A stretch of 39,169 nt of DNA from a virus. Shown one piece after another: positions 1 to 39,169 of this stretch. The DNA is taken from IMG/VR virus record IMGVR_UViG_3300035670_000572, positions 1 through 39,169 of that record; one strand, given 5' to 3'. The notes beneath the pieces are model-generated. The model searched no databases. It worked only from the letters and a program-made list of their open reading frames with translations, and was not told the origin of the DNA. The position numbers were made by a program, and so were the translations under genes. Position 1 is the stretch's first letter. Each line of letters opens with the position of its first letter.

Positions 1-722
1 GGTGTAGGAGTTGGCGTTACCTCAACTTCTGTTGGTGTTGGTGTTGGTGTAGGAGTTGGTGTAGGTGTTGGGGTTAAACTTTCAACAGGTGTAGGAGTTG
101 GTGTAGGTGTAGGAGTTGGTGTCGGCGTTAAACTTTCCACCGGTGTTGGTGTTGGAGTTGGCGTAGGTGTTATCTCAACTTCTGTAGGTGTCGGCGTTGG
201 TGTAGGAGTTAAACTCTCAACAGGAGTCGGTGTAGGTGTAGGTGTTATCTCAACTTCTGTAGGAGTTGGTGTAGGTGTAGGTGTTATCTCAACTTCTGTA
301 GGAGTTGGTGTAGGTGTAGGTGTAGGAGTAGGCGTTAAACTTTCTACCGGTGTTGGCGTTGGTGTAGGAGTAGGAGTAGGTGTAGGGGTTGGTGTTAAAC
401 TCGATACTGGTGTTGGTGTAGGAGTTGGCGTAGGTGTTACCTCAACTTCTGTTGGTGTGGGGGTTGGTGTAGGGGTTGGTGTAGGAGTAGGGGTAATTAA
501 TTCTATTTCACCTTCCAAATTACAATCTAATGTTGGTGTAGGGGTTGGAGTCGGTGTTGGTGTAGGAGTTGGTGTAGGAGTTGGTGTTGGGGTCGGCGTA
601 GGAGTTGGAGTCGGCGTTGGTGTAGGTGTTGTGTCAACCACTACAATGTCACCATCCAAATTACAATCCAATGTTGGTGTTGGTGTTGGAGTAGGAGTTG
701 GTGTTGGCGTTGGAGTAGGTGT
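1..722 (-). repeat. Degenerate hexanucleotide repeat encoding (Thr-Pro)n stalk
   Basis: On the plus strand this is a run of GGTGTT/GGTGTA/GGAGTT/GGCGTT-type hexamers. In the coding (minus) frame each hexamer is ACN CCN, Thr-Pro. Third positions vary freely (ACA, ACT, ACC, ACG; CCA, CCT, CCC, CCG) while the protein stays TP, so the repeat is old or selected at protein level rather than a fresh slippage expansion. Four-residue linkers break the tract at plus positions 438, 396, 336, 285, 246, 210, 171, 129, 75 and 18. They are EVE(V/I) between two Thr, or V(E/S)SL between Pro and Thr. The tract runs off the left edge, so its full length is unknown. Confidence 0.9.
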
Positions 723-3700
723 TATTTCAACAATACTTCCGTCTATCGTACAATCTAAGTAAGGTTCATCACCACACTCGACCACCGGAACCATATCACA
801 AATATCCAACCCATCTAAATTTCTAGTTAACGATTCTATGGAATTTATTGGGTTACTATCAACACAATCTCCACAACCATTTGCATAATATTGTTGTAAA
901 TCAAAATTATCATTACTAAATTTAATGTAACTGTGCTCCAACAATAATTGTTGATTTTGATTACCGTTAAAAACAATGAAATTTTCATTGTAGATTTGTC
1001 CACCCACTACGTCATTATCTAAATTTATTAGGTAATAAATGTCAGGTGTACAATAATCTAAATTAATTGAAAGAACTTCAATAAGTTCTCCGTTTTGGTT
1101 AATTAAAAAATCACCAAATTCGTAATAATCTTTAGGATAATCACAACATGGTTCAATTTGTTCAGGTTTAATAACAAGTTCTTCAGGGTATCTTTCAGTA
1201 AAGAAATAATTTTTACTTGTACCAGTAACAATCCCATTATCATCTACTTGATTTCTAGTGTAAACTCGTAACTTTGTGGTTGGTAAAACCTCAAACACTT
1301 CATATTCTCCTGATGATGTTTCACCTGTAATTGAATTTTTCTTTATTGAACCTAAGGTCTCAATACTGGAAATGGTACTTGCCGAATAATCAAAGGTAAA
1401 TTTAAAATCATTGACTTCTCTACCGTCTTTAATTTGTTGGTAGTTATATTCATTACAATCTTTGTAATTTGCTGTTAAAATAGTTTTACCCGTTAATGTG
1501 TCACATTCCGATAATAAATCTCTTACCAATGTTGGTACACAACTCTCGGGATTATTTGTTGTTCCTGTTTTTAATAAAACATAAGAATCGGATTTTAATC
1601 CGTAGTTATATGTATTTCTATATTGTACTTTAGGTGTAATAGTATACCCCGTATTAATCAATAATGGGTAAGACTCAATATCTTCAGTTAATGGATTATC
1701 CTCATGTGGTATTTCAACATACTTTATTTGTAGACCTTCAATTTTTACTTTTAAATCACAGTTATTGGCATCAGTAAATAATAAGTCAATAACATCATTC
1801 TCTCTAACATCAGATAATAAAAATTGACATGTATTTTCAGAAGTTTGTTGTAGTATCCCTACCTCACCATAACCAGTCCCCACATTCGGTCCATATTCAC
1901 AATTTCTGTGTATGTAAATTGGCCAATTATTAATTGTGTTACCACTCTGTATTAAAAAAGTACTACCAGTTATTGTTAATGTTAAATCACTCGTCATTAT
2001 ACAATCAGTTGCCCCTGTATAAATGTAACAAACTGATTCGATGGCAATATCACTACCACAAGTTCCTGTTAAAGGTATTGTTGTTGTATCAAATTTGTAT
2101 TCGAAATATTCTAATGAACAATCATTAGGACCATATTTTATCGAATTAAATTTAATTTTTTCAATACCGTCAACGTCAACAAAAAATTCATGTTTTATTT
2201 TTGGTTTTGATATTTGAGTACAAGATGATGATTCGGTGAATGAAGTAAATGGTTCATAGTCACTAATACAACCGGCTTTATCAATTGTATCTTCTGTGTT
2301 GATGTCGTTTATTAAATTCTCTAAAGATACCACCCATAATTCTTTTATCGCGGTAACATCGGGATTTAAATAAACTTTATAATCACACACTAATGGTAAT
2401 CCATTTAATGGGTTACCAGAAACTTCACCTGAACATGTGTCGACGTTAAATGAATCAAATAACTTGGCACTAATACCTGTTACACTAGTCGTACCACTAA
2501 CAATTATATCCTCACCAACATACTCCATGTCATCAATAACGATTACAGGTGTATAGGTAATTGTTCTCGCACTTAATGGTGTTCTAAAATTATCTTCATC
2601 ACCCATTAAGGTTTCCAAATCTTCTTCTATCGCAGTTTCAAAATCAGGATATAATTGTTCTATAAATTCTTTTGGTTGACAACCAAATCTATATTGATAT
2701 TTTGGTCGACCAAAAATATTGTTTTCAATTAAATTACCACCTAACCATTGTGTCGTTGCAGGAATAAATTGTTCAATTATTTTTACCCAATATGGACTCA
2801 TTTTCTTAACAAACAGATTTAAATCTGAAAGTCGATATGGGGTAAATTGTGTACTGTTAATATAGTCTCTAAAAATATCTTCTAATCTAATATAATTTTT
2901 TCTATACTTAACTGAATGTGAATTTTTAATTTGTTGGTGTATCATTTTATCAACGAATTCCGCAAATGTAATTCCTGTTTGTGGAGTTAATTGATTATTG
3001 GTTCCAAATGATAATTCTAATTCTCTTGTCTTTCTATAAATGTCATAATCAATCGATTGTGCGGTTGACAAAAAGATGTGTATATTTTTTCTGTTAAGAA
3101 TTTTTGAGGGTTCTTCACCATATATTTCTCTTTTTCTGTTGTCAACTATCGATTCAATTTCAAATCCCGTATCCAATCCTGGTAATGTTCTATAAACATC
3201 AAAGTAATCTTCTCCATATGTAAATGGTTTACTTTTAGTTTTAATAGTTTTTGTTCTTCCAGTTAATACAGAATTTTCTGTGTCTAAAATATTTGATGAC
3301 CTATGGTCTAATGTTTTTTCATACCATCCCGCACCCTTTTCAAAAAACATATCACTCTCAACATCAAAAATAGTACGAGGGTATGATGTGTTTTCAACTA
3401 TCGGGTATTCAGTTCTATCGTATGTTATTGATGGTGTTGTTAATCCTGTGGTGTATGTGTAACTATCAACATCAAATTCTAATATTGTATAATTTTTAAC
3501 ACCCTCAATAACATCCCAAATTTCATCCTCTAAATTGAAAGATTTAGGATATGATTTTATTTCATAAACATATTCATCAATTTTAACCATTGGTTCCGGT
3601 GCACCAATAAATCTTAAAAAAAATTCAATTGCCGACTTTGTACCTTTTGATTTATATATGTAGGATAGGTTTACAAGAATTCTTCTATAAAACTCATATT

Positions 3701-4991
3701 CTGCATCTACCAAATTAGTACCCACACCAACCCCATCATATACACTTTCTTGTCTGGTATATAACATTTCGTCAATACCTTTCTCATCAAATAAATTAAC
3801 AGTTGATAATCCTAATGTGTTTGATAGGTTTTTTAATAATATATCAGGTAAGTTGTTTACACCATCATAACTTATATTTCTCATATAAGCAATGTTCTCT
3901 ATGTATTTCTTTACCTTGTCAAAACTTTGTCCGTATAATTGAAAAACAGATTCAACTCTTTTATCATCAGTATCGAATTCATAAAGTTGTGGTGAAGACA
4001 TAAATCTAACAAATAGATTAGATTTATAATTGTCAATTTCATCTGATATATCGGTTAATTCTCCGATATAGTTTTCGTAATCTAAACCAATAATTTTTAT
4101 GTTCCATTCATCTTTCGATATTGGCCATGTAACATCTACGTCAATTAATGATGTTTTAGAACCATCAAAACTATCACGTGGGACTTTAAAGGTTGCAGTA
4201 TACTTGGGGTTAGTTTCTCTATTAAGTAGTGAACTTTCTAAATCATCCAACATCCCATAAAACTCTTCAACTACACCATTATTTGGTTTAATTAAAATGT
4301 TTTCTGAATAATTTGTTGTAAAAGGTTTTCCCGAAACTTTTAACTTAATAATGTTAACATTATTTGGTTCGGTATAAAAAAGAATAGGATATTGATTACC
4401 CGAGATTTCTATCACATATTTTGTAAATGATTGGAAGAAGTCTCTTACTTTATTTTCACTATTAACTATAGTGGAACTTTCGGGTGTTTTAAAAATTACA
4501 TCGAAAGGATTGTATAATTTTGAAAAATCGACACTAAATTCTGTTGTGTTGAAGTTCAAATCATAAGTGACATCATAAGCAGTAAAACCGCTATTTGTCG
4601 ATTTAACTAAACTATCCTTATCGATTAAGATACCAGCAGGGTAGTTTTTTATTATTCTAATTAATGATGCACCGATTCTACTTTTTAAAGAACCGAAAAG
4701 AGATTTACCCGCATCGTTTTTTGATGATTTAAATTTAATTTCTTTTTTTCTTTCAGTGGTGGTTTTTTCAAATGAAGTGTTTACCTCTTCTTTTAAGTCT
4801 TCTAAAGTTAAAAAATCCGAAAACTTACCTGATTTGAAATTTTTTGTATCCTTTTCTGGTATAACCCTGTCAAGAGCAAAGCTCGTATTAGTCAATTGAC
4901 TAGTGCCGTCAGTAATTTGTCTACCAACTATACTATCACTAAATGTGTCTGCACCAGTTGCAGCTTGACTTGGAACTTTTCTTCTTGCCAT
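1..4991 (-). CDS. Large baseplate/fibre protein, tail-protein-I-like, with C-terminal Thr-Pro repeat (3' end outside window)
   Basis: An open frame starts at ATG 4991 ([13 protein letters not shown]) and runs 1663 codons to the left edge without a stop, so the C-terminus is missing. The start overlaps the stop of the upstream gene in a TAATG junction. Residues about 370-470 resemble the tail protein I / T4 gp7-like pattern: an [10 protein letters not shown] segment, then an arginine-containing helix and the KGT motif at 449-451 ([16 protein letters not shown]). This is typical of baseplate proteins that join the wedge to fibres. Residues about 800-1400 are beta-rich, with many T-G-x-T turns and Cys pairs (CGDC, PCCDYP). 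From about residue 1424 the chain is almost purely (TP)n, interrupted by acidic or hydrophobic linkers and LDC modules. Its place after gp25 and gp6 supports a baseplate role. The fibre or stalk role of the TP tail is inference. Confidence 0.85.
510..761 (-). repeat. Three Cys-containing LDC(N/T)(L/I)(D/E)G spacer modules
   Basis: At the head of the Thr-Pro tract, three near-copies of a short module alternate with TP runs: [13 protein letters not shown] (Cys 1414), [13 protein letters not shown] (Cys 1443) and [13 protein letters not shown] (Cys 1490). The Cys residues are 29 and 47 residues apart. The two inner copies are nearly identical at DNA level (CCAAATTACAATC on the plus strand at 516-528 and 657-669), which points to internal duplication. 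A strand-forming or inter-chain cross-linking role in a trimeric stalk is possible but is inference only. Confidence 0.75.
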
Positions 4992-5905
4992 TATTCTGTA
5001 ATATCATCGAAATTTAATGTCTCATCAATATCTGTTCTTTCTTCTCTAACCTCATAAAGTGTTTCGTTAAACTCATCTTTAACTTCAAATAGGTTATACT
5101 GTTTGTAGATATTGTTATTTTCATTATTGTTATAAATGGTGTATATACCCGAACTAACCGCCTTACTTTGGTTACCATAAAGTGCATGTGCCAATGTTGA
5201 GGAGTCATGTTCAACCATTTCAATTTCAACTGTTGTTGGATTGAAGAAAGTATTTGTTATAATAATATTTTGACCTGGTTCACCAATAAATGGAACCGTA
5301 TTTGGTTTACTTGATGGTGCAGATGAAGGTGTTACAGTTAAAAACATAAGATTCGATACACTTTCAGTATATTGATATCTAATTGCTTTTTGTGTCGTAC
5401 TCGTTAAGTTGGAAACAATTGGGGTACAATAAAAAGAAGATGTTACAATTCTATAGAAATTATTTATTTTTGTACCGTCAGTGTTGTTTAGATACTCAAT
5501 CCTGTATCCAACCAATCCTTGTGGTGTGAATTTATTTCTATCCTCATCAGGAACGTTTGATAAATCAATAACCAAACCTCTAACAGAAGGTAGAGACGCC
5601 AAAATACCACAATCAATTATAGATGTCCTAATTTGTTTTGGTCTAATTTGTAGTGTATATATACCAAGTTCACTAAAATCATCAGCGGATAATTTAAGGT
5701 TATATAAACCACCAATCAATTCCACGTTGTCAGTTCCGCCAGTTTCACCGTTGTGAAATATTGGACTTAATACATCTTCGGAATCTAATTTTTTTATTGT
5801 GGCATCAGCGGATGTGGTTCTTCCAGATACATAGTGATATAAAATCTCTACGTCCGCTGGTGAGACATCTGCTGGTCTAACAATACCGTAACTTCCAACT
5901 GCCAT
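4991..5905 (-). CDS. Unknown virion-type protein, 304 aa
   Basis: I do not recognise the family. The protein starts [16 protein letters not shown] and ends in a strongly acidic tail ([13 protein letters not shown]). The middle is Ser/Thr/Asn rich and beta-like, with a proline/serine stretch ([17 protein letters not shown], about residues 190-206) that looks like an inter-domain linker. No signal peptide, membrane segment or catalytic motif is visible. The gene lies between a PKD-containing protein and the giant baseplate protein, and its stop overlaps the next start by one base (TAATG), implying translational coupling. A small baseplate or fibre-attachment component is the most reasonable guess. 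The ATG is preceded by TTAAAAGATT and an AATAAATA element. Confidence 0.8.
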
Positions 5906-5916
5906 AATCTTTTAAT

Positions 5917-5924
5917 AATAAATA
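5917..5924 (-). promoter_or_regulatory. TATTTATT element upstream of 304-aa gene (candidate late element)
   Basis: Coding-sense TATTTATT lies 11 bases before the ATG at 5905, in a short A+T-rich gap. The same octamer or a one-base variant precedes four other structural genes. The function is inferred only from recurrence, and A+T-rich chance matches occur elsewhere. Confidence 0.2.
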
Positions 5925-5930
5925 TAATTT

Positions 5931-6851
5931 TTATTGTTTTCTTACTTTAAAATATCCATTTCCGTAGATATCTATTTCACCAACATTATCCAATTCACCC
6001 AACCTGAGGTTTTTTTCCATAACTCCTTGTTTACCCCTCTCAACAAAAACGTCAGAATAAACTGTTGGTTCATCCACAAAACCTAAAAAATGTTCGTTTC
6101 TTGTTATTGCTAAATTGAAAACTTCTTCTTTTGTAAATCCACTTGTAGTACCCGTTATCATTGTATACCCATCAGAATAATCTCGATATTGTAAGTTTTC
6201 AATTGTATAACCCGTCCAATTAGTGTTATCGGTAACTCCCGTTGTTAAGGTTTGGGTGTATCCTGTTTGTCCATATTTTTTTAACTCATTTAATCTACTT
6301 CTACCGATTGATAGATACGTAAATGTAGTATAACCTGTGTTATTTGTGTAGTCAAGATTATTTAAATAATTTAATGTCACATCGGACGGTATCGTTGCAC
6401 CCGTGAATTGACCAAACTCGTTGTCAATATCATTTGGGTCGATTAAGGGTATTGTTATTTGTTTTCTTAATTTTTGCTTTGTCCAAGGGGTGTCTAAACT
6501 AATTGAGACGTTATATGTACCACCAGTAGTGTAGGTGTGAATTAACGAATTTAATGTTGCACCCGTACTCACCTCAAATCCTGAGGTTTCGGTACCATCG
6601 CCCCAATTTATTGTATATGTTTGGTCAATAATTTTTCTAAATTTATCAGGATTTACCGTATTAAAAATGGTTAAAGTTGTTGTACCTGTTGTACCTGTAT
6701 AATGAAAATTTATTAATTGTTCAACTTGTTCAATGTCACCATCAAAGCCAACCATTACCCCCATTTCATCAACAGATGAATTTAAAAATAATGGAATGTT
6801 GTAATCAACATTACTATCTTTTCTTAAAAATTCGTATCTATTTTTTTTCAT
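5931..6851 (-). CDS. PKD-domain virion protein, 306 aa
   Basis: Residues about 50-135 match a PKD (Ig-like beta-sandwich) domain: the INWGDGT motif at 81-87 and HTYTTGGTYNVSIS at 105-118, in the usual order. PKD domains in phages sit on exposed virion proteins, where they are thought to help adhesion or spacing. The rest is rich in Thr, Gly, Tyr and Asn with repeated TGYT/TGTT turns (TGTTGTT, NNTGYTTF, TGQTGYTQ-like). The C-terminus is compact and mixed charge (GEIDIYGNGYFKVRKQ). The gene begins with ATG followed by a Lys-rich run, two bases after the upstream stop. The order gp25, gp6, other virion proteins and then this gene suggests a fibre or baseplate-surface protein. Family identity beyond the PKD domain is unknown. 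Confidence 0.82.
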   Translation of the reverse strand: MKKNRYEFLRKDSNVDYNIPLFLNSSVDEMGVMVGFDGDIEQVEQLINFHYTGTTGTTTLTIFNTVNPDKFRKIIDQTYTINWGDGTETSGFEVSTGATLNSLIHTYTTGGTYNVSISLDTPWTKQKLRKQITIPLIDPNDIDNEFGQFTGATIPSDVTLNYLNNLDYTNNTGYTTFTYLSIGRSRLNELKKYGQTGYTQTLTTGVTDNTNWTGYTIENLQYRDYSDGYTMITGTTSGFTKEEVFNLAITRNEHFLGFVDEPTVYSDVFVERGKQGVMEKNLRLGELDNVGEIDIYGNGYFKVRKQ

Positions 6852-6853
6852 TT

Positions 6854-7699
6854 TTAATAAACAATTTTAATACAACCATCCAATTCACATTCATCAACCC
6901 CTCGATATATTTGATAGGTGTAATCACATCGATTAATAACAACCCTATAGTACATATCCTCTTCTTCATTAACCTCATCTCCAATTACACCTTTTTGATA
7001 AAATAATACGGGATTATTTGATTTTCCAATCCTACCTTCAGTTGGTTCGGTTGTTCCTGTTGTTAAATTTTTATTTGTAAAGTCAACAATTGACCCGTCC
7101 TCAGCATTAAAAAATTTCGCAGACATCCAAAATGTACTACCTGTTAATGTTGTTTCATCAAAAGCAGAATCATCTTGAAACCAAAAAAGATACATGTTTT
7201 CTTTATTTCTATAATTTGAACCAGTGAAAACAGGTTTATATATAAACGAATTGATAGTTTCGTAAAAATATTTTTCACCTAAAACAACGGATAGATTTTT
7301 AGCAAAAACTAATCTTCTATTTGACCTATTTGGTATCTCATTATTTGGTGTTTTATAGAATTCTAACCTAAAAAAACTCTCTTTGAATTGAGCCAATAAT
7401 TGGTTATTCTCTTTAAAAGAAAGTCCTGTTGGTTCGTAATCTTGTATATATGTGTTACCAGTTAAGAAATAAAATTTAAACCAAACATCTGATTGATGTA
7501 TTGTCAAACCACTAACCGTAACATCATATGGTTTATGGATGTATCTAACAGTTTCATAATTCTCAATAGGGTTGATAATTTTATCAAGAGTTTCATTTTC
7601 AAATTCTTGCATATTATCAGACCAACCTGCGTCAGTTTTAAAGTCTTGTTCGCCGTTTAAAATGATATTCTTGTCTAAATCACTTCTTAAAATTTTCAT
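6854..7699 (-). CDS. Unknown virion-type protein, 281 aa
   Basis: I do not recognise the family. The preferred start is ATG 7699 (MKILRSDLDKN), which forms a TAATG overlap with the upstream stop, as at two other junctions in this operon. A TTG two codons upstream (7705) is possible but needs a 7-base overlap. The protein is aromatic-rich and beta-like (WFKFYFLTGNTY, MYLFWFQDDSAF). It carries two T-G-x-T motifs and a C-terminal segment with three Cys (NRCDYTYQIYRGVDECELDG, then CIKIVY). No signal peptide, membrane span or enzymatic motif is seen. Its tight coupling to the neighbours suggests a structural component made in step with them. Confidence 0.8.
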   Translation of the reverse strand: MKILRSDLDKNIILNGEQDFKTDAGWSDNMQEFENETLDKIINPIENYETVRYIHKPYDVTVSGLTIHQSDVWFKFYFLTGNTYIQDYEPTGLSFKENNQLLAQFKESFFRLEFYKTPNNEIPNRSNRRLVFAKNLSVVLGEKYFYETINSFIYKPVFTGSNYRNKENMYLFWFQDDSAFDETTLTGSTFWMSAKFFNAEDGSIVDFTNKNLTTGTTEPTEGRIGKSNNPVLFYQKGVIGDEVNEEEDMYYRVVINRCDYTYQIYRGVDECELDGCIKIVY

Positions 7700-9510
7700 T
7701 AACAATCAGTTGTGTTTTTATCTTTGAATTTAGTTATACCATCTAACTTGTTTTTATATAACTCCTCATTTCTTAAATAGAAATTAATATCATTTTTAAT
7801 ATAATGTATACCATTAATAAATGGATATTCTGTACCATAACCATCAGGGTCAATGTAACCATGGTCATATAAATCTCTCCATCTCCAAATACCGTCTTCT
7901 TCAAAATATTTTGTATTCTCAGGTAAATTTAAAATTTCGTCGGTATTTGAGCTTTCAATATACGGTGACAATTGTCTAAGTTTTATCCTATAATGTGGTT
8001 GATAAAATAACCCAACAGGTTCTCTGTTTGAATATATTAATGAAGAACTTTGGTTATGGTCAAAAATATCTTCTCTTATTGAGAATTTATGATATGATTC
8101 ACTTATTATCCTTTCTTTTAATTCACTTTCATTATATTCAACAAATGCACCCGTTAATACTGTACCGATTTGTACATCAGTTCCTCCGGTAAAACTTTCA
8201 GATTCATTACTTGTAAATGTAGTGGTTGGTATCGTGTCTTCGATTGAAGTTGTACCACTAAACTGCATATCCACCCATAAATCATGAAAACTAAACTTAT
8301 ACCCAACTTTTGGTGGATAATTAAAATATCCATTACCATTTCTAAAAATAACACTAACGTAAACATCTGTCGGTGTATAACCTAAATTATTTGTTATTCC
8401 CGATAATAAAAAAGGTTCTTTAAAATCAAACAACACCGATTCCATTCTATTTCGTTCCACAATATAATCAACATCACCTTCACTGGTTTCATTCATTATT
8501 CCTTTTTCTTCTTCCCATATTGGTGATTCGAATCCGACCTTATCTAGAATGTAGTCACTTGTTGATGTGAGTGTTTTATGTTTATGTACATAATATTGGG
8601 AGGTTGTTCCTGTTATGTCATTAATATCTAAACATCTCTTTCCAAAAACAACTGAATTAAATGTTGTACCAACAACTAAATCCGTTTTTAAAATATTAAT
8701 TACAAATTTTTCAGAACGATGAACTTCATTTCCAACACTTTCAATGTTAAATGTCCTATCTATTACATCTGTTGTTACCACCGCAGTAGTTCCTGATAAT
8801 TTATAAAAGGTACTTCCTGTTGTTGATAATGTGACATATTCACCCGCAACCATTCCATGTTCCACAGGTGATGTTAATGTATAATAATTACCATTATCAC
8901 TAACTCTAAATGGTATACCATCTTTTGCCGTGAAATTGTAAATTGTTGGTTCGGTTGAACCTGTTAGTGTATACTTAATCGGGTAATCATTATCATGGTC
9001 ATAAACGTAACTCAAATATAGATTCCAATTTTTATAAGGAGCATCCATTACTGATGTTATAGTATGACCTGTATATGTTGTACCGATTAAAGATGGTGTA
9101 TATGTAATTTCACTATTTAATGTGTCACCTGAATTCATTTGGATAACTTCTCTCAACACATCTCTTCGTAAGAAAGCAAATTCATTATAAGGTACATATC
9201 CCGTATAATCAGGATTTTCAATATCTTCATGAACCCCATAATTACTATAAAATAAATTTCTTTTTAATGGTGCATATTCAGTGACACCTTCGTATAGGTT
9301 CCTAAAAACCATTTTCAATTTACCATAAATTTTATATTTGATACTTTCGTTTCTCTCTTTATCAAATAATTGAGCAATGTCTAATATAATATCCTTATCT
9401 CCCTGACGTAATAAAGTGTCAGTCTCATCAAGTCCAATTCGAAGTGTTAAATCTTCTTCTTCAGCCTTAAAATATTTTTTAGAGGGTAGTATGATTTGTT
9501 TTTTTTCCAT
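7699..9510 (-). CDS. Unknown virion-type protein, 603 aa
   Basis: I do not recognise the family. The N-terminal 100 residues are charged and helical-looking (KYFKAEEEDLTLRIGLDETD). The central part (about 130-460) is beta-like and studded with Gly-Thr-Thr turns (TGSTEPT, SGTTAVV, TGTTSQYY, SGTTSIED). A GEYVTLSTTGS segment resembles repeats seen in phage tail surface proteins. The C-terminal 90 residues are Tyr/Asp rich (WRWRDLYDHGYIDPDGYG). Both ends are translationally coupled: the start overlaps the upstream stop (TAATG at 9510) and the stop overlaps the next start (TAATG at 7699). Position in the baseplate operon and composition suggest a virion protein. No catalytic motif is visible. Confidence 0.82.
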   Translation of the reverse strand: MEKKQIILPSKKYFKAEEEDLTLRIGLDETDTLLRQGDKDIILDIAQLFDKERNESIKYKIYGKLKMVFRNLYEGVTEYAPLKRNLFYSNYGVHEDIENPDYTGYVPYNEFAFLRRDVLREVIQMNSGDTLNSEITYTPSLIGTTYTGHTITSVMDAPYKNWNLYLSYVYDHDNDYPIKYTLTGSTEPTIYNFTAKDGIPFRVSDNGNYYTLTSPVEHGMVAGEYVTLSTTGSTFYKLSGTTAVVTTDVIDRTFNIESVGNEVHRSEKFVINILKTDLVVGTTFNSVVFGKRCLDINDITGTTSQYYVHKHKTLTSTSDYILDKVGFESPIWEEEKGIMNETSEGDVDYIVERNRMESVLFDFKEPFLLSGITNNLGYTPTDVYVSVIFRNGNGYFNYPPKVGYKFSFHDLWVDMQFSGTTSIEDTIPTTTFTSNESESFTGGTDVQIGTVLTGAFVEYNESELKERIISESYHKFSIREDIFDHNQSSSLIYSNREPVGLFYQPHYRIKLRQLSPYIESSNTDEILNLPENTKYFEEDGIWRWRDLYDHGYIDPDGYGTEYPFINGIHYIKNDINFYLRNEELYKNKLDGITKFKDKNTTDC

Positions 9511-10202
9511 TAATCTTGGATATTAAATAAATAATTTATCATACATTTTATTGCATTTCTTGATTGTTTTGTTTCAAAACAAATTCCTTCTTTCTTAACT
9601 CTTTCGTTGTATTCAAAAGCCATTCCACTAGTTAACCAATTAATTTCTTCACCCTCTTTTCTCCTAACAACACCTACTATGGCAACTTCGTCGTATCTTA
9701 ATCCGTTTTTACTTTGTTTTAGCGATTTGATTACACTTTCACTATAACCTTTTTGTTTACATTTACATGAAATAACTTTATTGTTAAGTCCGTAATTACC
9801 ATTCATTGCCAATATTTCTCTCCCATTAAGATGTTCAGAAAATTCAACAACTTTTCTATGTGAAATTCCACTAAAACAAGTTGTAAATGTAATTTTAGTA
9901 TTTTCATCCATCAATGGTTTTAATGTATTAATCAATTCTTCAAATTTTTCATTTGATTCAGTAGACTCAATTAATTTTTTACCCGTTCCATAACTTGTGA
10001 TAATAATATCTTTTAATGTGTGTGGATGTTTTTTAATAAATTTTCTAACACCTTCAATGGTTTCATCCATAGTTTTGTATGGTTTAATACCATAGGTAAA
10101 CATGTTTAAAAACTTATAAAGATTTACTTCTAAATTTTTATAATTTATATATATTACCAAATGATTTGGTTTTCTATTACTAAATAAATCTTTTATCCAC
10201 AT
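9510..10202 (-). CDS. Small protein with caspase/CHAT/DUF4347-like pattern, 230 aa
   Basis: The preferred start is ATG 10202 (MWIKDLFSNRKP), one base after the upstream stop. An in-frame ATG at 10250 would overlap that gene by 47 bases. The order of elements recalls clan CD-type alpha/beta folds (caspase, CHAT, DUF4347): a strand ending in a small loop (DIIITSYGTG, 65-74), a helix, a strand ending in Cys-x-Ser-Gly (ITFTTCFSG, Cys109), a helix, and then a strand (EILAMNGNYG). In active members the first loop usually carries the catalytic His (S-H-G-x-G); here that position is Tyr71. The enzyme may therefore be inactive, or the resemblance may be only of fold. The C-terminal half has Cys pairs (SCKCK) and no clear family. 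It is unlike its neighbours: it has no T-G-x-T turns, is Lys rich and probably cytoplasmic, which suggests an accessory gene inside the baseplate operon. Confidence 0.75.
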   Translation of the reverse strand: MWIKDLFSNRKPNHLVIYINYKNLEVNLYKFLNMFTYGIKPYKTMDETIEGVRKFIKKHPHTLKDIIITSYGTGKKLIESTESNEKFEELINTLKPLMDENTKITFTTCFSGISHRKVVEFSEHLNGREILAMNGNYGLNNKVISCKCKQKGYSESVIKSLKQSKNGLRYDEVAIVGVVRRKEGEEINWLTSGMAFEYNERVKKEGICFETKQSRNAIKCMINYLFNIQD

Positions 10203-10203
10203 A

Positions 10204-13200
10204 TTATTTCGGTCCAAAATTTTCAATAAATTTATCATATGCTGTAGCACCTTTTATTAATCCGAACGTAAAATGGAACGGTCCTCCAATCTCCATTAAA
10301 TGTCTTGTGTTACTAAAAATTGTATATTCTTTATAGTTGTCGTTACTTTTTTGTGGACCACTTCCCGTATCAATACAATCACGTATTGGTGGAAGAACAT
10401 ATCCGTCTTGGAACTCGTCACCTAAATCGTCACCTAAAGTTAGATTCATGTTTGATTTCATTTGTTGTAATCTTTGGTTAAATACCAATGACGTAAAGTG
10501 TGTTTGTGATTCACCAGCATCACCATCCTCACCAAAACCATGTCCTCTTGTATCCCACATAAAATATGGAACTTTTTGTGAGTAATCACCCAATCTACCT
10601 TTCTTATTTAAACATTGTCTTACTTGGTATCCGTTAACTTCTATTTCTGGAGTATCTGGGTTATCTTCACTATATAAAAAGTTCACACCAACAGGTCCTT
10701 TTAAATCAAAAACGTCAGTATAATCAGTATAATATGGTGATTCACTATCTTCAGTTTCTAATGGATAAATCCCAACCTGCGTATTAAAGTTTAACAATTG
10801 TGCAACATCACCATCAATTAATCCACCACCTCTTTTGTCAAACAAATCTTCAACATCTAATCTACCTCTTTCTTTTATCTCTTTAGATTGAATGATATAT
10901 TCCATTAAATCATCAATACCTTTATAAGATGTTGCACCAATACTTCTTGTTATAGAACAGTTAACATCTAATGATGAGTCAAAACAAACTTCTCTTATCC
11001 ATGTAGTTCTTGGTCCTAAATCGACAATTGTTGTTGGGTAATTAATTTCTCTTTTACGGTACAAATACCCTGAAACTAATTTACCTAAACTACTTATGTA
11101 TTCGGTGAATGACGCAACACCATCTGTTTTTGGATTTGTTATAATACTCTCTAAATTCAAATCTCTTGCAACACCATAAAAACCTTTAGTCTTACCACTA
11201 TAGATTTCATTATATGTGTTACCCTCATCATCTGTCAGTGAACCATTTGTTTGTGCCTCGTAAGCACTGTATGTTGAATTATATGGGGTCGACCTGTAGT
11301 AATAATTTACAGAACCATCAGATTCAGTTTTCTTATATAAACATTCTTTACAGAATCTATTAGCACCTCTTTTCATGAATTGGAAGAAGTATAACATACC
11401 ATTTAACCATCCATTACTAAATGTGTACGATGTAACTCCACCACACATTAACTTACCAAAAAGTTTTCTTCTTCTATATGATGAAAGTAGTTCACCTGTT
11501 TTACCCGCTAACGGTACAATAGTATAAACACCGTCTCTAAATTCTGAAAATCCGGTTAAAGTACCATCTTTAGTTAAAGTTTTGTCAACATAATATGGTC
11601 CTCTTTTTTTGACATTACCATAATACAATCCATTGTAAACACAATGTACCGTATTGTTTTCGAACGATGTTGTATATTCAAGTGGCCATTTTGTGTGTAT
11701 CGAAGCAACACCCATTAAATTCGAATAATCAAAAGGTGTCTCACAGTCTTGAACCGCATACGAGTTTAACCCTAAAACTTTGTCATTATATTCCAAATCC
11801 CATTGTCTCCACATTGGTATACCCGCCATCGGGCCCGATGTTGGTACGTGTGGGTTTGCTAACCCACCACTATATGGTTGTCTTGATTCGTACCATTCTA
11901 TAACGTCAAAATATGTATTGTATGATGTGGTTCTACTATAAATTGGTGATGCAATACCAACTAAATTCATATCACCCGATTTATTTAATTCATCTTCAAT
12001 AATGTAATCATATTTTAAACATCCACTTTCTATCTCTTCAACTGAATATTCTGTTTCTGTTACATTATCATCCGCCGTCCATATTTTTAATACTTTGATG
12101 TAACCTTGTGTTTCATGACATGTTCCCGATGCAACAGTATCAAATGGTAGGTTATACGCTGCAGATATTTCTTCACCGATTGATTGGTACAAATCATTTA
12201 TCTTCCAAGTGGATGTTCCCGAATCATAAACAATTTTAGATGTTTGACCAAATCCGGCGGAAATAAATGTACTTCCCGCACCGTATACGTCAATTTCTAA
12301 AACAAATTTTTGACGTAACCATTCACCATCATTAGGTGATGATTGACCCGAACTTGACCCATTTGGTACGAATCCATCAAATCCACCTCCTGTTGTTCTA
12401 AAGTATAAATCGTCATCTGGAATATAACCAGATGGTCCGGCACATCCATCAGTCGTTACAGTAGTGGTTAAACCCGCACCTGTAAATGTTGATGTTTGTC
12501 CTGGTTGTGCACATAACTCTAAATTTGTTACACCTGCGGCAATTGTTAATGTTCTGGTTCTACCATCACAATCAATATAATTAACACTCACACTACTAGG
12601 TGTCGAATTTGATATGGTGTATTTGTCACACGTTCCTAACGCTCTAGACGTTGAGTACTTTTCTTCTAAATAAAAATTTGTTGCAGTAGGTGTTCCTCCT
12701 GTGACTGTTGCAACGTCGATAGGGTCTGAAACGGGTATTGTTTCAGTTGAACCGTCGTCCTCAAAACAATCATAACAATCGGGATATGTTATTAATCTCA
12801 ATTTAAAAATACTTTTAAATTGATATTCCTTAGCTCTTCTAAACATTTTTGCAGATGCCCCGTTAACAATTTTGATACCAGCTAGAGATTCCGCAAAACC
12901 AAATAACGCCGCAGTTACAAACTCTTTTACAAATAAGGATATTAGTAATCCAATGTATTCGATGTAACTTAAAATTGTTAACACAAAAAAGTTAAATTTG
13001 TGATTTCTAACCGCATCATTTACAGGAAAGTAATTATTAACATTTGAACAATCTCCATCTGATGGCCATATTTCTTTAATACCAATAAATGATTCGTTTC
13101 TATCTTTTACGAAAAATCTAAATATTTTTTCAAACCCACTAGCCTTATTGTATTTGTTTAAGAATTGAGAAACTGTATAAACTCTATTATATCTAAATTG

Positions 13201-14541
13201 ATAAAAATAATCTTGTGGAACACCAATAAGACCATCTGATATTGCGTCACTATCAGTTCCTGCAACAACATTAATATCGGGATAATCATCGATGTCAGTA
13301 CTAAATGCATATGATTTTTCGTTAATCGTACCATGTCCACCTAAAAATGACGTATCATTTGTGTGGTATTCTCTGATATTTGGAACTAAAAATTTACCAG
13401 TAAACCTATTTCTTTCTCCAGTATCCTCACCTAACGAAAATCTAAAACGATAATTTCCTTTTGTTGGTATACCTTTTTTATCCTTAGATAAAATTGATTC
13501 TCCAAATTCGTTTGTTGTGTAGTACTCCAAATTCATCGGTACTCTAAAAAAGAAGGTACCATTTTCATCGATAGTACTGTCTATTGGAAATCTTTCAAGT
13601 ATTGGTCTATTAATTAATGGTAAACCATTATTGTCTTTTTCATATTCACCAGTAAATCTAATCGCTTCAATATCTCCTTTAAATGTCGTTAGACGACATT
13701 TTTCGCCCATTTGATTATCGACGTTACAATTAACTCTTAACGCATCTTTACCTGAATCAGATACCGAACCACCCATCATTAACGCATAAGGTTGGATTCT
13801 TACTCCTCTTGTACCTAAATCAAAATCTGTTCTTGTAATTCCAATCTCACATAAATCTTCATTACCCCAAAATGGATAAACTTCAATTGTCTTATCAAAG
13901 GAAATGATTTGAGGTAACGTGTCGAGATTTTCAGACGACATGTAGGTATATTTGTTCTCAAATTTTTCTTCAGAAATACCTTCATATATGAAATCATACG
14001 GTACTAATGATTGACAACCAATATCTGATAAATCTACATCTACGTGTATTGTTTGACTTCCTAGTGGTACCCCCCAAATCATGAAGTCACCGGATTCGTT
14101 CGTTTTAACAGTATACTTGTAATATTTTTCAAATATTTCCAAATATTCTTCTCTTGTTAAAATATCCTCTTGGTCTATAAATGTCCCCGTCGGTGAATGA
14201 CCGCTGTGTTGTTGTCTTGATGGTAATAGATTATACTTATACCCATCTTCATTTCTATCTGAAATTGATGTATACGGATATAATTGTGAAATTAATGGGT
14301 CCAATTGGTCGTTCTCATCAATCGGAATAAAAATAGAAACTCTCGCATTTGGAATACCGAAACCGTCATTAACACTGATTCTACCGACCACAACACCGTA
14401 ATCCGCACAAAGAGAGGTGTACACTTCTTTTTGTGTAAATTTTAAGGATAAGATTTCTAATAAATCAAAATCCTGTTTTAACTCAACTCGAACTAGTTGG
14501 TCTTTACCTAAATTTGTTGATATTCTATGTTTTTGCATCAT
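10204..14541 (-). CDS. Very large virion protein with carboxypeptidase-regulatory-like domain, 1445 aa
   Basis: The start is ATG 14541 (MMQKHRIS); the second ATG at 14538 is equally plausible. Residues about 47-172 look like a split carboxypeptidase-regulatory/CNA-B-type beta-sandwich: VVVGRISVNDGFGIPNARVSI, a long insertion, then TNESGDFMIWGVPLGSQTIHV. A hydrophobic stretch near residues 515-560 (FFVLTILSYIEYIGLLISLF and onward) resembles membrane spans and is unusual in a virion protein. After about residue 600 the chain is Ser/Thr/Gly rich with Cys pairs (DCYDCF, CKECL). The C-terminal region again contains folded, Tyr-rich segments. The gene lies directly downstream of gp6 and upstream of the caspase-like gene. 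I do not recognise a named family; a baseplate or host-contact protein is likely from position and size. Confidence 0.82.
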   Translation of the reverse strand: MMQKHRISTNLGKDQLVRVELKQDFDLLEILSLKFTQKEVYTSLCADYGVVVGRISVNDGFGIPNARVSIFIPIDENDQLDPLISQLYPYTSISDRNEDGYKYNLLPSRQQHSGHSPTGTFIDQEDILTREEYLEIFEKYYKYTVKTNESGDFMIWGVPLGSQTIHVDVDLSDIGCQSLVPYDFIYEGISEEKFENKYTYMSSENLDTLPQIISFDKTIEVYPFWGNEDLCEIGITRTDFDLGTRGVRIQPYALMMGGSVSDSGKDALRVNCNVDNQMGEKCRLTTFKGDIEAIRFTGEYEKDNNGLPLINRPILERFPIDSTIDENGTFFFRVPMNLEYYTTNEFGESILSKDKKGIPTKGNYRFRFSLGEDTGERNRFTGKFLVPNIREYHTNDTSFLGGHGTINEKSYAFSTDIDDYPDINVVAGTDSDAISDGLIGVPQDYFYQFRYNRVYTVSQFLNKYNKASGFEKIFRFFVKDRNESFIGIKEIWPSDGDCSNVNNYFPVNDAVRNHKFNFFVLTILSYIEYIGLLISLFVKEFVTAALFGFAESLAGIKIVNGASAKMFRRAKEYQFKSIFKLRLITYPDCYDCFEDDGSTETIPVSDPIDVATVTGGTPTATNFYLEEKYSTSRALGTCDKYTISNSTPSSVSVNYIDCDGRTRTLTIAAGVTNLELCAQPGQTSTFTGAGLTTTVTTDGCAGPSGYIPDDDLYFRTTGGGFDGFVPNGSSSGQSSPNDGEWLRQKFVLEIDVYGAGSTFISAGFGQTSKIVYDSGTSTWKINDLYQSIGEEISAAYNLPFDTVASGTCHETQGYIKVLKIWTADDNVTETEYSVEEIESGCLKYDYIIEDELNKSGDMNLVGIASPIYSRTTSYNTYFDVIEWYESRQPYSGGLANPHVPTSGPMAGIPMWRQWDLEYNDKVLGLNSYAVQDCETPFDYSNLMGVASIHTKWPLEYTTSFENNTVHCVYNGLYYGNVKKRGPYYVDKTLTKDGTLTGFSEFRDGVYTIVPLAGKTGELLSSYRRRKLFGKLMCGGVTSYTFSNGWLNGMLYFFQFMKRGANRFCKECLYKKTESDGSVNYYYRSTPYNSTYSAYEAQTNGSLTDDEGNTYNEIYSGKTKGFYGVARDLNLESIITNPKTDGVASFTEYISSLGKLVSGYLYRKREINYPTTIVDLGPRTTWIREVCFDSSLDVNCSITRSIGATSYKGIDDLMEYIIQSKEIKERGRLDVEDLFDKRGGGLIDGDVAQLLNFNTQVGIYPLETEDSESPYYTDYTDVFDLKGPVGVNFLYSEDNPDTPEIEVNGYQVRQCLNKKGRLGDYSQKVPYFMWDTRGHGFGEDGDAGESQTHFTSLVFNQRLQQMKSNMNLTLGDDLGDEFQDGYVLPPIRDCIDTGSGPQKSNDNYKEYTIFSNTRHLMEIGGPFHFTFGLIKGATAYDKFIENFGPK

Positions 14542-14547
14542 TCTTAT

Positions 14548-14555
14548 AATAAATA
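14548..14555 (-). promoter_or_regulatory. TATTTATT element upstream of 1445-aa gene (candidate late element)
   Basis: Coding-sense TATTTATT sits 6 bases before ATG 14541, in a 54-base gap after gp6. A nearby TAGAAA/TTTCTA inverted repeat in the same gap could form a weak hairpin. It recurs with similar elements before other structural genes; no further evidence. Confidence 0.2.
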
Positions 14556-14595
14556 GAAAGTAGACGGTTTTCTATTAATATAAGAAAAAAACATT

Positions 14596-16428
14596 TTAGT
14601 ATGTAGTCGATATTAGTGGTTTAACCCTTACTTTAATATCTTTATTAGGGAATCTAACTTGGAAAATTTGATTGGACTTCATAAAAACTGTGGTATCAGA
14701 TTGTCTAATTTCCTTAGTTGTGTTGTCAACATACTCTTGAACAACTTCATTTGTTGAGTACTCACCTCCCACTTTATTAAAGACTCTTATGTCTACCACA
14801 TTCACCACTCCTGAAACCCCACCAATTTCTTTCTGTAGTTCACCTACAAATAGAGGGTCTCCCATTTTTCTTTTTTCAATTGCAAAGTATTCAACAACCT
14901 TTTGTATTGTTGATTTAACAATGTCAGTTTCCACTTCATTTCTATCACCAATAATGTCAATCTCTAAACCTAAATCAATAACTTCACCAGTTTGAATTTC
15001 TAAATAATCGTTTAACATTCTATATTCAGAAAGATATTCAATAATATTGTTTTTTAATGTGTTTGAAACAACGCTAGTTAAATTACCTTGGTCGTCATAA
15101 GATAATAATTTTATTTTAACTTTATTATCTTCTTCCATAACATTCACCTTAGCCGGTGCACCAAAAGTTGCTGGCATGTTTTCAATTACGGATTTATAAT
15201 CGTTTAATGTTACCGCTCTATTTTGTGCTGAAAAATTATAAGAAATCATGTTTCTAATTTCTTCAATTGTTGGTTGGTCTGCTCCACCAACTGCAGGTGT
15301 AACGTTCGTAACTCTTAATGATTGTATTACCTGAGTGTTTACGTTCGCAACAGGACCATTAACATTAAATTCAACGTTATCCACACTTGTTATTACGTTA
15401 ACACCTAAATTTGTATCTTTTCCACCACCAATTCTATATTTCACAAATAATGTACTGTTTGATTTTGGTATTGCACCTAACGATAAATTATTTAGGTACG
15501 ACCCTAAACTAACTTTCATAGTACCATTAACAAAATTATCCAAATTGTCTAGTGGGTTTACATTTCCCGAACCAAATGTCATTGAAAAATATCCTTCGGG
15601 TGTAACTTCGGTAATAAACTTATTTGTTATAGGTATGTATTTTCCAGGTTTAAAGTTTTCTTTATCAGATACTCTAGTTGGGTCTGGAATGAATACTTTA
15701 TCCTGTACTAAAGATTTAACTTCGTACCATTTATTTGTTGTTGACGTAAATTCAGATGAAGTTGGGTTACCACCGAAACTCGTACCCTCTTTATGTATTA
15801 CTGACGTAATACCTAACACATTTTGTTCAGGTAAGAATAATTTTAAAAATGGTTTTTGGTCTAATTCCGTTATAACCCTTCTATAAATTCTTGTGACACC
15901 GTTTATAACCGCCTCTCTTTTAGTTATTGTATATGAAATCAATTTATTGTTACCGTCAAAATTTGGTATCTTTAAACGATTTGGTTCTCCTTTACTATTA
16001 AAAGGGTTTGAGAAATCTATATCTTCTATTGTTTCAAATATTTGACCTCCTCCCGATATTTGAGCTCCTGCTCTTAATAATCCAAGATATTCGGTTTTTT
16101 CTTTATCACCACTAACGGGTACATTTATTGAAAAGTCACATAACGCAACTGAGGGTCTATTACCCGGTATTCTTAAACCATATGTTTTTGCAATATGAAA
16201 TAAAGATTGTCTTTGTTGAGCGAAATCCAACATGGTTTCTTGCCAAACTCTATCAATATGAAAGTGTAAATTATCCGCAACCGCAGCGTTTAAATCCAAT
16301 AACACCGAAAATATCGATGCATCATTAGTATTTTTTACTAAATCGGGATAATAATCATTTGTTAGGTTTACTAATTCTTGTCTTAACCCAGCAAAATCTC
16401 TTGTTGCGTATGATATTTTCTTTGCCAT
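14596..16428 (-). CDS. 6: Baseplate wedge protein gp6 (baseplate J-like)
   Basis: This 610-aa protein builds the wedge part of the contractile-tail baseplate, forming the inner iris that couples baseplate change to sheath contraction. Recognisable features are the N-terminal YATRDFAGLRQELVNLTNDYYPDL segment (split in T4-like gp6/BcepMu J proteins into a helix plus the loop after it), DNLHFHIDRVWQETMLDFA, and AKTYGLRIPGNRPS. The C-terminal half has the baseplate-J pattern NRAVTLNDYKSVIENMPA near residues 395-412 and the late strand-helix unit ending in GGVSGVVNVVDIRVF. The length is close to T4 gp6 (about 660 aa). The start is one base after the gp25-like stop (TAAGATG), so the pair is co-translated. 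Assignment is confident at family level. Confidence 0.92.
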   Translation of the reverse strand: MAKKISYATRDFAGLRQELVNLTNDYYPDLVKNTNDASIFSVLLDLNAAVADNLHFHIDRVWQETMLDFAQQRQSLFHIAKTYGLRIPGNRPSVALCDFSINVPVSGDKEKTEYLGLLRAGAQISGGGQIFETIEDIDFSNPFNSKGEPNRLKIPNFDGNNKLISYTITKREAVINGVTRIYRRVITELDQKPFLKLFLPEQNVLGITSVIHKEGTSFGGNPTSSEFTSTTNKWYEVKSLVQDKVFIPDPTRVSDKENFKPGKYIPITNKFITEVTPEGYFSMTFGSGNVNPLDNLDNFVNGTMKVSLGSYLNNLSLGAIPKSNSTLFVKYRIGGGKDTNLGVNVITSVDNVEFNVNGPVANVNTQVIQSLRVTNVTPAVGGADQPTIEEIRNMISYNFSAQNRAVTLNDYKSVIENMPATFGAPAKVNVMEEDNKVKIKLLSYDDQGNLTSVVSNTLKNNIIEYLSEYRMLNDYLEIQTGEVIDLGLEIDIIGDRNEVETDIVKSTIQKVVEYFAIEKRKMGDPLFVGELQKEIGGVSGVVNVVDIRVFNKVGGEYSTNEVVQEYVDNTTKEIRQSDTTVFMKSNQIFQVRFPNKDIKVRVKPLISTTY

Positions 16429-16429
16429 C

Positions 16430-16882
16430 TTATATGTTTATAATTATAAAATCCGAAGATGAAAATGCTCCGTTATTTACTGTGTAGTCTATTTTTACTT
16501 TTGCAGTGTATGGTTTTGAACTTGCGTCGGAAACCCTAAATAATCTTTCATCCTCATCTTGTGAGTATAACCTATCTTCGTCAGGGTCTTGGTCTGCTGG
16601 CATTATATTAATAGAATTAATATCTAAATTTGGAATGTATTTTCTCACACCTTCTCTTATTTCCTCTTCTATTAAATTAAAACTTATTACGTCATTTTGT
16701 TCAAAAATGTATTCATATAATCTTGTACCAAAATCAGGTAAAAAATACCTACTTCCCTTTCTCGTCAATAATAAATGAATCAAATTCGCACGAATTTCTC
16801 TTTCGGGTGATTCGGTCATTTTTATAAAATCACCTTTCACACTAGTTCTAAAAGGAAAGTCTATACCATACGTTGCTGCCAT
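16430..16882 (-). CDS. 25: Baseplate wedge protein gp25-like (GPW/gp25 family)
   Basis: This 150-aa protein is a wedge component that anchors the sheath end to the baseplate. It shows the GPW_gp25 domain: an N-terminal IDFPFRTSVKGDF segment, ESPEREIRANLIHLLLTRKGSR, then the family hallmark FLPDFGTRLYEYIFEQND (about 47-64) with the invariant acidic residue-Phe-Gly-x-x-Leu arrangement, and EEEIREGVRKYIPNL before the last strands. Length is near T4 gp25 (132 aa), with an extra acidic loop (DQDPDEDRLYSQDEDE, about 97-112). It is the first gene after the nrdA terminator and is followed at once by gp6, the same pairing as in many contractile tails. Confidence 0.92.
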   Translation of the reverse strand: MAATYGIDFPFRTSVKGDFIKMTESPEREIRANLIHLLLTRKGSRYFLPDFGTRLYEYIFEQNDVISFNLIEEEIREGVRKYIPNLDINSINIMPADQDPDEDRLYSQDEDERLFRVSDASSKPYTAKVKIDYTVNNGAFSSSDFIIINI

Positions 16883-16885
16883 ATC

Positions 16886-16893
16886 AATAAATA
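16886..16893 (-). promoter_or_regulatory. TATTTATT element upstream of gp25-like gene (candidate late element)
   Basis: Coding-sense TATTTATT is only 3 bases from ATG 16882 and directly follows the terminator that closes the nrd operon. The terminator implies that a new promoter must lie nearby. This element would give an almost leaderless message, so a promoter slightly further upstream (TTATAATAG at about 16898) is an alternative. Confidence 0.22.
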
Positions 16894-16908
16894 TAAACTA
16901 TTATAAAA

Positions 16909-16945
16909 TGGTAATAAATAAAAAATCCCGACAAAAGTCGGGATT
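16909..16945 (-). terminator. Rho-independent terminator after nrdA
   Basis: In coding sense, a perfect 9-bp stem AATCCCGAC / GTCGGGATT (16937-16945 with 16924-16932) closes a TTTT loop and is followed by a T-rich run (TTTTTATTTATT). It ends the nrdB-nrdA transcript and separates it from the gp25-gp6 module. Confidence 0.88.
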
Positions 16946-17044
16946 AATGTAGTGTCTTGATATTCACCCCCTGTATTCTCAAAACCTGGAAGCTCAAGGT
17001 ACGCCTTGACGACAGTAGTACTTTGAGGGAGTCTCCCATTATTT
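16946..17044 (-). other. GC-richer structured 3' region of nrdA transcript (ncRNA or regulatory RNA candidate)
   Basis: This 99-base non-coding stretch lies between the nrdA stop and its terminator and is visibly richer in G+C than its surroundings. In RNA sense it holds a GGGAG/CTCCC hairpin (17027-17037), a perfect 6-bp hairpin TCAAGG-CGTA-CCTTGA (16994-17009), and an alternative 10-bp stem with one mismatch (CTCAAAGTAC at 17018-17027 with GTACCTTGAG at 16993-17002). The last two share bases and cannot form together. No known riboswitch or ncRNA family is recognised. A 69-codon frame crosses it but runs through the terminator and looks spurious. Confidence 0.4.
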
Positions 17045-19474
17045 TTATGAACCACACCCCTCACATTCAAACGGTGAGTCGGTAGGTCTAGTCATTACCA
17101 ATTCAGGTGTTTGTTCACTAATTATGGAATTATTAGTTGGTGTCTCAAATTGAACCGATTGGTGTTGAGGTTGTTCTATTGGTTTATTTGTTGAGGTGTC
17201 AATACCTAATCCTTTGAGTGCGTCAACCGCGGCTCTCGTTCTTAAATAATACATTCCAGTTTTTAAACCTAATTTCCAACCATATAAATGTGCAGCTAAT
17301 AATTTAGATTTAGTCGCATTATCAACAAACAAATTCAATGATTGTGATTGGTCAATAAAGACACTTCTATTTGCCGCCATTTGAAGAATTCTCTTTTGTG
17401 ACATTTCCCAAACAGTCTTGTATATTTCTTTTACTTCCGTTGGGATTTCGGGAATATTTTGAATTGAACCATTTTCCATGATTAATTTTTTTCTCAATTC
17501 TTCATTCCAAAGACCCAAAGATGTTAACTCGGTTACAAGGTGTTTATTCACCACAATAAACTCACCGCCTAAAGTTCTACGAGAATAAAGGTTAGTTGTG
17601 AATGGTTCAAAAGCCTCATTGTTTCCAAGAATTTGTGCTGTTGATGCCGTTGGCATTGGTGCAACTAATAATGAATTACGTACACCATATTTAACAACTT
17701 CTTTTCTCAATGTTTTCCAATCCCATCTACCTGAAAGTTCTTTATCTGTCTTACCCCACATTTCATATTGGAAAATTCCTTTTTCAATTGGTGAACCTGA
17801 AATAGATTCATATGGTCCATTAATTTTTGATAAATCTTTAGACGAAGTCATTGCCGCAAAATAAATTGTTTCGAAAATATCCGTTTGTAATTTATCAGCG
17901 TCTTCACTTTCAAATGGTAATCCTAACATACAAAATACGTCAGCTAATCCCTGTACACCTAAACCAACTGGTCTGTGTCTAAAGTTTGAACGTTTTGTTT
18001 CCTCTGTTGGGTAAAAATTTAAATCAATAACATTGTTTAAGTTTTTAACTACTTGGTAAGTGTATTCATATAATATGTCATGATTAAATTCACCATTAAC
18101 GATATATTTTGGTAAAGCAATTGACGCCAAATTACAAACCGCTTGTTCTGTTGGTGAACTGTATTCAATGATTTCAGTACATAAGTTAGAAGACTTAATC
18201 GTACCCAAATTCTTTTGATTTGATTTATAGTTTGCGGAATCCTTATATAACATATAAGGTGTCCCTGTTTCAATTTGTGCAGTTAGAATTGCATCCATTA
18301 ATTTTCTCGCCTTAACAACCTTTCTCGCTCTTCCTTCACTTTCATATTGTTCATATAAACGAGTAAATGATTTATCTTCGGGAGAATCAACCGCATCTGA
18401 TAAACCTGGAGCCTCATCAGGTGAAAACAATGACCAATCACCATCAGATTCAACTCTTTGCATAAATAAATCAGGTGTCCACATCGCTAAAAATAAATCA
18501 CGAGCTCTCATTTCTTCTTTACCGTGATTCTTTCTTAAATCAATAAATTCAAATACATCGGCGTGCCATGGTTCAAGATATACCGCAAATGAACCTTTAC
18601 GTTTTCCTCCTTGATTAATCCAACGAGCAACTTCATTATACGTTTTCATCATTGGTAACAATCCATCTGACTGTCCGCCAGTACCTTTAATATATGCACC
18701 TTTAGCACGAACATCATGAACATGTAGTCCAATACCGCCTGCCCATTTAGAAATTTTTGCAACATCTTTAATTGTGTCAAATAAACCGTCAATATCATCA
18801 CCCTTATTTCCAATTAAGAAACAAGAAGACATTTGTGGTCTTTTTGTACCGGCATTAAATAATGTTGGTGTTGCGTGTGTGTAGAAGTGTTGTGACAAAT
18901 CATCGTATATTCGAAGTGCCATTTCAATATCACCTTTACAAATACCAACCGCAACTCTCATATAAAGATATTGTGGTCTTTCGACAACTCTATCACCAAT
19001 CTTTAGTAGATATGAACGTTCTAATGTTTTGAATCCAAAATAATCAAAATCTAAATCACGCTCCATATGGATGGCACCATCCAAAACTTCTCTATTTTCC
19101 ACCACAAATTTGTAGATTTCTTCATCTATCAATGAAGACTCTTTACCGGTTTTAGGTTCAACAAACGAATACAATTCTTTTATTGACTGTGAAAACTTTT
19201 TAGGTGTAGTTTTGTGTAAATTAGACACCGCTAATCTACCAGCTAATCTACCATAATCAGGATGTGTGGTCGTCATTGATGCAGCAGTTTCGGCCGCCAA
19301 AACATCTAATTCTTTTGTTGTTATACCATCATATATTCCTTGTGTAACCTTTAACGTAATGAGTGTGGGGTCCACAAACTCCATGTTCAAATCGTTACAG
19401 AAAATCTGAATTCTCCTTGTTATTTTGTCATATCTCATTTCCTCTAGGGAACCATCTCTTTTTTTAACTTTCAT
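17045..19474 (-). CDS. nrdA: Class Ia ribonucleotide reductase large subunit
   Basis: This 809-aa subunit reduces ribonucleoside diphosphates to deoxy forms together with NrdB. Residues 1-90 form an ATP-cone allosteric domain (VKKRDGSLEEMRYDKI). The active-site set is present: Cys218 (QMSSCFL), Asn430-x-Cys432-x-Glu434 in SSNLCTEI, and Cys447 (QAVCNLASI). Tyr-Tyr in KTGMYYLRTRAA fits the radical-transfer pair. The tail ends CEGCGS, giving the CxxC redox pair that re-reduces the active site. The length is near E. coli NrdA (761 aa). Dinucleotide tyrosine and cysteine sites are all intact, so the enzyme should be active. It starts 17 bases after nrdB stops and ends in a strong terminator after a structured 3' region. 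No intron or homing endonuclease interrupts it. Confidence 0.96.
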   Translation of the reverse strand: MKVKKRDGSLEEMRYDKITRRIQIFCNDLNMEFVDPTLITLKVTQGIYDGITTKELDVLAAETAASMTTTHPDYGRLAGRLAVSNLHKTTPKKFSQSIKELYSFVEPKTGKESSLIDEEIYKFVVENREVLDGAIHMERDLDFDYFGFKTLERSYLLKIGDRVVERPQYLYMRVAVGICKGDIEMALRIYDDLSQHFYTHATPTLFNAGTKRPQMSSCFLIGNKGDDIDGLFDTIKDVAKISKWAGGIGLHVHDVRAKGAYIKGTGGQSDGLLPMMKTYNEVARWINQGGKRKGSFAVYLEPWHADVFEFIDLRKNHGKEEMRARDLFLAMWTPDLFMQRVESDGDWSLFSPDEAPGLSDAVDSPEDKSFTRLYEQYESEGRARKVVKARKLMDAILTAQIETGTPYMLYKDSANYKSNQKNLGTIKSSNLCTEIIEYSSPTEQAVCNLASIALPKYIVNGEFNHDILYEYTYQVVKNLNNVIDLNFYPTEETKRSNFRHRPVGLGVQGLADVFCMLGLPFESEDADKLQTDIFETIYFAAMTSSKDLSKINGPYESISGSPIEKGIFQYEMWGKTDKELSGRWDWKTLRKEVVKYGVRNSLLVAPMPTASTAQILGNNEAFEPFTTNLYSRRTLGGEFIVVNKHLVTELTSLGLWNEELRKKLIMENGSIQNIPEIPTEVKEIYKTVWEMSQKRILQMAANRSVFIDQSQSLNLFVDNATKSKLLAAHLYGWKLGLKTGMYYLRTRAAVDALKGLGIDTSTNKPIEQPQHQSVQFETPTNNSIISEQTPELVMTRPTDSPFECEGCGS

Positions 19475-19491
19475 TATCTACTATTAATGTT

Positions 19492-20466
19492 TTAAAAATC
19501 TACATCACCAAAAGCCGAATCTAAATCTTCAACTGTTGTGTTATTTACTCCTGCCTTTTGATATTCAGCAACTCTTTTTTCAAAAAAGTTTGTTTTACCT
19601 TGTAATGCGATATTTTGCATAAAGTCAAACGGATTTTCTGAATTATAAACTTTAGGTACACCTAATGCTACTAATAATCTATCTGTAACGAACTCAAGAT
19701 ATTGTGACATTAAATCAGAATTCATACCAATTAATCTTACCGGTAAAGCCTCAAGAATAAATTCTTTTTCAATTTCTAAAGCTCCACAAATAATTTCTTT
19801 AATTCTTTCTTGTGAAATTTTATTTTCGATGTGATTATTATAAAGGTGACAAGCAAAATCACAATGCATACCTTCATCACGAGAAATTAATTCATTTGAA
19901 AACGTTAAACCCGGAAGTAAACCTCTCTTCTTCAACCAAAAGATTGAACAGAATGAACCCGAAAAGAAAATTCCTTCAACAGCGGCAAACGCCAATAATC
20001 TATCAACAAAAGACTCCGAATTAATCCATTTAAGAGCCCATTCAGCCTTTTTCTTAATTGCTGGAACAGTCTCAATTGCGTTAAATAAATGTGTTTGTTC
20101 TTCCTTATCTTTAATTAAAGTGTCAATCAATAAAGAATATGTTTCACTATGGATATTCTCCATCATTATTTGGAAACCGTAAAAGAACTTTGCTTCGGTG
20201 TATTGTACTTCATTAACAAAATTCATTGCTAAATTTTCATTTACAATACCATCTGATGCCGCAAAAAATGCTAATACGTGTTTTACGAAATGTTGTTCAT
20301 CCGCGTTTAATTTATTCTCCCAATCCGAAATATCCTGTCCCAAATCAATTTCTTCTGCAGTCCAAAATGAAGCTTCAGATTGTTTATAAAACTTCCACAA
20401 GTCGTGGTGTTCGATTGGAAAAAGGACAAATCGTCCAGGATTTTCTTGTAAAATCTTTTCAGTCAT
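19492..20466 (-). CDS. nrdB: Class Ia ribonucleotide reductase small subunit
   Basis: This 324-aa subunit houses the di-iron centre and tyrosyl radical that NrdA uses. The metal ligands are all visible: Asp72 ([10 protein letters not shown]), Glu103 and His106 ([10 protein letters not shown]), Glu164 ([12 protein letters not shown]), and Glu198 and His201 ([11 protein letters not shown]). The radical tyrosine is Tyr110 in HSETYS, so this is a Tyr-radical Ia type rather than a Phe-type variant. The C-terminus AFGDVDF matches the peptide that docks on NrdA. The gene lies 17 bases after the helicase stop and is followed by nrdA, the reverse of the common bacterial nrdA-nrdB order. Confidence 0.96.
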
Positions 20467-20483
20467 AATTATTATTTTTTTTA

Positions 20484-21863
20484 TTATCTATTTACTTGTT
20501 TTCTTTCTTGAGCCTTTCTATAAACTTCTTGTGCTCTAGTTGCTCTTTCTTGTGTTTTTTGTTCTTCAAAACCAAGTAGAGTATTTTGACTATCGGTATC
20601 AATAATTAAGAATTCATTATTGAATGTACAGTTTTGGAATATTACACCATCTTTACCGATACGTGATTTAATCAACGTTAATGTTGCTAAATTATGTTCT
20701 TTTTGTTCTAATGTTTTACCAATAGATAAAATAACATGGGCAATTTGTGCCTTTTTAATTGAACCACCCATTTGGTCTCCTGTTACTACTTCACTTGAAA
20801 TTGATTCTCTATTACCCTGTGTTGCAGTCCAAACTGCCACATCGAATTCAGTTGTCATCGCTTCCAAACTTCTCATAACTGAACCTTCTCCCTTCCATTC
20901 TTCACCATTGGTACTTCTTTCTGCTGATATACAATCAACGTAGTCAATAACAATTAAATCAGGTTTAAATCCTTCAGAAATCATTTTTCTAACTCTCGAT
21001 TTAATATCTGAGATAGTAATACTATCACTTGGTAATTTTGAAAGTTTTAGAGTTCCGCTTGACCTTTCTTGTTGTTCTCTAACTTTTGTTAAAACTTCAT
21101 CTCTAAAATCAGGTTGTTCGTCGGGTCTAATACCGGTCCAAATGGTATAGTGTTTTCTTTTAATTTGTCCTTCGTTATCTTCAAAAAAGATTTGAAGTAC
21201 GTTTAAACCCGCATTATAAGCGGTGTTTGCAATTTTTGTTAAGATAGTAGTTTTACCTGTACCTGTTGGTGCTAATACTACACCCAATTCACCACGTCCT
21301 AAACCACCTTTTAAAAGGTTATCTAACCCAACAATTCCGGTTGGGATTGGTAATCTGTAATCTTTTTCAAGTGCGTCTTCAATATTGTGAAATACGTCAA
21401 CCGCACTGTCATTCATGATACCAACTTGTAGTGCTTTTTGAATGATTTGTTCGATTTTATTATACGACTCAAATTCACCACTATCAATAATACTTGTAAC
21501 AGACTTTAATTCTCTTTTTAAATTTTGTTGTTTACAGAAATTTAATGCTTTGTCTTTTACAAATTCATCGTTCTTTTCTAAAGTTTTGATTGCTTCTAAC
21601 GTATCGATATGTGGTCTATTTACGTCTTTATTTCCACCCTCAGACATAATTTTTTGAGCCAACGTATCATAGTTAGGTATTTTATTGTATGATTTAAAAA
21701 GTTCCTTCATGTTCTCCATAATAAATCTAAATGAGTTATTATCGAAGTACTTACTATCTAAAACATCTATAATCGTATCACCGAATTTTTTATCTTCGAT
21801 GATTGCCTTTATCAGTTGCTGTTGAAATCCGAAACCTAAATAACCAAAATTCTTTTCTTCCAT
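20484..21863 (-). CDS. 41: Replicative DNA helicase, gp41/DnaB-like
   Basis: This 459-aa helicase unwinds the fork on the lagging strand as a RecA-fold hexamer. A DnaB-type N-terminal helical domain (about 1-110) is followed by a linker and the ATPase core. Walker A is APTGTGKTT (198-206) and Walker B is LIVIDYVD (303-310, Asp307). The core also shows [22 protein letters not shown] ahead of the P-loop (split around residue 179) and the late [12 protein letters not shown] and [18 protein letters not shown] segments that match DnaB motifs H3 and H4. The length fits T4 gp41 (475 aa). The C-terminal tail is basic and Gln rich ([14 protein letters not shown]). I see no primase domain here; a separate primase probably lies elsewhere. 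Confidence 0.93.
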
Positions 21864-21882
21864 AAGTTGTATAATATAATAA

Positions 21883-22326
21883 TTAAAGTTGATAATTCAA
21901 ATACGTGGTTTCCAATTCTTCAGAAGACAAGATGTCAGTCAAATCTGACAAAATTCTCTTTAGTTTTGGACGAATATCAACCGTATATCTAACCTTTGGG
22001 TGGAAGTAATATGCGGGGAATATTCTTGAAATAAATACATCGTCATTTAACTTAATTTCCATTAAAAAATGTTCTTTTTGCTCTTCGATGTCATCTTCCA
22101 CAACATTGGAATTCAGGAAAAAATTTTGATTTTCACACAAATAATCGGAAGTTTTATCTTTCAAATCTTCACTAATTTCTTCACAAATATTTTGCACATA
22201 ATAGTGTAAATCCATGGACCTTCTTGCTTGTGGAACGTGGTCCTTAACGTTGAAAAATCTCTGACATACAATATTACCTTCTAAAGATAATAAAAATTCA
22301 AATTTTGTGATTTCTTGGTAACTCAT
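21883..22326 (-). CDS. Unknown small protein in replication operon, 147 aa
   Basis: I do not recognise the family. The protein starts MSYQEITKFEFLLSLEGN. It has an acidic, helical middle (EEISEDLKDKTSDYL; VVEDDIEEQKEH) and a C-terminal part with Lys/Arg (RPKLKRILSDLTDIL). No catalytic motif or metal-binding set is clear. The start overlaps the upstream nuclease stop (ATGA), and the helicase begins 19 bases after its stop, so it is translated with replication proteins. A helicase-loader or regulatory role (the slot of T4 gp59) is a guess from position only; the sequence does not show it. Confidence 0.75.
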   Translation of the reverse strand: MSYQEITKFEFLLSLEGNIVCQRFFNVKDHVPQARRSMDLHYYVQNICEEISEDLKDKTSDYLCENQNFFLNSNVVEDDIEEQKEHFLMEIKLNDDVFISRIFPAYYFHPKVRYTVDIRPKLKRILSDLTDILSSEELETTYLNYQL

Positions 22327-23339
22327 TGTTTTTTAATTTTAATTGTTCTTTTATTTTTTTCTTTTCTTGTTAATCTGAGGAATGGGTTTAGAAAGTTTGT
22401 CCACGCATCGTCTGACTTGGGTAACAAATTAAATAAACCATCTTCCATCATCATTTTCATTGTGTTTTTATATGACCTACCTTCGGGGTCTAAAACGTCA
22501 TTAATTAGTGAATCAATATTTTCTCTCGCCTCATCGGTTAAAAATGGTTCATCGAGACTTACTATTTTTTTGTTTATACTGAAGAATTCATCACCAAAGA
22601 CACCATGTTTGGTTACACCTGTTAGAATGTTCTTATATAACCAATTATGTTTATCTTCTTCAAATAGTAAATTTGTTCTCTCTAAAACTTCTTCAACTGT
22701 AACTGTTCTGCTCTTTATTTCAGGAAACAACGACAACAATCTTTTTGGTCCCATACTTTTTATTCCTGATATGTTATCAGATGGGTCACCACATAACATT
22801 TTCACTAATTTCACATTATCAATATGAATAGGTTCGTGGTCGTAAATTATCGTGTCATTTACTTTATAAAGTTTTTGATGTGAGGGATTGAAAATTTGTG
22901 TATTTTCTGAAACTAATTGAGTAAGGTCTCCGTCTGAAGAATATACTATTTTAGTTTCAGATGGTGAATTTTGGGTATAGTATGCAATACAGTCGTCCGT
23001 TTCACAATATTCATATTCACCTTGTCTAACATAAAGTTCTTCAAGATATTGTTTTATTCTACCTCTTTGATAGGTGTAGTTGTCAAGTTCTTCTTCACTT
23101 CTGATTCTTTGTTTTCTGTTTTCCTTATAAAGGTGGTAAATTTGTCTTCTTGAATGTGAACCATCTTGACCATCCCAAAAAACAACTATTTTATCTAAAT
23201 GATAAGTCTCAAACGCTCTTCTAAGAGTATTAACAAAATGGTAAATTCCACCAATGTGTTTTCCTTTATAGAAATGGTTCTTAAGACCAAAGAAACCAAT
23301 CGTAAGTAAATTATCGCCATCAACTAATAATACGGACAT
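22323..23339 (-). CDS. FEN-family 5'-3' nuclease (T4 RNase H-like)
   Basis: This 338-aa protein should remove RNA primers and 5' flaps during lagging-strand maturation. The acidic metal-binding set of the FEN/T4 RNase H family is present: Asp7 and Asp9 (LLVDGDNLL), Asp56 in VVFWDGQDGSHSRRQIY, Glu113/Asp115/Asp116 (CETDDCIAY), Asp136 and Asp138 (YSSDGDLTQL), and Asp185 and Asp188 (CGDPSDNI). A helix-hairpin-helix follows (GIKSMGPKRLLSLF). The length is near T4 RNase H (305 aa). There is no polymerase domain, so it is a stand-alone nuclease. It lies between uvsX (10-base gap) and the 147-aa gene (4-base ATGA overlap). Confidence 0.92.
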   Translation of the reverse strand: MSVLLVDGDNLLTIGFFGLKNHFYKGKHIGGIYHFVNTLRRAFETYHLDKIVVFWDGQDGSHSRRQIYHLYKENRKQRIRSEEELDNYTYQRGRIKQYLEELYVRQGEYEYCETDDCIAYYTQNSPSETKIVYSSDGDLTQLVSENTQIFNPSHQKLYKVNDTIIYDHEPIHIDNVKLVKMLCGDPSDNISGIKSMGPKRLLSLFPEIKSRTVTVEEVLERTNLLFEEDKHNWLYKNILTGVTKHGVFGDEFFSINKKIVSLDEPFLTDEARENIDSLINDVLDPEGRSYKNTMKMMMEDGLFNLLPKSDDAWTNFLNPFLRLTRKEKNKRTIKIKKQ

Positions 23340-23349
23340 TTATTTTTTT

Positions 23350-24339
23350 TTATTCGTCATCATCTGACGAGATTTCTGTTTTGAATCCCAATTCACTAAC
23401 ATCCGCAACTTTCTCACCGAATAGTTTACTGATGTAATCTAAATTTTCTTTTGCATATTCTTGAATTGATAACTTTTCTTCTGCCGATTCTTTTGCCTTC
23501 ATGAATCCGTGTGGAGTTACCATAATTTTACCATCCGCAAAACCAATACCGTTAACGTGATTCTTCATAATAGAAATCTTTGTTCTACTTGCGAAGTTTA
23601 CATCACGTTTATTTCTTGTGATTTTGATTTTGGTTGTACCCGCACCTTTTTGATTACCAAATAAGAAAACTAATGTTGAGTTTAACCAAATGGCTTCTCC
23701 ACCTTTTGCTTTAATTTTTGGTTGACCAAAAGGATTGTCGGGTAATTCAACCCAAGGTTGGTTTACGATGATAAGAGTATTCGTATACTGTTTATCTGTT
23801 CTTCTTGAACCTGAAATACGTTGGTTGATACCCATACCTATTTTATCAGCAAGAACCGATGCATTGTGTTGTTTACCACCTTTACCTTCGAATGTCATCT
23901 TACAAGGAACAGAACCAACTGAATCCCATAAGAATAAAATATCGTGAGGAATTTCACCTTTTTCTTGTGCAGTTAAAACATCATTGATGAAATCGGTGAT
24001 TTGTTCAATGTATTCAAAATCACTATTAAAAAGATAAAAATCATCTTCTTTATTGAATCCCATTAAAACAGCATGGTCCCAATTCCATTTTTGTTCTGTA
24101 ATAATAAACACAGGTAATATTCCTTTCTTTTGAGCATCAACCGCAGCCTTAACAAGTGCCGTTGTTTTTCCTGTATCACTATGTCCTAAAAACATATTAA
24201 TGTGTCCAATTGCTGGACCGGGAATTCCTGTTGCATCTAAGAAAGCGTCCCCTAAATCTAAAAAACGGTCCGCTTTGTATTCGGCCTCTTTAGAGTATTT
24301 TTTCTTTATTGCACTAAAATCATTTTTTTTAATTGCCAT
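23350..24339 (-). CDS. uvsX: UvsX/RecA-like recombinase
   Basis: This 329-aa protein is the strand-exchange recombinase that drives recombination-dependent replication and repair in T4-like phages. Walker A is GHSDTGKTT (52-60), followed by an FIITEQKWNWD segment at the position of the catalytic glutamate loop. Walker B is DILFLWDSVGS (133-143, Asp139). A GKGGKQHNASVLADKIGMGINQR segment (split around residue 155) and INQPWVELP-like VNQPW are typical of loop L1/L2 neighbourhoods in UvsX/RecA. The C-terminus is acidic (ISSDDDE), as in RecA regulation tails. It is shorter than T4 UvsX (391 aa). It lies after the gp32 gene but beyond that gene's terminator, so it is probably transcribed partly by read-through. 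Confidence 0.93.
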   Translation of the reverse strand: MAIKKNDFSAIKKKYSKEAEYKADRFLDLGDAFLDATGIPGPAIGHINMFLGHSDTGKTTALVKAAVDAQKKGILPVFIITEQKWNWDHAVLMGFNKEDDFYLFNSDFEYIEQITDFINDVLTAQEKGEIPHDILFLWDSVGSVPCKMTFEGKGGKQHNASVLADKIGMGINQRISGSRRTDKQYTNTLIIVNQPWVELPDNPFGQPKIKAKGGEAIWLNSTLVFLFGNQKGAGTTKIKITRNKRDVNFASRTKISIMKNHVNGIGFADGKIMVTPHGFMKAKESAEEKLSIQEYAKENLDYISKLFGEKVADVSELGFKTEISSDDDE

Positions 24340-24353
24340 ATTTTTGAGTTTTG

Positions 24354-24392
24354 AAAAATATGTCCCCGATATTTTTACATCAGGGACATATT
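24354..24392 (-). terminator. Terminator after gp32-like gene
   Basis: In coding sense, a long stem of about 16 bp (outer 10 bp AATATGTCCC / GGGACATATT perfect, inner part with two G-U pairs) with an AAAA loop is followed by TTTTT. It starts 10 bases after the gp32-like stop and lies just before uvsX. It may make gp32-like mRNA abundant while allowing limited read-through. Confidence 0.8.
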
Positions 24393-24401
24393 AAGTATTA
24401 A

Positions 24402-25244
24402 TTAAAATGGTAAATCTTCATCGGCTTCATCATCACCTTGTGGGTCAACTACAGTTGTTACCTGTTTAGGTGCTGCGATAACTTCTTCAGCTTGTGAGTT
24501 AGATACCCATTTACTACTGTTTGAATCCCAACGAGGAACTTCTCCTTTGGCAACCATTTCTAAGTAGTCTTCACCTTTCTTAGAATAAACATCTGACCAA
24601 GTCAATTCATCTTCAACCCAACTTTTTGATACGTCAGAATCAACATGAAGTGGACTTGGGTCGTCATTTAATACAGAGTTAATTACTGTATATTCTTTAC
24701 CTGTACCAGCCTTTGTTAATGACAAAGATAAAATCAAGTCACGACCAGTTTCAGGATGAGTAACATCTCCCTTATTTTTGAAGATTGGGAAGATTTTATC
24801 GATTACACCGTCACCTTTATGATTGTGTTTAAATCTCCAAAATTTAACACCATCTTGTTCGTGGTCACGGTCAATTACTTTAACGATGTAAAATTTACGT
24901 GAACGATACTGACGAGCTAATTCTCTATCAGATTCTACACCAGTCATCATTAAACTGTCATAAACTTCGTTCAACGGTGAACGTTTTCCTTCTTGTTTTG
25001 GGTCATATAGTTTAACCCATTTTCCATCTACCTGTACTTCATGGAAATACACCTCCACAAATGGTGAAGAACCATCTTTAGTAGGTAAAATACGAATACG
25101 TCTTTCTTCACCTTTAGAACCTTTCGGTAATACGGTTGTGAAATACTTCTTCATTCGGTCCTCTTGGGACACTTTGTTCGCGTTGCCACTTGTGGCTTGT
25201 TTGTTTTTCTCGTACTGAGCCAGTACCGCATCAAATGTTGACAT
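24402..25244 (-). CDS. 32: Single-stranded DNA-binding protein, gp32-like
   Basis: This 280-aa protein probably coats ssDNA at forks and recombination intermediates. The N-terminal FDAVLAQYEKNKQ segment, the basic-aromatic core (KKYFTTVLPKGSKGEERRIRILP; RSRKFYIVKVIDRDHE) and KFWRFKHNHKGDGVIDKIFPIF follow T4 gp32 organisation, and SLTKAGTGKEYTVINSVLNDDPSPL is similar to the gp32 core. The protein has no cysteine at all, so the zinc site of T4 gp32 (His/Cys3) is absent. The C-terminus is acidic and ends DEDLPF, like the DDDIPF tip of bacterial SSB that recruits partner proteins. It is a single-gene unit flanked by terminators on both sides, fitting high-level independent expression. Confidence 0.88.
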   Translation of the reverse strand: MSTFDAVLAQYEKNKQATSGNANKVSQEDRMKKYFTTVLPKGSKGEERRIRILPTKDGSSPFVEVYFHEVQVDGKWVKLYDPKQEGKRSPLNEVYDSLMMTGVESDRELARQYRSRKFYIVKVIDRDHEQDGVKFWRFKHNHKGDGVIDKIFPIFKNKGDVTHPETGRDLILSLSLTKAGTGKEYTVINSVLNDDPSPLHVDSDVSKSWVEDELTWSDVYSKKGEDYLEMVAKGEVPRWDSNSSKWVSNSQAEEVIAAPKQVTTVVDPQGDDEADEDLPF

Positions 25245-25291
25245 AATAGTTAAATTTAAATTAATAAAATCATTGTATCTAAAATATACAT

Positions 25292-25320
25292 AAAAAAACC
25301 CGAATTGTAAAATCCGGGTT
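25292..25320 (-). terminator. Terminator between the 123-aa gene and gp32-like gene
   Basis: In coding sense, a 9-bp stem AACCCGGAT / ATTCGGGTT (one G-U pair, 6-base TTTACA loop) is followed by TTTTTTT. It closes the tail module A transcript and requires a fresh promoter for the gp32-like gene in the 47 bases before ATG 25244. Confidence 0.85.
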
Positions 25321-25344
25321 AAGTTTTTTTTTGAAAGTTTTTTC

Positions 25345-25716
25345 TTACTCCATTGTGAAAAGATAAGAATATTTGTTTACTAATCCAAGTATTTCATCTC
25401 TTAAGTTTAATAAATCTGTATCGGTTGGGTCTAAATCATCACTCATTTGTACTAAAGCTTGTCTAACAGTATTAACCAATCCTTTAATATCGATATCCGA
25501 TAAATTATTTAATTGGATTGTGTTTGTTTCATCGTCCAAAATAAATCTACCGTATTTTCCCATGGATTGTTCAACAAATTTGTCAATTAGGGGTCCTAAA
25601 TCATCATAAAACTTACCAAATGCTTTGTGTCTAGCAATACCTTTTGTTTGCCAATGACAAATTTTCATTTGTAATTGTAACCCCAATAAAAAGTTTACGT
25701 TAGAATTTAAATTCAT
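25345..25716 (-). CDS. Small Dps/ferritin-like helical protein, 123 aa (DUF5856-like)
   Basis: The protein begins with a helix containing LLGLQLQMKICHWQTKGIARHKAFGKFYDDL. That pattern (helix, His-Trp, then His and acidic residues) recalls Dps/ferritin-like proteins and the phage family DUF5856. Further helices (GPLIDKFVEQSM; DIKGLVNTVRQALVQM; DTDLLNLRDEILGLVNKYSYLF) would complete a four-helix bundle. The conserved Dps iron-site spacing is not clearly complete, so ferroxidase activity is not claimed. It overlaps the upstream gene by 17 bases and is followed by a terminator. Its role is unknown; a structural or head-tail assembly role is as plausible as iron handling. Confidence 0.75.
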   Translation of the reverse strand: MNLNSNVNFLLGLQLQMKICHWQTKGIARHKAFGKFYDDLGPLIDKFVEQSMGKYGRFILDDETNTIQLNNLSDIDIKGLVNTVRQALVQMSDDLDPTDTDLLNLRDEILGLVNKYSYLFTME

Positions 25717-26320
25717 CTTCAGATTCTTCTGGATTAAAGCTCTTTTTTATTGTGTCAGGTGAGTACCCATCAATTTCATCCTTTGTTAAAACATACTCAT
25801 TTTTTCTTGTTGCCTGCATTTCACCTTGTTTACTTGTAAAAAATTGTTGTGGACTTTGATTAAACGGATACGAATCAAGGGAACGCATTTCAAGTTTCTC
25901 TTGTGGTGTCGGTTCCTTAATTGTTTCAATTTTTTGTCCTAACATATCAATTTTAGATATAACTGAGTCCATTTGGGATAGTTTTTGTTCTAAATCAGAT
26001 AATTTAGTAAAAACATCATCCATTTTACTCACCACTTGTGAGTGGTCTTCTTTATTGTTATCTATATCATTTTTGATACTTTTAGTCATATTAACTAAAT
26101 CTGTAATATCAATTTCTTCTGTTGATTCGGGTTCAGTTAATGCCGGTGGTTCAGGTGAATCAACTGGTGGTTCAACTGCCGGTGTATCTTCTACAGGTGG
26201 AACATCACCAATCGGTTCTTCCGGTGTTGGGAGTGCGTCCTGTTCCATAATCATTTTCTTACTATACTTGTTAATTTCTCTATAACGATTAACAGCTTCT
26301 TGTAATTTTTTCTCTAACAT
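25700..26320 (-). CDS. Acidic proline-rich coiled-coil protein, 206 aa
   Basis: I do not recognise the family. Residues 1-26 are helical and basic, and 27-70 are Pro/Glu rich (PTPEEPIGDVPPVEDTP), an extended linker. About 75-140 is a likely coiled coil (VSKMDDVFTKLSDLEQKLSQM and on), and the end is acidic (NPEESEDEFKF). There are no enzyme motifs. It lies downstream of the 67-aa gene (3-base gap) and overlaps the next gene. A chaperone, adaptor or capsid-scaffold-type protein is possible, but the sequence only shows an extended, probably oligomeric architecture. Confidence 0.75.
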   Translation of the reverse strand: MLEKKLQEAVNRYREINKYSKKMIMEQDALPTPEEPIGDVPPVEDTPAVEPPVDSPEPPALTEPESTEEIDITDLVNMTKSIKNDIDNNKEDHSQVVSKMDDVFTKLSDLEQKLSQMDSVISKIDMLGQKIETIKEPTPQEKLEMRSLDSYPFNQSPQQFFTSKQGEMQATRKNEYVLTKDEIDGYSPDTIKKSFNPEESEDEFKF

Positions 26321-26323
26321 GGC

Positions 26324-26527
26324 TTAATCTTGTAATAATTGTCTACCGTCATCGGTAATATACTTTTTATTTATTCTTTCGACGATACCGTCTTTAGACC
26401 TTATAATATAACACTCTCCTGTTGTCATATCACACTCTTCTCTTTCCATTCCGTCTTTAGAAACATTCTTAACGTTTTTTGGATTTAAGAATTGGTCAAT
26501 ACTATTTTTTAAATTAGAATTTTCCAT
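26324..26527 (-). CDS. Unknown small protein, 67 aa
   Basis: This 67-aa protein (MENSNLKNSIDQFLNP...) has charged residues and two Cys (REECDMTTGECYII). It ends in KKYITDDGRQLLQD. It resembles no family I recognise. Its ATG at 26527 follows an AAAAG leader, and it is the first gene after the hub-like gene ends at 26566. Gene calls this short are less certain, but the frame is spaced naturally and precedes the 206-aa gene by 3 bases. Confidence 0.65.
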   Translation of the reverse strand: MENSNLKNSIDQFLNPKNVKNVSKDGMEREECDMTTGECYIIRSKDGIVERINKKYITDDGRQLLQD

Positions 26528-26536
26528 ACTTTTCTA

Positions 26537-26544
26537 TATAAATA
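26537..26544 (-). promoter_or_regulatory. TATTTATA element upstream of 67-aa gene (candidate late element)
   Basis: Coding-sense TATTTATA lies 9 bases before ATG 26527. Read on the plus strand it is TATAAATA, identical to the T4 late promoter core, but no plus-strand gene follows. Function unproven. Confidence 0.2.
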
Positions 26545-26565
26545 TCCCAAATATTGTTATTATTC

Positions 26566-29500
26566 TTATTTTATTCTAAAATAAACCACATCACCCTCGT
26601 GTAATGATAAGTCTTTCATTAATTTAACTGACATTCCGATTCCAAATCCTGAAACATTAGGTCCAACATTAATTGGTCCCTTCACATCACTTGGTGTAAT
26701 TATTGAAACAGTTAATGGTGATATCGTAATTGGTTGTGATTTACCATTTGGATTAAGGAATTCTGTTGTTCCTGAAATAATTTTATCGGGAGTTATCACA
26801 TCGGATAATTGGAATTTAATTGAATAAAAACTATTCGAATCGGTATATTGTTTAATGTCAGACCAAAATAATAAATCTTTATTTTGTTCTCTTCCTGTAA
26901 CCGAAATCGTTTTATTTTTAACTCTTGTTATCACACTCATAGTGATGTCATCTGAGATGGTATATTTACCGTCAGTAGAACCCATTCGTGCAACAACTGC
27001 TCGATACCATGTTTCATTATTGTATCTTACTTTTTGAATGTATTTCTCGTTGTTGTATCCATTGTATGGTATACCAAATTCCGTAACTCCAACCTCAGGT
27101 AATAAAACTTCACCCTCAATTTTAATTGTACCTCTATCTGTTTCAAAGTTACCTTGTGATGTACTTATCGACTCTATTGTTCCACTTTTTTCATTTTGGT
27201 CTTTCACAACACTAATTGCCTTTGATAAAATCTTATCAAATAACGGTCTGTAACTTGACATAAATGAATCTTCAGGGTCAGGTAATGACGCTAAAGGTAT
27301 TCTTGTTCCCTTAAAATTGGTGGTTATGTTATTCCCCTTTATGTTGTGTGAAACTTCTGTTATCCAATACGAACCTCTAAACATTGGAACGTTTTTAAGA
27401 TAAAAGAACATTGTTGGTTGTATCATAACATTACCCATACAACTAACTTCACACGCATAAGATGCTTGTCTATAAATGTCAAATAGACCAATATCAACAT
27501 TGTATGTTCCTGAACCTGATTCGGACCTAGCTAAATTTTCCATAACAACGAATGATTCCGTTGTATTTCTAATTGTTGATTGGTCAAGTTGTACACCTTT
27601 GAAAATTCCTTGATTTTGGTCACCAAAGCTCACTTCAAACGCCACGACTTTATTTGACTTACTTAATTCTTCAGTATTAAACACTTCAGGTAATGTTATC
27701 AATAATGGATTATTATTAACATTTGAAATGTTAAAACTATCATCACTAAACTTATAGTCTTTACCCATATCGGATAAATGTTTAGATGTTGGTCCTGTAT
27801 ATTGAATAACAATTTTTGGTGATGATTCTTGATAATCCACCTCTAAGAAAGTCCCAAATAGGTTTTGTGCAACGGTTGATGATGGTGTTATTTTAGATTT
27901 AGTGGTTATGTTATTACCATAAAAATTCACATAAGCAGGTAGTGCCCTCATATCAAATCCTGTACCTTGTATTAACATGGATAATGTTGAATACAAATTA
28001 GCTTTGTCATTTTTAGGGTCTAAAATTGAGACAAACCTATCTAAATTTAAATAAGCCTTATCTCCAATATCTTTATTCGCCTTATCTAAAAATAAAAATT
28101 CTTCCATCAACAATCTTTGACCGATAGAATTTCCTGCTGACCATTTGTCGTTAAATGATTTGAAATTATTATATAACTCAACTTTAAGGTTTCTATTATT
28201 ATAACCATCAACAAAATTAATAGGTTTATAACTCTTTTCAACTTTAAGACTTGTAAACTTATTAATTAATCTATCTAAGAAATAATTTAACCTATTGTTT
28301 GAACCTCCAACTAATGTAGAGGTCGTTTGTCTGTCAAAAATACTTGTCTTCACATAATTGATAAAATCACTCTTTACCAACGTATAACTTGGTGTTGTTC
28401 TGATTTTACTTTTTAACCATCCCGCAAAAATCATTGATAACGGTCTTAATCTCAATATATTATTTTCACTTAACTCAATGTTATATAAATTAAAGAAGTA
28501 AACATATGGATTTGTAATGTTACCTATTGATGTTCCACTTATTGATTCAGTATTACCTATATATAAATCAATGTATTTTTGATTAGATGCAACTTGTGAT
28601 GAACTATAACTACCAAATGATAACGTATTACCAGTTTCACCGATAAACCATTCTAAAACATATGAATCCAATTCTTTTGGATTACCTAATGTTAATTTTA
28701 TTAAATTGTTTGTTGATAAAATTTCAGTAGTAACTTCTTCTAATCTCTCAACTTGTCTTTGTTTCAATTGGTTGATTAATTCATCAACTGATAATGTATC
28801 ATCACCAGATTTTTTTTCAATTGTTACTATTTTTTTAAGTAACATTTGGAAGTTTTGGTATTTTGCGTTCTCAAATTTTTTATACTCAACTTCTTGTTTC
28901 ATGTTTTCAGTTGAAAACTGTAAAAATGTGTCTTCAAATTGTTCTAAAATTTTTGGACTAAATGTTGCAATTAAATCAATAACTTTTCTATAGTTTTCAC
29001 TTATACTAAATTTATTATCTAATTTTCTATCTGAGGTATTTAAACTTTTTAAATATTCACCTGTGTTATTAAATGTTACACCACTAAAATCTGAGTTAAT
29101 ATATTCATCTTCCCAAATGATTCTATTATAAATTTGTTGTCCTCTAAGAAACGTATCGTTATTTAAATCGATAGTTAATGGATTACCCACAATTAATGGA
29201 ATATTAACTTTTCTGTCAATATGTAAGTTATCACCATCACATGGTAATAATGTGTACCAATTTTCGGTTGTCAAAAATTTAGAGTTGTCTACCAATTGTG
29301 TCCAATACTGTAAATTATTTTGTGACCTTAACCTAACTTTAATTGCACCAAGACTAACGTTATTCTCAAAAGATGTACTACCTGATATGGTACTAAAATG
29401 GTTATAACCATTTACTATTTGGTGATATATGGCGTCATAATATGGATGGATACCAACGTCTTTCCCACCAGCATATGAAACAAATTTACCTTCTAATTGA

Positions 29501-32409
29501 TAGATATTCTCACTTAAATCTAAATCAGGTACATCAAAAAATGTTTCTCCTGATATGTTTGTCGAAACATAATTGGTGTCTAAAAACCCATCTAATATAT
29601 CTTCACCTTCTAATAAGAATTTCTTGTATCTATGATAAATTGACCCCCATTTAACCATTAAATGATATGGTATAAAATGGGTTGAGCCGACTTCTCTAAA
29701 AAGAGAAGATACTCTTACTTTTTTTGTGGGACTATTACCGAAAAGAGTGTAATCTTCTAAATCAACAAATGGTAACGAATTTAAAAGTAGATATGCTGAA
29801 CCACTATACTTTGAATAGCTTCCTGTTTTGTTAAAATCAGAATATAACTGTTTGTGGAAGTATGGTGTGTTAAGAATGTTTGTACTATTTTCATTTACAT
29901 CAATTTTCAACTTAAAAATATTTTCTAAAAACGGATAGTTTTCTTTAATATAAAAAAGTGAATCGGGAGATGATGTTACCAACCCTTCTGTTTGGTCAAC
30001 AAATAATGTTTTATTAAATTTTAATTCATCATCTGTAAATGATGTTTTATTTAAATAAGTTAAATATGTATCAGAATTATATGGGAAAATGTCTTTTCGA
30101 TACGGTTCAGGTGTATACGTCTCAATATTTTTCTTTAACATTCCATATAACGACATATCAACAGATTTCTTTTTTTCTTCTGTCGATGGTCTATATTGTT
30201 CAATATTAAATGGAATATCTACAGTATCCCTAATGTAAGATGTTGTTGGTATTGAATCTTTGAAGTACGGATATCTTTCAAAAGGTGATAAAGATTGTAA
30301 ATACTCAATGAATTGAGTTGTACCTGTAACACTTTCACGTAAAATATCTCGTAATTCATATTCATCTACTGTTGTATTGTCAATAGAAGTGAATTCAATA
30401 TCAGCCAATTCATTTAACGTCTCTTTCGTAAAAGAGTCGACCAATGTAACTTGTTTTATTCTTTCATAAATTTCATACAAAAATGAAACCAATGTTTTAC
30501 TTGTATATGGTATGAAGTCGTTCACCGTAAATAATCCACTTATCTCATTGATGTTAGATTTTGGTGCATCGGATTCAAAAATATAATTAATTTGATTTAC
30601 ACCACTTTCTTTTTCGGTATTGGGGTCGTTCTTATTAGTTGACACTCCAATAAATTCTTCTACGAATTCAACCTCAGGCCATAACGACCTATTATTCGAT
30701 TGTAAAATAGATTGTAATTCAGGTTCGCCTGGATAAGCGATAATTTTTTGTTTATTACCCGGTGAATCTTTTTTTATTTCAGGCCAAGGGTAAATTGAAT
30801 CTCCAACGGTTTCTTTGTTAAAGTTTTTTATTTTCTTTTTTCTATCATTTGAAACGTTGAAAGCATCGACATGTACTCCCTTCATTAATCTAACGTACAC
30901 CTCTGCGTTTGCCAAAATAACCGCAAATAAATTTCTAACTGTTGGGTCGAAACCAATTCCTCCTTTACTTTCGTCTTTAATGACTTCGTTCATTTTTTTC
31001 TCAATCTCAGTTTCAACTTTGTTTCTTTGCTCAATAAAAGTCTTTTTTATTTCACGTATATCGGAAACAAGTTTATCAATTGAGATAAAGTATTGTTTTT
31101 GGTATTCTAAAACATATGGTTTAACACCATTAAGTGTCTTTGAAAGTAGATTAGTTTTAATATTAACAGCTTTTGGTCCGTCTTTTTTAAAACTATTGAA
31201 AACCTCTACTTCGGTTTTTAATGACTTATCGTAAATTGTTAAAAGATACTCTAAGGTACCATTATTGTTACCGAATATTTTAGTAGTATCTGATTTGTTT
31301 GTAGATGATAAACCGTAGTAACGTATCGTTTCTACTTCACCGTTTGATTTTTTTATTTCCTCATCCTTATATAGTGAGGTTAATAGATTACTTCTACCCC
31401 AACCTTGTACCGCCTTTTCAAAATTATCAAGTTCTGTGTTGTAACTCTTTAAAGACGATAAAACTTTAGGATTAATAACACTATCAAAAATTTCTTTTTC
31501 TAAAATTTTATCTAAAGATTGTGCAATAACACCAATTTCCCTTAATGTTTTAACAGGAAAATTTTGTGGTATTAATTTCTTTTGTTTCATTTCATCATAA
31601 ACGGATTTCAATATTGAATATCCTTTTGACGACCTTGAAACTCTTTTTTCTCTTCTACCCGTCTTTTCGTTGAATTTTGTTTCAACTTCCTTTTCTCTTA
31701 TGAACATGTAAGGGGAGTTAAGGATTCCTTTTAACGGTATGTCATTCATAAACGCATACGTTGAACCAACGAATGATGTTGTTATTTCGAAATTACCGTT
31801 ACCCTCATTAAATCTCGTATTAAATTTTACTAAATGTAGTCTATATCTAATTGCCTTACCATAATAACCTTTTACTGTTAAATAAAATATTGGCCAAGGT
31901 ATATGAAAAAATGCGTGATATGGTGAATTTTCGGGTGAATCAAAAAGTGTCTTACCTCTTACGTCAATAAAATTAATATTGACTTGGGGTATAAAGTTTG
32001 CACCTTTAACCGATATTGTCATACTATCGATACCAAAAGATTGACCCGTAGAATCACTATTTTGATAATCGTCTTCAATATTAATTGTAGATTCGTTTTT
32101 TCTTGGTTTCTCTACGTATGCATCTGTCCAACCACTTGTATAATCTTTATCTTGTGTTTGGCTACTTAAAAAATTAAAAGTACCCTTAGCAATACTTTTT
32201 AAGGTACTAGTCTCATTTCCTGAACTCAATATTGACCTCGGTACAATATCGGCCTCAAGATTGACATACATTACTAAATTCTCTTGTTGGATGTTTCTTG
32301 GTTGTGCCTCACCATTTACCAATACACTATTAGGGTCGACATAAATCAAATTGTTTTGGTCGACCTTAATTAATATTTTCTCGGTATTAGATAAATCATT
32401 GTTCCCCAT
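26566..32409 (-). CDS. Giant baseplate hub-like protein, 1947 aa
   Basis: This is the largest complete gene in the window. It starts ATG 32409 (MGNNDLSNTEKILIKVDQ) and overlaps the gp53-like gene by 14 bases. The N-terminal third has mixed beta segments (HIPWPIFYLTVKGYYGKAIRYR; FNEGNGNFEITTSFVGSTYAF). Near residues 1660-1700, the pattern FYLKNVPMFRGSYWITEVSHN followed by TTNFKGTRIP recalls the hub/late-control D and LysM-linked tail proteins, where a G-x-Y/F-x-V-x-x-V-x-H strand ends a barrel domain. Long Asn/Ser/Thr-rich middle parts look like inserted domains. T4 hub proteins are under 600 aa, so the length is extreme and may be a fusion of several hub or tail domains. The assignment rests on the C-terminal pattern and position next to gp53, so it is tentative. 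Confidence 0.8.
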   Translation of the reverse strand: MGNNDLSNTEKILIKVDQNNLIYVDPNSVLVNGEAQPRNIQQENLVMYVNLEADIVPRSILSSGNETSTLKSIAKGTFNFLSSQTQDKDYTSGWTDAYVEKPRKNESTINIEDDYQNSDSTGQSFGIDSMTISVKGANFIPQVNINFIDVRGKTLFDSPENSPYHAFFHIPWPIFYLTVKGYYGKAIRYRLHLVKFNTRFNEGNGNFEITTSFVGSTYAFMNDIPLKGILNSPYMFIREKEVETKFNEKTGRREKRVSRSSKGYSILKSVYDEMKQKKLIPQNFPVKTLREIGVIAQSLDKILEKEIFDSVINPKVLSSLKSYNTELDNFEKAVQGWGRSNLLTSLYKDEEIKKSNGEVETIRYYGLSSTNKSDTTKIFGNNNGTLEYLLTIYDKSLKTEVEVFNSFKKDGPKAVNIKTNLLSKTLNGVKPYVLEYQKQYFISIDKLVSDIREIKKTFIEQRNKVETEIEKKMNEVIKDESKGGIGFDPTVRNLFAVILANAEVYVRLMKGVHVDAFNVSNDRKKKIKNFNKETVGDSIYPWPEIKKDSPGNKQKIIAYPGEPELQSILQSNNRSLWPEVEFVEEFIGVSTNKNDPNTEKESGVNQINYIFESDAPKSNINEISGLFTVNDFIPYTSKTLVSFLYEIYERIKQVTLVDSFTKETLNELADIEFTSIDNTTVDEYELRDILRESVTGTTQFIEYLQSLSPFERYPYFKDSIPTTSYIRDTVDIPFNIEQYRPSTEEKKKSVDMSLYGMLKKNIETYTPEPYRKDIFPYNSDTYLTYLNKTSFTDDELKFNKTLFVDQTEGLVTSSPDSLFYIKENYPFLENIFKLKIDVNENSTNILNTPYFHKQLYSDFNKTGSYSKYSGSAYLLLNSLPFVDLEDYTLFGNSPTKKVRVSSLFREVGSTHFIPYHLMVKWGSIYHRYKKFLLEGEDILDGFLDTNYVSTNISGETFFDVPDLDLSENIYQLEGKFVSYAGGKDVGIHPYYDAIYHQIVNGYNHFSTISGSTSFENNVSLGAIKVRLRSQNNLQYWTQLVDNSKFLTTENWYTLLPCDGDNLHIDRKVNIPLIVGNPLTIDLNNDTFLRGQQIYNRIIWEDEYINSDFSGVTFNNTGEYLKSLNTSDRKLDNKFSISENYRKVIDLIATFSPKILEQFEDTFLQFSTENMKQEVEYKKFENAKYQNFQMLLKKIVTIEKKSGDDTLSVDELINQLKQRQVERLEEVTTEILSTNNLIKLTLGNPKELDSYVLEWFIGETGNTLSFGSYSSSQVASNQKYIDLYIGNTESISGTSIGNITNPYVYFFNLYNIELSENNILRLRPLSMIFAGWLKSKIRTTPSYTLVKSDFINYVKTSIFDRQTTSTLVGGSNNRLNYFLDRLINKFTSLKVEKSYKPINFVDGYNNRNLKVELYNNFKSFNDKWSAGNSIGQRLLMEEFLFLDKANKDIGDKAYLNLDRFVSILDPKNDKANLYSTLSMLIQGTGFDMRALPAYVNFYGNNITTKSKITPSSTVAQNLFGTFLEVDYQESSPKIVIQYTGPTSKHLSDMGKDYKFSDDSFNISNVNNNPLLITLPEVFNTEELSKSNKVVAFEVSFGDQNQGIFKGVQLDQSTIRNTTESFVVMENLARSESGSGTYNVDIGLFDIYRQASYACEVSCMGNVMIQPTMFFYLKNVPMFRGSYWITEVSHNIKGNNITTNFKGTRIPLASLPDPEDSFMSSYRPLFDKILSKAISVVKDQNEKSGTIESISTSQGNFETDRGTIKIEGEVLLPEVGVTEFGIPYNGYNNEKYIQKVRYNNETWYRAVVARMGSTDGKYTISDDITMSVITRVKNKTISVTGREQNKDLLFWSDIKQYTDSNSFYSIKFQLSDVITPDKIISGTTEFLNPNGKSQPITISPLTVSIITPSDVKGPINVGPNVSGFGIGMSVKLMKDLSLHEGDVVYFRIK

Positions 32410-32722
32410 AATATAAGTTATACAAATCTACACCTCTTTTATAATCTTGTAAAGAGCTTACCAATGGAAAAGGTACTCTTAATATAAAATTATCAGGAAT
32501 TTCAAATTCATTAGTTCCTGCAAGTGGGTTAGCCAACATTATTAACCAACCAAAAATTGGTGTTCCGTAAAATTCTTGGGATAGTTTATCGAGTCTATCT
32601 TTAGTTTTTTTGTATTGGTGATACTTGTCAGACGATTTAATGGGAAGTTCAATTCCCGGTACAATTCTGAAATTACCATCCTCTACGAAAAACTGATATC
32701 TATCGAAGTATTCTCTACTCAT
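32396..32722 (-). CDS. Small gp53/LysM-like baseplate wedge protein, 108 aa
   Basis: In T4, gp53 is a small wedge protein with a LysM-like fold that links wedges to the hub. Here KDRLDKLSQEFYGTPIFGWLIMLANPL (about residues 41-67) matches the gp53/tail protein X pattern: a helix with L-x-x-L, Tyr-Gly, then Trp-hydrophobic-Ala-Asn. The hydrophobic-Pro ending FEIPDNFILRVPFP follows. T4 gp53 is 196 aa, so this is shorter. It overlaps both neighbours (ATGA with the 1576-aa gene; 14 bases with the hub-like gene). Alternatively it is a free LysM-type tail X protein that screws the hub to the tube. Confidence 0.72.
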   Translation of the reverse strand: MSREYFDRYQFFVEDGNFRIVPGIELPIKSSDKYHQYKKTKDRLDKLSQEFYGTPIFGWLIMLANPLAGTNEFEIPDNFILRVPFPLVSSLQDYKRGVDLYNLYYGEQ

Positions 32723-35700
32723 TTTTTAATTTTATAAAAATTTAGTTTATCGTTCGAGATGTTAACTTTCGGTGATAAAATCTTTTTGATGTCATCAACA
32801 GAACCGTTTGTCTCAGTATTTTCTTCAGTTACATTTATTTTGAAAGTAACTTTCGTGTCATTCTTTCTGCCTTTAAACTTTTTAAATTTAAATTTCTTAG
32901 TATCTACTGTTGTAATAAATTTCTCGAATCGTTTTTCAAGTTTTTTGATGGTTTTTTCGTCAAAAATTGTTTTGTCAACACCAAAAACATCATTCATTAT
33001 TAACTTCATATCGTCTTTTAATAATACAGATAATACTTCGGTAAGTACAGATGTATTAATTGTTGGACTAAAGAAGTTTATTGAGGTGTCATCCAAATCT
33101 TCGTACATTTTTTCCGTATTGTTTGTGATGTATTCAATGTTTGATTCAATTTCATCATATATCATGTTAGAAGTGTATCCCGATAACGAACTTTTCATTA
33201 TCATCTCACCTTCTAATTTAGAATCGTAACCATACTTTATTAAAAAGTTAGTTCTGTCAAAAATATCAATAATTTCATTTCTTGTTTTTTCAAAATCAGA
33301 ATTAGTCAATAAGTTAGAACTTTCATCTATTTTACTTCCTATTAATTTTTTAACATATGGATTTAATAATTCGTTAGCCTTGTTTATTTTAGGTTGGGTT
33401 AATTCTTTATCGAACCCAAATATTTCACAAAGATTAGAATTCTCTATTGTATCAGTAATTGAACTTTTAAAATGTCTTTGTAGTACTGATAATTCCCTTC
33501 CTTTTCTATATTCACCAAACAACTGAATTGGTGTCGGTGAACCTAATAAAGAATTATAAACGTCAAAATTATTAATTGTTCTGTACGTTGGGTGTAAGAA
33601 CATTGATGACACTATTGGACCATATTTTGTAACAATATTGTTATATAATTCATCATATTGTATAAAATAATTCTCAGTTAAGGTATATGAACTTTTTATT
33701 AATTCTGTATAATCTAAAAACGAATCCGTTAGTACCCCAATATAGGTTCCTTTCGATAATTCGTTGCCATCAGTTTTATTTTCACTATCAGGTGCGTCTT
33801 GTCTTGGTTTTAAAATTTCTTCTAAAAATTCTTTAGTATATTCAGGACTAACTCCACCTAATAATCCATTAGAAGATATTGACCTTTCGTCATACATCTC
33901 GGTGTTTGCATAAAAATTAGAAGATAAAGCATTTTGTAGTCTTTCAATTGGTTTTTCTAATCCTTGTCCACCTATGAAATTAATCTGTAATGAAACATTT
34001 GCAATCATTGGTTGTACTCCAATACCTTCAGGATTTAAATCCCATGTTGCATCATCAAATGTTATATTAACATCTCTAATGATGATTTTTGAGTGATAGA
34101 AATCACCAACCCTAAGTACACATATCGGTGGTGGACCAAATGTAGTATTTCTAGCATTTAAATCTTTCTCATCTGATATCCCTTTAATTGGTATAGTGTC
34201 ACCCGGTCTAATACATTGTTGAACAAATGTTAACCTAGCATTTAATCCTTCAGGTGTCGTTGAATGAAACCCTGGATGGAAATACTTTAATTTTTCTTTT
34301 AATGATTTAAACACAACTGGGTCACTCTCTTCAAGTTTTTGAAAATAGTAACATTCTGAAAGTGTTTTCATTATAATCCTCTTTATTGGGTCAATTGGAA
34401 TTCTTTTTCTTTTTGGTGTTGATTCAATCGTACCGTCAGGAACAAGTCTTGTTCTTGTAGGTGTACCCTCAATTGGAGTTGGTTTTTCGTCAGTTTGTTT
34501 ATTAAGTTTTGGTGTGTATTTTATTCTAACACTAGATTGTCTACAACCAAATGCAACAGGTGCAACATCTTTTAATGTTTTACCATTATAAACAAATTGG
34601 AAATTTTGTTTTCCACAATTTTGGTTTCTTTCATTTACATATTCTTCTCCCGCTGATAATGTTTTAAAAATTATCTTCCCTTCTCTTTCTGTATAACCTA
34701 AGTCTTTAAAAGAAACTTCAACTTCAACCTCACTAGTTGTAGATTTACTACCACTAACTGTTGTTGGCCATTTTATTGTTGGATTTGCTCCACCATTTTT
34801 TAATTTATCAACAATATCTAAAACGATACTGTGACTTCTTCTCAATGAAAGTTTATAATTATATCCATTATCTGCAACGGCAGATGTTGAGGATAGGATA
34901 CCGACTGTGATATCTCCAACTGTACCACCCGATATGTCATTCTTTAAAGTCCCTAATTTTGTACTGTATTCGGTATATCCCGAAAATGCCTCATTAAATT
35001 CCTTTTGTAAATCGTTCTTAATGGTTGTAATAAATTGTTCAGCTTCAGAAGATGTGATTGTTGGTTTACCATGTAAAACATTTTTATCATTTTTTGCAGC
35101 CTTACTATTACTTGTGGTACCTGTATATAATTCTCTAAGAACCTCATCTAATTGATTAATAGTGGTTCCTGTATAATGTTCATTATGAATAACATTATAA
35201 TATGTTTCATACTTACTTGTTGCAGTTGTTTTAGTACTTCTTTGGTCAGGATTATCGTTTGCGAAATTTAAACTCAAATTAATCTCTAACGGAAGTTGTG
35301 GTTTTGGTTCTGGTTTTGGAACAGGTTGAGGTTCAACTAATTCATCAGTCTCAATTCTATATTTTTTAATTAATTCCGTATCGGTTTTCTTTTCAAGATA
35401 CTCCTTAATTAATTTAGCGTCATCCGCAGTTATTGTTGAATATCTTCTAATTAAATCATAAAAATCTAATTCTTCACATCCCGCAAAAAACGCATTAATG
35501 TAGTTGTCAGCCTCTTCATCTGACATTCCTTTAAAATGTTCTTTAACTAATAAATTTAAAATACTTGGGTGGTCAACAACAACTTTAAATGATATTTGAC
35601 CACTTCTTTCCGTATTTTGATATGTGTATATTGGTTCTGGTCTTCCTAAAAATGTATTTGATTCCCAACGTGCATTATTTTGTTCACTCACCTTTAAATC

Positions 35701-37449
35701 ATAAGGTGGGAACCACATAACTCTACCACCATTTGGACCTCTTTCACAATATGGTAAATCATTAACAGTAAAACCCGGTGTATTCGATGATTTCCAAGCT
35801 AAGTTTTCAATTGAAAACATGTATTTTTTAGCATAAAACCCATCAACACCTTTAGCCATATTCGTACTACCGGCAAAATCACGTTGTCCATTAGACATTG
35901 GTGCAATGTTTAAATTCCAAGGAGTTGACATCACACTACCGTCAAACTTTCTAATATTACCCGTTCGTTTCATTGTGTCAGAATAATTAAAGTACGACCT
36001 GTCTTTAGTCCATACTCTACAAAATTCAACCCCACTCTCTTCTCCTGTGAATTTATCCGTATATTTTACCGCAGAACCTCTTGACATTAATACATCACCC
36101 TCTCTAAAGACTCTACTTGTTTGGTCAATAACATTTGCAACATGTGAACGTGATGCACCACCATCTGTTGGTAGTGTTTCTAAAATTTCCTGTGTATATC
36201 CTAATATGGAATCTTCTCTAAATGAAAAATTATTAGAAAGTGAATCAGATATTTCTGTTTGTTGACTATCCCATTCTTTATTGTTTACTCCTAATTTATT
36301 TTTTGATTTAGAACTAATCCAAGTTAATTTACCACCTAATCCACCACCTTCACTAACATTTAATTTTCTTTGGAATAATTCGGCTTGAACTGGGTCAAAC
36401 ATTAAACTTAAGTAATAATTACTACGAACGGTTCTATCGTTAAAATCGTTCATGGCGTACTTAACATCGTTACCTCTGTCATCACCAATATATGCAACAC
36501 CCCTTGGTGCTTCGACACCTAATAAGTTTTTCACTCCTTGAGCGGCTTGGTCAACAAAGTTGAATATTTTTGAACTGTTTTGTGACCTAGCGGTTGTTGT
36601 ATAATTCGGTGCATATTTTGAATATGATAAATTATCGTATAGTACAGATTTTTGACCATCTCCCATATATTCAATCAATAAATCTGATGGTTTTCTTGAA
36701 AGTTGTGGTCTTCTTTGTATTCCTAATAATGAACCTAATGCACCTGTAGCATCCTGAAAAACTTTACCTAACTCGGTATTAGCAACAGGTCTTATATTAA
36801 TTGGGTTTCTTGGGTCAGTTAAATAATCACCCGGTATTTCAGACCATGGTAATGTTAAACCTGCGGCAACTTGAACAAAGTCAATTACCTTTCCGGGTAA
36901 TGTTTTTGCAACTGTTATTTTATTATTTGGTTCGACCAATGGTTCTCTACCTGTAATAATATTAGATGCTGTTGCGGTGTTACCGTTTAAAGCATCTAAT
37001 AATCTAACTCTACCGTTTGTTGATGCACTTATATTTTGTGCAACTCTAGATAATACAGGTCCGTCAGAGCTCGATAGATATCTACCAGCAAACCTCATTA
37101 ATTCAGATTCCCTATCTAAATTATTTTGATTAAATACACCTATTAAAGTATGGTCTTGTATTTCAAAATAAGGGTATAATGATAAATTAGCTCTTCTTGG
37201 TAATGTGTTTAATTCTTCTCTTACTGAATATTCTAATGGTTTATATACATTACCATTTGATACTTGTGTTAGTTGGGTTTGTCTATTGTCATCAACACTA
37301 CCTAATTCAATGTTTGCTGTGTCACTTAAATTTTGAATAGAATAATTACCTGAGGTATATGTTTGAGGACCATTTGGTTGGTTCAAAGTTTTACCTAAGA
37401 TAAAATCTCTAAATCTTTTTGTTGAATCAAAATCTAAGTATGTTGGCAT
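32719..37449 (-). CDS. Very large tail/baseplate protein, 1576 aa
   Basis: The protein starts MPTYLDFDSTKRFRDFILG at 37449. The first 500 residues are polar and mostly beta-like. A segment near 610-650 (YQNTERSGQISFKVVVDHPSIL) and one near 1120-1160 (VNITFDDATWDLNPEGIGVQ, then PMIANVSLQINFIGG) resemble the tube-like strands found in tail tube/initiator or hub-adjacent proteins. A Pro/Lys linker (VPKPEPKPQLP, about 700-710) separates an N-terminal half from the rest. Thr-Gly-Thr-Thr turns recur (YTGTTINQL; YTGTTSNSK). The C-terminus is Lys/Asn rich. Adjacent genes are a tape-measure-like and a gp53-like gene, so a tail-tube-initiator/baseplate role is likely, with no exact family recognised. 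Confidence 0.8.
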   Translation of the reverse strand: MPTYLDFDSTKRFRDFILGKTLNQPNGPQTYTSGNYSIQNLSDTANIELGSVDDNRQTQLTQVSNGNVYKPLEYSVREELNTLPRRANLSLYPYFEIQDHTLIGVFNQNNLDRESELMRFAGRYLSSSDGPVLSRVAQNISASTNGRVRLLDALNGNTATASNIITGREPLVEPNNKITVAKTLPGKVIDFVQVAAGLTLPWSEIPGDYLTDPRNPINIRPVANTELGKVFQDATGALGSLLGIQRRPQLSRKPSDLLIEYMGDGQKSVLYDNLSYSKYAPNYTTTARSQNSSKIFNFVDQAAQGVKNLLGVEAPRGVAYIGDDRGNDVKYAMNDFNDRTVRSNYYLSLMFDPVQAELFQRKLNVSEGGGLGGKLTWISSKSKNKLGVNNKEWDSQQTEISDSLSNNFSFREDSILGYTQEILETLPTDGGASRSHVANVIDQTSRVFREGDVLMSRGSAVKYTDKFTGEESGVEFCRVWTKDRSYFNYSDTMKRTGNIRKFDGSVMSTPWNLNIAPMSNGQRDFAGSTNMAKGVDGFYAKKYMFSIENLAWKSSNTPGFTVNDLPYCERGPNGGRVMWFPPYDLKVSEQNNARWESNTFLGRPEPIYTYQNTERSGQISFKVVVDHPSILNLLVKEHFKGMSDEEADNYINAFFAGCEELDFYDLIRRYSTITADDAKLIKEYLEKKTDTELIKKYRIETDELVEPQPVPKPEPKPQLPLEINLSLNFANDNPDQRSTKTTATSKYETYYNVIHNEHYTGTTINQLDEVLRELYTGTTSNSKAAKNDKNVLHGKPTITSSEAEQFITTIKNDLQKEFNEAFSGYTEYSTKLGTLKNDISGGTVGDITVGILSSTSAVADNGYNYKLSLRRSHSIVLDIVDKLKNGGANPTIKWPTTVSGSKSTTSEVEVEVSFKDLGYTEREGKIIFKTLSAGEEYVNERNQNCGKQNFQFVYNGKTLKDVAPVAFGCRQSSVRIKYTPKLNKQTDEKPTPIEGTPTRTRLVPDGTIESTPKRKRIPIDPIKRIIMKTLSECYYFQKLEESDPVVFKSLKEKLKYFHPGFHSTTPEGLNARLTFVQQCIRPGDTIPIKGISDEKDLNARNTTFGPPPICVLRVGDFYHSKIIIRDVNITFDDATWDLNPEGIGVQPMIANVSLQINFIGGQGLEKPIERLQNALSSNFYANTEMYDERSISSNGLLGGVSPEYTKEFLEEILKPRQDAPDSENKTDGNELSKGTYIGVLTDSFLDYTELIKSSYTLTENYFIQYDELYNNIVTKYGPIVSSMFLHPTYRTINNFDVYNSLLGSPTPIQLFGEYRKGRELSVLQRHFKSSITDTIENSNLCEIFGFDKELTQPKINKANELLNPYVKKLIGSKIDESSNLLTNSDFEKTRNEIIDIFDRTNFLIKYGYDSKLEGEMIMKSSLSGYTSNMIYDEIESNIEYITNNTEKMYEDLDDTSINFFSPTINTSVLTEVLSVLLKDDMKLIMNDVFGVDKTIFDEKTIKKLEKRFEKFITTVDTKKFKFKKFKGRKNDTKVTFKINVTEENTETNGSVDDIKKILSPKVNISNDKLNFYKIKK

Positions 37450-37463
37450 TATTTTCTTTTACT

Positions 37464-37471
37464 AATAAATA
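37464..37471 (-). promoter_or_regulatory. TATTTATT element upstream of 1576-aa gene (candidate late element)
   Basis: Coding-sense TATTTATT lies 14 bases before ATG 37449, followed by AGTAAAAGAAAATA, an A-rich leader without a Shine-Dalgarno sequence. It shares the octamer with the 304-aa, 1445-aa and gp25-like genes. Confidence 0.22.
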
Positions 37472-37486
37472 GGTATAATTAAAAAA

Positions 37487-39169
37487 TTATTGTGACGTAT
37501 AAGGATATAAGAAACTTCCTTCTTGTCTACTAAGTACGTCATTCCATATTGATTGGGAACTTGTCATACTTCTTTCAACAGCATCCATCACAGGTTGGGT
37601 ATGTTTCAGTGTTAATTGATGTTCAACTACTGTTTTTTGTGGTTGTTGTTGTGTTTGGGACTCTTGTTTTTTCTTATTTTCTAATTCTTTTTGTTTTTCA
37701 AGTGTCATATTACCACTCGCATCACCAAATCTAACATCAGCCGTCTTCATTTTAAGGTCAATGTTAAATTTATTTTTTAACATGGTCTCCATCTCACCTA
37801 ACCATTCGACACTATTTCTACCCATTTCTTGGGTTTCTTTTGCAATACTTTTTAAATCAAAACCTGCAATATTTCCTGCGGCCTCCGCAGCTCTACCTCC
37901 TTGTAATCTTAGGTATGCAGCAACAAAATTGACGTCTCTTTTAATGTTTTCAATAGCAGTTGCTTGATTTCGTACAATATCGTTTTCACTTAATTGTTTG
38001 AATTCATCTTGATATTGCATTAATAGTCTTGCTTGATTCTCATCTAAATCCTTTAACGCAATTTCATTTTTACCAAATTTTTCTTTTAAAAATTCACTTT
38101 GTAATTCGATGGTCATTTGACCACCTTTCATTTGGGCCAAATTGGTAATGAATCTTTGTTGGTCTTCGTCTAATCGTAAACCTCTTGATAATAATTCTCC
38201 AGCCGAGGAACCTCTTTCAGCGGCGGCTATTGCACCTTTTGATAATTCTTGGTAACTAATTCCTAAAGAATCGGCCATAGCCTTAGCTCTTCTCAAATTA
38301 ACCCCCGTAATTTCAAATCTACCTTGTTCTGTGTTATATGTTGCTAAACCACCGGCAGCACCGATTAATGCGTCTTGTAATCCTTCCACATTATTTGTGG
38401 CCATATACATTAATTTAAGTGGGTCATTGAAATCTCCGATAGCTCCACCTAAAACTTGTAAATTCGCCGATAAATCAATTGCCCCTTCTGGACTCATCAC
38501 TTTTTCAGCAATTTTAAAAGTCTCCTCCATACTCATTCTAAATTCGGTAGCCTTTCTAACCATATCAGAGAGACCATTAATACCGTTTTTAAAACCATAT
38601 TCATTTAGTTTACCTATACTTCTTGATAATTCTAATGTTGTTGTTTGTGCTCTTAAACCTAATTGTAAAGAACGATTACCCGCTTCGGATATTTTTTCTT
38701 GTGCATCTGCAGCACCCAAACCTACTTTTTCAAATTCGGGATACATTGCAACCAAATCTTGTAAATTACCAACATATGCGGCGGCGATTTCTCCGGCTCT
38801 TTCAAAGGTTTGTTGATTAATTAATGCAAACCTACCTGTTTGTGTAACTAATTTAGTTGCCGATTCTGCTAATTCACCAAAACTAATACCAAGTTGTAAT
38901 AATCTTGGGTTAGCTTTGGTTATTTCTTCTCTAAAATCTTTTGATAATTGTCCTGTTAGACCGGCCTCAGTATTAACTTTTCCAAGTAACGCCGTCTGTT
39001 GTTCAAAATATTCACCTAAACTTTTACCAATAATATCAACTAATCCCCCACCAATTGAACTTAAATCTTTTAATTTACCTGACGCACTATCATAAAATAA
39101 ACCAAAAGCATCACTAACTCCAATCATTTCTTGTTGTAATGATGAAAATGTTTTACCGGCTTCTTGTGT
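37487..39169 (-). CDS. Tape-measure-like tail protein, C-terminal 560 aa (5' end outside window)
   Basis: The frame stays open from the right edge through an in-frame ATG at 39127, with 14 more codons (TQEAGKTFSSLQQE) upstream of it in the window. The true start therefore lies outside. The chain is helical and Ala/Gly/Leu rich (LQVLGGAIGDFNDPLKLMYMA; IGAAGGLATYN; GSSAGELLSRGLRL), with the MSMEETFKIAEKVMSPEGAIDLSANLQ pattern typical of tape-measure proteins. The C-terminus has a Lys/Gln-rich linker (ENKKKQESQTQQQPQK) and ends SFLYPYTSQ. Tape-measure proteins set tail length and occupy the tube lumen. The gene precedes tail and baseplate genes, which supports the call, but a large non-tape-measure tail protein cannot be excluded. 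Confidence 0.7.
   Translation of the reverse strand, partial: TQEAGKTFSSLQQEMIGVSDAFGLFYDSASGKLKDLSSIGGGLVDIIGKSLGEYFEQQTALLGKVNTEAGLTGQLSKDFREEITKANPRLLQLGISFGELAESATKLVTQTGRFALINQQTFERAGEIAAAYVGNLQDLVAMYPEFEKVGLGAADAQEKISEAGNRSLQLGLRAQTTTLELSRSIGKLNEYGFKNGINGLSDMVRKATEFRMSMEETFKIAEKVMSPEGAIDLSANLQVLGGAIGDFNDPLKLMYMATNNVEGLQDALIGAAGGLATYNTEQGRFEITGVNLRRAKAMADSLGISYQELSKGAIAAAERGSSAGELLSRGLRLDEDQQRFITNLAQMKGGQMTIELQSEFLKEKFGKNEIALKDLDENQARLLMQYQDEFKQLSENDIVRNQATAIENIKRDVNFVAAYLRLQGGRAAEAAGNIAGFDLKSIAKETQEMGRNSVEWLGEMETMLKNKFNIDLKMKTADVRFGDASGNMTLEKQKELENKKKQESQTQQQPQKTVVEHQLTLKHTQPVMDAVERSMTSSQSIWNDVLSRQEGSFLYPYTSQ

Follow-up and report, generated by a model that had tools for sequence, protein, structure and literature searches.

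What does a small protein resembling a caspase do inside the baseplate operon of a phage? Bacteria are known to use caspase-like proteins as effectors of their immunity against phages, and giant viruses carry such proteins too. A conserved caspase-fold family without the catalytic histidine, encoded among the baseplate genes of large tailed phages, would represent a new place for this fold and probably a new use. We addressed this question in a viral stretch of 39,169 nucleotides (IMG/VR record IMGVR_UViG_3300035670_000572), which we call the window. The original prediction, read from the sequence, proposed a caspase/CHAT/DUF4347-like protein at positions 9510-10202.

A basic protein gene between two baseplate genes

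The predicted open reading frame was found on the minus strand (9510..10202). It encodes 230 amino acids plus a stop, with the ATG at 10202 and the TAA at 9510-9512, and is documented by the reading frame, by homologues and by AlphaFold models. The frame is preserved in the homologues, which are 36-77% identical, and the dN/dS values are mostly about 0.1-0.3 (range 0.08-0.29, several pairs with high dS). It means that this is a real gene under purifying selection. The three motifs are numbered as first given: SYGTG at residues 70-74 (9981..9995, minus strand), TTCFSG at 107-112 (9867..9884, minus strand) and AMNGNYG at 133-139. The assignment of Cys109 and Tyr71 is also right.

The protein was said to differ in composition from its neighbours, and it does. 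Lysine reaches 12.2%, against 3.6-6.7% in the operon, and the TGxT pattern is absent. The net charge is +10, while every operon neighbour is negative. The GC content of the gene is 25.5%, compared with 29-34% for the neighbours.

The surrounding operon is a T4-like baseplate operon on the minus strand. Its order is the wedge subunit gp25 (16430..16882), a gp6/Baseplate_J-like wedge subunit (14596..16428), a conserved virion-type protein of 1445 amino acids that we call gBIG (10204..14541), the caspase-fold gene, a 603-amino-acid protein that we call g7699 (7699..9510), and further tail-type genes. The virion-gene flanks that had been described are thus present on both sides. A gap of one nucleotide separates the gBIG stop from the ATG of the caspase-fold gene, whose own stop shares one nucleotide with the ATG of g7699 (TAATG). 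These junctions make translational coupling probable. A terminator-like hairpin lies at 16924-16945, between NrdA and gp25 and on the operon strand; it is a possible upstream boundary of the operon. Elsewhere in the window, a minus-strand gene at 3-4991 (at least 1663 amino acids) carries a long C-terminal (TP)n repeat over positions 1-760, running off the window edge. The repeat has VESL/EVEI-type interruptions, and its antisense appears as a Gly-Val open reading frame.

The gBIG protein has no Pfam or PHROG family match. With an alignment as the query, over 500 relatives were found in IMG/VR. It is therefore a widespread, unnamed protein of the baseplate region. In contig L226 the gBIG frame seems broken near its 3' end (11663-11867), yet the sequence matches up to residue 1444. 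This appears to be a frameshift or an assembly error.

The window NrdA is closest to sequences of Saprospiraceae and other Bacteroidota. Among named phages, those of Flavobacterium and Microcystis are the closest by gp6. Judging from these sequences, the carriers, which are large, uncultured tailed phages, likely have a Bacteroidota host.

Homologues and conserved residues

As a single query, the window protein had no match in Pfam, in PHROGs, in a tblastn search of phages or in a single-sequence scan of viral contigs. The gBIG query yielded 43 loci, and caspase-fold homologues were found there at the same place. An alignment query placed the family in 35 viral contigs. Later scans showed no member outside the gBIG/g7699 setting. 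Likewise, profile searches of PDB sequences and plasmids gave no relatives. None was seen among about 85,000 prokaryotes (one genome per species) in a pattern-based scan, which detects a relative only if it contains the peptide patterns that were selected. The matches of L073 to jumbo coliphages were due to chance (E 7). The family is new and restricted to phages, and its predicted fold is of a known kind.

The family alignment consists of 22 distinct sequences. Cys109, whose loss among homologues would have spoken against the original prediction, is invariant in all of them. The invariant residues also include G72, G74, T108, G112, C146, C148, D171, W189, C208 and N223. Among the polar residues away from the two loops, D171, R181, E185, W189 and N223 are strongly conserved. 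C146 and C148 form a CKC motif (9759..9767, minus strand). Together with C208 (9579..9581, minus strand), they could possibly constitute a metal site or a redox pair.

Position 71, where a histidine is usual, had been read as tyrosine. In the alignment it is tyrosine in 15 sequences, phenylalanine in 6 and asparagine in 1, and never histidine. Position 73 presents T, S, E, R, K, D or V, again never histidine in the 22 sequences. The only near-invariant histidine is His14 (21/22). We rejected it as a replacement base: it sits where the first strand begins and is an asparagine in L013. His115 was also rejected, with histidine in only 10 of the 22 homologues. A search of the longest related records found no paralogue with the canonical histidine.

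Predicted fold

We predicted the structure of two members with AlphaFold. The window protein, with 13 alignment rows, gave a pLDDT of 82.5, and the homologue L034, with 22 rows, gave 90.1. The C11 proteases were the top VIA-align matches of both models (Z 6.9/6.7/6.0 over 175 residues for the window protein; 7.7/7.5/7.1 over 179-183 residues for L034), and all matches stay under Z 8, the level below which VIA-align warns that a common arrangement may be reflected. For L034, the rows after the C11 proteases were MALT1, SAVED-CHAT, caspases, legumain, GPI transamidase and the N-terminal part of Raptor. About 42 of the best 50 rows for this model are clan CD or caspase-like, a count that includes the Raptor N-terminal domain, which we take to be caspase-like. 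Foldseek gave best E-values of 0.0088 and 0.0018 for the two models, weak values alone. No single match from either program decides the fold. In the viral library it found weak matches only, some of them to giant-virus caspases and clostripains.

The order of the elements in the L034 model is a strand at 65-70 followed by SYGTG, a strand at 103-108 followed by TTCFSG, and a strand at 130-133 next to the AMNGNYG region. The SYGTG loop stands at the place of the catalytic histidine loop, and the TTCFSG loop at that of the catalytic cysteine. In clan CD, the fourth core strand leads into a C-x-x-G loop that holds the cysteine, and here C109 and G112 are present in 22/22 homologues. The catalytic histidine of the clan CD peptidases, which belongs to an HG loop following the third core strand, is absent from all 22.

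The sequence profiles say less about the family. We saw no convincing match for the caspase-fold protein in Pfam, NCBIfam, PADLOC or PHROG, and no match above the cut-off for C11, C14, CHAT, DUF4347 or C13. With hhalign, the P values were 0.0049 for C14 (PF00656), 0.37 for C11 (PF03415), 0.7 for CHAT (PF12770) and 0.84 for DUF4347 (PF14252). The C14 score beats 60 of 60 column shuffles, over a short core. The alignments with C11, CHAT and DUF4347 do not beat shuffled profiles, so we make no family assignment from sequence. When the profile alignments are forced, C109 falls on the family cysteine in C14, C11, CHAT and DUF4347. Residue 71 falls at or near the catalytic histidine in three of these alignments, and residue 73 takes that place in C14. 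The L034 protein matches Pfam C13 (PF01650) with 14.4 bits, under the cut-off of 22.8, exactly over both loops.

The resemblance could be that of a generic alpha/beta, Rossmann-like arrangement, and the protein could belong to another fold class. The Z values below 8 would agree with this, as would the dehydroquinases, iGluR amino-terminal domains and pyridoxal kinases that are also among the matches, and the profile comparisons, which are not significant except weakly for C14. Nevertheless, with the better model the clan CD matches gain in Z-score and take up a larger share of the rows. The GxG after strand 65-70 and the TCxxG after strand 103-108 sit at the clan CD histidine and cysteine loops, and the sub-threshold C13 match spans the two. 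We consider another fold class improbable. According to the models, the 230-amino-acid protein most likely folds like a caspase-type (clan CD) protease. The caspase-like part of the original prediction thus holds in both AlphaFold models, as a prediction with Z below 8. On the other hand, the sequence profiles do not bear out membership in CHAT, DUF4347 or C14.

Gain, duplication and allele exchange

Every member of the clade whose contig extends over both neighbours carries the gene between gBIG and g7699. In L017 and L035 the gene is absent, and gBIG and g7699 are joined three bases apart. In 31 more distant related phages they are also joined directly, without the gene. Immutovirus and Mel-JY01 lack it at this place, and no copy exists at any position of the three outgroup records of 199-311 kb. 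The caspase-fold gene is accessory.

L017 is the sister of the gene-bearing clade on the gBIG tree (a quick tree, SH-aLRT 98-99, with a long branch). Considering that this sister and the outgroups lack the gene, a single gain is the simplest account. Ancestral presence followed by loss in L017 is a less simple history. No loss was observed inside the gene-bearing clade on the gBIG tree. The apparent absence in L006, L014, L016, L030, L032, L210 and L011 is a truncation of the contigs. L034, labelled on this tree as lacking the gene, does carry it.

The gene is also found in two copies. L024-type phages, in at least seven contigs, have two strongly diverged tandem copies (12607-13314 and 13319-14020 in L024).

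The pairwise identity of the caspase-fold protein correlates with that of gBIG at r 0.18, compared with 0.61 for g7699. The pair L013 and L036 presents 93% identity in gBIG and 75% in g7699, against 42% in the caspase-fold protein. Their genes (L013 12319-13020, L036 12319-12996) are highly diverged alleles beside near-identical gBIG. The DNA identity falls to a minimum of ~50% over the gene, with about 75-80% on either side. The identity hardly tracks gBIG and dips over the gene, which indicates an exchange of alleles that does not involve the flanking genes. In the same pair, gBIG contains another breakpoint near 11,800.

Proposed function

Our preferred reading is a clan CD-like pseudopeptidase that keeps the cysteine, lacks the histidine and binds a partner, encoded by an accessory gene gained once into the baseplate operon. 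We give it a probability of roughly 0.55. Clan CD peptidases work by a His-Cys dyad (PMC12445089). This dyad is impossible here, because the family keeps the cysteine and never has the histidine. Bacterial pseudo-orthocaspases are known with YS, YA, FS, YN or QC instead of the dyad; most have lost the cysteine too, and QC keeps it (PMC6426788). The impossible dyad and the known replacements of histidine by tyrosine or phenylalanine favour a binding role. With the nucleophile-position cysteine kept and no catalytic histidine, the protein would bind rather than cleave by His-Cys proteolysis.

The strict place in the operon suggests co-production with the tail. Located between two baseplate genes, the product would be made together with the baseplate proteins, presumably late. 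Since the alleles are exchanged independently of gBIG, we would guess, to begin with, that the partner is a variable protein of the host or of a competitor, and not gBIG itself.

An accessory structural or assembly protein of the baseplate or tail, built on a caspase-like scaffold with structural or metal-binding cysteines, is possible, although we find it doubtful. The gene has one operon position in every carrier, with coupling on both sides, no loss in the clade and purifying selection, and the three further invariant cysteines (CxC...C) would suit such a role. However, orthologous baseplate modules exist without the gene, and a single gain into an otherwise complete module argues against an essential structural part. 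The protein is basic and lysine-rich, in contrast with the acidic virion proteins, and its divergence barely follows that of gBIG. Its presence brings no new gBIG segment; a segment co-occurring with the gene, which might be a substrate, was looked for and none was found.

The cysteine itself raises another explanation. An invariant cysteine in a TTCxxG loop is unexpected for a merely decayed site, and this residue might act as a nucleophile together with a different base. An active clan CD-type cysteine protease or acyl-transfer enzyme, with Cys109 activated without the canonical histidine, would account for the invariance of T108, C109 and G112, of G72 and G74 in the opposite loop, and for the strong conservation of the polar residues D171, R181, E185, W189 and N223. 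Nevertheless, the use of a His-Cys dyad by the clan (PMC12445089) and the lack of histidine at 71 and 73 in 22 homologues make this quite unlikely. His14 offers no way out, being at the opposite end of the parallel sheet. The protein might instead be a decoy against host defence, binding or poisoning caspase-like effectors of abortive infection (CHAT or C14), but this is unlikely as well. Such a decoy would fit a caspase-like fold without a dyad in an accessory, allele-swapped gene with divergent tandem copies. CHAT occurs in 32 and C14 in 19 of 61 genomes of a Bacteroidota phylum sample, and bacterial gasdermins are activated against phages by caspase-like proteases (PMC9612521). However, the operon position implies that the gene is expressed late for a decoy, except if the protein is packaged. 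The absence of loss in the clade is unusual for anti-defence genes, and the dN/dS values are low. A bolder combination seems rather unlikely: a phage-specific caspase-fold family that either cleaves with its cysteine and a base other than histidine, or supplies tail-coupled CHAT/caspase decoys whose alleles match the host effectors.

The gene apparently entered these phages a single time, close relatives swap it, and sister phages do without it; they therefore offer natural comparisons for what a phage gains from a pseudo-caspase.

Comparison with known systems

The C11 proteases (clostripain; 6n9j, 6nag, 6mzo) are the best structural match, over ~180 residues with Z up to 7.7 (below 8), and have an equivalent cysteine loop. 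The phage protein differs from them in lacking the histidine, in its smaller size (230 amino acids), in having no Pfam C11 match and in its location in a phage operon. The C13 proteases (legumain) are alike in structure, with Z about 5 (also below 8), and in the match of L034 over two loops. However, this match is under the cut-off, and the histidine is again missing from the phage protein.

CHAT proteins (SAVED-CHAT 8tl0; Craspase TPR-CHAT) share the clan CD fold and the C-x-x-G loop, with Z about 5.5, likewise under 8. In contrast, the phage protein has no histidine, no TPR or SAVED domains and no profile match. The forced alignment with DUF4347 puts SYG on SHG and also aligns the cysteine loop and the next helix-strand, with a P value that is not significant. 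DUF4347 keeps the histidine and sits in large proteins.

Finally, the pseudo-orthocaspases (C14 p20) also present tyrosine or phenylalanine for the catalytic histidine, and their QC variants keep the cysteine (PMC6426788). They are cellular and recognised by the C14 profile. The family described here combines Y, F or N with a conserved cysteine, is carried by phages and lies below profile recognition.
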